From contig CANONT010000008.1 in the NCBI GenBank assembly GCA_947567695.1, positions 1 to 47,302 on the forward strand: a stretch of 47,302 nucleotides of DNA, written 5' to 3'. Below the pieces are notes generated by a model. That model had not been told where the DNA came from. It saw nothing but the letters and a program-made list of their open reading frames with translations, and made no database searches. A program made the translations under genes and the position numbers. How positions within the stretch are numbered: the stretch's first letter is position 1; each line of letters begins with the position of its first letter. Shown here piece after piece: positions 1-47,302 of this stretch. This DNA is from an uncultured Clostridium sp. (lineage in GTDB: Bacteria > Bacillota > Clostridia > TANB77 > CAG-508).

Positions 1-2403
1 AAAGTAGAAGCCATAGCAGAAAATGGAGAAACGGCAAGTAAAGAAATAGATGTTACAACGATACCTGCGTTAACAAGAAATAATGTAACATTTACCTATA
101 CCGTAAATGGGAAAAGCATACGAGAAGGAGAATATACACAAGGACCAATAACGGTAAAAATAGCTACCAAAAATGTGGATACCACAGGATATCGCTTACA
201 ATATACAACAGGAAACCCAGAGGTAGCAGGTGATTGGAAAGATTATGATAATAAAACAGGAGTAGAATTTACAATCAAGGGAAATTTATATGTTAGATTA
301 AGTGATGGTAGACAAGGAGGAAGATATGCCACAGCAATAATAAACAATATTGATACCTTACCACCAAAACAATTTACGCCAGAAGTAACAACAGGTATAG
401 ATTATATTAAAGTAACTGGTTCAACGATAGATCAAGAAGAAACAACAACGAGTACAAGTAGTGGAATTGCCTATTATCAATTTAGTAAAGATAATGGAGA
501 AACTTGGGTACCAAAAGATGGAACAACTGAGACGAGTTATACATTTGATGATTTAGAGTCAGGTACTAATTGCAAAATAAAAATGAAAGCAATCGATAAA
601 GTAGGAAAAGAAACAATAACAGAGCCAATAGAAAGAGCAACCGAAAATATAGAAATAGCGTATCAATATAATCCATCTACTTGGACGAATGGAAATGTAG
701 TTGTAACAATAGCGACAACGCCAAGCTTACCAGAGGGATATACGGTAGAGTATTCAAAAGATAGAACAACATGGGATAGCAATAATACGATGAGTGAAAA
801 GGGCGAATTATATGTACGAATAAAAAATGCCAACAATTACGTGATTAAAGATAATATGACAGCTAATGTAGCTAATATTGATAACACAGAACCTAATAAG
901 GCGACGCTTACAATTGATGCAACAACGATTGTTACTGCAAAAGTAGAACAAAATGACAATGATGCTGGAAGTGGAGTGGATATTACCAAATGCAAATGGA
1001 AATATACAAAAAGTAATAGCGAAATAGGAACAGATGAGACAAATTATACAGGAGGAGGAACCTTTACAACTAATCCACAAACGATAACTTTAGATATTCA
1101 AGAAAAAGGAATCTATTATCTACATATATTAACAGTAGATAATGTAGGAAATAAAAAAGAAACCATATCAGAAGCTATCTCTGTAACGTTAATTGAAAAA
1201 ACTTCAACTTGGACAGGTCAAGTAAATAGCCCTAATTTAGTAGGAGGAATGAAAGCCGTTTATTGGGAGCCTAATACTACTGAAAAAGTACTAACATATG
1301 CAAGTTCAGAAGAAGAATGGAATAATTGGTATAATTATGTAGAAGGGGATAATCAAACAGATTTAAAAAATAGTAAATGGGCAAATGCTAAAATGACAAA
1401 AGATGGAATCGATAGTTATTTTGTATGGATACCAAGATATGAATATAAAATACTAAGTGGAAAAGGAACCAATACTACAGGAAAAATTGAAGTGAAATTC
1501 ATCCCAACAAGTCAAACTACACCAGATGAAGGATATAAAATTCATCCAGCCTTTACAAATGGAACGAGTAATAACTTTAAAAATGGAGAATGGGATAAGG
1601 AACTTCCAGGAATTTGGGTAGGAAAATATGAAACGAGCCACAGTGATGCAACAGAAAATTCGGAAGGAAGTGGTAATACTTTAGCAATAGTACCTAATGT
1701 ACAAAGTTGGAGAAATATAACAGTTGGGGAATGCTATACAACAGCGTATAATTATGACAGAGACAAAGAGAGTCACTTAATGAAAAATAGCGAATGGGGT
1801 GCTTGTGTCTATTTAACCCATAGTCAATATGGAAGAAACGGACAGGAAATAGATCTTAATAACAGTAGTAATTGTATAACAGGAAATGGGGGAGGAAGTT
1901 CAAATGCTACTGCTAATTCAGGCGGGATAACGTATGCCCATAATACAACATTAGGAGCACAAGCAAACTCAACTGGAAATATGTTTGGATTATATGATTT
2001 ATCAGGTGGTGCTTGGGAGTATGTAGCAACTTATATTGAAAATGGTAATGCAGTACTATCAAATGGAAGTTCATTTACCGATCAAACTAGAAGTACGAAA
2101 TATGCGACGATATATCCATATGACTCTTCAAATGATGTATTAGATACTAATTATATGACTTATAAAAATGCAAACTATGGGTATGGAGATGCCATCTTAG
2201 AGACATCAAGTAGTGGACAAGGAGCTAACAGTTGGTTTAATGGTCATTCAGTATTCGCATTTAAGGATACTCCTTTCTTGGTTCGAGGAGGCTATTATGA
2301 TAGTGGTACAGCTGCAGGATTGTTCAGCTTTAGTGGAATTGGAGGTATTGCCTTCGAACGGTGCTTCATTCCGTGTTGTCTTAGCTGGAATATAGTACTC
2401 TAA
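1..2403 (+). CDS. Large secreted/surface protein with C-terminal formylglycine-generating-enzyme-like (SUMF1) domain, 5' end outside window
   Basis: The frame is open from base 1, so this is the 3' part of a longer gene; the GTG at 175 is only an internal codon. The first ~380 residues are Thr/Asn-rich beta-sandwich-like repeats of the kind found in Clostridia surface proteins, with phrases such as YTVEYSKD and IDKVGKE. From about base 1380 the sequence resembles the SUMF1/FGE-sulfatase fold: YFVWIPRYEY, then MFGLYDLSGGAWEY, then LVRGGYYDSG. That fold usually ends in a motif like ASFRVVL. Here the zero frame ends FERCFIPCCLSWNIVL, while the +1 frame reads SNGASFRVVLAGI and stops at 2395, so one extra base near 2353-2354 has replaced the natural C-terminus. 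No LPXTG motif is visible. The role is probably extracellular; the substrate is unknown. Confidence 0.85.
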   Translation, partial: KVEAIAENGETASKEIDVTTIPALTRNNVTFTYTVNGKSIREGEYTQGPITVKIATKNVDTTGYRLQYTTGNPEVAGDWKDYDNKTGVEFTIKGNLYVRLSDGRQGGRYATAIINNIDTLPPKQFTPEVTTGIDYIKVTGSTIDQEETTTSTSSGIAYYQFSKDNGETWVPKDGTTETSYTFDDLESGTNCKIKMKAIDKVGKETITEPIERATENIEIAYQYNPSTWTNGNVVVTIATTPSLPEGYTVEYSKDRTTWDSNNTMSEKGELYVRIKNANNYVIKDNMTANVANIDNTEPNKATLTIDATTIVTAKVEQNDNDAGSGVDITKCKWKYTKSNSEIGTDETNYTGGGTFTTNPQTITLDIQEKGIYYLHILTVDNVGNKKETISEAISVTLIEKTSTWTGQVNSPNLVGGMKAVYWEPNTTEKVLTYASSEEEWNNWYNYVEGDNQTDLKNSKWANAKMTKDGIDSYFVWIPRYEYKILSGKGTNTTGKIEVKFIPTSQTTPDEGYKIHPAFTNGTSNNFKNGEWDKELPGIWVGKYETSHSDATENSEGSGNTLAIVPNVQSWRNITVGECYTTAYNYDRDKESHLMKNSEWGACVYLTHSQYGRNGQEIDLNNSSNCITGNGGGSSNATANSGGITYAHNTTLGAQANSTGNMFGLYDLSGGAWEYVATYIENGNAVLSNGSSFTDQTRSTKYATIYPYDSSNDVLDTNYMTYKNANYGYGDAILETSSSGQGANSWFNGHSVFAFKDTPFLVRGGYYDSGTAAGLFSFSGIGGIAFERCFIPCCLSWNIVL

Positions 2404-2449
2404 TCACATTCATTATTGTTACAAATCAACAAAAAATCTTCCAAAAGTG

Positions 2450-2477
2450 TTGTAAAAATTTTAATTATTGATATAAT
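2450..2477 (+). promoter_or_regulatory. Candidate sigma-A promoter for pfk
   Basis: TTGTAA (2450-2455) and TATAAT (2472-2477) are separated by 16 bases, about 30 bases before the phosphofructokinase start. AAGGAGG at 2493-2499 is its ribosome binding site. Confidence 0.6.
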
Positions 2478-2508
2478 AATAAAAATAACAATTAAGGAGG
2501 ATTTTTTC

Positions 2509-3654
2509 ATGTTAAAAAAAGTAGGAATACTAGCCAATGGAGGAGACGTATCAGGTTTTAATGCTGTTATTAGGGCCATTGTAAAAACAGCTGAAAACCA
2601 TGGAGTTGAATGTTATGGGATTGTAGATGGATACAATGGATTATTAAAAAAAGACTTTGAATTATTATCAACAGCAGTAGATGGAGAAGCTATAGGAATT
2701 TTACCAAAAGGAGGTTCCATTATAGGTTCATCTACCAATGCCAATCTATTTAATTATAAAATAGTAAAGGAAGATGGCAGTGTAGAATATAAGGACATGT
2801 CTGATAAAGCGATAGAAAATATCAAAGAATTTGGATTTGACTGTATTTTCACACTTGGTGGGGATGGTACACAAAAATCAGCAAGAGACTTTTCAACCAA
2901 AGGGGTTAATGTCATTGGTGTACCAAAAACAATTGACAATGATGTAGCTTGTACAGAAATTACTTTTGGCTACAATACAGCCGTATCAGTAGCAATGGAG
3001 GCATTAGATCGATTACACACAACAGGGGCAACCCATCATAGAATTATGGTATTAGAAGTAATGGGAAGATATGCTGGTTGGATTGCTTTAGAAGCAGCGA
3101 TAGCAGGAGGAGCAGATGTGGCTTTAATCCCAGAAATTCCCTATGACATAAATCGTGTAGCTGAAAAAATTAATAATAGAAGAAAAAGAGGAAAAAACTT
3201 TAGTGTCGTCGTAGTGGCAGAAGGAGCCAAACCAAAAGGTGGCGACATCACCATAATGGGAACAAGAGACAATGGAGCAGGTGTAGATAACACAAAATTA
3301 GGAGGAATTGGACAAGTTCTTGCACAACAATTACAAGAAATGACAGGTTTAGAGGCAAGAAATACAACTTTAGGTTATATGCAAAGAGGAGGAACACCAA
3401 CTGCCTTTGATCGTGTACTTTCTACAAAATATGGAACCAAAGCAATGCAACTTGCATTAGAAGGAAAATTTGGAACACTAGCAATCATAAAAAATGGAAA
3501 ATTAGATTCGGTATCTTTAGAAGAAGTCGTAGGAAACAATACAAAAGTAGGTGCTGTATCTGGCAATACAGAAGAAAGCAATTTACGAAAAGTAACCATG
3601 GAGGATGACTTAATTAAAACAGCAAGAGACATCGGAATCAATTTAGGCGATTAA
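2509..3654 (+). CDS. pfkA: 6-phosphofructokinase, ATP-type with mixed active-site signature
   Basis: It phosphorylates fructose 6-phosphate to fructose 1,6-bisphosphate, the committed step of glycolysis, in the cytoplasm. The 381-residue product carries the nucleotide loop GGDVSGFN (residues 11-18), GGDGT (117-121), PKTIDND (139-145) and EVMGRYAGW. Glycine at the fourth position of GGDG is typical of ATP users, where PPi enzymes have GGDD. The lysine of PKTIDND is the residue seen in PPi-linked and group III enzymes, where classical ATP enzymes have PGTIDND. This Gly/Lys mix suggests a group III ATP-PFK, though the phosphoryl donor is not proven. The ATG at 2509 is chosen because AAGGAGG lies 9 bases upstream; the frame also opens earlier at TTG 2416 but without a site. 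A long hairpin starts at the base right after the stop. Confidence 0.95.
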   Translation: MLKKVGILANGGDVSGFNAVIRAIVKTAENHGVECYGIVDGYNGLLKKDFELLSTAVDGEAIGILPKGGSIIGSSTNANLFNYKIVKEDGSVEYKDMSDKAIENIKEFGFDCIFTLGGDGTQKSARDFSTKGVNVIGVPKTIDNDVACTEITFGYNTAVSVAMEALDRLHTTGATHHRIMVLEVMGRYAGWIALEAAIAGGADVALIPEIPYDINRVAEKINNRRKRGKNFSVVVVAEGAKPKGGDITIMGTRDNGAGVDNTKLGGIGQVLAQQLQEMTGLEARNTTLGYMQRGGTPTAFDRVLSTKYGTKAMQLALEGKFGTLAIIKNGKLDSVSLEEVVGNNTKVGAVSGNTEESNLRKVTMEDDLIKTARDIGINLGD

Positions 3655-3930
3655 TGTGCAATGGGGACGTTTCCTTTTGAACATGGGGGGGAAGGCTTAG
3701 CTTCAGGAACCTTTTGCACCTTTGGCATAAATGACGAATGCGACTGGAATAGTTTTACAAATTTTTAAACAAAAGCCATAAAAGGTCCTGTTTTCGGGTA
3801 TTGTTATGGCTTTTGTTTTAAAATTTGTTAACGTTATGAAAGGTAGCCGAGGAATTTATGCCAAAGGTGCAAAAGGTTCCTGAAGCTAAGCCTTCCCCCC
3901 ATGTTCAAAAGGAAACGTCCCCATTGCACA
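3655..3930. repeat. 276-bp palindromic element (GGGGAC family), long hairpin
   Basis: The left arm (3655-3732, 78 bases, starting TGTGCAATGGGGACGTTTCC) and the right arm (3854-3930, 77 bases) are perfect reverse complements apart from one base in a G7/C6 run. The centre forms a second, imperfect stem around AACAAAAGCCATAA. The element begins at the base after the pfk stop codon. Its right half matches the sequence at 47167-47302 in reverse orientation, including the CCTCGGCTACC and AACGTTAACAAATT blocks. It encodes no protein. It may act as a transcription barrier for pfk and is probably a non-autonomous mobile or REP-like element. Confidence 0.9.
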
Positions 3931-3952
3931 TTGCAAAAAATTTGAAAAAAGC

Positions 3953-3981
3953 TTGCATTTTTAACAAAGATATGGCATAAT
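3953..3981 (+). promoter_or_regulatory. Promoter of the T-box / valS transcript
   Basis: TTGCAT (3953-3958), 17 bases, then CATAAT (3976-3981) preceded by TATGG, an extended -10 form. It lies just ahead of the T-box leader, so transcription would begin near 3988. The Wadjet promoter at 18413-18441 has a very similar layout. Confidence 0.65.
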
Positions 3982-3987
3982 AGAAAC

Positions 3988-4245
3988 ATAGAAAAAAACA
4001 AGAAAAAAGAAGAGTACATTTATACTTGCTATTAGAGAAAAGAAGTCCTAGGCTGAAAGCTTCTTTAGAAAAAGATAGATGGAAAGTAGCTTTTTTAGTT
4101 GATATTTTGAGAAATCTAATAATAGGAATATCCGTTTAAGCCACGTTAACAGCTAACTAAGATGTAATCTAAAAAAAGATTATAATTAAGGTGGTACCGT
4201 GAGAATATCAACTCGCCCTTATGTTATGTGTAGGGGCGAGTTTTT
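3988..4245 (+). promoter_or_regulatory. T-box leader (tRNA-sensing riboswitch), presumably tRNA-Val
   Basis: The conserved T-box sequence AAGGTGGTACCGTGAG lies at 4188-4203. It is followed by an intrinsic terminator: CTCGCCC near 4212, GGGGCGAG ending at 4240, then TTTTT. Stem I features appear at 4033-4080 (AGAGAAAAGAAG, then AGGCTGAAAGC). Uncharged tRNA would pair through its NCCA end with the TGGT in the antiterminator bulge (4192-4195), stabilising read-through. TGGT fits a discriminator base A, as in tRNA-Val. I could not place the specifier codon with certainty. The leader controls the small gene at 4317 and, through it, valS. Confidence 0.92.
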
Positions 4246-4316
4246 GCACTAGATTGATTTGCTAAAAGTTACAGTTGAGTACCATAAAAAATAAAAAGGA
4301 AAGGTAGGAAAAGAAA

Positions 4317-4685
4317 ATGAGTAATCCATTTAAAGAACAATTAGCAGAAACAGTATCTGTTAATGAAGAACAAAAAAGAAAAGAGGAGGAGGCTACGATA
4401 GAGCTACTTTCACTTTTTCAAAAAGGAAAGGGATTAACAGAAGAGGATAAGAAGAAATTTTCAGAAATAGATAAAAACATACTTCCTAAAGAAATGTATC
4501 GTATGATATATTCTATTGTAGAAACAACGATAGAAACAGGAACAGTACCTGCTTTTGAGGATTGTGTAAAAGATTATCAAAAGAGAAAGAAGGTTTCATT
4601 AAGAACACTTGAATTTTTAGGACAGAGGGAGGAAGAAGAATTAAAGGAAGACAAGGAGATGAGTCAAGATGAAAGCCAAATATAA
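4317..4685 (+). CDS. Unknown small charged protein, co-transcribed with valS
   Basis: A 122-residue, Glu/Lys-rich, probably alpha-helical protein with no signal peptide or membrane segment. I do not recognise the family. The ATG at 4317 has a purine-rich site (GGAAAGGTAGG) upstream. Its 3' end overlaps the start of valS by 17 bases, which suggests translational coupling. Because it lies between the T-box and valS, its expression should rise when charged tRNA-Val is scarce. This placement is unusual, since the T-box normally sits directly ahead of the synthetase gene. A role linked to translation or the synthetase is only an inference from position. Confidence 0.75.
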   Translation: MSNPFKEQLAETVSVNEEQKRKEEEATIELLSLFQKGKGLTEEDKKKFSEIDKNILPKEMYRMIYSIVETTIETGTVPAFEDCVKDYQKRKKVSLRTLEFLGQREEEELKEDKEMSQDESQI

Positions 4686-7323
4686 TCCAAAAGACTTTGA
4701 AGAACAATTATATAAGCACTGGGAAGAAGAAGGCTATTTCAAGCCAAGCATGGATAAAAGCAAAGAAAGTTATTGTATTATGATGCCACCACCAAATGTA
4801 ACAGGAAAATTACATATGGGTCATGCTTTAGATGACACTTTACAAGATATTTTAATCCGTTATAAAAGAATGAGAGGCTATAATACACTATGGTTACCAG
4901 GTTCAGACCATGCCTCTATATCAACCGAAATGAAGGTGGTACAAAAATTAAAAGCAGAAGGAAAAACCAAGCAGGATTTAGGCAGAGAAAAATTCATTGA
5001 GGAAGCATGGGAATGGACACATCTTTATGGAGGAACCATTCAAGAGCAACAAAGAAAATTAGGATGTTCTTGTGATTGGGAAAGAAGAAAATTTACATTA
5101 GATGAGGGCTTATCGGATGCTGTTTTAGAGCAATTTGTAAATTTATATAACAAAGGGTTAATCTATAAAGGGAAGAGAATGGTAAACTGGTGCACCAATT
5201 GTAATACTTCTATTTCAGATGCAGAAGTAGAATACAAAGAAGAAAGTTCACACTTATGGCACATTCGCTATCTAGTAAAAGGAGAAGATAATTATATTAT
5301 TGTTGCCACAACAAGACCAGAGACCATGTTAGGAGATACTGCTGTGGCAGTACATCCAGGAGATGAAAGATACAAAGATCTAGTGGGAAAAACTTGTATT
5401 TTACCAATTATGAATAAAGAAATTCCAATCATAGCAGATTCTTTTGTTGAAAAAGAATTTGGAACAGGAGCTGTCAAAATCACGCCTGCACATGATATGA
5501 ACGATTATCAAGCTGGATTAAGACATAATTTAGAAATAATCGAAGTATTTGATGAGAACTTCAAAATGGGAAATCTAGTGTCAGAATATGAAGGAATGGA
5601 CTTACTAGAGGCAAGACAAAAAATAGTAGAAAAATTGAAAGAAATAGGAGCCTTAGTCAAAGAAGAAGAATATACACATAATGTTGGCAAATGCGAAAGA
5701 TGTAAAAGTACCATCGAACCTAAAATTTCAGAGCAATGGTTTGTTAAAATGAAAGAATTAGCAGAACCAGCACTTCAAGCGGTTAGAAAGGATGATGTGA
5801 AATTTGTTCCGAAAAGATATGAAAAAACATATTTTAACTGGATGGAAAATATCCAAGATTGGTGTATTTCAAGACAATTATGGTGGGGTCATCAAATACC
5901 AGCCTATTATTGTCAAGAATGTGGGCATATTAATGTGGCAAAAATCAAACCAGAAACCTGTGAAAAATGTGGTTGTCAGCAATTAGAGCAAGATCCAGAC
6001 ACATTAGATACTTGGTTTAGTGCAGCTTTATGGCCTTTTTCAACACTTGGTTGGCCAAACACAGAAGCAGAAGATTTAAAAACTTTCTATCCAACCAATG
6101 TATTAGTAACTGGTTATGATATTATCTTCTTCTGGGTGGCAAGAATGGTATTTTCAGGGTTAGAAGTTATGAAGCAAAAGCCTTTTAGCGATGTTTTAAT
6201 TCATGGCATTGTTAGAGATAGCCAAGGAAGAAAGATGTCAAAGACATTGGGCAATGGTGTTGACCCAATTGAAGTCATCGATCAATATGGGGCTGATAGC
6301 CTACGATTTTCTGTATTGTCTGGAACGACTATGGGAAATGATATTCGCTATATGCCAGAGAAACTAGAACAAGCTTCTAATTTTGCCAATAAAATCTGGA
6401 ATGCTGCAAAGTTTATAATAGGAAATTCTGTAAAGGATGAGGAGATCATTAAATTTCATGAAGAAAATTATGATAAGATGCATCATTCTTACAAAAAAGG
6501 AAGCTTACAGATAGAAGATAAATGGATCATAAGTAAATTAAATAAATTAGTGGAAGATGTGACAAATAATATAGAAAAGTACGATCTAGGAGTGGCTTTA
6601 GATAATATATATAATTTTGTTTGGAATGAATTTTGTGATTGGTATATAGAAATGGTAAAAGCAAGAATTTATAGTGAAAATCAAGCAGAAAAAGTAAGAG
6701 TATCTTATGTTTTAGATTATGTTTTTGCTGTGGCTTTAAAGTTATTACATCCATTTATGCCGTTTGTGACATCTGAAATTTATAATGAATTGGCTCATTA
6801 TAATGATAAAGAATTAATGATGTCAAAATGGCCAAAGTATAGAGAAACGTTAAATTATAAGGAAGAAGAACAAATTGTGGAAAAAATCAAAGAAATCATT
6901 GTTGAAATTCGTAATGTCAGAGCTAATAAAAATATTCATCCATCGAAAAAAGCAGATTTGATTTTTGTGACAGAAAAATATAAAAGTGAAATAGAAGAGG
7001 CGAAAGAATTTTTATTAAAATTAGGTCTTGGAAAGAGTATTACGGTTCAAACTGATAAATCAGCCATTCCACAAGAGGCAATTCAAATTATTACAGATGG
7101 CATTGAATTATATATGCCACTAGAAGGACTAATTAATAAGGAAGAAGAAAGAAAGAGACAGGAAGAAGAAAAAGCAAGGTTAGAGCAGGAAGTAGCAAGA
7201 TGTGAAAAAATGCTTTCTAATCCAGGTTTTATGAATAAGGCTCCTCAAGCTAAAATTGAAGAGGAAAGGAATAAGCTTGAGAGATATAAGGAAATATTAA
7301 ATAAAATAGGAAATGTCGAATAA
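4669..7323 (+). CDS. valS: Valyl-tRNA synthetase
   Basis: It attaches valine to tRNA-Val in the cytoplasm and edits mischarged threonine. The 884-residue product has the class I HIGH motif as HMGH (residues 49-52, in PNVTGKLHMGHAL), a CP1 editing domain with TTRPETMLGDTAV, paired CxxC zinc-like knuckles (CERC; CQEC and CEKC), and the KMSKT loop near residue 523. A C-terminal coiled-coil arm of about 60 residues is typical of ValRS. Length matches the family. The ATG at 4669 is preceded by AAGGAG. It overlaps the upstream small gene and is followed by a terminator at 7335. Confidence 0.98.
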   Translation: MKAKYNPKDFEEQLYKHWEEEGYFKPSMDKSKESYCIMMPPPNVTGKLHMGHALDDTLQDILIRYKRMRGYNTLWLPGSDHASISTEMKVVQKLKAEGKTKQDLGREKFIEEAWEWTHLYGGTIQEQQRKLGCSCDWERRKFTLDEGLSDAVLEQFVNLYNKGLIYKGKRMVNWCTNCNTSISDAEVEYKEESSHLWHIRYLVKGEDNYIIVATTRPETMLGDTAVAVHPGDERYKDLVGKTCILPIMNKEIPIIADSFVEKEFGTGAVKITPAHDMNDYQAGLRHNLEIIEVFDENFKMGNLVSEYEGMDLLEARQKIVEKLKEIGALVKEEEYTHNVGKCERCKSTIEPKISEQWFVKMKELAEPALQAVRKDDVKFVPKRYEKTYFNWMENIQDWCISRQLWWGHQIPAYYCQECGHINVAKIKPETCEKCGCQQLEQDPDTLDTWFSAALWPFSTLGWPNTEAEDLKTFYPTNVLVTGYDIIFFWVARMVFSGLEVMKQKPFSDVLIHGIVRDSQGRKMSKTLGNGVDPIEVIDQYGADSLRFSVLSGTTMGNDIRYMPEKLEQASNFANKIWNAAKFIIGNSVKDEEIIKFHEENYDKMHHSYKKGSLQIEDKWIISKLNKLVEDVTNNIEKYDLGVALDNIYNFVWNEFCDWYIEMVKARIYSENQAEKVRVSYVLDYVFAVALKLLHPFMPFVTSEIYNELAHYNDKELMMSKWPKYRETLNYKEEEQIVEKIKEIIVEIRNVRANKNIHPSKKADLIFVTEKYKSEIEEAKEFLLKLGLGKSITVQTDKSAIPQEAIQIITDGIELYMPLEGLINKEEERKRQEEEKARLEQEVARCEKMLSNPGFMNKAPQAKIEEERNKLERYKEILNKIGNVE

Positions 7324-7334
7324 TACATAAATAA

Positions 7335-7366
7335 GGGATAACTTGCTAGGAGTTATCTCTTTTGTT
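7335..7366 (+). terminator. Intrinsic terminator after valS
   Basis: GATAACT (7337-7343) pairs with AGTTATC (7351-7357), followed by a T-rich tract (TCTTTTGTT). It lies 13 bases after the valS stop. Confidence 0.6.
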
Positions 7367-7406
7367 ACATAAAAATGTCAACTTGATTACAATTTTGTAA
7401 CAAGTA

Positions 7407-7434
7407 TTGACTTTTAAAAAACACAGATTATAAT
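7407..7434 (+). promoter_or_regulatory. Candidate sigma-A promoter
   Basis: TTGACT (7407-7412), 16 bases, then TATAAT (7429-7434). It lies about 30 bases ahead of the small gene at 7467, fitting a two-gene transcript with the coiled-coil gene. Confidence 0.6.
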
Positions 7435-7466
7435 TAAATTAGAAATTGTTTAACTAGGAGGAAGAG

Positions 7467-7622
7467 ATGAATAAGGGAAATACAGTTATTATTAATGGTA
7501 GATTAATAGATATGGAAAAGGTTACCATAGAAGAATTAGAGAAAATGGAAAGAGAGCTAGATGAAAAAGAAAAGCTATTAAAAGAAAAGATAAATCAATT
7601 TTTCGATAATGATGAATCATAG
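7467..7622 (+). CDS. Small 51-residue protein of unknown function
   Basis: The ATG at 7467 follows a strong ribosome binding site (TAGGAGG, 7454-7460) and a good promoter. The product starts MNKGNTVIINGRLIDMEKVT and continues as a Glu/Lys-rich helix ending FFDNDES. It has no membrane segment. The N-terminal beta-like part followed by an amphipathic helix is seen in small regulators, but I recognise no family. It ends 18 bases before the coiled-coil gene and probably shares its transcript. Confidence 0.65.
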   Translation: MNKGNTVIINGRLIDMEKVTIEELEKMERELDEKEKLLKEKINQFFDNDES

Positions 7623-7640
7623 GCAAGGGGGAAGAACAAA

Positions 7641-8624
7641 ATGGAAAAAAAGAATCAATTTGAAGATAGTAACAATTTTGATCAAATGAGTGGTGGAGAA
7701 GTTCAAACGCTAAATTTTGAAGAAGTGAAAAGTATGCTACATACATTAACACCTGAAGAGATAGAAGATATGTTTTCTACACTACAAACAATAAGGGAAG
7801 AGAAGAAGCGTGTAAAAAAAGCGAAGTTTTTAGTAGAGGGAAGAAATCTTATTTGTAAAAAAGTGAAAGAAGTAAGGGATAAGATTGAAGATCAAACCAA
7901 AATACATGCACAGAAAAAGGAACGAGCCCAAGAAATTAATGAAGAAAGAAATAATGTTTTAGAAAAATTTGAGGCAAGTTTGCAAGAAATACAGAAACAA
8001 TATCAAGAAAGATTTGAAGAAATCTTAAAACAAAGGAGTATTCTTGAAAATCAAGAACAAGGAACTTTAATAAGTGAATATAAAATAAAACAGGAAAGAA
8101 AAGAATTAAAGAAAACGCCTAAATGTGTAGAACTATTAAAACAGGAAAAAGAATTAAAAAAGCAAATAAAAGTAGCTCTTGCAAAAGGAGATTTGGAATT
8201 AGTTGAACAAAAAAATAATGAATTAAAAGATTTGAAGAAGGAAAATCCGTTAATACCACTAGAACAAGAGATTAAAGCAGTACAAAATCGTAGACATCGA
8301 ATAAAACAATTATTAAAAGAATGTGATCAAGAGATTCTTAATTGCGAAATAGACAGAATCGATCGTATAGACGAAGCGACAGAATTGAAAGATAATAAAT
8401 TGAAAACATTGAAAAAGAAAAATATATTCCAAAAAATTGCTGGAATTCTTTTAAATAAAAGAGATAAGGGAAATCAGTATCAGGGTAATGTAATAAAAGA
8501 TGTGGAAGAAAGAGTAGAATATATTAATAAGAAAAGTATCCCACAAGTGATACAAAGTACAGAAGCGGAAGTAAAGGCTTTTGAGCAAAAAATGGCGGAA
8601 AAACGGAAAAGGAATATTAGATAG
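7641..8624 (+). CDS. Coiled-coil protein of unknown function, C-terminus apparently frameshifted
   Basis: The 327-residue frame is almost entirely Glu/Lys-rich heptad-like sequence (roughly residues 55-240), with a short hydrophobic stretch near FQKIAGILL. It has no signal peptide or enzymatic motif. GGGGGAAG precedes the ATG at 7641. The frame ends with RKRNIR at 8624. The next frame continues without a stop to 8751, reading NGKGILDRNRAGIEDLMKNM and onward to a tidy acidic end DDTDDIGIEM. Dropping one A from the A5 run at 8599-8603 joins the two, so the natural protein is probably about 369 residues. A terminator at 8763 directly follows the longer end, which supports that reading. Confidence 0.75.
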   Translation: MEKKNQFEDSNNFDQMSGGEVQTLNFEEVKSMLHTLTPEEIEDMFSTLQTIREEKKRVKKAKFLVEGRNLICKKVKEVRDKIEDQTKIHAQKKERAQEINEERNNVLEKFEASLQEIQKQYQERFEEILKQRSILENQEQGTLISEYKIKQERKELKKTPKCVELLKQEKELKKQIKVALAKGDLELVEQKNNELKDLKKENPLIPLEQEIKAVQNRRHRIKQLLKECDQEILNCEIDRIDRIDEATELKDNKLKTLKKKNIFQKIAGILLNKRDKGNQYQGNVIKDVEERVEYINKKSIPQVIQSTEAEVKAFEQKMAEKRKRNIR

Positions 8625-8762
8625 AAATCGAGCTGGTATAGAAGACTTAATGAAAAATATGCAAGAGAGAGAAAAAGGAAGTACAGTAGCAGACAGAAAT
8701 ACACAAAGAGAAAGTACAGACGATACAGACGATATTGGCATAGAAATGTAAAAAATATAACC

Positions 8763-8795
8763 AAAATACACTTTAAAAATAAAGTGTATTTTTTT
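8763..8795 (+). terminator. Intrinsic terminator
   Basis: AATACACTTT (8765-8774) pairs with AAAGTGTATT (8781-8790) and runs into T7. It lies just after the end of the extended coiled-coil frame (8751). Confidence 0.85.
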
Positions 8796-8840
8796 GTCGA
8801 AAACTTCTAACAAAACGACAAAACTTCTTAAATTTTACTC

Positions 8841-8869
8841 TTGGAAAAAAATGGAAACAGTATTATAAT
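8841..8869 (+). promoter_or_regulatory. Candidate promoter for the spoIIA operon
   Basis: TTGGAA (8841-8846), 17 bases, then TATAAT (8864-8869). The leader to spoIIAA is about 120 bases, purine-rich and without an open frame I can support. In Bacillus the spoIIA operon uses sigma-H; here the visible match is sigma-A-like. No clear Spo0A box was found. Confidence 0.5.
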
Positions 8870-8992
8870 ACGAAAAGAAAAACAAAAGAGGAGCAATTTA
8901 AAAGGCAAGAAGGAAATAAGAAAGAAAATAAAAAAATTCTTAGTAGGAAGCAAAGCTTTTTAAATTGAAATAAACCTTAGGAAGGAGAAAAA

Positions 8993-9316
8993 ATGGAATT
9001 AAAATTTTATGAAGAGGACAAGCTTTTAATATTTAAAATTACAGATGAAATTGACGATTGTAGTGTACAAAAGATAAGGAGGAAAGCGGATTATGAAATG
9101 GAGAGATATATGCCTAAAAAAGTTGTATTTGATTTTGGTAGTGTTACTTTCATGGACAGTGCAGGAATAGGAATGGTAATAGGACGATACAAATTTGCCA
9201 ACATGATAGGAGCAAAATTAGAAGTAAGCAACTTAACACAGAGCGTAAAAAGAATATTTGAGATGAGTGGAATATTAAAGCTAATTCCAGTCACACAAGA
9301 CTTACAGGCATCTTAA
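8993..9316 (+). CDS. spoIIAA: Anti-sigma-F factor antagonist SpoIIAA
   Basis: A STAS-domain protein of 107 residues. In its unphosphorylated form it binds SpoIIAB and frees sigma-F in the forespore. The phospho-acceptor serine lies in MDSAGIGM (Ser56), after the beta-strand [10 protein letters not shown]. Length and motif match the family. AAGGAGAAAA precedes the ATG. It is the first gene of the canonical spoIIAA-spoIIAB-sigF order, which distinguishes it from RsbV-type paralogues. Confidence 0.95.
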
Positions 9317-9337
9317 ATCATGTGGGGAGTTTATGAT

Positions 9338-9368
9338 TGGCGAGTTTGTGCCTGTCCCAGAGTCGCCA
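9338..9368. repeat. Short GTCCC hairpin fragment between spoIIAA and spoIIAB
   Basis: TGGCGA (9338-9343) and TCGCCA (9363-9368) flank GTGCCTGTCCCAG. The GTCCC core resembles other repeats in the window (10652, 20018, 37491). It sits in the spoIIAB leader and, read in the spoIIAB frame, gives an unlikely N-terminal extension. Confidence 0.45.
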
Positions 9369-9401
9369 TCAGCTAACTTAAAAAGAAAGGATATAAGAGA
9401 G

Positions 9402-9881
9402 ATGAATGATGTTTTTGAAAATGAAATGAAATTAGAGTTTATTAGTAGGTCTAGTAATGAGGCGTTTGCTAGATTGACGGTTGCAGCGTTTGCAGCTCAA
9501 TTGGATCCTACGATTGAGGAACTAGCTGATATTAAGACAGCGGTTTCAGAGGCTGTGACGAATTGTATTATTCACGGTTATGAGAATAAGCAAGGTATTG
9601 TGAAGATTGTAGGGCATTTGAAAGAGGATGAAATTATTCTTGAGATTTCAGATACGGGAAAGGGTATTGAGAATGTTGCCATTGCAAGGGAACCATTATA
9701 TACAACTAAGCCAAATCTTGAAAGGTCTGGTATGGGATTTACGATTATGGAGAGTTTTATGGATACAATGGAAATTGAGTCTATTGTTGGATTAGGGACT
9801 AAGGTAACAATGAGCAAAAAGATAAAACCAAATCGAAAAGAGGAAGAGGAAGATTTTCAGATGATGACAACAAATGATTAA
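9402..9881 (+). CDS. spoIIAB: Anti-sigma-F factor / serine kinase SpoIIAB
   Basis: A GHKL-type kinase that holds sigma-F inactive and phosphorylates SpoIIAA. ATP-site motifs are visible: N-box [14 protein letters not shown]1 DTGKGIEN and G2 ERSGMGF. The N-terminal part (EMKLEF, then [16 protein letters not shown]) follows the Bacillus protein closely. The frame is open back to ATG 9333, but that extension translates the repeat fragment at 9338-9368 and is not family-like. I therefore choose ATG 9402, giving 159 residues against 146 in Bacillus. The ribosome binding site there is weak (AAAGG, about 11 bases away). Confidence 0.94.
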
Positions 9882-9910
9882 GAAGTAGAGGGGTTTAATG
9901 ATGTACGAAA

Positions 9911-10633
9911 ATGATAGAGAATCAATCAAAAAAGCCCAAACACGGAGATAAATCGGAATTGGAAAAGTTGGTGGAACAAAATAATGGATTAATATGGAGT
10001 ATTGTAAAAAGATTTAATGGAAGAGGATATGAGTTAGAAGATTTATACCAGGTTGGATGTATGGGCTTTATTAAGTCAATTCAACGTTTTGACTTGAATT
10101 TTGATGTTAAATTATCGACTTATGCAGTGCCTTATATGATTGGAGAAATCAAGCGTTATATTCGAGATGATGGTCCTGTTAAGGTGAGTAGAAGCATCAA
10201 GGAGTTAAGTATTAAAATCAAGGAATTACAGAAAGAATATTTTTATAAAAGAGGGGAAGAAATAAGTATTCATCAAATTGCCAAAGAATTAAAGACTTCC
10301 CGAGAAGATGTTATTTTAGCAATGGAATCAAGTAATACCATAGAATCACTTGAAAGCAGTACTTATACCAATCAGAAAGATGGCAATAGCATAAATTTAA
10401 TGGAAACACTATCTAATCATCAAGATGAAGAAGAAATGATTACAAATAAATTAGTGGTTAAGCAATTGATCGAGAATTTAGATGCACGAGATAAGGAAAT
10501 TATTTTATTGAGGTTTTATAAAGAAAAGACACAGGCACAAGTGGCTAAAATCTTAGGTATCACACAAGTACAGGTTTCAAGGGTGGAACGTAAGATTTTA
10601 GGAAACATGAGAAATAAATTAATAGAAGCTTGA
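9911..10633 (+). CDS. sigF: Forespore RNA polymerase sigma factor SigF, 5' end apparently frameshifted
   Basis: Sigma-70 family, 240 residues from ATG 9911. Region 2 reads YELEDLYQVGCMGFIKSIQR with FDVKLSTYAVPYMIGEIKRY, and region 4 ends in RFYKEKTQAQVAKIL and TQVQVSRVERKIL. The position after spoIIAB identifies it as SigF rather than SigG. The start is odd. The good ribosome binding site (AGAGGGG, 9887-9893) serves ATG 9898/9901 in another frame, which reads MMYENDRESIKKAQ, like the usual sigma-F start, then hits a stop. Removing one base at about 9945-9947 (CAAACACGGA) would join IKKAQ to GDKSELEKL. Either there is an extra base in the sequence, or translation starts weakly at 9911. Confidence 0.92.
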   Translation: MIENQSKKPKHGDKSELEKLVEQNNGLIWSIVKRFNGRGYELEDLYQVGCMGFIKSIQRFDLNFDVKLSTYAVPYMIGEIKRYIRDDGPVKVSRSIKELSIKIKELQKEYFYKRGEEISIHQIAKELKTSREDVILAMESSNTIESLESSTYTNQKDGNSINLMETLSNHQDEEEMITNKLVVKQLIENLDARDKEIILLRFYKEKTQAQVAKILGITQVQVSRVERKILGNMRNKLIEA

Positions 10634-10651
10634 TGCCTCACTGGTTTCAAG

Positions 10652-10768
10652 ATTGCCAAGAGGGACGATCCTTTTTGGCAATTATTTAGATATTCAATAA
10701 TTTTTTATTAGAAAAATAGAAATAAAATAAAGAAGAAATTGCCAAAAAGGATCGTCCCTCTTGGCAAT
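10652..10768. repeat. Long inverted repeat between sigF and spoIID (GGGAC family)
   Basis: 32-base perfect arms at 10652-10683 and 10737-10768, starting ATTGCCAAGAGGGACGATCC, enclose a 53-base AT-rich loop. Each arm is itself flanked by TTGCCAA/TTGGCAA. It lies 18 bases after the sigF stop and immediately before the spoIID ribosome binding site, so it may end the spoIIA transcript and also occupy the spoIID promoter region. Confidence 0.9.
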
Positions 10769-10786
10769 TGAAAGGAGGCAATGGCG

Positions 10787-11833
10787 ATGAAGAAGTTTTT
10801 GTTGTATTTTTTTGCTTTTGTTTTTATTTGTTTTTTGATGCCTGCCTTACTTACAAAGCAAGACAAGCCAGTAAATTCAGAGAAAATAGAGGAAAGTAAT
10901 GAAACGCAAACGAAGGAAGAGGAAAATGCAGAATTAGCTACTTCAGAAAGTAAGACAGAAGAAACAAAATATAATTATAAAAATTATGGTACAATTCGAT
11001 TACTTCACAAGAAAACGGGTCAAGTAGAAGATGTGGAATTGGATCCATATCTTTGTCATGTTGTGTCAGCGGAAATGCCAGCAGATTATGAATTAGAAGC
11101 GTTAAAGGCACAGGCGGTAGTGGCTAGAACTTATACGATTTATAAGGCGAAAAGCAAAAAACATGACAATGCTGATATTTGCGATGATTCTACTTGTTGC
11201 CAAGCTTGGATTTCCAAAGAAGATCGATTGGCTAGATGGGAAGAAAGCAAAAGAGAGAGTAATTGGCAAAAAATAGAACAATGTGTGAATGAAACAAAGG
11301 GGAAAATTATTACTTATCAAAATGAACCCATTAATGCTTTTTTTCATGCTAATAGCGGAGGAACGACAGAGCTTCCAGTAAATGTTTGGGGGGGAAGTGG
11401 TTTTCCTTATTTGCAAGTAGTACAAACAGCAGGAGAGGAAGGTTACAGGCAATATGCTTCAGAGATAGAGTTTTCTCAACAAGAACTAATGGAAAAATTG
11501 AAAACAAAATATGAGGATATTCAAATTAATTTCGAGAACGACGGAGATATTAAAATATTGGAATACACAGATAGTAATCGAGTGAAAACAGTTAAGTTTG
11601 GAAATCATGAATTATCTGGTGTAGAGACAAGGACGATTTTTGGCTTGCGATCTGCTAATTTTGAAATTACCAAACAGGCAGATAAAATAAAATTTACGGT
11701 AAAAGGATATGGTCATGGTGTGGGAATGAGCCAGACTGGTAGCAATACCATGGCAAAACAAGGAAGTAATTATGAAGAGATTATTCATCATTTTTATGTA
11801 GGAATTGAATTGAAAGAAATTAATTCGCTATAA
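10787..11833 (+). CDS. spoIID: Stage II sporulation protein D (peptidoglycan lytic transglycosylase)
   Basis: A membrane-anchored mother-cell enzyme that cleaves denuded glycan strands during engulfment. It has an N-terminal membrane anchor (FLLYFFAFVFICFLMPALL), an acidic linker, then the SpoIID/LytB domain. This includes HVVSAEMPADYELEALKAQA, whose glutamate is the expected catalytic acid, then ANSGGTTE and GYGHGVGMSQTG. ATG 10787 is preferred over ATG 10781 because AGGAGG (10773-10778) is then 8 bases away. It belongs to the engulfment pair with spoIIQ downstream. Confidence 0.95.
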   Translation: MKKFLLYFFAFVFICFLMPALLTKQDKPVNSEKIEESNETQTKEEENAELATSESKTEETKYNYKNYGTIRLLHKKTGQVEDVELDPYLCHVVSAEMPADYELEALKAQAVVARTYTIYKAKSKKHDNADICDDSTCCQAWISKEDRLARWEESKRESNWQKIEQCVNETKGKIITYQNEPINAFFHANSGGTTELPVNVWGGSGFPYLQVVQTAGEEGYRQYASEIEFSQQELMEKLKTKYEDIQINFENDGDIKILEYTDSNRVKTVKFGNHELSGVETRTIFGLRSANFEITKQADKIKFTVKGYGHGVGMSQTGSNTMAKQGSNYEEIIHHFYVGIELKEINSL

Positions 11834-11835
11834 AT

Positions 11836-11863
11836 GAATATTCTTCTAAAAATAGGAAATACT
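11836..11863 (+). promoter_or_regulatory. Candidate sigma-F-type promoter for spoIIQ
   Basis: GGAAATACT (11855-11863), followed by T, matches the sigma-F -10 consensus (GG, two free bases, A, free, A, free, T, W). GAATA (11836-11840), 14 bases upstream, matches four of five -35 positions. Bacillus spoIIQ is sigma-F-dependent, so the position makes sense. Confidence 0.45.
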
Positions 11864-11894
11864 TGTATTAACAAACTATTTAAAGGAGGATTTT

Positions 11895-12758
11895 ATGAGA
11901 AGAGAAAATAGAAGAAAAAATTTGCCAAACAAGCCATCACCAACAGATCGTATCATTTTGTATGCCGGAATTGGTGTTGCGATTTTAGCTGTCATTGTTT
12001 TTGCTTTATTTATGTATAGTAAAAGTTTGAGTGATGATATGAAAGAAGGTACCATGAATTTAGAAGAAATAGCAGCAATTAATAATAGTAATACGCAAAA
12101 TACAGAAAGTGCTAGTACAGAAATAGGAAAGTCAGTAGAGGAGTCAGCAAATGACTTGAACACAACCAACACAACGAATCAAACGAATACAACCAATCAA
12201 ACGAATCAAACGAATACAACAAATGTGACTAAATCAAAAAATACAACCAATTCAACAAAAAACAATAGGAATACAGTAAATGCAAGTAAATCTAATAATA
12301 CAGCTAATGTGGCAACCAATGCAGAGGCAAAACCAGTAGAGACGAAAAAAGAATTGAGTTTTCAAAAACCAGTAGAAGGCGAAATTGTGAGGGAATATGC
12401 ACAAGAAAATTTGATTTATTCGGAAACGCTAAAAGAGTGGACAACTCATATGGGAATTGATATGAAAGCAGATAAGACAACGGTTGTAAAGGCAGCAGAA
12501 ACAGGAACAGTGAAATCAATTAAAAGTGACCCAAGATATGGATTAACGATTGTGATTGAACATGAGGATCATTTTCAAACAGTTTATTCTAATTTATTGA
12601 CTTCAGAGTTTGTGGTAGAAGGCGAAAAAGTGGAAAAGGGACAATCCATCGGAACGGTTGGCAATACGGCTGTGTTTGAAATTGCAGATGAACCACATCT
12701 TCATTTTGAAATATTAAAGGATTCTTTACCTGTGGATCCAAGTATTTATATCAAGTAA
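11895..12758 (+). CDS. spoIIQ: SpoIIQ-type M23 (LytM) sporulation protein
   Basis: A forespore membrane protein of the SpoIIQ-SpoIIIAH channel. It has a single membrane helix at about residues 22-42 (IILYAGIGVAILAVIVFALF), an Asn/Thr-rich linker (roughly residues 80-150) and a C-terminal M23 domain. The zinc-site residues look intact: HMGID in the first motif and HLHFE in the last. The first His is lost in the Bacillus protein but kept in many Clostridia, so endopeptidase activity is plausible. AAGGAGG precedes ATG 11895. The neighbour spoIID supports the assignment over a generic M23 peptidase. Confidence 0.9.
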   Translation: MRRENRRKNLPNKPSPTDRIILYAGIGVAILAVIVFALFMYSKSLSDDMKEGTMNLEEIAAINNSNTQNTESASTEIGKSVEESANDLNTTNTTNQTNTTNQTNQTNTTNVTKSKNTTNSTKNNRNTVNASKSNNTANVATNAEAKPVETKKELSFQKPVEGEIVREYAQENLIYSETLKEWTTHMGIDMKADKTTVVKAAETGTVKSIKSDPRYGLTIVIEHEDHFQTVYSNLLTSEFVVEGEKVEKGQSIGTVGNTAVFEIADEPHLHFEILKDSLPVDPSIYIK

Positions 12759-12777
12759 GATGATAAATGCGTATTTT

Positions 12778-12807
12778 AGGGAGATATGGCAACATATCTT
12801 CCTTTTT
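12778..12807 (+). terminator. Intrinsic terminator after spoIIQ
   Basis: AGGGAGATATG (12778-12788) pairs with CATATCTTCCT (12793-12803) with one G-T pair, followed by T5. Confidence 0.8.
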
Positions 12808-12879
12808 AAAATAATAGATAAAAATATATCAAAATAGTAACAAATATGCAAAAAAAATAAAAAAATATCATAAAAAGTA

Positions 12880-12908
12880 TTGCAAAAAACAAAAACTTAT
12901 AGTATAGT
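12880..12908 (+). promoter_or_regulatory. Sigma-A promoter of the pilin-like gene
   Basis: TTGCAA (12880-12885), 17 bases, then TATAGT (12903-12908), with AAGGAGGA at 12948-12955 in front of the start. The rest of 12809-12960 is AT-rich and shows nothing else. Confidence 0.65.
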
Positions 12909-12960
12909 GAAAAAGTAAATTAATACTATTAAAAAACAAAAGTTAAGAAGGAGGATTTGT

Positions 12961-13404
12961 ATGAAAACAAGGGAGAGTTTACAAGAAAACACAATTTCTA
13001 AGAAAGGTAGTGCAGAATCAGGTATTACATTAATCGCACTTATTATAACGATTATTATATTATTGATTTTGGCAACGGTAAGTATTGCTGTATTAACAGG
13101 AGATAATGGAATTATTGCACAAGCTAACCAAGCAAGAATTGACACAAAAATAGGAGAAGAAAAAGAACAAATTGCTTTAGCATACAATGCAGCAGTTACA
13201 GCTAGATATGCAGTTGGAGATTATAGGTCATCAGAAGGTATTACAGCTTCAGATTTAGACACACAATTAGACAATCAAAAAGCTGATGCAACAGCAGTAG
13301 CAGAAGGTGATACAATTAAAATAACTTTCAATGCAAGCGAAAATGTTTATACATTAAATGGTAAATCAGGCGTAATTGAAGGACCAACTACTACAACACC
13401 GTAA
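12961..13404 (+). CDS. Type IV pilin-like protein with prepilin N-terminus
   Basis: 147 residues. After a short basic leader, SGITLIALIITIIILLILATV forms a hydrophobic pilin helix with a likely prepilin peptidase cut before or after Gly21. The usual glutamate at mature position 5 is replaced by alanine, a form common in gut Clostridia. The C-terminal part is a small Asp/Thr-rich globular domain ending in a Thr/Pro tail. No pilus assembly genes are nearby. It forms its own transcription unit, with a promoter at 12880 and a terminator at 13435. It could be a minor pseudopilin or a surface protein using this anchor. Confidence 0.8.
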   Translation: MKTRESLQENTISKKGSAESGITLIALIITIIILLILATVSIAVLTGDNGIIAQANQARIDTKIGEEKEQIALAYNAAVTARYAVGDYRSSEGITASDLDTQLDNQKADATAVAEGDTIKITFNASENVYTLNGKSGVIEGPTTTTP

Positions 13405-13434
13405 GCTAGGAGAATATATTTATATAAATTTTAA

Positions 13435-13464
13435 AAATGTCAAATATTTGTTTGACATTTTTTT
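13435..13464 (+). terminator. Terminator after pilin-like gene, overlapping the lexA promoter
   Basis: AAATGTCAAA (13435-13444) pairs with TTTGACATTT (13451-13460), followed by more T. The right arm contains the lexA -35 box. Confidence 0.8.
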
Positions 13465-13480
13465 GTTTGTATGATATGAT
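13452..13480 (+). promoter_or_regulatory. Strong sigma-A promoter of lexA
   Basis: TTGACA (13452-13457), 17 bases, then TATGAT (13475-13480), close to consensus. I found no clear LexA operator (GAAC...GTTC) here. Confidence 0.8.
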
Positions 13481-13510
13481 ATGGGAAAATAAGGGAATGG
13501 AGTGATTAAT

Positions 13511-14161
13511 ATGCCAAGAAAAAAACCAGAGTTAAATAAAAGAGAAAAAGCCATATTAAAATTTATTGAAAAACAAATTATGACACAAGGATATCCACCA
13601 TCTGTAAGAGAAATTGGAAAAGCAGTTGGATTGAGTTCAACAGCAACGGTTCATGGTTACCTAGCCAAATTAGATGAAAAAGGCTACATCAAAAAACAAG
13701 ACAAAAAAGGAAGAACATTACGATTATTAAAAGGTGGCTCAGGAGAACCAAAGAAAACATCCAGCAAGGACTTTTATACCCAAAAAGAATTAGTAGAAGT
13801 ACCTATTGTAGGTAGAATTACAGCAGGAGAGCCAATCTTAGCAGTGGAAAATGTAACAGATACATTTCCAATTCCAGTTGACTTTGTTGGAAACTCTGAA
13901 AGCTTTATGCTTACCGTTAGAGGAGAAAGCATGATAGAAGCTGGAATATTAGATGGAGATTATATATTAGTAAAAAAACAAAATACAGCAAGCAATGGGG
14001 AAATCGTAGTAGCATTAATTGGAGAAGAAGCAACGGTAAAAACCTTTTATAAAGAAAAAGACCATATTAGATTGCAACCTGAAAACTCTACTATGGATCC
14101 TATCATAGTACCAGATTGTGAAATATTAGGAAAAGTTGGTGGGGTATTTAGAAAAATGTAA
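13511..14161 (+). CDS. lexA: SOS repressor LexA
   Basis: It represses DNA-damage genes and self-cleaves when RecA is activated. The 216-residue protein has an N-terminal winged helix ([20 protein letters not shown]) and a C-terminal S24 protease domain. The Ala105-Gly106 cleavage site lies in RITAGEP, the catalytic serine is Ser140 in VRGESM, and the lysine is Lys177 in EATVKTF. ATG 13511 is preferred over GTG 13502 because the site GGAG is then well spaced and the protein starts in the family way (MPRKK). Confidence 0.97.
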
Positions 14162-14244
14162 ATTGTCACTGTTGCAATTAGAATGTTTTCTTTTGGAACA
14201 CCATTTGCAATTCACACAAAATTCACAATTAGAATATTGACTAA

Positions 14245-14280
14245 CAACACTGTGTCACATATAATGATACAGTGTTATTT
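14245..14280 (+). terminator. Possible terminator after lexA
   Basis: AACACTGT (14246-14253) pairs with ACAGTGTT (14269-14276) followed by ATTTGTTG. The T tract is weak. Confidence 0.45.
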
Positions 14281-14287
14281 GTTGCTT

Positions 14288-14335
14288 TGTGCAATGGGGA
14301 CGTTTCTTTCTGCACATGGTCGTCCCCATTGCACA
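14288..14335. repeat. Minimal GGGGAC hairpin
   Basis: TGTGCAATGGGGACG (14288-14302) and its exact reverse complement (14321-14335) flank an 18-base spacer. This is the shortest two-armed member of the family whose long form is at 3655-3930. It lies just upstream of the ABC exporter ribosome binding site. Confidence 0.85.
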
Positions 14336-14355
14336 TATGTGAGAGAGGAGAAATC

Positions 14356-16503
14356 ATGCTAAAAGTTTTAAGAAATTTAAAAAAGTCATTCTGGTCAGTC
14401 GTAGTAATCGTCATTTTGCTATGCATTCAGGCTATGACCGATTTAGCACTACCAGATTATACATCTAAAATTGTAAATATAGGAATTCAAGCAGGAGGTA
14501 TTGAAACAGCGGTACCAGATATTATGGCAAAAGAGGATATGGACAATCTTCTTGTTTTGGCCAAGCAAGATAATGATATTTTAGAACATTATACGTTAGT
14601 AGGTAACCAACCATCCAAAGAACAACAGAAGATCATAAAAAAATATTTAGGGAAAGATAAAGAAATACAACCAGACGAAGTGTATGTATTAAAAGAGATG
14701 CCAAAAGAGGAAAAAGACGAGTTATCCAAGCAAATGGCGAGTTTATTAATGGAAATGTCAATTCTTACCAATGAGGAAACTGCTAGTCAAATCAAACAAC
14801 GAATGGATGAAATGCAAGATTCTATTAAAGAACAAGCTGCTATTAGTTGTGTGAAAGAGATTTACAAAAAGCTAGGAGTTGATACTGACAAATTGCAAAA
14901 TGATTATATTTTAATGGCAGGACTTCAAATGCTTGGAGTAGCTTCCATTACTATGGTATCAGCAGTATCGATTATGTTGTTATCTTCCAAAGTGGCAGCT
15001 AGATTAGGAAGAACCCTAAGGGATCAAGTATTTAAAAAAGTCATTCATTTTTCTAATAAAGAATTATCAGAATTCTCGACTGCTTCTTTAATCACTCGTA
15101 GCACGAATGATATTCAACAAATCCAACAATTGATTACCATGTTGTTCCGAGTGGTAGTATATGCACCAATTATTGGTATTGGTGGCTTTGTAAAGGTGTT
15201 GACCAATAGTGATAGTCAAATGGCATGGATTATAGGAGTGGCAATTTTAGCGATTTTATTCATCGTAGGAACTTTATTTATTATTGGTATGCCAAAATTC
15301 AAAAAATTGCAAGAATTAATTGACAAATTGAATCAAGTGGCGAGAGAGATTTTAACTGGATTACCAGTTATTAGAGCTTTCCATAAGGAGAAAAAAGAAG
15401 AAGCAAGATTTGAGGTTGCTAATAATAATTTAATGAAAATAAATCTTTTTGTAAATCGAGCTATGTCAATGATGATGCCACTTCTAATGCTTGTTATGAA
15501 TTCGATTATGATTTTAATTGTATGGGTAGGAGGTCATAATGTCGACCAAGGGATTATGCAAGTTGGTGATATGATGGCATTTATCCAATATACAATGCAG
15601 ATTGTTATGGCATTTTTGATGATTTCTATGATTTCCATTATGTTGCCAAGAGCTGCTGTATCAGCAAGGCGCATCAATGAAGTGGTAGAAACAGAGCCAA
15701 GTATCAAAGACCAAGCGAATACGAAAGGTTTGAATGAGAATAAAAAAGGATGGGTGGAATTTAAAAATGTATCCTTCCATTATCCAGATGCTGATACAGA
15801 AGTGTTATCTGATATTAATTTTACAGCAAAACCTGGGGAAACTACAGCTATTATAGGAAGTACAGGAAGTGGAAAATCAACGATTGTTAATTTATTGCCA
15901 AGATTTTATGATGTAACAGGTGGCGAACTTTTCATTGATGGTGTGAATGTGAAAGAAGTGCCACAAAAAGAACTAAGAGATCAAATTGGTTTTGTTCCGC
16001 AAAAAGGAATCTTATTTTCTGGAACGATTGCATCCAATATAAAATACGCCGATGAGACAATGTCAGATGAAAGAATGAAACAAGCAGCAGAAATTGCACA
16101 AGCAACAGAATTTATTGAAAGCAAAGAGCAAAAATTCGAGGAACCAATTGCCCAAGGTGGAAGCAATGTTTCAGGTGGGCAAAAACAGCGTCTATCGATT
16201 GCCAGAGCAATTGCCAAGGAACCAGAGATTTTTGTATTTGATGATAGTTTTTCTGCTTTAGACTTTAAAACAGATCAAAAGTTAAGAGAAGCGTTAGCTA
16301 GCAAAACAAAAGATAAAACCGTTATCATTGTAGCACAAAGAATTAGTACCATTATGAAAGCAGAAAAAATAGTAGTATTAGAAGAAGGAAAAGTAGTAGG
16401 AATGGGAACGCATGAAGAATTGATGAGAGATAATGAGACCTATCGACAAATTGCGTTATCCCAATTATCAGAAAAAGAGCTAGGAGAGGAAGGAGGAGAA
16501 TAA
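14356..16503 (+). CDS. ABC exporter half-transporter, subunit with degenerate ATP site
   Basis: 715 residues: one membrane domain and one nucleotide-binding domain. An unusually long extracytoplasmic loop of about 150 charged residues lies between the first two membrane helices. NBD motifs are Walker A GSTGSGKST (near residue 500), signature SGGQKQRLSIARA and Walker B FVFDDSFSALD. The residue after the Walker B aspartate is Asp where catalytic Glu is normal. With the canonical partner downstream this predicts a heterodimeric exporter with one weak ATP site, as in TM287/288 or BmrCD types. The substrate is unknown. ATG 14356 follows GAGAGGAG. It ends one base before the partner gene starts. 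Confidence 0.93.
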   Translation: MLKVLRNLKKSFWSVVVIVILLCIQAMTDLALPDYTSKIVNIGIQAGGIETAVPDIMAKEDMDNLLVLAKQDNDILEHYTLVGNQPSKEQQKIIKKYLGKDKEIQPDEVYVLKEMPKEEKDELSKQMASLLMEMSILTNEETASQIKQRMDEMQDSIKEQAAISCVKEIYKKLGVDTDKLQNDYILMAGLQMLGVASITMVSAVSIMLLSSKVAARLGRTLRDQVFKKVIHFSNKELSEFSTASLITRSTNDIQQIQQLITMLFRVVVYAPIIGIGGFVKVLTNSDSQMAWIIGVAILAILFIVGTLFIIGMPKFKKLQELIDKLNQVAREILTGLPVIRAFHKEKKEEARFEVANNNLMKINLFVNRAMSMMMPLLMLVMNSIMILIVWVGGHNVDQGIMQVGDMMAFIQYTMQIVMAFLMISMISIMLPRAAVSARRINEVVETEPSIKDQANTKGLNENKKGWVEFKNVSFHYPDADTEVLSDINFTAKPGETTAIIGSTGSGKSTIVNLLPRFYDVTGGELFIDGVNVKEVPQKELRDQIGFVPQKGILFSGTIASNIKYADETMSDERMKQAAEIAQATEFIESKEQKFEEPIAQGGSNVSGGQKQRLSIARAIAKEPEIFVFDDSFSALDFKTDQKLREALASKTKDKTVIIVAQRISTIMKAEKIVVLEEGKVVGMGTHEELMRDNETYRQIALSQLSEKELGEEGGE

Positions 16504-16504
16504 T

Positions 16505-18334
16505 ATGCCAGGACCAATAGGGGGAGGTCCAATGGGACCGGGAAGAAAAGGAACAACAGAAAGAGCAAAGAACTTTAAACATACAGCTATGAAATTAATC
16601 CATAACTATCTAGGAAGGTATAAAATAGCATTAATAGTTGTGTTCCTATTTGCGATTGGAAGTACCATTTTTACGATTGTAGGACCTAAAATACTGGGAA
16701 ATGCAACAACAGAGATTTTTAATGGATTAGTGAGTAAATTGTCTGGAGGAAGTGGGATTGATTTCGGAAAAATAGGACAAATTGCGATTACTTTATTAAT
16801 TTTGTATATCATTAGTGCGTTATTCTCTTTCATACAAGGGTTTACGATGACAAGTGTTTCGCAAAAACTAACGTATCGATTGAGAAATGATATTGCCAAA
16901 AAAATAAATCAATTACCCATGAAATATTTTGACACAAAAACACATGGAGAAGTGTTGTCAATTATTACGAATGATATTGATACATTAAGTATGAACCTAG
17001 ATCAAAGTATCACACAAATTATTACTTCTGTTTGTACGATTATTGGAATTCTAATTATGATGTTTTCCATTAGTTGGCAGATGACATTGATTTCTTTGAT
17101 TATTCTTCCCATCGCAGGAATATTAGTCAAAAATATCGTAGGAAGGTCACAAAAATATTTCCAAAGGCAACAAGCTTATTTGGCAGATGTAAATGGGCAA
17201 GTAGAGGAGATTTATGGAGGATTAAATATTGTCAAAGCCTTTAATGGAGAGGAAAAGGTAGTTAAAGAGTTTGAAAGAGCCAATCGAGAACTTTATCATT
17301 CAGGCTGGAAATCACAATTTTTGTCAGGGTTGATGTTTCCTGTTATGAATTTTATTTCTAATGTTGGTTATGTAGGAGTCGCTGTGGCAGGTGGTTATTT
17401 AGCGATTAATGGAACGATTACAGTGGGAAATATACAAAGTTTTATTCAATATAACAAACAATTCACCCAGCCAATTAATCAAATTGCACAAATATCAGCG
17501 ATGTTACAATCCATGATAGCAGCAGCAGAGAGAATCTTTGAGTTTTTGGAACAACCAGAAGAAAAAGATACGCATAAAGGAAAGATCGACACTACGAATT
17601 TAAAGGGAAATGTGACTTTTGAACATGTGAAATTTGGTTATGATCCTGAAACAACCATTATTAACGACTTTAATGCAACCATTCAGGAAGGTCAAAAAAT
17701 TGCCATTGTTGGTCCAACTGGTGCAGGAAAAACAACTATGGTAAAATTGTTGATGCGTTTTTATGATGTCAACGCAGGTGCTATCAAGGTAGATGGTCAT
17801 AATATCAAAGATTTTGATAGAGGCGAACTTCGTAAGATGTTTGGCATGGTTTTACAAGATACTTGGTTATTTGGTGGAACCGTAAAAGATAATATTAAAT
17901 ATGGTAAGGAAGAGGCAAGAGATAGCGAAGTGATTGAGGCAGCGAAAGCAGCTCATGTACATCATTTTATTAAAACCTTGCCACAAGGCTACAACTCTAT
18001 GATTAATGAGGAGTCTAGCAATATATCTGCTGGTCAAAAACAGTTATTGACGATTGCTAGGGTTATTTTAGCAGATCCTAAAATATTGATTTTAGATGAG
18101 GCAACTAGCTCTATTGATACAAGGACAGAAATTCAAATTCAAGATGCTATGGACAATTTAATGAAAGGTAGAACTAGCTTTATTATTGCGCATCGTTTGT
18201 CTACGATTAAAAATGCTGATTTAATTTTGGTTATGAATCATGGCGATATTGTGGAACAGGGGACTCATGACAATTTGCTTGCGAAAGGTGGCTTTTATGC
18301 TGAACTGTATAATAGCCAGTTTGACGAGCTTTGA
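16505..18334 (+). CDS. ABC exporter half-transporter, catalytically complete subunit
   Basis: 609 residues, six predicted membrane helices then the ATPase domain. Walker A is GPTGAGKTT, Walker B is ILDEATSSID with the catalytic Glu, and the H-loop is AHRLSTI. The signature is SAGQKQLLTIARV, with Ala in the second position. The N-terminus (PGPIGGGPMGPG) is a Gly/Pro-rich stretch common in this clade. AAGGAGGAG precedes the ATG. It pairs with the gene immediately upstream, and together they likely export a drug, lipid or peptide. Confidence 0.94.
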   Translation: MPGPIGGGPMGPGRKGTTERAKNFKHTAMKLIHNYLGRYKIALIVVFLFAIGSTIFTIVGPKILGNATTEIFNGLVSKLSGGSGIDFGKIGQIAITLLILYIISALFSFIQGFTMTSVSQKLTYRLRNDIAKKINQLPMKYFDTKTHGEVLSIITNDIDTLSMNLDQSITQIITSVCTIIGILIMMFSISWQMTLISLIILPIAGILVKNIVGRSQKYFQRQQAYLADVNGQVEEIYGGLNIVKAFNGEEKVVKEFERANRELYHSGWKSQFLSGLMFPVMNFISNVGYVGVAVAGGYLAINGTITVGNIQSFIQYNKQFTQPINQIAQISAMLQSMIAAAERIFEFLEQPEEKDTHKGKIDTTNLKGNVTFEHVKFGYDPETTIINDFNATIQEGQKIAIVGPTGAGKTTMVKLLMRFYDVNAGAIKVDGHNIKDFDRGELRKMFGMVLQDTWLFGGTVKDNIKYGKEEARDSEVIEAAKAAHVHHFIKTLPQGYNSMINEESSNISAGQKQLLTIARVILADPKILILDEATSSIDTRTEIQIQDAMDNLMKGRTSFIIAHRLSTIKNADLILVMNHGDIVEQGTHDNLLAKGGFYAELYNSQFDEL

Positions 18335-18412
18335 GAGATGAAAATAAAATATGTTAGATAAATGATAAAAAATGTAAGTGCAACAAAAACTTGATAAAAA
18401 AATAAAAAAAGC

Positions 18413-18441
18413 TTGCTTAGAGGGGAAGAATATGGTAAAAT
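18413..18441 (+). promoter_or_regulatory. Candidate promoter of the Wadjet operon
   Basis: TTGCTT (18413-18418), 17 bases, then TAAAAT (18436-18441) preceded by TATGG. It lies about 40 bases before jetA. Layout and sequence resemble the promoter at 3953-3981. Confidence 0.55.
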
Positions 18442-18479
18442 AAGGGAAAAAAGAGAAAAATGAGGAAAAAAGTAGAATA

Positions 18480-19970
18480 ATGGAAATAAAGGAACAAATC
18501 ACAAAACCAATTACAGAAACAGCCTACCTAACCAAAGAAAACACAAAAAGGTACAGACCTATTTTGCGTTTTTTTTTCGAGGAAAACGAAAAAATGAACT
18601 ATTTTTTATACAAAGAAGATATTTATGAAGAATTCGTTGGGAAGCAAAACTTTGAAAATTATACCATTGAGCAAGCCGAAAGTGACCTAGCAAGTTTAGT
18701 GGAATGGAAGAATTTAATACCAATACAAGATACAGAAAAAGCATATAGTGTAGAAGAATTCAAGCACAAAAAATATAGATACCAACTATCTGAATATAGT
18801 ATCGAAATTGAAAGATTAATTTTGAAATTAGAAAATCTTCATATAGAAGGTTCTTCATTAGAGCCAACATTAATTGAGAGAATTAAAGAGCAAATAGAAA
18901 AAACAGAAACAATGGTAACAAAAAGTAACCAAGAAGTATATGGTTGGTGGGAAGAATTAAACGAAAACTTTAAGAGACTGAACGAAAAGTACAAAGACTA
19001 CATTCGTTCTTTTTATAATATCAAAATGGAGGAAGTAGCACAAAGCACGCAATTTGTCATTAGAAAAAGTGACTTAGTAAGATATTTAAAACAATTTATT
19101 AAAATCTTACAAGATAATTCCTATCAAATTGAAGAAAAACTGTCAAATCTATCATCACAAACCGAGCAAATTATACTAAATAAAGTATTAGAAGAACAAA
19201 GAAATACCATAAGAATCAATAACCTAGAAGAAGAATTCCCAGAAGAATTGATGAAAGAAAGAAACAAAGGAAAATGGGAAAATCTAAAAAGATGGTTTAT
19301 TGGCTCTGTAACAAGACAGAGTGAAGTTGTTGCCATTAACGAAAAAACCAGCGAAATTATTAGAAAAATAACAAGAATTGCCAATCAAATTGCAGAATCA
19401 AAAGGTAATATCAGTAGTCGAAAGGCAGAATATAAAAAAATAGCAGAAATGTTTTGTGCTACCCAATCATTAGAAGAAGCACATAAACTTTCTAGCCTTG
19501 TTTTTGGGATGGTAAATACAAGACATATGAAAGGTGATTTTGTACGTCAAACCGATAATATTAATAGTAGTTTATTAGAAGAAGAACCATTTACCATAGA
19601 AATCAAACCACGTCTAAGAGGCTATAAAGAAAAAACAGAAAGGGTTTTAATTGAAGATAAAACGGAGGAAAAACAGAAAAAAATAAGAGAATATATGAAA
19701 CAAAGAGAAGAAGAAAGGCAAGAATTCGAGCAATATATTCAAAATCATAAAATAGAAATTGAGAATTTACCAGAGATTAAACCAAACATTAGGAAAATGA
19801 TACTAAAATTAATAGGAAGAGCCAATCAATCAGAAGCAAAAGAAACCAAAACAGAAGACGGAAGAATCGTAAAACTAATTTATCCACAAGGAGAAAAGAG
19901 ATGTGTTTTACATTGTGAAGATGGAAACCTAGAAATGCCAGCATTTGTATTAGAAGTGCAAGAAAAGTAG
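18480..19970 (+). CDS. jetA: Wadjet type II protein JetA (TIGR02677 family), kleisin-like subunit
   Basis: 496 residues. The N-terminus (TAYLTKENTKRYRPILRFFF) and the segment YSVEEFKHKKYRYQLSEYS are characteristic of TIGR02677. The middle and C-terminal thirds are helical and coiled-coil. In Wadjet complexes JetA is the kleisin that bridges the two JetC ATPase heads, like MukF. Together with JetB, JetC and JetD it recognises and cuts closed circular plasmid DNA. It is the first gene of four in the standard order. The ATG at 18480 has only a weak site (GAGGAAAA). Confidence 0.92.
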   Translation: MEIKEQITKPITETAYLTKENTKRYRPILRFFFEENEKMNYFLYKEDIYEEFVGKQNFENYTIEQAESDLASLVEWKNLIPIQDTEKAYSVEEFKHKKYRYQLSEYSIEIERLILKLENLHIEGSSLEPTLIERIKEQIEKTETMVTKSNQEVYGWWEELNENFKRLNEKYKDYIRSFYNIKMEEVAQSTQFVIRKSDLVRYLKQFIKILQDNSYQIEEKLSNLSSQTEQIILNKVLEEQRNTIRINNLEEEFPEELMKERNKGKWENLKRWFIGSVTRQSEVVAINEKTSEIIRKITRIANQIAESKGNISSRKAEYKKIAEMFCATQSLEEAHKLSSLVFGMVNTRHMKGDFVRQTDNINSSLLEEEPFTIEIKPRLRGYKEKTERVLIEDKTEEKQKKIREYMKQREEERQEFEQYIQNHKIEIENLPEIKPNIRKMILKLIGRANQSEAKETKTEDGRIVKLIYPQGEKRCVLHCEDGNLEMPAFVLEVQEK

Positions 19971-20017
19971 AGTTTAGAGTTTCTGCGAAGATTTAGAAAG
20001 GAGAGCGGAGAGGTAAC

Positions 20018-20074
20018 CTGTCCCCAAAGTAGCCAAAAAATGGCGGGATTGGGTCTGTCCCAAAATAACCAAAA
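20018..20074. repeat. Direct GTCCC repeats between jetA and jetB
   Basis: CTGTCCCCAAAGTAGCCAAA (from 20018) and CTGTCCCAAAATAACCAAAA (20055-20074) are near-identical direct repeats of about 20 bases, separated by TGGCGGGATTGGGT. The second runs into the jetB start codon. They separate the purine-rich site AAAGGAGAG (19997-20005) from jetB by about 70 bases. Confidence 0.75.
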
Positions 20075-21213
20075 TGAAACCAATTGAATTGTTATTAGAG
20101 AAATACTGGATTGTCAAGGAAATGGACGAAGATAACTATAATAAGGTTAGATCAGAACTGGATGAACAAACACAAGGTTTTATAAAAGAGAAGTTAGGCT
20201 ATAAAATGATTGCCAATCCCTATGTGATTAAGTTAGAGAAGATACCAGGAAAGCCACAAGCTTTTATGGGAATTCAAGAGTTTACTAATAAGTTGGAATA
20301 TTTATTTTTATGTATGATTTTGATTTATTTGGAAACGAAGTCCAGAAAGGATCAGTTTATTCTTTCCCAGTTGATTGATTATCTTCAAAATCTACAAACG
20401 GAAATGGATTTAAGGGAGGTTACGATTGATTTTAATTTATATTCTCACAGAAAGTCGATGGTTAAGGTTTTGAAGTATATTCAGGAACTGGGATTTATTA
20501 AAAGATATGATGGTGATGAAAATAAGTTCGCAGATCATATAGAAAATGATGTTTTGTACGAAGTGACAGGGATTTCTAAGTATTTTGTTAGGAATTTTAC
20601 GAGTAATATTAGTGATTGTAATTTATATACAGATATTTACGAAAAGGAACAATTGGGACTGGATCAAGATAAGGGAATTGAGAGAAGGCAAAGGGTTTAT
20701 CGACGATTGTTTACGGAAAATGTGGTTTATCCAGAGGATAAGGATGATTTGGATTTTTTGTATATTAAAAATTATAAAAATACGATTGAACAGGATGTGG
20801 ATAGGATCTTAGATGCCAGTTTGGAAGTTCATAAGGATGGTAGCTATATTTTGTTATTGGATAATCAGAATTTTAAGAATACGTTTCCGAATAATAAGGC
20901 TATTTCAGATGTTGTGCTTTTTTTTAATACGATTATTATAGAAAAGATGAAAAACAAGGAAGGGACAGAACAGGGGATTTTTGTTTCGGAATTGGAGTTT
21001 ACTAAGTGGATCGAAGAGACAAAGAATTGTTATCAAGATGGCTTTAGCAAGGAGTTTCGTGAGAAAGATGTGAGGGAATTATCATCAGAAGTGGTTGCGT
21101 TTATGCAAGAGTTTGATATGGTTCGCTATCATGTGGATAAGAAAGAGTATGAGATTATGCCGATTGTGTTTAAGATGAGAGGTACTTATCCAAAGGAATT
21201 TAAGGATTTATAA
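20074..21213 (+). CDS. jetB: Wadjet type II protein JetB (TIGR02678 family), KITE/MukE-like subunit
   Basis: 379 residues, matching family length. The opening PIELLLEKYWIVKE, the segment KLEYLFLCMILIYLETK and the C-terminal VVAFMQEFDMVRY are typical of TIGR02678. JetB is the winged-helix KITE protein that binds the JetA kleisin. ATG 20074 is the first possible start in the frame (stop at 20014), and the family-like residues begin at once. No ribosome binding site lies at normal distance, because the direct repeats at 20018-20074 occupy that place. Translation may depend on coupling from jetA. Confidence 0.9.
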   Translation: MKPIELLLEKYWIVKEMDEDNYNKVRSELDEQTQGFIKEKLGYKMIANPYVIKLEKIPGKPQAFMGIQEFTNKLEYLFLCMILIYLETKSRKDQFILSQLIDYLQNLQTEMDLREVTIDFNLYSHRKSMVKVLKYIQELGFIKRYDGDENKFADHIENDVLYEVTGISKYFVRNFTSNISDCNLYTDIYEKEQLGLDQDKGIERRQRVYRRLFTENVVYPEDKDDLDFLYIKNYKNTIEQDVDRILDASLEVHKDGSYILLLDNQNFKNTFPNNKAISDVVLFFNTIIIEKMKNKEGTEQGIFVSELEFTKWIEETKNCYQDGFSKEFREKDVRELSSEVVAFMQEFDMVRYHVDKKEYEIMPIVFKMRGTYPKEFKDL

Positions 21214-21259
21214 TGCTATTTTATATTTTCATTTGTATTGGAAAATTTATTATATCGAT

Positions 21260-21429
21260 TAACTATATTGAATTTTTCAAAAATGCTCGTTCAAGCTAAT
21301 TTTCGTAGAAATTCTAAATCAATTTTATGGCTCCCTTTCATGACAAGCATGAACTATTTCCATAAAATTGATTAAGATTTTCTACCTCAATTACTTTCAA
21401 TGCGCTTTTTGAAAAATTTAATATAGTTA
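21260..21429. repeat. Long imperfect hairpin between jetB and jetC
   Basis: Outer arms TAACTATATT (21260-21269) with the following TTTTTCAAAAA stretch pair with the mirror near 21410-21429. Inner arms of 26 bases (21305-21330 and 21360-21385, starting GTAGAAA) pair with two mismatches. The tip TTCATGACAAGCATGAA is itself a small palindrome. The gap between jetB and jetC (366 bases) holds no gene. A smaller stem AGTGA/TCACT follows near 21450. Confidence 0.8.
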
Positions 21430-21579
21430 TTTGATAAAATAATAATAAGTGATAAGATTTGTCACTTTATAAAATATAATAATTATGATAGTCACAAGAA
21501 AGAAGAAAAGTATAAAAATAAAAGGTAGAAAGGAGCGTATGGTAATTTAAGTTATTAAATATATCATACAAAGAGGGAA

Positions 21580-24500
21580 ATGGAAGAAAAGCAAGAAAAC
21601 AGATGGGAAATCAAGCGAATCGGACTTATCAACTTTTGGTGGTATGACGAAGAAATTTTTGAATTTTCAGAAGGAAGAATGATATTAAGAGGAACCAATG
21701 GATCGGGGAAAAGTGTTACCATGCAAAGCTTTATTCCGCTTTTATTAGATGGCAAAAAGTCGCCAGAAAGATTAGACCCATTTGGCAACAAATCCAGAAG
21801 GATTGAAGATTATGTATTAGGTTATGGAGACAAAGCCAAAGAAGAAAATACAAGTTATTTGTTCATGGAATTTAGAAAAAAAGAGACAGGTAATTACATT
21901 ACGATTGGAATGGGGTTAAGAGCGAAAAGAGGTCAAAGTGTTAAATTCTGGGGGTTTTTGATCAAAGATGGCAGGCGTATAGGAGAAGATTTTTATCTTT
22001 ATAAAAAATTAGAACAAAAAATTCCGTTAACCAAACAAGAATTAAAAAATAGAATTGCAGAAGGGGGACAAGTGGTAGAAACGCAAAAAGAATATATGAA
22101 CTTAGTAAATGACATGATTTTTGGGTTTCCTACCTTAGAAGAATATGACGAATTTATCAAATTGCTAATCGAAATTAGAAGTCCAAAACTTTCAGATGGA
22201 AAGAATTTTAAACCTTCTATTATAACAGAAATCATATCCAATTCTTTAAGACCTTTATCAGATGAAGATTTAAGACCAGTGGCAGAATCGATCCAAAATA
22301 TGAATGATACCAAAGAACAATTGGATCAATTAAAAAATAGTCACAAAGCGATCGAAAAATTAAAAACATATTATCAGACTTATAATGAGGCGATATTACA
22401 CCAAAAGGCGAAAAATTATCAGACAGCGAATCAGGCTTGGAAAAAGGAGCAAGCAGAAGAAAGGACATTACGAGATAAAATCCAGAAGGAAAAACAGGAA
22501 ATAGAAGAACATCAAAAAGAGCAAGAACAAATTGAAATTCAAATAGAATCCAATCAATTTACGTTAGAGGAATTGAGAAAAGATGAGAGGTTTCATTTAC
22601 AAAAAGAATTAGAAGAGCTAAAACAAAATTTACAAGGGCAGGAAAAAGAGATCGAACAACAAGAAAAGAAGATACAAGATAAGAAACAAGAGGAAACAAG
22701 GCAAGGCTATCAACAAAAAGAGACAAGCAATCAAAAAGAATATGCCCTTGACGAGTTTAGGAAACAAGAGGAAAAAGCAAGTCAAAAAGCGAAACAGATT
22801 CAGTATGATGAATACTTTTTCAGGATAGATGAAGTGAAAGAAAATTTAGAAAAAACCTATCAATATGATACCTTAAATCAAGATATAAAACGTTATATTC
22901 AAAAAATAGAAAATGGAAGAAATGCTATGCAAGAAGCGAAAAAGGCAGAAATAGAATATGACAATTCTTCACAAGAATTAGATAAAAAAAGAAAAGAAGA
23001 AACAGAAAAATCACAAGAAATCACAAAAGACAGATTAGCTTTAGAAGAAGAAAAACAAACTTTTATCGAAGAAATGTACACTTGGGAAGAGAAAAATCAA
23101 TTGCTAAAAATGCAAGCAGAAGAAAAAGTGAAAATTGCACAAAAGGTTCAAGAATACAGCGATAAAGCAAATTTTGATACCATATTAGCAAGTAGTAGAA
23201 TTCCATATGAGACAGCAAAAGGAAAATTGTTAGCGGATCAAGTAGAGATTAAATTTCAAATAGAACAGGCAGAAAAAGAAAAACAAAGCAAATTGGAAGA
23301 AATCGAAGAATGGAAAAATCAAAGAGAAGCAGAGCCAATTAGAAGTAAAGCTGTGGAACAAAATAGAGAAAGGCTAAGACAAAACAAGATACCTTTTGTT
23401 CCTTTTTACGAAGTGGTTGATTTTAAAAAAGATTTGCCAGAAAAGCAAAGGGATATTTTGGAAAATGCCCTACAAGAAATGGGAATACTAGATGCCCTTA
23501 TTATAGAGAAATCTTCTATGGAAATGATACAAAGGCAAGATCAAGATTTTGTGGATAAATACTTATTGCCAGCTACGCCGAAGTTTGGTCATAATGCTTT
23601 AGAGTGGTTTGATATTATCCTACCAGAGAATTGCCAAGTAAAAACAGATACGGTTTCTAATATATTGTCACATATTTTATTGGATAAGACGGCAGATAGT
23701 ACTTATGTAGATGAACAAGGAAATTATCGAATTGGTTTACTAGGAGGAAAGGCGGATCGATTAGAGCCAGCTAAATATATTGGTAAAGAAGCGAAAAAGA
23801 GATATAAAGAAAACAAAATATTAGAGTTACAAGAACAAATAAATGGGATAGAAAGTACGATGGAAGAAAATCAGATAAAATTACAAGCATTAGAAGAAAA
23901 AATAGAACAATTAGAGCAAGAGTGGAAGCAATTTCCAGAGGAGGAAAAGTTAGAAGAAAAATGGAATCGTATCAAAATTGATACCAATTTATTAACAGCC
24001 ATTCGAGAAGAAATCGTTGGCAAAGAGAAGCAATTACAAGAAAAATTTGAGGCTTTAAAACAAGCCAAAGAAAAAGTGGATGAGCAAACAAAAGGGATTT
24101 ATTTTACAAAAACATTAGCGGTTTTTGAAGAAAATTTAGAAATAGCAACTGAATTGAAAGATGATTTATATGAAATGCAAAGACAACAAAGTAATATTAG
24201 TAGTTTGGCACATACTTTGCAAATCATAGAAGAACATTTAGAACAAGTGAGACAAGATTTAGAAGATATGCAATATCACTTTAATGTAATGAATCGCAAG
24301 AAAAAGACATTAGAAGAAAAGATACAAGCGATTGAAACGATGATCGGAACAGGATTTGAAGAGTTAAAAGAGAAGATGACATTGTGTTTGAAATTAGAAA
24401 AAGAACTGCCAGACAAAAGAACCGAGCTTGTCAAAATCGTGGAAAGATTGAAAACCAATCAAGAACATAATCACGACAAATTAATGGTGCTAGAGCAAAC

Positions 24501-25686
24501 AGTGACACTCTTAGAAAAGAAAACACGTATTTTTAAGGACATTTTAGCGGAAGAATTAAAGTTAAAATATGTCATTCCAGAATATGAAGAAATCGGTAAA
24601 GTAGCACATCAAATTTTGTCAGAATATCATAAATTTGATGAAAAAAATAAAAGTATTTCTGATTATTTTGAAACATTATCTTTGAAATTTAGAGAGAATT
24701 TTGAGCATTTAGCAGAATATAACTTGTCGATGGAAGAAATGTATATAGAAGATAATAGCGAAGAAATAAAAGATTTGCCACAAGATATCAAATATGCTTA
24801 TCAAACGAGAAATAGAAGGGATATTCTTGGCTTTTTAAAGGGAAGAAAGGTCAATTTAATGGTTTTAGCAGAGGATATCAAAGAAACGATCGAAGAAACA
24901 GAGAGTTTAATTGAAGAAGATGATAGAAAGCTATTTGAAGATATTTTGACCAATACAGTAGGTCGAAAAATACGAGAAAGAATTTATCATTCAAAAGATT
25001 GGGTCAAAGCGATGAATCAGTTAATGGAGAATTTACATACTTCAAGTGGATTGTCTTTTAGTTTAAAATGGAAGCCAAAGGTAGCCAATGATGAAATGGA
25101 AGTAGATACAGCAGAACTAGTGGAAATCTTGAATTCCGATACTAGCATTTTACGAAAAGAAGAAATTAAAAAAGTAGCCAATCATTTTAGGAGTAAGTTT
25201 GCCAAAGCGGAAGAAAAGTCAAAAGAAAAGGGAAATTTAATTCCATTTTACAATATTATGAAAGACACGTTGGATTATCGTAATTGGTTTGAATTTGAGT
25301 TTTTATTTAAACAAGGAAATAATACGAAAAAGCAATTGACGAATAACGCATTTTATAAATTGAGTGGTGGAGAAAAGGCAATGGCTATGTATATTCCATT
25401 GTTTGCAGCTGTTTACGCTAGATATGAGAGTGCAAGACTAGATTGCCCAAGGATTATTTCATTGGATGAGGCTTTTGCTGGTGTCGATGATAATAATATT
25501 AGGGATTGCTTCCGTATTTTAACAGAATTGGATTTGGAATATGTGATTAATTCACAAGTTTTATGGGGTGAGTATGATACCATTCCAAGTTTGGCTATTA
25601 ATGAGTTGATTTCTGACCCAGCTAGTCAAGTTGTTTCTGTTATTCGTTATCATTGGGATGGCAAGAAGAAGGAATTATTAGTTTAA
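21580..25686 (+). CDS. jetC: Wadjet type II protein JetC (TIGR02680 family), SMC/MukB-like ATPase
   Basis: 1368 residues, the motor of the system. JetC dimers hydrolyse ATP to extrude DNA loops and detect small circular DNA. Walker A is GTNGSGKS (residues 38-45), preceded by INFWWYDEEIFEF. Long coiled-coil arms rich in Glu/Lys/Gln cover roughly residues 260-600 and 735-1060, with a hinge-like globular part between. The signature LSGGEKA is near 1262 and Walker B IISLDEAFAGVDD near 1293. AGAGGG precedes ATG 21580. The catalytic residues all look intact, so the ATPase should be functional. Confidence 0.95.
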   Translation: MEEKQENRWEIKRIGLINFWWYDEEIFEFSEGRMILRGTNGSGKSVTMQSFIPLLLDGKKSPERLDPFGNKSRRIEDYVLGYGDKAKEENTSYLFMEFRKKETGNYITIGMGLRAKRGQSVKFWGFLIKDGRRIGEDFYLYKKLEQKIPLTKQELKNRIAEGGQVVETQKEYMNLVNDMIFGFPTLEEYDEFIKLLIEIRSPKLSDGKNFKPSIITEIISNSLRPLSDEDLRPVAESIQNMNDTKEQLDQLKNSHKAIEKLKTYYQTYNEAILHQKAKNYQTANQAWKKEQAEERTLRDKIQKEKQEIEEHQKEQEQIEIQIESNQFTLEELRKDERFHLQKELEELKQNLQGQEKEIEQQEKKIQDKKQEETRQGYQQKETSNQKEYALDEFRKQEEKASQKAKQIQYDEYFFRIDEVKENLEKTYQYDTLNQDIKRYIQKIENGRNAMQEAKKAEIEYDNSSQELDKKRKEETEKSQEITKDRLALEEEKQTFIEEMYTWEEKNQLLKMQAEEKVKIAQKVQEYSDKANFDTILASSRIPYETAKGKLLADQVEIKFQIEQAEKEKQSKLEEIEEWKNQREAEPIRSKAVEQNRERLRQNKIPFVPFYEVVDFKKDLPEKQRDILENALQEMGILDALIIEKSSMEMIQRQDQDFVDKYLLPATPKFGHNALEWFDIILPENCQVKTDTVSNILSHILLDKTADSTYVDEQGNYRIGLLGGKADRLEPAKYIGKEAKKRYKENKILELQEQINGIESTMEENQIKLQALEEKIEQLEQEWKQFPEEEKLEEKWNRIKIDTNLLTAIREEIVGKEKQLQEKFEALKQAKEKVDEQTKGIYFTKTLAVFEENLEIATELKDDLYEMQRQQSNISSLAHTLQIIEEHLEQVRQDLEDMQYHFNVMNRKKKTLEEKIQAIETMIGTGFEELKEKMTLCLKLEKELPDKRTELVKIVERLKTNQEHNHDKLMVLEQTVTLLEKKTRIFKDILAEELKLKYVIPEYEEIGKVAHQILSEYHKFDEKNKSISDYFETLSLKFRENFEHLAEYNLSMEEMYIEDNSEEIKDLPQDIKYAYQTRNRRDILGFLKGRKVNLMVLAEDIKETIEETESLIEEDDRKLFEDILTNTVGRKIRERIYHSKDWVKAMNQLMENLHTSSGLSFSLKWKPKVANDEMEVDTAELVEILNSDTSILRKEEIKKVANHFRSKFAKAEEKSKEKGNLIPFYNIMKDTLDYRNWFEFEFLFKQGNNTKKQLTNNAFYKLSGGEKAMAMYIPLFAAVYARYESARLDCPRIISLDEAFAGVDDNNIRDCFRILTELDLEYVINSQVLWGEYDTIPSLAINELISDPASQVVSVIRYHWDGKKKELLV

Positions 25687-25698
25687 AAGAAAAATTGG

Positions 25699-25864
25699 CA
25701 ATGCTGTCAACTTAAGGTTTAGTCTATTATTTTTGCAACACCGCGTAAGCGACCAAACGAGCAAAGCGAGTGCGATTGGAGCAACCATCGATTATTAAAA
25801 TCGGAAGGTTGCGACACACAAGGTGTAAAAAAATAATAGACTAAACCTTAAGTTGACAGCATTG
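25699..25864. repeat. Long hairpin element, copy 1 of a core-sharing pair (jetC-jetD junction)
   Basis: A 36-base perfect stem starts at CAATGCTGTCAACTTAAGG (25699-25734) and is mirrored at 25829-25864. It encloses a core of about 95 bases with GCAACACCGCGTAAGCGACC, AGCAAAGCGAGTGCGATTGG and a GCAACC...GGTTGC stem. The core matches, in reverse orientation, the core of the hairpin at 27164-27355, but the outer arms of the two copies share no similarity. The GC content of the core is well above its surroundings. Confidence 0.9.
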
Positions 25865-25885
25865 GAAAAATAGGAGAGGAAACAA

Positions 25886-27142
25886 ATGGAAAACCTAGAA
25901 GAATGTATGAAATATTTTCAAGAAAGACCGTATCAAAGAATTTTTTACAAAATGAGGAAGAAATATGAATCTTATGGCAAATGGGAAGGAAATATTATGT
26001 TAGAAAATCCAACCCAAGAAGAAAAACAGGCATTAAGTGGATTTATGAAAGAAGATTACCATAAAAATAAAAGTATTACGATTTCGCTTAAAAAATTTGA
26101 AGCAAGATTACAAGAAACTAGGTTTTCTGCCATTCCTTTAAAGACAATTCTCGAAACTTATGATGGTAAACCATTGGTAAGTAAAAAAGCAAAAGAAGAA
26201 CAAGAAAGAAATGAAGAAGAACAGTTTTATCAAGAAATTTTACAGGAAAATAAAGACACACCAAGCTATTCTGTATTAGAAGGTTTGTGGCAAGATAAAG
26301 CCAATCATTTTTTTAAAAGGCATTATGGAAAAAATAAAGAAAATCTAAGAACGGCTATCCAACAAGCTTGTATTTGTTTTAATCAGTTACCAGAACAAAA
26401 AATGAAATTACCAGTATTTAGTGCCAATAGGATAAAATCGCCACATGGGTTGGATAGAAATACATTAACAGGTCAGATTTTTACAAGGCTATTGGCAGAA
26501 AATAGAAAACAAAAGGTGCCAAGAGATACAGAGGAATTAGCAGAATTATATTTTCAAAATAATTTGTTGGTAGATGATGTATCCAATATGGTTTTATGCA
26601 AAAATATAAGAGCCTATACTACAAAGGGGGAACATCTAGCTTGGAAGGGGTTTTGGGACGAAAAGGAAGCCATGCAAGCAACGTTGGAAAATCTGTCAAA
26701 AATAGTGGAAGTGAAAACAGATTATGAGTATGCACTGGTTATGGAAAATCCAGCTGTTTTTACAGCGATAGCAGATTGTTTAAAAGAAAAGAGAGTTCCT
26801 CTTGTGTGTACTTATGGACAAGTAAAGTTGTCAGGCATCGTATTGATTAAATTGTTAACGAAGTCATGTAAAACGATTTTTTATTCGGGCGATATGGATC
26901 CAGAGGGAATTCAGATTGCTGATAGGCTAAAGACTAGATTTCCCAATGCGATACAGTTGATTGGTTTTGATCCAGATACTTATTATGAGAATTTGTCACA
27001 GGTTACTCTTTCAGAGGAACGACTTCATAAGTTGGATAGCTTGCAAAGTGAGGAACTTCTTGCGATTGCTAAGATAGTGAAACAGTACAAAAGGGCTAGT
27101 TATGAGGAGTTGAAAATAGAAAAAATATGCACTATTATATAG
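25886..27142 (+). CDS. jetD: Wadjet type II nuclease JetD (TIGR02679 family, Toprim)
   Basis: 418 residues. JetD is the topoisomerase VI-like subunit that cuts DNA once JetABC has recognised a circular plasmid. The N-terminal half (CMKYFQERPYQRIFYKMRKK; LENPTQEEKQALSGF) fits TIGR02679. The C-terminal Toprim metal site shows Glu in VMENPAVF (near residue 286) and Asp-x-Asp in YSGDMDPEGIQIA (near 335). AGGAGAGGAAAC precedes ATG 25886. The gene is bracketed by two hairpins whose cores are inverted relative to each other. Confidence 0.92.
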   Translation: MENLEECMKYFQERPYQRIFYKMRKKYESYGKWEGNIMLENPTQEEKQALSGFMKEDYHKNKSITISLKKFEARLQETRFSAIPLKTILETYDGKPLVSKKAKEEQERNEEEQFYQEILQENKDTPSYSVLEGLWQDKANHFFKRHYGKNKENLRTAIQQACICFNQLPEQKMKLPVFSANRIKSPHGLDRNTLTGQIFTRLLAENRKQKVPRDTEELAELYFQNNLLVDDVSNMVLCKNIRAYTTKGEHLAWKGFWDEKEAMQATLENLSKIVEVKTDYEYALVMENPAVFTAIADCLKEKRVPLVCTYGQVKLSGIVLIKLLTKSCKTIFYSGDMDPEGIQIADRLKTRFPNAIQLIGFDPDTYYENLSQVTLSEERLHKLDSLQSEELLAIAKIVKQYKRASYEELKIEKICTII

Positions 27143-27163
27143 TAAAAATCAATATATAAATTT

Positions 27164-27355
27164 TTCAAGTTTCGACTTTTTGCCAGTGAGGGGTGTAATA
27201 TATCATTTTTTTACACTTTGTGTGTCGCAACCTACCCAATTAATTATTTATCTGTAGGTTGCTCCAATCGCACTCGCTTTACTCGTTTGGTCGCTTACGC
27301 AGTGTTGCAAAAATGATATATTACACCCCTCACTGGCAAAAAGTCGAAACTTGAA
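27164..27355. repeat. Long hairpin element, copy 2 of the core-sharing pair (after jetD)
   Basis: A 47-base perfect stem, TTCAAGTTTCGACTTTTTGC onward (27164-27210), is mirrored at 27309-27355. The core contains GTGTGTCGCAACCT, a CCTAC...GTAGG stem and GGTTGCTCCAATCGCACTCG followed by GTTTGGTCGCTTACGC. That core is the near-identical reverse complement of copy 1. It closes the Wadjet cluster and could terminate it, although no classic T tract follows the outer stem. Confidence 0.9.
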
Positions 27356-27386
27356 ATAAATTTAATTTTAACAGGAGAAAATTAGA

Positions 27387-28793
27387 ATGTATTATTTAAA
27401 AGAAATAGAAAAATATACAAAAGGAAAGATTATAAATGGAAATCCAGAAACCAAATTAAAAGAATATGGTTTAACAACGGACAACCACCAAAAAGGAGAA
27501 TTTTTTATACCCATAGTATTTAAAAATGTCAATCGAGAAGAATTTATTATAGAGGCTGTGAAAGCTGGAACAATAGGCTTTATGATAAATAAAAATTCGG
27601 AACAATATACCCAAATAATAGAAGAAGCCAAACAGATAAATCCTAACATTTGTATCGTAGCAGTAGAAGATGTAAATCAAGCCTTGTATCAGCTTGGACT
27701 AGAAAGTCGAAGAAGAAATATTGATAAGCCAGTCATAGCAGTAACAGGAAGTGTGGGAAAAACAACCTTATGTAGTTTAATAGCTAGTGTATTGAAAACA
27801 GAAATCAAGGTACTGCATGATTTTGAGAGTCGAAACAAAAATACGAGATGGCATGTATCACAACTATTAATGTATTTTGAAAATTATGATATGGCTGTTA
27901 TTGAATTGGGCATTAGTGATTTAGGAATAATGAAGCAATTATCAAAACTAGTAGAACCTTCTATTGCCATTATTAATCAGATTGGTATGGCACATATCAA
28001 TCATTTAAAAAACAAAGAAACGGTTTTGGCGGAAAAATTACACATTACAGATTATATAAAAGATAAAAAGATATTATTTGTTAATACAGATAACAAAGAA
28101 CTACAAACTGTCAAAAAATCAGCCTCCTATGAATTGAGAGAATATAATTCTCGAGACGCTTATGAGATAAAAGAAGAAAATGGAAAAATAAGTTTTAGAA
28201 CAAAAATATATGGAAAAGAAACACAATTTTATCTTAATTTATATGGTAGGCATCATATATCCAATATTGTTTTAGCAATTAAAATTGGAGAAATTTATCA
28301 GATTGGTTATGAAAATATCGTAAAAGCAATTAATCAATTTCAACCAGTTAAAGGAAGATTAAAAGTATTAAAAAATGAACAAAAAAACATAACAGTAATA
28401 GATGATGCTTATAGTTGTTCTAGTATAGAAGCTGTTAAATTAGGATTAGAAACAGCCAATCAAATGCCAAGTCAAAGAAAAATAGCTGTTTTAGGTAGAA
28501 TGGAAGCATTAGGAGAACAAGCCTCAGCTATGCATCAAGAATTAGGGGCATTTTTTCAAGAATTAAATTTTGATTATCTATACACAACAGGAGGTTACAA
28601 AAAGGATTTAGCCAAAGGAGCAATAAATGCTTTTGCAGAAGGAAAGATAAGAAAATTTAAAACAACAGAAAAGTTGATAAAAGCACTAGAAGAAGAGATA
28701 CAAGAAGGAGACTTGATTTATGTTAAGGGGGCTAATACGCAGTCTTTTGATAGAATAGTAGATATTTTGAAGGAAAAATGCAAGGTTAGTTAA
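27387..28793 (+). CDS. MurF-like Mur ligase (UDP-MurNAc-tripeptide:D-Ala-D-Ala ligase family)
   Basis: 468 residues in the three-domain Mur ligase layout. The ATP loop is VTGSVGKTT (near residue 118), the central part has IELGISDLGIM and QIGMAHINHL, and the C-terminal domain has GRMEALGEQA. In ordinary MurF the central motifs read like DDTYNANP and the end like KGSR; here they read DDAYSCSSIEAV and KGANTQSFD. It also stands outside a cell-wall gene cluster. It may be the organism's MurF or a specialised paralogue. CAGGAGAAAA precedes ATG 27387. Confidence 0.82.
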   Translation: MYYLKEIEKYTKGKIINGNPETKLKEYGLTTDNHQKGEFFIPIVFKNVNREEFIIEAVKAGTIGFMINKNSEQYTQIIEEAKQINPNICIVAVEDVNQALYQLGLESRRRNIDKPVIAVTGSVGKTTLCSLIASVLKTEIKVLHDFESRNKNTRWHVSQLLMYFENYDMAVIELGISDLGIMKQLSKLVEPSIAIINQIGMAHINHLKNKETVLAEKLHITDYIKDKKILFVNTDNKELQTVKKSASYELREYNSRDAYEIKEENGKISFRTKIYGKETQFYLNLYGRHHISNIVLAIKIGEIYQIGYENIVKAINQFQPVKGRLKVLKNEQKNITVIDDAYSCSSIEAVKLGLETANQMPSQRKIAVLGRMEALGEQASAMHQELGAFFQELNFDYLYTTGGYKKDLAKGAINAFAEGKIRKFKTTEKLIKALEEEIQEGDLIYVKGANTQSFDRIVDILKEKCKVS

Positions 28794-28821
28794 GATGATT
28801 TTAAAGTAAGGAGTTTATACT

Positions 28822-29397
28822 ATGAATGAAAAAGAAAAAATGTTAGCAGGAGAATTATACGATGCTAACTATAATGAAGAATTGCAAAAAGAAAGAGAAA
28901 AAGCCAAAGACTTATGTTATGAATACAATCAAATCAAACCATCGAATCAAGAAGAAAAAAGAAAAATAATGAAACAATTGTTAGGAAGTACAAAACAAGA
29001 TTTTTTAATCGAGCAACCATTTATGTGTGATTATGGCTATAACATAGAAATAGGAGAAAATTTTTATGCCAATCATAATTTAATTATTTTAGATGGTAAT
29101 AAAGTGAAATTTGGTGACAATGTATTTATTGCCCCAAACTGTGCATTTTATACAGCAGGGCATCCACTCGATGCAGAACAGCGAAATAAAGGATTAGAAT
29201 ATGCGAAACCAATTGAAGTGGGTAATAGTGTGTGGATTGGTGGAAATGTAGTCGTGTTACCAGGTGTGAAGATAGGCGATCATTGTGTGATTGGGGCAGG
29301 AAGTGTTGTGACAAAAGACATTCCAGACAATAGTGTTGCGGTTGGTAATCCTTGTAAGGTGATTCGAAAAATTGATGAAATATTTGAAAAATGTTAA
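28822..29397 (+). CDS. Maltose/galactoside O-acetyltransferase family protein (left-handed beta-helix)
   Basis: 191 residues. A short N-terminal helical cap (EKEKMLAGELYDANYNEEL) is followed by hexapeptide repeats. FIAPNCAFYTAGHPLD carries the catalytic His, and SVWIGGNVVVLPGVKIGDHC continues the helix, ending with NPCKVIRKI. It acetylates sugar or related hydroxyl groups from acetyl-CoA, and the true acceptor in such proteins is often unknown. TAAGGAG precedes ATG 28822. It probably shares a transcript with the Mur ligase 28 bases upstream. Confidence 0.93.
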   Translation: MNEKEKMLAGELYDANYNEELQKEREKAKDLCYEYNQIKPSNQEEKRKIMKQLLGSTKQDFLIEQPFMCDYGYNIEIGENFYANHNLIILDGNKVKFGDNVFIAPNCAFYTAGHPLDAEQRNKGLEYAKPIEVGNSVWIGGNVVVLPGVKIGDHCVIGAGSVVTKDIPDNSVAVGNPCKVIRKIDEIFEKC

Positions 29398-29459
29398 TTA
29401 ACATAAAATAAAATTTAGATGTGGGACCTGAAACGGCAACCGAAAAGGAACTTAACGAA

Positions 29460-29606
29460 TTAAGAAAAAAGTACTGTGTTTACATATTCCTTAAGATCAT
29501 CTAAAATCTTAGAAAGTTTTGTAAACGGATCTTTACTTTGAGGATTTGGTGTATTTATAGCATTTGTCATCCGTTTTTGATAGTTTTCAAACGTCTTAGT
29601 GTCCAT
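29460..29606 (-). CDS. Small 48-residue protein, divergent from the RhuM-family gene
   Basis: On the minus strand TAGGAGG stands in front of an ATG whose frame reads MDTKTFENYQKRMTNAINTP and ends KEYVNTVLFS. A well-formed promoter lies upstream (TTGTAT, 17 bases, TATAAT; plus-strand 29666-29694). The product is hydrophilic with a helical C-terminal half. I recognise no family. The strong expression signals argue it is a real gene. It faces away from the RhuM-family gene and may form a pair with it. Confidence 0.6.
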   Translation of the reverse strand: MDTKTFENYQKRMTNAINTPNPQSKDPFTKLSKILDDLKEYVNTVLFS

Positions 29607-29665
29607 AAAATAACCTCCTAAAAAAATTATTTCTAATGTGGTTAAAACTACAAAAGTCTAATTAA

Positions 29666-29694
29666 ATTATACTACAAAATTATGTAAAATACAA
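29666..29694 (-). promoter_or_regulatory. Minus-strand promoter of the 48-residue gene
   Basis: Read on the minus strand: TTGTAT (29694-29689), 17 bases, then TATAAT (29671-29666), about 60 bases before the start codon. Confidence 0.6.
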
Positions 29695-29787
29695 ACTGAA
29701 AGAAAATACGATATAATAAAGATGGTAAATCAGAACAATGTAAAAAATTCACATAGAAAATATGTTACATAAATTTAACGAAAAACA

Positions 29788-29816
29788 TTGACATTTCAAT
29801 TATCTTATTATAAAAT
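29788..29816 (+). promoter_or_regulatory. Strong sigma-A promoter of the RhuM-family gene
   Basis: Perfect TTGACA (29788-29793), 17 bases, then TAAAAT (29811-29816). The divergent region 29607-29859 carries this and the minus-strand promoter and no other gene I can see. Confidence 0.75.
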
Positions 29817-29859
29817 ACAAACAATAGTTCTAAAATAAGTATAGATTGGAGAGATTTAT

Positions 29860-30906
29860 TTGAAGAAAAATAAGGAAGATAATCTTATTCGTTCGAGTAC
29901 AGCTGAATACTTAACATATATAGCAGCAACTGGAGATAATCCAGAGGCAATAGAGGTTCGATATGAAGATGAAAATATTTGGCTAACACAAAAAATGTTG
30001 GCTACTGTTTATGGTGTTGAATTAAATACAATAAATTATCATATAAAGAAAATATATGAAGATAAAGAGTTAACCCAAGATTCAACCATTCGAATTTTTC
30101 GAATAGTTCAAAAAGAAGGAAATAGAGAAGTTTCAAGAAATATTGCTCATTACAATTTGCAAATGATAATTGCAATTGGATTTAAAGTTGATAATGAAAA
30201 AGCAATTCAGTTTAGAAAATGGGCTAATCAAATAGTTAAAGATTATACTATAAAAGGTTGGGTAATGGATGATGAACGTTTAAAAAATGGAGGCTCAATT
30301 TTAACTGAAAAATATTTTGAAGAACAGTTAGAGAGAATACGAGAAATAAGAATCTCAGAAAGAAAATTTTATCAAAAGATTACTGACATTTATGCTACAT
30401 CAGTAGATTATGATAAAACTGCAAAATCAACAATTAGATTTTTTACTTCTGTTCAAAATAAATTACATTATGCTGTTTCAGGAAACACAGCAGCAGAAAT
30501 TGTTTATAATAGAGCAGACCATAAAAAAGAAAATATGGGGCTAACATCTTGGAATGGAGCACCAAGTAGCAAAATACATAAATATGATGTAGTTATTGCA
30601 AAAAATTATTTATCAGAAACTGAAATTGGACAACTTGAAAGATTAGTTTCAGCATATTTAGATTTAGCAGAAATGCAAGCAATAAGACATATTCCAATGA
30701 CAATGGCAGACTGGGAAGAACGATTAAACGGTTTCTTAACACTATGGGATCATAATATTTTGCAAGATAATGGAAAAATATCAGCTGAAATGGCAAAATT
30801 ACATGCTGAAACAGAATTTGAAAAATATAGAGTTATACAAGATAAAAATTATATTTCAGACTTTGATGAGTTAGTAACAGAAACAAAAAAATTAAATAAC
30901 ATCTAA
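29860..30906 (+). CDS. RhuM-family protein (virulence-associated, toxin/defence-linked)
   Basis: 348 residues. The N-terminal part (VRYEDENIWLTQKMLATVYGV, then NYHIKKIYEDKEL) and FRKWANQIVKDYTIKGWVMDDERLKNGG are diagnostic of RhuM, which includes a DNA-binding helix-turn-helix-like segment. The C-terminal part (LTSWNGAPSSKIHKYDVVIAKN; TMADWEERLNGFLTLWDHNIL) is the Fic/DOC-linked region of this family. The molecular role is not settled; family members are often seen near restriction and toxin genes. The start is TTG 29860, six bases after GGAGAG; no ATG gives a better fit. Confidence 0.88.
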   Translation: MKKNKEDNLIRSSTAEYLTYIAATGDNPEAIEVRYEDENIWLTQKMLATVYGVELNTINYHIKKIYEDKELTQDSTIRIFRIVQKEGNREVSRNIAHYNLQMIIAIGFKVDNEKAIQFRKWANQIVKDYTIKGWVMDDERLKNGGSILTEKYFEEQLERIREIRISERKFYQKITDIYATSVDYDKTAKSTIRFFTSVQNKLHYAVSGNTAAEIVYNRADHKKENMGLTSWNGAPSSKIHKYDVVIAKNYLSETEIGQLERLVSAYLDLAEMQAIRHIPMTMADWEERLNGFLTLWDHNILQDNGKISAEMAKLHAETEFEKYRVIQDKNYISDFDELVTETKKLNNI

Positions 30907-30943
30907 GCGATAACTTACAATTTTAAAAGGAGCAGGCAAAAGA

Positions 30944-30991
30944 ATGGTTATAAAAGAAATGCCAATAGACCAATCTTTTTTGGCAATTTAA
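30944..30991 (+). other. Possible 15-codon leader or gene remnant with GCCAA/TTGGC hairpin
   Basis: AAAAGGAGC is followed by ATG 30944 and a frame of 15 codons (MVIKEMPIDQSFLAI). It overlaps the stem TGCCAA...TTGGCA (30960-30985), which resembles the outer ends of the repeat at 10652. It could be a leader peptide, a remnant or chance. Confidence 0.25.
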
Positions 30992-31050
30992 AATATGATT
31001 ATTATTTAATTGTGATTAAATTACAATATTTTTAGAGAGGAGAAAATAGG

Positions 31051-31557
31051 ATGGATTTAAAAAATTTTCAATTAGCACCTTTATATGCGATTGATCAAGA
31101 ATGGGCATTATTAACGGCAGGAGTAAGAGAAAAGTTCAATACTATGACAATTAGTTGGGGAGGATTAGGAACTATTTGGAATAAGCCTGTTGTTACTGTG
31201 TATGTAAAACCAATTCGTTATACTTATGAATTCATGGAAAGCAACGAATATTTTACAATCAGCTTTTATGATGAAAAATATAAAAAAGATTTAGGAATAT
31301 TAGGTAGTAAGTCTGGTAGAAATTTAGATAAGATTGCACTTACAAAACTTACACCAGAGTTTTTAGAGAATACAACATCTTTTAAAGAAGCAAAACTAAC
31401 AATCGTATGTAAAAAAATTTATTTTCAAGATTTAGATATTAACAATATTAACACCAACAGCATTCCACAAAGTGAAGTAGACCGATTTTATAAAGAAGAA
31501 CCTATGCACAGAATGTATATAGGAGAAGTTATTGATATCATAGATCAAAGAATATGA
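31051..31557 (+). CDS. Flavin reductase-like / FMN-binding split-barrel protein
   Basis: 168 residues. The segment NTMTISWGGLGTIWNKPVVT, then YVKPIRYTYEFMESNEYFTI, is the usual flavin-binding core of the flavin reductase-like family, small FMN proteins that move electrons or protect against oxidants. GAGAGGAGAAA precedes ATG 31051. The partner enzyme is unknown. It begins a short run of small metabolic genes up to 33250. Confidence 0.9.
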   Translation: MDLKNFQLAPLYAIDQEWALLTAGVREKFNTMTISWGGLGTIWNKPVVTVYVKPIRYTYEFMESNEYFTISFYDEKYKKDLGILGSKSGRNLDKIALTKLTPEFLENTTSFKEAKLTIVCKKIYFQDLDINNINTNSIPQSEVDRFYKEEPMHRMYIGEVIDIIDQRI

Positions 31558-31581
31558 AAATCAAAGTAAGGAGTTTTGGAT

Positions 31582-32340
31582 ATGAAGGAAAAAGAAATTC
31601 GTATCAAAAGTACAGATGAAATAGTATTAAATGCACTTATATCAAAAGTTTCAGATAATAAAGAAATAGTTATTTTATGCCATGGAATTACAGCAAACAA
31701 AGAAGAATGTGGCATGTTTACAAAATTAACAAGTGAATTGAGAAATCACAAAATAAACTCATTGAGATTTGATTTTCGTGCACATGGAAAAAGTACAGGG
31801 AATGATTATGAAATGACACCAACAAAAGAAGCAGAAGATGTAAAAAGTGTGATAAAATATGTCACTGAATTAGGCTATAACAAAATCATAATATTAGGAG
31901 CTAGTTTTGGAGCTAGTGCTATTTCCTTAGTAGATTATAGTCAATATAAAGAAGTAAAAGCTATTATTGATTGGTATGGAGCAATTGATTACTTAAAATC
32001 AACAGTTCCATATTGGAATGAAGAGAATAGAAAAATAGCAAATGAAAAAGGATATGTAGAATTGCAAGGTAAATTATTTAGATTAGGAAAAACATGTATT
32101 AATGAGATTTATTCTTTAAAACCTTATGAAAATTTAGCAAAAGGAAATTTACCAATTTTGTTTGTTCATGGTACAAATGATGAAAAAGTACCACATCAAG
32201 TATCATTAGATGCAAGTAAGAAATGTAAAAATTCAAGAATAGAACTAATAGAAAATGCGGGACATGGTTTTTTAGATTCGAAAGAAACGATGGAACAGGC
32301 GATTAAAATAACAGTTGATTTTATAAAAGAACAATTATAA
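31582..32340 (+). CDS. Alpha/beta hydrolase (acyl esterase/lipase-like)
   Basis: 252 residues. The oxyanion segment CHGITANKEE precedes the nucleophile elbow GASFGAS. The acid is likely the Asp of GTNDEKVP and the base is His in NAGHGF, completing a Ser-Asp-His triad. The family includes serine aminopeptidase-like and cinnamoyl-esterase-like hydrolases; the substrate cannot be told. ATG 31582 lies 8 bases after AAGGAG and is preferred over TTG 31576. Confidence 0.92.
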   Translation: MKEKEIRIKSTDEIVLNALISKVSDNKEIVILCHGITANKEECGMFTKLTSELRNHKINSLRFDFRAHGKSTGNDYEMTPTKEAEDVKSVIKYVTELGYNKIIILGASFGASAISLVDYSQYKEVKAIIDWYGAIDYLKSTVPYWNEENRKIANEKGYVELQGKLFRLGKTCINEIYSLKPYENLAKGNLPILFVHGTNDEKVPHQVSLDASKKCKNSRIELIENAGHGFLDSKETMEQAIKITVDFIKEQL

Positions 32341-32354
32341 ATGGAGAAAAAATT

Positions 32355-32636
32355 ATGAAACATTTTATTATAGTTAAATTTGATGACACACAAAACATTC
32401 AGGACACATTAGAACCAATAAGAAATTTATTTAATCAGTCTTTAAACATAGAGGGCGTTAATCATGTTCAAATTCATACATCAAATACAAATCGATCCAA
32501 TAGACATGATTTAATGATAGAAATGAACCTTACTGAAAAAGGGTTAGAAGCATTTGACCATTCGGAAATACATAGAATATGGAAAAATGAATATGGGAAG
32601 TACATTGTAAATAAAACTATATTTGATTGTGATTAA
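32355..32636 (+). CDS. Dabb (stress-responsive alpha/beta barrel) family protein
   Basis: 93 residues. MKHFIIVKFDD at the start, central HDLMIEMNLTEKGLEAF and the final GKYIVNKTIFD fit the dimeric ferredoxin-like Dabb fold. Function in bacteria is mostly unknown. It starts 14 bases after the hydrolase stop and is probably co-transcribed with it. Confidence 0.85.
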   Translation: MKHFIIVKFDDTQNIQDTLEPIRNLFNQSLNIEGVNHVQIHTSNTNRSNRHDLMIEMNLTEKGLEAFDHSEIHRIWKNEYGKYIVNKTIFDCD

Positions 32637-32668
32637 ATTAAAAGAGTTTTAGAAAGAGGGAAAAACGA

Positions 32669-33250
32669 ATGAATAACGCACAAAAACATGTCATAATAGC
32701 AGGCGTACCAAGAGCAGGAAAAACAACCTTATGCTCTTTGCTTAGTGACTCATCGAGATATCAACACTTAACCATGGATGCTATTGTTATGGCACTAGAA
32801 TCTGCCTTTCCAGAAACCAAAATAAAATATACGGATTGTTGGGACTTTTTACCGACAAGCAAACAGTTAATTAAATTTATACAAGAAATAATCACAACCG
32901 ATAATTACGCTAAACTACCCTATCGATTAGCTTTAGATTTATATCATATTACACCACAAGAATATGCTGAAAACATCAACAAGGAATACTGTTCCATTTA
33001 TTTCTTAGGATATCCAGACATATCAGTACAAGAAAAGTTTAAGCAGATTAGAATTCATGATACTATTTACGATTGGACAAGCCAAAGAGAAGATAAAATA
33101 GTATTAGAACATATAGAAAAATACATAGAAATTAGTCAATTTCTTGAAGAAGAATGTCGAAAATATCAATTACCATTTATTAATGTTAGTAATAATAGAG
33201 AAGAAATACTAAAAAAATTAGCCAATGAAATAATTCAAGATAACTGTTAA
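32669..33250 (+). CDS. P-loop kinase-like protein (adenylate/shikimate kinase fold), unknown substrate
   Basis: 193 residues with a clean Walker A, GVPRAGKTTL, near the N-terminus (residues 12-21), then HLTMDAIVMALESAFP, an acidic position like the substrate-binding Asp of small-molecule kinases. The rest is helical, ending in an amphipathic segment. It lacks a lid motif I can name. AGAGGG precedes ATG 32669. It lies where addB often sits in Firmicutes, upstream of addA, but it is not AddB. Confidence 0.8.
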   Translation: MNNAQKHVIIAGVPRAGKTTLCSLLSDSSRYQHLTMDAIVMALESAFPETKIKYTDCWDFLPTSKQLIKFIQEIITTDNYAKLPYRLALDLYHITPQEYAENINKEYCSIYFLGYPDISVQEKFKQIRIHDTIYDWTSQREDKIVLEHIEKYIEISQFLEEECRKYQLPFINVSNNREEILKKLANEIIQDNC

Positions 33251-33317
33251 TGTTTGGACTTTTAAATAAAAACGTAATGAAAGGCAAACAATGATAAATA
33301 AGAAAAAGGAGTAACAA

Positions 33318-34202
33318 ATGAGCCAAGTAAAATGGACACCAGAACAGCAAGACGCTATTGATCAAAAAGGAAGTAATATCTTAGTAGCTGCTGCTGCTGG
33401 AAGCGGAAAAACAGCCGTATTAGTAGAAAGAATCATCAACAAAATCATACAAGACAAAATAGACATAGACAAACTATTAGTCGTAACCTTTACCAACAGT
33501 GCAGCAGCTGAAATGAGAGAAAGGGTATTAAATGCCATCTATCAAAAGCTAGAAGAAACACCAGAAGACGAGAACTTGCAAAGACAAATAACCTTATTAA
33601 ACAAAGCAAGTATCTGTACCATTGATTCTTTCTGTTTAGAAGTAGTACGAAATAACTTTTATGAATTAGAAAACATATCGCCAAACTTTAGAATTGCAGA
33701 TACAACAGAAATGGAACTCTTAAAGCAAGAAGTAATCGAAGATCTATTTGAAGAAAAATATGAAACGGAAGACAGTGATTTTACCAAATTAATCAATATT
33801 TATACCAGTTATCGAGATGATACCCCATTAAAAGATTTAATGTTAAAAATAGATTCTTACATACAAAGCAATCCGTTTCCGCAAAAATGGTTAGCAGAAA
33901 AAATAGAAATGTTTAATTTGGAGGAAAACTTAGATCAAGATTTCAGCCAAACACCTTGGGGTCATATTTTATTACAAGAAGTCAAAGAAGAATTAATCGA
34001 TGACATCAGTATGTTAGAAAAGGTAGAACAAGATTTATCCAAGGAACCAGACCTAGAGAAATTTTACCAAACCATAAGAAGTGACATCGAGCAACTAGAA
34101 AACTTGAAAAACAATTTAAACAATTGGGATCAAGCCTATGAAATAGCTCGGGACACTAAAATTTGTAACATGGCCAAGGCAAAAAGTAGAATCAGAGCGT
34201 AA
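33318..34202 (+). CDS. addA: ATP-dependent helicase/nuclease AddA, N-terminal fragment (frameshifted gene)
   Basis: First of three frames that together make one AddA of about 1200 residues (33318-36928), the end-resecting helicase-nuclease of Gram-positive recombination. This part has motif I AAAAGSGKTAVLVER, motif Ia VVTFTNSAAAEMRERV and TIDSFCLEVVRNNF. The frame ends AKSRIRA at 34202. The next frame reads FVTWPRQKVESERKDRAKEI through the same bases, which is family-like. Removing one A from the A4 run at 34158-34161 restores one frame. AAAGGAGTAAC precedes ATG 33318. Confidence 0.93.
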   Translation: MSQVKWTPEQQDAIDQKGSNILVAAAAGSGKTAVLVERIINKIIQDKIDIDKLLVVTFTNSAAAEMRERVLNAIYQKLEETPEDENLQRQITLLNKASICTIDSFCLEVVRNNFYELENISPNFRIADTTEMELLKQEVIEDLFEEKYETEDSDFTKLINIYTSYRDDTPLKDLMLKIDSYIQSNPFPQKWLAEKIEMFNLEENLDQDFSQTPWGHILLQEVKEELIDDISMLEKVEQDLSKEPDLEKFYQTIRSDIEQLENLKNNLNNWDQAYEIARDTKICNMAKAKSRIRA

Positions 34203-35832
34203 GGACAGGGCAAAAGAAATTAGAGACGAAGTAAAAAAGAAATTAGCAAAAGTATTGGACAAGATATTGATTTGTGATTCACAAGAAGCCAATCAAGATA
34301 TTTTTGATATGTATAGCATTTTATTGAAATTGCAAGATTTAATTCTTGCTTTTGAAGAGGAATTTGCGAAACGAAAGAGAGAAAAAAATATCGTAGATTT
34401 TAGTGATGTGGAACATTTTGCTTTAGACATTTTGCTCAATGCCGATGAAGTAGCCAAAAAATATCAAAACAAATTTGAAGAAATAGCCATTGATGAGTAC
34501 CAAGATAGTAACCTTGTACAAGAGTATATATTAACTGCCATATCCAGAAATAACAATATTTTTATGGTAGGAGATGTCAAGCAAAGTATTTATAAATTTA
34601 GACAAGCCATGCCAGAATTATTTTTGCATAAATACGAAACCTATCAAAAAAAGGAAACAAGAGAGCCAGAACAAGACTTGAAAATTCAGTTATTCAAAAA
34701 CTTTAGAAGTAAACAAAACATTTTACAATTTACCAATCTGATTTTTGAAGATATTATGAGTAAAACGTTAGGAGACATTCATTACAACGAAGAAGAATTT
34801 TTGAATTTAGGAGCTAGTTACCCCCAAATAAAGCAAGATGAAAAAATCGAAATTCATGTCATTGATTCTGTCGCTATGGAGGAAACCGAAGAAGCAACAG
34901 AGACAACAGAAACGATTGAGACAATACAAGATAAAGAAGAACAGCAAGAAGAGGAAAATATAGCAGATGTAGAATTAGAGGCTAAATTTGTTGCCAATAA
35001 AATACAAAAATTAATAGAAAATAAGTTTCAAGTGTGGGACAAAAAGCAAGAGAAATATCGAGATATTCAATATAAAGACATAGTCATTTTATTAAGAAGC
35101 ACCAGTAATGTGGCACCGATTTATGAACAAGAAATATTGAATTTGCAAATACCTGTATTTTCGGATAGTTCGCAAGAATACTTAGATTCGATTGAAATTC
35201 AGACCATGATGAGTTTACTAAAAATCATTGATAACCCAATCCAAGACATTCCATTGGTGACGGTTATGAGGTCAAATATTGGTAAATTTACCGATGATGA
35301 ATTAATTCAAATTCGTCTAGCAGATAAGCAAGAAAACTTTTATACTTGCTTACAAAAAGCAAAACTTTGTGTAGAAAAGGATTTGAAGGACAAGATAGAA
35401 AGCTTTTTGCAAAATTTAGAACAATGGAGAGAAGAACAAGAATATTTGGCGTTAGATGAGTTAATCTGGAAAATTTATTCTGACACAGGTTATTACAATT
35501 ATGCAGGTTTAATGCCAAATGGGCTTTTGCGACAAGCGAATTTAAGAATGTTATTTGAAAGAGCCAAACAGTATGAAACAGCAAGTTTTAAAGGATTGTA
35601 CAATTTTATTCATTTTATGGAAAAACTAAGATTGAGTAGTGGAGATATGGGAGCTGCCAAAATCATAGGAGAAAATGACAATGTTGTTAGGATTATGAGT
35701 ATTCATAAAAGTAAAGGGTTAGAATTTCCAGTGGTGTTTTTAGCAAGCACAGGAAAACAATTCAATTTAATGGACTTAAATCAAAATATATTGTTACATC
35801 AAGAGTTAGGTATTCGGAGTGAAATACATTGA
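34162..35832 (+). CDS. addA: AddA, central helicase fragment (frameshifted gene)
   Basis: Second frame of the gene. It has no start signal of its own; family-like sequence begins at about 34162 and continues through TTG 34255. It carries motif II AIDEYQDSN, motif III FMVGDVKQSIYKFRQAMPE, motif IV LFKNFRSKQNIL, and motif V MSIHKSKGLEFPVVFLAST. An acidic Glu/Thr linker (near 34875-34960) is usual in clostridial AddA. The frame stops at 35832 right after LLHQELGIRSEIH, where the third frame already reads VKYIDYEKQVQYDTLSKAAI. Confidence 0.9.
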   Translation, partial: FVTWPRQKVESERKDRAKEIRDEVKKKLAKVLDKILICDSQEANQDIFDMYSILLKLQDLILAFEEEFAKRKREKNIVDFSDVEHFALDILLNADEVAKKYQNKFEEIAIDEYQDSNLVQEYILTAISRNNNIFMVGDVKQSIYKFRQAMPELFLHKYETYQKKETREPEQDLKIQLFKNFRSKQNILQFTNLIFEDIMSKTLGDIHYNEEEFLNLGASYPQIKQDEKIEIHVIDSVAMEETEEATETTETIETIQDKEEQQEEENIADVELEAKFVANKIQKLIENKFQVWDKKQEKYRDIQYKDIVILLRSTSNVAPIYEQEILNLQIPVFSDSSQEYLDSIEIQTMMSLLKIIDNPIQDIPLVTVMRSNIGKFTDDELIQIRLADKQENFYTCLQKAKLCVEKDLKDKIESFLQNLEQWREEQEYLALDELIWKIYSDTGYYNYAGLMPNGLLRQANLRMLFERAKQYETASFKGLYNFIHFMEKLRLSSGDMGAAKIIGENDNVVRIMSIHKSKGLEFPVVFLASTGKQFNLMDLNQNILLHQELGIRSEIH

Positions 35833-36928
35833 TTATGAAAAACAAGTACAATATGATACTTTGAGCAAAGCTGCCATTCGCAATAAAACACTAACAGAAA
35901 CGTTATCAGAAGAAATGAGAATTTTGTATGTTGCTTTAACAAGAGCAAAAGAAAAGCTAATCATAACAGGGATAAAAAAAGATTTTACTAAGCAAAAAGA
36001 AAAATTGCTACAACAAATTGAAAGATACCAAAAACAAAATCGAAAAATCAATCCCATTTTAGTAAAAAAATATATCAAATATATGGATTGGATTTTGTTA
36101 GTGTATTTTTATGAACAAGAGCAAATTGAAACAATAGCTGAATTAAAGACCTATACCAAAAAAGAGATATTGGATTTTTGTGAAAAAAGAGAAGAGGAAT
36201 CGATTAATCTGTTAGAACTGATGGAACAACATGAAATAGTCGAAGAGGAAATAGCTAAGATAGCAAGAGTATTAAATGATACCTATGCTTATGAACGATC
36301 TACTAAAATTCCTACCAAATCTTCTGTTACGCAGTTAAAACAAAAAGAAGAAGAAATCATAGAAGTGAGTTTTCCAGCTCCTAAATTTACGAAACAAGAA
36401 GAGGAGATTCAACTCACAGGAGCACAAAAGGGAACGTTATTACATTTATGCATGCAAAAGTTAGACCAAAAAATCGAATATACTTTGGAGAAAGTAAAAG
36501 AATTAATTCGTGATATGGTAGAAAAAGAAATGATTACAGAAAAGGAAGCTAATCAGATTAATGCAACTGCTGTTTTAAAATTTACGCAATCAAAAATCTG
36601 GCAAGAGATGAAACAAGCCAAGGAAATCCAAAAAGAAAAGCCATTTTATATCACTCTACCAGCAAAAGAAATTTACCAAGAGGAAGTACCTGAAAATATA
36701 TTGGTACAAGGAATGATTGATTTGTATTATATCAATGGACAAGATGAATTGATTTTGGTGGATTATAAAACAGATTTTGTGGAAAACGAGCAAGCGTTAG
36801 TAAATCGATATAAAATGCAGTTAAATTTGTATCAAAAGGCTTTAGAGGAGGCTTTACAAAAAAAGGTAAGTCATGTGTTTATTTATTCGACTTTTTTAGG
36901 AAAAGAGATAGAAGTATTGAAGAAATAG
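35819..36928 (+). CDS. addA: AddA, C-terminal helicase VI and RecB-type nuclease fragment (frameshifted gene)
   Basis: Third frame of the gene. Removing one base at about 35814-35818 (ATTCGGAGTG) fuses it to the central part. Motif VI is RILYVALTRAKEKLIITG. The C-terminal RecB nuclease has the conserved His in GTLLHLCMQKLD, Asp in GMIDLYY, DYKTD and the QxxxY-like QLNLYQKAL, so the catalytic set is complete. If the frameshifts are real, the cell lacks this nuclease; if they are sequencing errors, AddA is normal. No addB is adjacent. Confidence 0.9.
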   Translation: MKYIDYEKQVQYDTLSKAAIRNKTLTETLSEEMRILYVALTRAKEKLIITGIKKDFTKQKEKLLQQIERYQKQNRKINPILVKKYIKYMDWILLVYFYEQEQIETIAELKTYTKKEILDFCEKREEESINLLELMEQHEIVEEEIAKIARVLNDTYAYERSTKIPTKSSVTQLKQKEEEIIEVSFPAPKFTKQEEEIQLTGAQKGTLLHLCMQKLDQKIEYTLEKVKELIRDMVEKEMITEKEANQINATAVLKFTQSKIWQEMKQAKEIQKEKPFYITLPAKEIYQEEVPENILVQGMIDLYYINGQDELILVDYKTDFVENEQALVNRYKMQLNLYQKALEEALQKKVSHVFIYSTFLGKEIEVLKK

Positions 36929-36945
36929 GAAAAATTTGCTATAAT
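36917..36945 (+). promoter_or_regulatory. Candidate sigma-A promoter overlapping the addA 3' end
   Basis: TTGAAG (36917-36922), 17 bases, then TATAAT (36940-36945). It would drive the membrane protein gene at 37014. A GTCCCC fragment (CTACGTCCCCATG, near 36968) lies in the leader. Confidence 0.6.
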
Positions 36946-37013
36946 AAATAGGGAAAAGGGATAGGATCTACGTCCCCATGTCCTAATAGGGATTAAGGAA
37001 ATGAGGAAATAAA

Positions 37014-37487
37014 ATGGAAGCATTTGAAACAAAGAAAAAAGTTGTAATATGGGTATTAATTTTAATAGGTGTATATGTACTTTCAGATTTTCTAATTTAT
37101 GTAGGAATTAATTCTACTTATAAAGATATACAAAGACAGGATAGCAATTCACAAGTGGTGGTGTATCAGGCGGATGCCACTTTTGTGAATGGTCGTATTA
37201 GAGGTATGATTAAAGATACAGACGAGATACAAGGCAAGTATTTAAAAGTGGAACTCTATACGAAAAGAGATGTATTGGTAGGAAAAAGCTATATAGAAGT
37301 AAAAGACAAGGAAGATTCTAAGACACAGCCTTTTGAAGTTCTTTTTAAAGCGAATGATGTGGCATATTATAAAATAGATTCCGTGAAAGAAAAGGAACCA
37401 GGTAGCGAATTGGAGATTTTACCAAAGGAATTGACAAGGGGAGAGATTCTGCTAGCAACAGCTTTGGCATTTTTGATTTTATGGTAG
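37014..37487 (+). CDS. Unknown membrane-anchored protein
   Basis: 157 residues. There is a membrane helix near the start (VVIWVLILIGVYVLSDFLI), an extracytoplasmic beta-rich domain (VVYQADATFVNGRIRGMIKD, then KYLKVELYTKRDVLVGKSY), and a second hydrophobic end (ILLATALAFLILW). I recognise no family. The repeated Val/Tyr strand pattern suggests a small Ig-like or OB-like domain. GAGGAAATAAA precedes ATG 37014. It converges with rqcH on the other strand across a GGGGAC hairpin. Confidence 0.75.
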   Translation: MEAFETKKKVVIWVLILIGVYVLSDFLIYVGINSTYKDIQRQDSNSQVVVYQADATFVNGRIRGMIKDTDEIQGKYLKVELYTKRDVLVGKSYIEVKDKEDSKTQPFEVLFKANDVAYYKIDSVKEKEPGSELEILPKELTRGEILLATALAFLILW

Positions 37488-37490
37488 AAA

Positions 37491-37525
37491 ATGTCCCCAT
37501 TGGTTCTGGGATCAAATGGGGACAT
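37491..37525. repeat. GGGGAC hairpin, likely two-way terminator
   Basis: ATGTCCCCATT (37491-37501) and AATGGGGACAT (37515-37525) pair around a 13-base loop. It lies between two convergent genes and so could stop transcription from both sides. Confidence 0.7.
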
Positions 37526-37550
37526 GACACAAATCAACAGGTTGGTTGTC

Positions 37551-39260
37551 TCATTTTTTTGGATTGACATATAAAGTCTTATGATTCGTATAAATCACCA
37601 TACCAGGTTTAGCACCATTTGGCTTTTTCACATACTTAACTTCGCAGATATCTACTGGTACATTAGAAGAATTTTTGGCTTTACTATGATAAGCAGTAAT
37701 TTCTGCACAGTGGGTGAGAATGGTATCATCTGGCGACTGGGGTGGGTTAAGTTGTAAGATAGCATGGCTACCATGAATATCTTTTGTGTGAAGCCACAAA
37801 TCTGTTTTTTTCGCATATTTTAAGGTTAAGTAATCATTTTCTTTATTGTTTCTTCCTACTAATAGAGTATAGCCGTCAATGGTGTATTTTAAAGGATTAA
37901 AGGAAACATTTTTATTTTTGGTTAGAGAAGATTTTTTTACGTTTGCCTTTTTTTTATTTTTTAGATGCTCGGTCTTTTCTTTAAAGATTACATTTTCAGA
38001 AATTTCTTCAAAGATTTCAGATACTTCTTCTAGGGTAGAACAATTTTCTAGTTCATAGATAATGCTTTCAATATAGGTTAGTTCTTTCATGGTTTCTTCT
38101 TTTTGCAAAGTTACAATCTCTAAAGCGTTTTTCAATTTATGGTATTTTTTGAAGAAACGTTTAGCATTAACAGACGGAAGGTATCGATCGTCCAAAGGAA
38201 TGGTGACTTTTTGATTCTCATAATAATTGTCAAGTGTGATTTCTTTCAAATTTTTATTGGGAATTTGATATAAATTAGCAGTTATGAGTTCGCCAAATAG
38301 TTGGTATTTATCCATATCTTCACAAGCATTTAGTTTTTCATTAATATGGAAAAGTCGCTTTTTGTATTTTTTTAAAAGCTCCAAAATCATCCTCAAGATA
38401 CTGTCGCGATAGGTTTTGAATTCTTCGGAAGTTTCCTTCTCATGATAAAAATCGTCGATGAAGAAATTCAAACGAAAGGGAGAAGAATTAGTTTCCGCTT
38501 CTATTAGAAAATAGTCTTGTTTTTTAGCATGGATCCATTTGAAGTCTAATAAGTTATTATCCGTTCGATTTATGATTTCCTGTATATATTCATACATTTT
38601 TTGTAATGTATTTTGATTCCACGTTTTAATTTCCAAATGGTTGGTAGAAGCTTCTATAAAAGATTTGCTAATACCATTAAACAAATCATAAATAGCAACA
38701 TTTGATGAGGATGAAATTTTTTCATAAAAATCTTGGAAACTTAAACATTCTAAAAAGTTATATTTCGTTGTAGTTGGATAGCTGTATTTGAAATGAGGAA
38801 CAATTGCCCTCGTGCTATCCTCATTATGAATGTGCCTTAAACTATCAATAATCATGTTTTGTTCGTCTAATAAAATGATATTACAGTGTTTTCCCATTAA
38901 CTCTACAATAAGCCTTTTGGAAATGATATCATCGACATCGTCAAATCCTTCAAAATCAATGACAACTAATCTTTCTAAGTTATTGGTAGTAATGCTTTTG
39001 ATATGTAGCCCCAATAGATGTTTACGAAGCACCATGCAAAAGTTAGGGGCTACTTTGGGATTGGACTTAGCATGGGTTGTTAAATGAATGCGATAGTTTT
39101 GGGAATCGGTACATATATTGAGTAAATAGTTTGTACCATCTAAATAAAAACCTAATAAAATGGTGTTTTTGTTGGGTTGAAATATTTTATCGATTCTTGC
39201 TCCTGCTAGTTGTTGCAATTCAGAAGCAATTGCCTTGGTTACAATTCCATCAAATGCCAT
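37551..39260 (-). CDS. rqcH: RqcH / NFACT-family ribosome quality control protein (FbpA-type)
   Basis: 569 residues. RqcH binds stalled 50S subunits and adds alanine tails to stuck peptides. The NFACT-N start (MAFDGIVTKAIASELQQLAG, then ARIDKIFQP) and LMGKHCNIILLD are typical. The middle is helical, and the NFACT-R domain near the C-terminus reads GYTLLVGRNNKENDYLTLK, DLWLHTKDIHGSHAIL and VKKPNGAKPGMVIY. On the minus strand AAAGGAGAGAAGCT precedes the ATG, with TATAAT at about 39288-39293. The older name, fibronectin-binding protein, describes the same family. Confidence 0.95.
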   Translation of the reverse strand: MAFDGIVTKAIASELQQLAGARIDKIFQPNKNTILLGFYLDGTNYLLNICTDSQNYRIHLTTHAKSNPKVAPNFCMVLRKHLLGLHIKSITTNNLERLVVIDFEGFDDVDDIISKRLIVELMGKHCNIILLDEQNMIIDSLRHIHNEDSTRAIVPHFKYSYPTTTKYNFLECLSFQDFYEKISSSSNVAIYDLFNGISKSFIEASTNHLEIKTWNQNTLQKMYEYIQEIINRTDNNLLDFKWIHAKKQDYFLIEAETNSSPFRLNFFIDDFYHEKETSEEFKTYRDSILRMILELLKKYKKRLFHINEKLNACEDMDKYQLFGELITANLYQIPNKNLKEITLDNYYENQKVTIPLDDRYLPSVNAKRFFKKYHKLKNALEIVTLQKEETMKELTYIESIIYELENCSTLEEVSEIFEEISENVIFKEKTEHLKNKKKANVKKSSLTKNKNVSFNPLKYTIDGYTLLVGRNNKENDYLTLKYAKKTDLWLHTKDIHGSHAILQLNPPQSPDDTILTHCAEITAYHSKAKNSSNVPVDICEVKYVKKPNGAKPGMVIYTNHKTLYVNPKK

Positions 39261-39434
39261 AGCTTCTCTCCTTTTATCTATATAATAAAGATTATAACAT
39301 AATTTTTAAAAGAAATAAATTAAAATATTATAAAAATTCATAAACAAGAAAAAAGACTTGAGCCTCAATTCTTGTAATATTTACTTTTAAAATTGGTAAA
39401 GCTTATGACTGATATTTCTTTTTATAATTTTTTA

Positions 39435-39462
39435 TTGACATTTTGTCGATTTATCATATAAA
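39435..39462 (+). promoter_or_regulatory. Candidate promoter of the GNAT gene
   Basis: TTGACA (39435-39440), 16 bases, then TATAAA (39457-39462). The 237-base gap before it holds the rqcH start signals and a small palindrome TTGAGCCTCAA near 39358, nothing else. Confidence 0.6.
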
Positions 39463-39497
39463 ATGTAAAAGTAAAATATAATAAGAGGAGAATACCA

Positions 39498-40109
39498 ATG
39501 AAAATAGAAAAAGAAAAAATAAAATTTTATCTTTTATCTAGTAAAAAAGAACTTGCGAGGATAAAAACTAACTTAGAAGAAATTTTAGAACCCACCAAAT
39601 TACATGTAATCAATAAAAAAGAAAATAACATGTATGATGACTGGGATGAATATGAGCATGATAAGGAAAAATATCATGAATTAATAAATCGAATAGAAAA
39701 TGGGGAAGATATAGAAATTAAGGTGTTTTATGCAGAATTTGAGGGGAAAATAATTGGACATGTATTTATGGTAGAAGGTGAACCTTATATAAGAGAATTT
39801 TTAGACAGCATAAATTATAAAAAACACATCAAAAATTTGGAACAGTATGCTATTGTACAAGCTTTTGTCATCCAAAAGGAATATAGAGGGATAGGGTTTA
39901 AAATGATGTATGAATATGTGTTACCTACTATATTAAAAAGTGGAATAAAGAAAGTGTTTGTTAGTTCTTCCCATGCAAAGGCTTTTGTAATATACGATAG
40001 AGTAGGAGAAGTAATATATGAGGGATTTCACTTGAGTGATCACAAAAATTATTATAGACTAAGTAAAAAATGGGTAATAGATATAGGAAAGTCAATGCAA
40101 AGGTGGTAG
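39498..40109 (+). CDS. GNAT-family N-acetyltransferase
   Basis: 203 residues. The acetyl-CoA loop is VIQKEYRGIGFKMMYEY (motif A) in the second half, preceded by the beta-strand KIIGHVFMVEGEP. The N-terminal ~60 residues are charged and unlike common GNATs. The acceptor is unknown. AGAGGAG precedes ATG 39498. It ends three bases before the TSUP transporter gene, so the two are likely co-transcribed. Confidence 0.85.
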   Translation: MKIEKEKIKFYLLSSKKELARIKTNLEEILEPTKLHVINKKENNMYDDWDEYEHDKEKYHELINRIENGEDIEIKVFYAEFEGKIIGHVFMVEGEPYIREFLDSINYKKHIKNLEQYAIVQAFVIQKEYRGIGFKMMYEYVLPTILKSGIKKVFVSSSHAKAFVIYDRVGEVIYEGFHLSDHKNYYRLSKKWVIDIGKSMQRW

Positions 40110-40112
40110 CAA

Positions 40113-40916
40113 ATGGAAGAGATATATCAATTATTAATTATATGTCCATTAATCTTGATAGCTAGTATGATAGATGCTATTGCTGGAAGTGGTTCAATCA
40201 TTAGCTTTCCTACCTACTTAGTCGTAGGTATACCAGTCCACTATGCTTATGGCACACAAAAATTTGTAGCATTTTGGGGAATGCTTGTTTCGGCACTAAG
40301 GTATATCAAAAATAAAAAATATGAATTAAAATTAGTCATGACTTTTTCTATCCTATGTATGTTGGGAACTTATATAGGCTCAAAATTACTATTGGCTATA
40401 AATGAAAAGTATTTAAGATATGGATTGCTCTTTTTAATAGCAACTGTTTTTATTTTTTCTATTATAAAAAAGTATAAACCTGCTAAAAGGAAAAATACGA
40501 TAGAAAAAGAGGAAACAAAAACAGCAAAATTTATAAAAAGTTTAACACCAAGAAAAAAGTTAGTTTTAACCGTACTGATTGGATTAATATTTGGTTTATA
40601 TGCTGGAACCATAGGGGTTGGTGCAACTTCTATTTTAATTTTAATATTTATCAAATTATTTAACACCGATTCAGTGATAGCTGCTGGAAATGCTAGAATT
40701 ATAAATTGTTTATTAAATTTAGTTGCTATGATAACATTCTTATTGGACAAAAAGATAATGTTTGCCATAGCAATTCCAGCTACGATCAGTTCTATGATAG
40801 GAAATTATATAGGAGCTGGATTAGCAATGAAAAAGGCTAATAAACTCATAGAACCATTACTAAAGATTATCTTTTTGGTATTATTGGTAGAATTAATCAT
40901 ACAATCAATATTTTAG
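40113..40916 (+). CDS. TSUP (TauE/SafE) family membrane transporter
   Basis: 267 residues with about eight hydrophobic segments. IDAIAGSGSIISFPTYLVVGI near the start and GLYAGTIGVGATSILIL in the middle are the duplicated TSUP motifs. Family members move sulfite, sulfoacetate or other organosulfur anions; the substrate is not told by sequence. AAAGGTGG lies just ahead of ATG 40113, within the end of the GNAT gene. Confidence 0.93.
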   Translation: MEEIYQLLIICPLILIASMIDAIAGSGSIISFPTYLVVGIPVHYAYGTQKFVAFWGMLVSALRYIKNKKYELKLVMTFSILCMLGTYIGSKLLLAINEKYLRYGLLFLIATVFIFSIIKKYKPAKRKNTIEKEETKTAKFIKSLTPRKKLVLTVLIGLIFGLYAGTIGVGATSILILIFIKLFNTDSVIAAGNARIINCLLNLVAMITFLLDKKIMFAIAIPATISSMIGNYIGAGLAMKKANKLIEPLLKIIFLVLLVELIIQSIF

Positions 40917-40956
40917 AGATAAGAGAGAGTTTTAAAGATAAAAAGGGGAGAAGAAA

Positions 40957-42852
40957 GTGAAAAAAATCATAACTTATTTTATCATAGGAATAGCAAGTAT
41001 ACTACTAACTAGGCAACCAGTGCAAGCTTCATCCAGTGACTTATTCCTAAACCAATTAGACTTTCAGGCACAAATCAATCCAGATGGAAGTATGAAGGTA
41101 ACAGAAAAGTGGAATATTGAAATAGAAGACACCAATACTTTATATAAAACATTCCAAACAGACAAAACGAAATATTCTAATATAACAGATGTAAAAGTAA
41201 CCGAGGTAACCAAAGGAAATAACCAGCCATTTAACAAGCAAAATCAATGGAGTTATCATGTACCAAAAGGAAATTATTTTGGAGGTTTCAATCAAGATAG
41301 ACAATTTGAAATTGCTTGGGGTGTGGGATTGGAAGATAGTTCAGCCACAAGGACATATGAGATTTCTTATCAAGTAAAAGATGCCATAGCAAAATATAAG
41401 GATTATGCCGAATTATATTGGCAGTTTGTAGGAAAGGACTTTGAGATCCATGCCAAAAAAATAACAGGAACGATTTTACTACCAACCCAAGCTAGTCAAA
41501 AAGAAGATATCAAAGTTTGGGGGCATACCGAAGATTTAAATGGAGAGATTTATGCAACCGATTCCAATAAAATCGAATTTACGATCAATCAATTTCGTTC
41601 TGGACGATATGTGGAGGTAAGAACTTTATTTCCAACAGAAATGATAACTTATTCGGCAAGAGGCGAAAATACAGAGAGATTAGAACAAGTGGTTCAAGAA
41701 GAAACCACATGGGCGAATCAGGCAAATGAACGAAGAAAAAGGAAAGAGAATACAAGAACGATCATAGGGATAGTAGTAAATGTAGTTGCTGTTATCTTAA
41801 CGATTTTTTCGATTCGATCTATTATTAAAAATAGTAAAAAGATAAAAGCAACTAAAAAATTAGTCCCAAGCTACGAAATAGAATATTACAGAGAAATGCC
41901 AAGAGAAGATGCTACACCAGCAGAAGCATTAGCCATTTTTAGTAAACAAGTAGGAAGTTTTTATAGTAGTACTCAAATAGGAAGAATTTTTTCTGCTACT
42001 TTGCTAGATTTGAGTCTAAAGAAAATGATAGATTTTCAAGTCAATGACAAAATCATAACGATTAAGATATTAGAAGCCGATTCAGGAAAATTAGAAAATT
42101 TAAAAGATGAAAAGGCAATTTTTGAATTTTTGAAAAAAGCGTGTGAAACAAATCAGGGTGAGATTACAACAAAAGAACTAGAGAAATATATTAAAAAGTC
42201 GGGAAGTAAAGTAGTAAAGTTAAAGGATGAAATTGATAAAAATACAGAACAGGCTCTATACCAAAAACAATTAGCAGATCAAAAAGGAAAGCAAGAATGT
42301 ATAACAGTCACAGCATGTATAGTATTATCATTTGTATTTTTTATTTTTTCCATTATCTTATTTGGTATATTTACAATCGAAAATATAAATCCATTTGGAA
42401 TGATCCCATTTATTTTGGCAACCTTAATACAAGGAATTGTTTTTGCTGTATTATCAAGTAAAATCAATGTCTTGACACAAAAGGGAATCGATGAAAACCA
42501 ACAATGGAAAGGACTAAAAAAATATATGGAAGATTTTTCCATGTTAGATAAAAGGGAAGTTCCCGAAATTGTTATTTGGGAGAAATTTTTGGTTTATGCA
42601 ACCGTATTTGGAATTGCAGATCGAGTTTTAAAACAGTTAAAAATTGTTTACCCTAATATAACAGAGCAAATGGATCTAAATACATATGGTTATATGTATT
42701 TAATGATGAATACTAATTTTTCAAACAGTTTTTCTAATGCCATTACTACTTCCATGTCAAGTGCCTATTCTTCCGCTTCTGGCGGTGGAGGAGGCTTCTC
42801 TGGTGGAGGCGGAGGCCGGACGGTGGACGGCGGAGGCGGTGGTGGAAGATAG
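40957..42852 (+). CDS. DUF2207 membrane protein with Gly-rich tail
   Basis: 631 residues. There is a signal peptide (IITYFIIGIASILLTRQPVQAS), an extracytoplasmic beta domain (FQAQINPDGSMKVTEKWNIE) typical of DUF2207, one membrane helix near residue 270, a cytoplasmic domain, two further helices near residues 450-500, and a tail of GGGGGFSGGGGG type. The tail region (about 42780-42850) is strikingly GC-rich for this genome. Function is unknown. The start is GTG 40957 after AAAGGGGAG. Confidence 0.9.
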   Translation: MKKIITYFIIGIASILLTRQPVQASSSDLFLNQLDFQAQINPDGSMKVTEKWNIEIEDTNTLYKTFQTDKTKYSNITDVKVTEVTKGNNQPFNKQNQWSYHVPKGNYFGGFNQDRQFEIAWGVGLEDSSATRTYEISYQVKDAIAKYKDYAELYWQFVGKDFEIHAKKITGTILLPTQASQKEDIKVWGHTEDLNGEIYATDSNKIEFTINQFRSGRYVEVRTLFPTEMITYSARGENTERLEQVVQEETTWANQANERRKRKENTRTIIGIVVNVVAVILTIFSIRSIIKNSKKIKATKKLVPSYEIEYYREMPREDATPAEALAIFSKQVGSFYSSTQIGRIFSATLLDLSLKKMIDFQVNDKIITIKILEADSGKLENLKDEKAIFEFLKKACETNQGEITTKELEKYIKKSGSKVVKLKDEIDKNTEQALYQKQLADQKGKQECITVTACIVLSFVFFIFSIILFGIFTIENINPFGMIPFILATLIQGIVFAVLSSKINVLTQKGIDENQQWKGLKKYMEDFSMLDKREVPEIVIWEKFLVYATVFGIADRVLKQLKIVYPNITEQMDLNTYGYMYLMMNTNFSNSFSNAITTSMSSAYSSASGGGGGFSGGGGGRTVDGGGGGGR

Positions 42853-42901
42853 ACCGCGTAAATTTGCTGAAAACAAAAGATAGAAAGGAAGGAAACGGTA
42901 A

Positions 42902-44647
42902 ATGAATGAAGATAAAATCGACAAGTTATATGAATTGATTAGTAACATTCCAGTCACAGATGAAAACTTTCAGTTGATTGAAGAAATCAAAAGTGACTTA
43001 TCAAGGGGAGATTATATATCTTCACTCAAGAAAATAGAAAAGTTAGGACAAAAGAAGCAAAAGACATCAGCCAATCCAAAAAGAAACGTAACAAAGGAAG
43101 AATCTTTTGAGGAACAAGATGGTGAGAATATGACAGGAATGTTTCCTAGTGAGCTCAGTGATGATGAGTTAGAAAGACAATATATTGGTCTTTTATTAAC
43201 AGACCCTAGATTAATCAAAAAATATTTCTATGTATATGAAGAATGTTATTTTGAAGCTCCAGAGTTATTGAATATTTATAAAAGTATTATTTTTACAGAA
43301 GGAGGAGCCTATACAACCGAACAAGCGAAAAGAGGCTTTAACTTTGCGAAAGACAATGAAAAAGTATATGCTTTAAAAACCAAGTTAAAAAAAGAAGTAA
43401 GAGACAAAAACTACAATATGGAAAAAATCTATATTGACTTAAAAAAGTTGTTTGTGCTAAGAAAGCATTATTTAGCCATTCCGATTCAAAGTATTCAAGA
43501 AAAAGTAATGGAAATTAAAGAATATGAATTATATGACAAAATGTCAGTGGAAGAAGTCGAGAGTGCAGTTATCCAAGTCAATGATACAGAAAAATTTAAA
43601 AGAGCAGTTTTAAATGAAGGATTAACCAGCTTTTTACAATTAGGAGATAACAATTTGACCAATGGCTTGCCATTACCTTTTCCTGTGTTAACCCAAGTGT
43701 TTAAAGGAATCCGAAAGGGGGAAACCATGGCATTTGCTATGCCATCTAATGCGGGAAAGAGTAGGTTTACCATTGATATTGCAGCACATACTGCATTTGT
43801 TCATCAGAAAAAAGTATTAGTCATTTCGAATGAAATGTCAGAAGAAAAAATGAGATTGTGTTTGATTACTACTATTTTAAATAATAAGGAAATTCAAAAG
43901 CAACATGGGATTGAAATAGCAAAAACAGAAGGGGAATTGCTAGAATTTAAGTTTAGACCAGATGACCCTAAAAAAGTAAAAACAGATGAAGAGGGCTTTG
44001 TCGTAAAAGAAGAAAAAGAAAAACAAAGAGATTTTGCAAAACGATTGCTAGCGGTTTCCAAAGAATTTAGAGATGTGATTGGTGTTACGAATTGGGTCAA
44101 TAAACAAATTAATAATTCCATTCATTTTATTAATATAACAGATCATACCAATGATGAGTTAAAAAAAGTTATTATGAATTATTATTATAAAGAAAAAATC
44201 GAATATGTATTTTATGATACTTTAAAAACAGATACAGCCAATATTGGAATTGGGGAAGAATTAAAGAAAACAGCAACTATACTTTCTAATATTGCACAAA
44301 ATTTTGGCATTTATATATGTGCTACCTTACAGTTAGCAGAAACAGATACTTTACCAGTCAATTTAACAGTCAATGATTTGGCCGTTAGTAGAACCGTTAA
44401 AGAGGTATTAGATACGTTAGCATTAATGAAACAGATTCATAGAGATACGTTACAAAATTATGAGTATTCTTTAAACGAAGTGGATACCAAGTTTTTTGAT
44501 TTAGAAAAGTTTGAGGATCCAGATGTTAGATATTATGCGTGTGTCGTAGACAAAAACAGAGCTGGTGCTAAACCTACTTTGGTGTTTCGTCTAAACTTAG
44601 CTTACAATGTTTGGGAAGAATTAGGTTATTTAAGATTAAAGCAATGA
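42902..44647 (+). CDS. Divergent DnaB-like RecA-fold ATPase
   Basis: 581 residues. It has a charged N-terminus, a DnaB-N-like helical segment (ELERQYIGLLLTDPRLIKKY, near residues 96-115) and a RecA-like ATPase part. Walker A is AMPSNAGKSRF, the next strand is KVLVISNEMSEEKM, and Walker B-like is VFYDTLKTD. Later, LTVNDLAVSRTVKEVLDTLA sits where DnaB has its SDLRESG-type motif. A charged insertion (near residues 340-400) interrupts the ATPase domain. It is unlikely to be the main replicative helicase, because core DnaB motifs are weak. AAGGAAGG precedes ATG 42902. Confidence 0.75.
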   Translation: MNEDKIDKLYELISNIPVTDENFQLIEEIKSDLSRGDYISSLKKIEKLGQKKQKTSANPKRNVTKEESFEEQDGENMTGMFPSELSDDELERQYIGLLLTDPRLIKKYFYVYEECYFEAPELLNIYKSIIFTEGGAYTTEQAKRGFNFAKDNEKVYALKTKLKKEVRDKNYNMEKIYIDLKKLFVLRKHYLAIPIQSIQEKVMEIKEYELYDKMSVEEVESAVIQVNDTEKFKRAVLNEGLTSFLQLGDNNLTNGLPLPFPVLTQVFKGIRKGETMAFAMPSNAGKSRFTIDIAAHTAFVHQKKVLVISNEMSEEKMRLCLITTILNNKEIQKQHGIEIAKTEGELLEFKFRPDDPKKVKTDEEGFVVKEEKEKQRDFAKRLLAVSKEFRDVIGVTNWVNKQINNSIHFINITDHTNDELKKVIMNYYYKEKIEYVFYDTLKTDTANIGIGEELKKTATILSNIAQNFGIYICATLQLAETDTLPVNLTVNDLAVSRTVKEVLDTLALMKQIHRDTLQNYEYSLNEVDTKFFDLEKFEDPDVRYYACVVDKNRAGAKPTLVFRLNLAYNVWEELGYLRLKQ

Positions 44648-44690
44648 TGTGCAATGGGGACGTTTCTTTTTGAACATAGGCTTTCCTATA
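44648..44690. repeat. One-armed GGGGAC repeat abutting a stop codon
   Basis: TGTGCAATGGGGACGTTTCT begins at the base after the TGA stop of the DnaB-like gene and continues TTTTGAACAT, as in the left arm at 3655. The opposite arm is missing. The rest of the gap to 44762 shows nothing I can name. Confidence 0.75.
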
Positions 44691-44761
44691 ATTTTAAAAT
44701 GATGAATGTTGAGACATTTATGATTCAATAGGCAAAGAAGAAATAAAAATCGGAGTAAAAA

Positions 44762-45262
44762 ATGATATTTAGTATTTTAGTTTTTGTAACATTAGTTTTA
44801 AGTGTATGTATAAAAGACAGAAAAAAATCATTAGCAGTACAAGCATTAAGTTGTTTTTTTGAAGCAGTTTATGATTTTATAATTGGTGCCATTACAGGAG
44901 CTTTTTTAAGCATTATGAATTTTATCAGAACCTTCATATTTATGCAAAGTGAGAAGATTAGCAAAAAAATGTATATTTTAGTGCTTATTTTATTTGAAGG
45001 TATCATTATTGTTAATTGTATTTATACGTGGAATGGATATATTTCTCTTCTACCGACAATTGGCTCTATCATTAGAACCTATTGTTTGTGGCAAACCAAT
45101 ATCAAGTTAGTAAGAATATCAGGGGCAACAACAGGCGTTTTTTATGGCTTGTATTATTCGTATTATCATAGTTGGTTCCTTGTTATGGGAGATATGATTT
45201 TATTATTGACTAGTATTATGAGTATTTATAAAAATGATGGCAAAAAAAGGAAAAAAACATAA
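44762..45262 (+). CDS. YgjV-like small inner membrane protein
   Basis: 166 residues, mostly hydrophobic, with about five membrane segments. LSCFFEAVYDFIIGAITGAF, then FIRTFIF near the middle and the paired WFLVMGDMILL end resemble the Imp-YgjV family. Function is unknown. The site before ATG 44762 (CGGAG) is close and modest. A terminator overlaps its stop codon. Confidence 0.75.
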   Translation: MIFSILVFVTLVLSVCIKDRKKSLAVQALSCFFEAVYDFIIGAITGAFLSIMNFIRTFIFMQSEKISKKMYILVLILFEGIIIVNCIYTWNGYISLLPTIGSIIRTYCLWQTNIKLVRISGATTGVFYGLYYSYYHSWFLVMGDMILLLTSIMSIYKNDGKKRKKT

Positions 45263-45291
45263 TAGAAAAAATTTCTATTGTGTTTTTTTTA
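45257..45291 (+). terminator. Intrinsic terminator overlapping a stop codon
   Basis: ACATAATAGAAA (45257-45268) pairs with TTTCTATTGTGT (45272-45283) with one mismatch, followed by T8. The TAA stop of the YgjV-like gene (45260-45262) lies inside the left arm. Confidence 0.85.
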
Positions 45292-45350
45292 TAATCTAAA
45301 AGAAAAATTGACATAATAGAAATATAAAACAAAAAAGGAGGAAATTTTTT

Positions 45351-46388
45351 ATGAAAAAAATTATTAGCATTTTTGCTATCGTAACATTGTTAACTGTACT
45401 TATTTTTACTGAAAACAGTTATGCAGCAGGTTTAGATACCATTGATGTGCAAACAGACAAAACAACTGTAAGACCAGGAGAAGAAGTAAAAGTAACCGTT
45501 CAATTTGGACAAGACTTAGGGGCATATACATTTGATGTAGCCTATGACAATAAGATATTTGATTATGTATCAGCAGACGGAGGAACAGCGAATGACACAA
45601 CAGACAAAGTAAGAGTTGTTTATCATGACGCAACAGGAGGAACCAATCCACGAACTAATATGAGTGTGACTTTCCGTGCCAAGGCAGATATTACAACATC
45701 TAACCCAACAGAATTTACTATTACAGCAGAAGGGTTAGCCAATGCAGATGCATCTGTACAATTTGATGACATCACCACACCAATTGTTAAAAATGTAACA
45801 GTGGAACCAGTCTATGTAGACTATACTTTAAAATTAGAACACACAGGAGAAATTGTCAAAACAGAAGAAAAGGCAATGACACTTTCTTATGCTTCCCCAA
45901 TGGGACGTTATTATGAACATGCTAGATTAATTGCAGAAGCAACAACACCAGCAGGTGCAACTGTTCAATTATTAGCAACTGACCAAGCTAACTTAGAACA
46001 TGATATTATTCAAAGTGGTTGGGGAGATGCTCAAGGTTATAAAATAGGAGGAAAAGATGTTTCACAAGTATTACAAACAAAAGCAATTTTCAGTCAAGCA
46101 GGAGATTATACCATTACTTTAAAATTAATTGACCGAGACAATTCCGATCAAGTAATTGTAGAAAAAGCTTTTCCATTTACTGTATTAGAAGAAGCAACTC
46201 CAGAAACTCCTACCACTCCAGACAATACAGAACCTACTACACCAGAGGAACCAGAAGTAGAAGAAGTGAAACCAGATGAAACACCAAAGAAATTACCTAA
46301 AACAGGTAGCAATTTATATATTCCAGTTATTGTTGTTTTAATGGCTTTAGCTAGTTCTTATGTTTATTTTAATAAAAGAAAACAATAA
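45351..46388 (+). CDS. LPXTG-anchored surface protein with cohesin-like domain
   Basis: 345 residues. There is a signal peptide (IISIFAIVTLLTVLIFTENSYA), then a cohesin-like beta sandwich (TVRPGEEVKVTVQFGQDLGAYTF, shown in two parts) over about residues 30-150, a second beta domain, a Thr/Pro/Glu-rich spacer, LPKTG, a hydrophobic helix and KRKQ. The cell-wall sorting signal is complete. Sortase would join it to peptidoglycan, and the gene for one follows directly. The strong site AAAAGGAGGAAA precedes ATG 45351. The binding partner is unknown; no dockerin protein is in the window. Confidence 0.93.
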   Translation: MKKIISIFAIVTLLTVLIFTENSYAAGLDTIDVQTDKTTVRPGEEVKVTVQFGQDLGAYTFDVAYDNKIFDYVSADGGTANDTTDKVRVVYHDATGGTNPRTNMSVTFRAKADITTSNPTEFTITAEGLANADASVQFDDITTPIVKNVTVEPVYVDYTLKLEHTGEIVKTEEKAMTLSYASPMGRYYEHARLIAEATTPAGATVQLLATDQANLEHDIIQSGWGDAQGYKIGGKDVSQVLQTKAIFSQAGDYTITLKLIDRDNSDQVIVEKAFPFTVLEEATPETPTTPDNTEPTTPEEPEVEEVKPDETPKKLPKTGSNLYIPVIVVLMALASSYVYFNKRKQ

Positions 46389-46497
46389 TAAAAGGTTTCC
46401 TTTATAGAAAGAAATCTGAAGTTGGAATCATAAGATGTTTTGGCATATTGGCAGAACATCTTATTACATACACAAGAAGAAAGGTCTGAGACGAAAG

Positions 46498-47166
46498 ATG
46501 AAAGAAACAAAAAGCAAAAAGCAAATAAAGATATTGAATTATGTCATAATAGGTGCGATTTTTGGCATTATGTTGTGGTTTGTGGTAGAAGAATATAAAG
46601 ATATTCAATTTAAAAAACAAGAAATTGCAAGGAAATCTTCCTATGAAACACAAAATATAAGTATAGCAAATGAAAATACCAATGAAAAAAAAGAAAATGA
46701 GACAAATCGAGAAGTACTAACAGGTATTGCCAAAGAATATCCAAAGGAAGAAATTATAGAGCAATATAAAGGATATGACGTAGTAGCTAAACTAGAAATT
46801 CCAGAAATTGCTCTGAATACTTATATATTGAAACAGTATTCTAAAAATGCTTTAAATGTATCAGTTACTAAGTTCTGGGGAGCAGATCCCAATCAAATAG
46901 GCAACTTTTGTGTGGCAGGTCATAATTTTCAAAATAAAAATATGTTTCACAATTTAAGGAGTTTAGAAGTGGGAAATCGACTTGTCATTTCGGAGCCTTC
47001 TATTGGAAGGGTTGAATATGAAGTTTATGACATTTATTTGGTGGAACCAGAGGATGTTAGATGTTTGTCACAAGAAACGAATGGAAAACGTGAGGTTACT
47101 CTTATTACTTGCACGACTGATTCTAAAAAAAGAATTATTGTAAAAGCTCGAGAAGTAGAGTCATGA
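46498..47166 (+). CDS. Sortase (class not assigned, class D-like)
   Basis: 222 residues from ATG 46498: a membrane helix (ILNYVIIGAIFGIMLWFVV), a charged stalk, then the sortase barrel. His in VAGHNF (near residue 141), Cys in LITCTT (near 204) and Arg in KKRIIV (near 211) are all present. It cuts LPXTG proteins and links them to the cell wall; the LPKTG protein just upstream is the likely substrate. ATG 46435 in the same frame would add 21 residues but has no ribosome binding site, while AGAAAGG lies upstream of 46498. Confidence 0.93.
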   Translation: MKETKSKKQIKILNYVIIGAIFGIMLWFVVEEYKDIQFKKQEIARKSSYETQNISIANENTNEKKENETNREVLTGIAKEYPKEEIIEQYKGYDVVAKLEIPEIALNTYILKQYSKNALNVSVTKFWGADPNQIGNFCVAGHNFQNKNMFHNLRSLEVGNRLVISEPSIGRVEYEVYDIYLVEPEDVRCLSQETNGKREVTLITCTTDSKKRIIVKAREVES

Positions 47167-47302
47167 TGTGCAATGGGTGTGCAATGGGGACGTTTCTTTT
47201 TGCACATGGAGGGCTGGCATCCTTAGCTTTTGGGAACCTTTTACCCTTTTGGCATAAATTCCTCGGCTACCTTGCATAACGTTAACAAATTCTAAAACAA
47301 AA
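47167..47302. repeat. Partial copy of the 276-bp palindromic element, reverse orientation, running off the window
   Basis: It begins at the base after the sortase stop with TGTGCAATGGG, repeated at once as TGTGCAATGGGGACG (47178), an 11-base tandem duplication. It then follows the right half of the 3655-3930 element in reverse complement: GGAACCTTTT, TTTGGCATAAAT, TCCTCGGCTACC and ATAACGTTAACAAATT. The arm has diverged clearly from the first copy. The second half lies beyond the window. Confidence 0.85.

Follow-up and report, generated by a model that had tools for sequence, protein, structure and literature searches.

Small dispersed hairpin elements with a conserved, putatively folded core and matched but variable arms in a family of Clostridia

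In bacterial MITEs the ends are usually the conserved part and the interior is free, and in invertons and phase-variable promoters a segment between inverted repeats can invert. The two hairpins around jetD in a 47,302-nt stretch of Clostridia DNA (the window) share features with both. Like invertons they carry an apparently invertible segment between inverted repeats, but the arms are not conserved between lineages, and unlike in MITEs it is the loop or interior that is conserved family-wide, while most arms are variable. The layout is inverted compared to the usual mobile palindrome, with the loop conserved and the arms free. Like bacterial MITEs and intergenic palindromic repeats such as RUP, BOX and ERIC (see PMC3049150), the elements are short, dispersed, non-coding and mostly intergenic, with self-complementary ends and a target duplication. 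Intergenic hairpin repeats in a genus with Y1 transposases also recall the REP/REPIN sequences and their RAYT partners, but compared to the REPs as these sources present them our element is far longer, has a multi-stem core that is predicted to fold, generates target duplications and was not found beside Y1 genes (PMC2817692, PMC3733652, PMC3116915, PMC8266576). A further likeness is to template-switch mutation of inverted repeats, for which homogenisation of arms and inversion of the spacer (PMC8604942) as well as creation and maintenance of hairpins (PMC8794818) have been reported; the cases described in these two sources are yeast genes and RNA genes, and the present case is a mobile element that occurs in many copies. 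Neither the five core motifs nor the element had a recognised description in the literature searched, a coverage that excluded most subscription papers.

The hairpins around jetD and their family

Genes of the window match JetA2, JetB2, JetC2 and JetD2 of Wadjet. The first hairpin (W1) lies between jetC and jetD and the second (W2) between jetD and the next gene, so that no reading frame is broken. The features are:

25689..25698, no strand: W1 target duplication, left copy GAAAAATTGG, 9/10 identical to the right copy
25699..25734, + strand: W1 left arm, 36 nt, type B, 100% complementary to 25829-25864
25734..25830, predicted folded strand +, sense to jetD: W1 conserved core, 106.2 bits with the R1 model; the RNA fold of the + strand equals the consensus
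25829..25864, + strand: W1 right arm, 36 nt, complementary to the left arm
25865..25874, no strand: W1 target duplication, right copy GAAAAATAGG
25886..27142, + strand: jetD (JetD2, type II Wadjet), between W1 and W2, intact
27156..27163, no strand: W2 target duplication, left copy ATAAATTT
27164..27210, - strand: W2 arm, 47 nt, type A, common to 11 other copies in the genome
27209..27309, predicted folded strand -, antisense to jetD: W2 conserved core, 112.6 bits with the R1 model
27309..27355, - strand: W2 second arm, 47 nt, perfect complement
27356..27363, no strand: W2 target duplication, right copy ATAAATTT

The raw W2 arms (27163-27210/27309-27356) form 48 perfect pairs, or 47 (27164-27355) if the target duplication is excluded. 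A preliminary description of this DNA had reported perfectly self-complementary arms of 36 and 47 nt and a shared core in opposite orientation, and the arm coordinates and the two mutually inverted cores, 86% identical over 100 columns, bear this out. It had further stated that the arms of W1 and W2 have nothing in common, which is true of their outer parts only: counted outward from the core 14 of 18 positions agree, and of the next 18 only 6. Its suggestion that the jetD segment flips via the inverted cores found no support, since the arms match within either hairpin and both have a target duplication of their own; with these in register in both hairpins, no such inversion is likely to have been fixed. 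Relatives of jetD, present in 5 of the 97 genomes of the genus including the host's own, were considered as empty sites and discarded, because the other proteins are 44-47% identical and the gaps unalignable. In genome G063 an element (L174:1250-1349) is located 152 bp behind that genome's jetD and on the same strand, whereas W2 is on the other strand; both JetD loci found in element-bearing genomes carry the element nearby, which may be chance. A T-box leader (3992-4223) is the sole Rfam match of the window at gathering score.

W1 and W2 are members of a large dispersed family of small mobile elements, which is limited to one Clostridia family among the genomes searched. In the host genome (G000, 83% complete, 74 contigs) we read 20 copies of this non-coding element of roughly 130-270 bp, comprising 12 with type A arms as in W2, two with type B arms as in W1, about five of type C (both ends found in four, the fifth assigned by eye) and one that groups with no other. 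If up to three mismatches are allowed, the 39 inner nt of the W2 arm occur 20 times, compared to 0 for the same sequence read backwards. A search with the W2 element gave matches in 54 of the 97 genomes of the genus, and a core model matched 66 of 195 genomes of the host's family in 20 of 39 genera. Across the class only 4 of 291 genomes matched, all four from the host's family, although this and the other large searches used stricter filters by which weak matches were lost. The core pattern, which detects near-intact cores only, matched at least 113 stretches in public genomes, and among the matches listed (80 titles) all were uncultured Clostridia, Clostridium or Eubacteriales; one match was obtained in viral contigs.

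Insertion, arm matching and inversion of the core

Arms and core insert together, as concluded from an empty site without palindrome and from target duplications. For copy C36 of the host genome, the only clean empty site worked out, the corresponding positions in L147 and L158 (flanks 81-85% identical) are empty and hold no palindrome, while in the filled copy the target is repeated alongside with one mismatch. Target duplications of 8-11 bp with a score of at least 8, allowing a boundary shift of up to 6, were found for 21 of 81 long-arm copies compared to 4 of 150 swapped controls; two of the 21 calls (L109, L130) sit in a nested repeat and are not good duplications. The preliminary description had considered that the core was inserted into existing hairpins, in which case empty sites would already hold the outer palindrome. 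This does not apply to C36, but the route is possible for a nested class (L064, L103, L137, L130, L109), in which the core hairpin takes the place of the plain apical stem of L132 and L071. Its alternative of a mobility mechanism that copies flanking DNA as an inverted duplicate is not needed, and no case was seen. The nested copies belong to a second conserved, structured-looking repeat (GTAACTCCCAACTRCATAACAGACTGTAA ... AACAGTCTRTAATTTGTYGGTCCCCCCGAATTGTTAC; L132:2980-3111, L071:7882-8000, L064, L103, L137, L130 and L109), in some copies of which the first core, together with its arms, sits in place of the apical stem; the L132 copy had no Rfam match.

The arms vary between copies and are matched within them. 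Among 134 copies of the family the helix outside the core measures 5-110 bp (median ~33), compared to a median of 9 if left and right arms are swapped between copies; some swapped controls reach 45-48 bp because copies of the same type share arms. When species are compared, most arms show no resemblance, yet within a copy they pair over as much as 110 bp. The preliminary description had named further copies with the same arms as W1 or W2 as a finding that would refute its reading, and for W2 this is the case, as its type A arm recurs in 11 further copies of the host genome; across species, however, the arms do differ and remain self-complementary. In a set of 23 type A copies (12 of G000 and 11 of G024, without the coreless and other-interior elements bearing type A ends), mismatches within copies amounted to 24 of 1058 positions (2.3%) versus ~9% between copies, and the lowest mismatch total in 10,000 permutations of the right arms within genomes was 60. 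These copies show 48 two-sided identical departures from their genome consensus and 24 one-sided differences, both numbers counting copies and not independent events. Type A copies are conserved at their outer ends. By eye, L122:3900-4150 has a new self-complementary stretch of 45-65 nt with what remains of type A ends lying outside it, which looks like the addition of a new segment to each arm. In G051 and G079 (L277-L296) inverted arrays of a ~22-nt tandem unit (GGGGTCGGTCCCTTTTT...) border the core on either side, and the number of units varies between the species.

G051 and G079, with 22 and 25 core matches, are related genomes that share insertions. Of the 11 pairs that match in both flanks, 8 agree in core orientation and 3 have the core inverted between collinear flanks; pairs with one flank matched add one same and one inverted case. 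Together with three pairs from other genomes, all in the same orientation, this makes 14 two-flank shared insertions, 11 same and 3 inverted; a single species pair, with assemblies in 40-50 contigs, accounts for all of the inversions. Among the best 30 of 58 matches in six more genomes no shared insertion with short arms was found. The arm columns of the 14 shared insertions comprise 29 concerted changes, 28 in one arm and 47 others. The pair L280/L292 has 16 concerted and 2 one-arm columns, L147/L158 has 8 and 3, and the remaining twelve pairs have 5 and 23. Since the flanks of L147/L158 are just 76-78% identical, these may represent two separate insertions. Concerted change in place hence rests mainly on L280/L292, concerted change as such on the 23 type A copies, and gene conversion from another copy could mimic it.

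The inverted cases might also be assembly errors in hairpins, and the arms the ordinary terminal inverted repeats of a recently spread MITE. Perfect arms of 60 and 59 nt in L280/L292 and of 40 and 84 nt in L282/L320 (59-84 nt in L280, L292 and L320) are in line with such errors, the more so as the assemblies are likely short-read MAGs. The inversion between L278 and L043 argues against this explanation, because its perfect arms measure 17 and 40 nt, so that reads of ~49 and 72 nt would be long enough to bridge them and fix the orientation. From the arm lengths one inversion thus appears robust to assembly error and two less so. Recent spread alone would also not give low divergence within and high divergence between copies, and we regard this explanation as unlikely.

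Fold and strand of the core

The core follows the order GCGTAAGCGACCAAACGA - variable hairpin - GAGTGCGATTGGAGCAACY - variable hairpin - RGTTGCGACACACAAR and is closed by a short stem continuous with the arms. Alignment A1 contains 47 of the 112 core sequences, nine of which have a 3' loop one base shorter and are one column off in helix 1. Over its 21 proposed pairs 95.8% of the combinations are standard, compared to 86.8% in shuffles and 22-35% in slid controls, and two-sided changes occur in 10 of the 21 pairs (7.5 in shuffles; 10 was reached in 3 of 500). Core pairs include 29 G-T versus 6 A-C combinations, an excess which indicates that the strand shown is the folding strand. As DNA, this strand folds slightly more stably than its complement in both hairpins of the window (-17.8 versus -15.2 and -14.5 versus -13.3 kcal/mol). 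The minimum-energy RNA fold of W1 is the four-way junction of the consensus, and that of W2 differs. In Rfam the element had no match at gathering score (best chance match 10.1 bits, cut-off 40). Judged from covariation, the core is a strongly conserved predicted fold outside any Rfam family. L020, L021, L024, L026, L181 and L182 contain a further conserved module, CCACTGTAAC...ACAGTGG, which interrupts the core between GCGACCA and AAACGAG.

Among copies located between two frames of the same strand, 76 have the folded strand in antisense and 31 in sense (p 1.6e-5 if copies are taken as independent, which they are not fully). This count started from 186 copies and mechanical frames of at least 90 aa; 7 copies were inside frames, 29 had no frame within 700 bp on a side and 150 were classified. 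An earlier count of 134 copies, 8 of them inside frames, classified 109 as 62 antisense, 19 sense, 13 convergent and 15 divergent. The antisense excess speaks against the folded strand serving in cis as an mRNA structure, and is compatible with a function in mobility, with counter-selection of the sense orientation or with flipping that is unequal between the two states. A scan revealed 7 promoter-like sites versus 6.4 in shuffles and 1 terminator-like site versus 0.8. Among functional readings of the core we tentatively favour a structure that is recognised during mobilisation. It is rather doubtful that the element is a self-flipping cassette, i.e. a conserved structured RNA or single-stranded DNA module whose arms are matched by template switching and which is thereby repeatedly inverted to lie sense or antisense to the operon around it; if so, antisense copies would be in excess because the two states are under selection or flip unequally.

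A selected, transcribed long RNA hairpin, in which compensatory mutation restores lost arm pairs without arm-to-arm copying, would agree with the G-U pairs on one strand of the core and with the RNA fold of W1. We consider it improbable, because 26 of the 48 two-sided arm departures are transversions, which bypass a G-U intermediate, and because selection on single pairs is unlikely in arms of up to 110 bp; the antisense excess stands against it as well, and core inversion would be left unexplained. Hardly better placed is a process in which each transposition renews one arm with the other as template, through hairpin-primed synthesis from the basal stem of the core, so that new copies are perfect and their arms drift as one. 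Little mismatch within copies, high divergence between copies and the conserved closing stem adjoining the arms would be expected from it, but concerted change and core inversion at shared sites need no new transposition.

Mobilisation and proposed mechanism

An autonomous transposon with type A ends was not found in six genomes, nor an autonomous element in 20 stretches with type C ends, in both cases among fragmented assemblies. Single type A ends adjoin ordinary genes, identified by reading translations as DNA polymerase III and ribonuclease III. Type C ends include several short hairpins without core and many single ends, and one type C end adjoins a Y1 gene. Type A ends are also found around a different interior in L177, a 320-bp element, and on the coreless hairpins L183, L184 and L188, so that ends and core are separable. 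The interior of L177 (1268-1588) is possibly structured, and related single ends are present in L179 and L185.

That the element is REP-like, with its folded core recognised by a RAYT (Y1) transposase, is very improbable: Y1_Tnp (RAYT-like) genes are present in 88 of the 97 genus genomes and in L207 a Y1 gene is directly followed by a type C arm motif, but the core was not found beside Y1 genes, the core model giving 0 matches except one weak (18.4 bits) at 51 loci (L207 and 50 Y1 loci, of which 20 came from element-bearing genomes), and enzymes of this class are not expected to leave target duplications. By inspection, the core consensus shows neither a GTAG nor a CGTC tag.

We propose that the family is probably a MITE-like non-autonomous element that inserts whole, with arms homogenised by arm-to-arm copying, a core inverted by the same process and a fold that is needed. 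A core of ~85-100 nt, folding as a single strand, would be held in the loop of a long hairpin, and a transposase would insert the whole element with a short target duplication. One arm would then be copied from the other, most likely by template switching during replication, so that arms diverge between lineages yet remain self-complementary. Template switching could also invert the core inside its arms, and as the molecular process behind the observed arm and inversion pattern it would explain the puzzle raised by the preliminary description, namely arms that are unrelated between lineages and perfect within a copy. The core would stay conserved since the element depends on its fold, most likely for recognition during mobilisation.

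The finding exposes a putatively structured core outside Rfam that is confined to one Clostridia family among the genomes searched. It is also a warning that hairpins with two-sided "compensatory" changes have not necessarily been selected for their RNA structure. Since genomes hold many copies and species have insertions in common, events of arm-to-arm copying and of loop inversion can be tallied on an evolutionary time scale, and the element family would make template switching in bacteria directly measurable.
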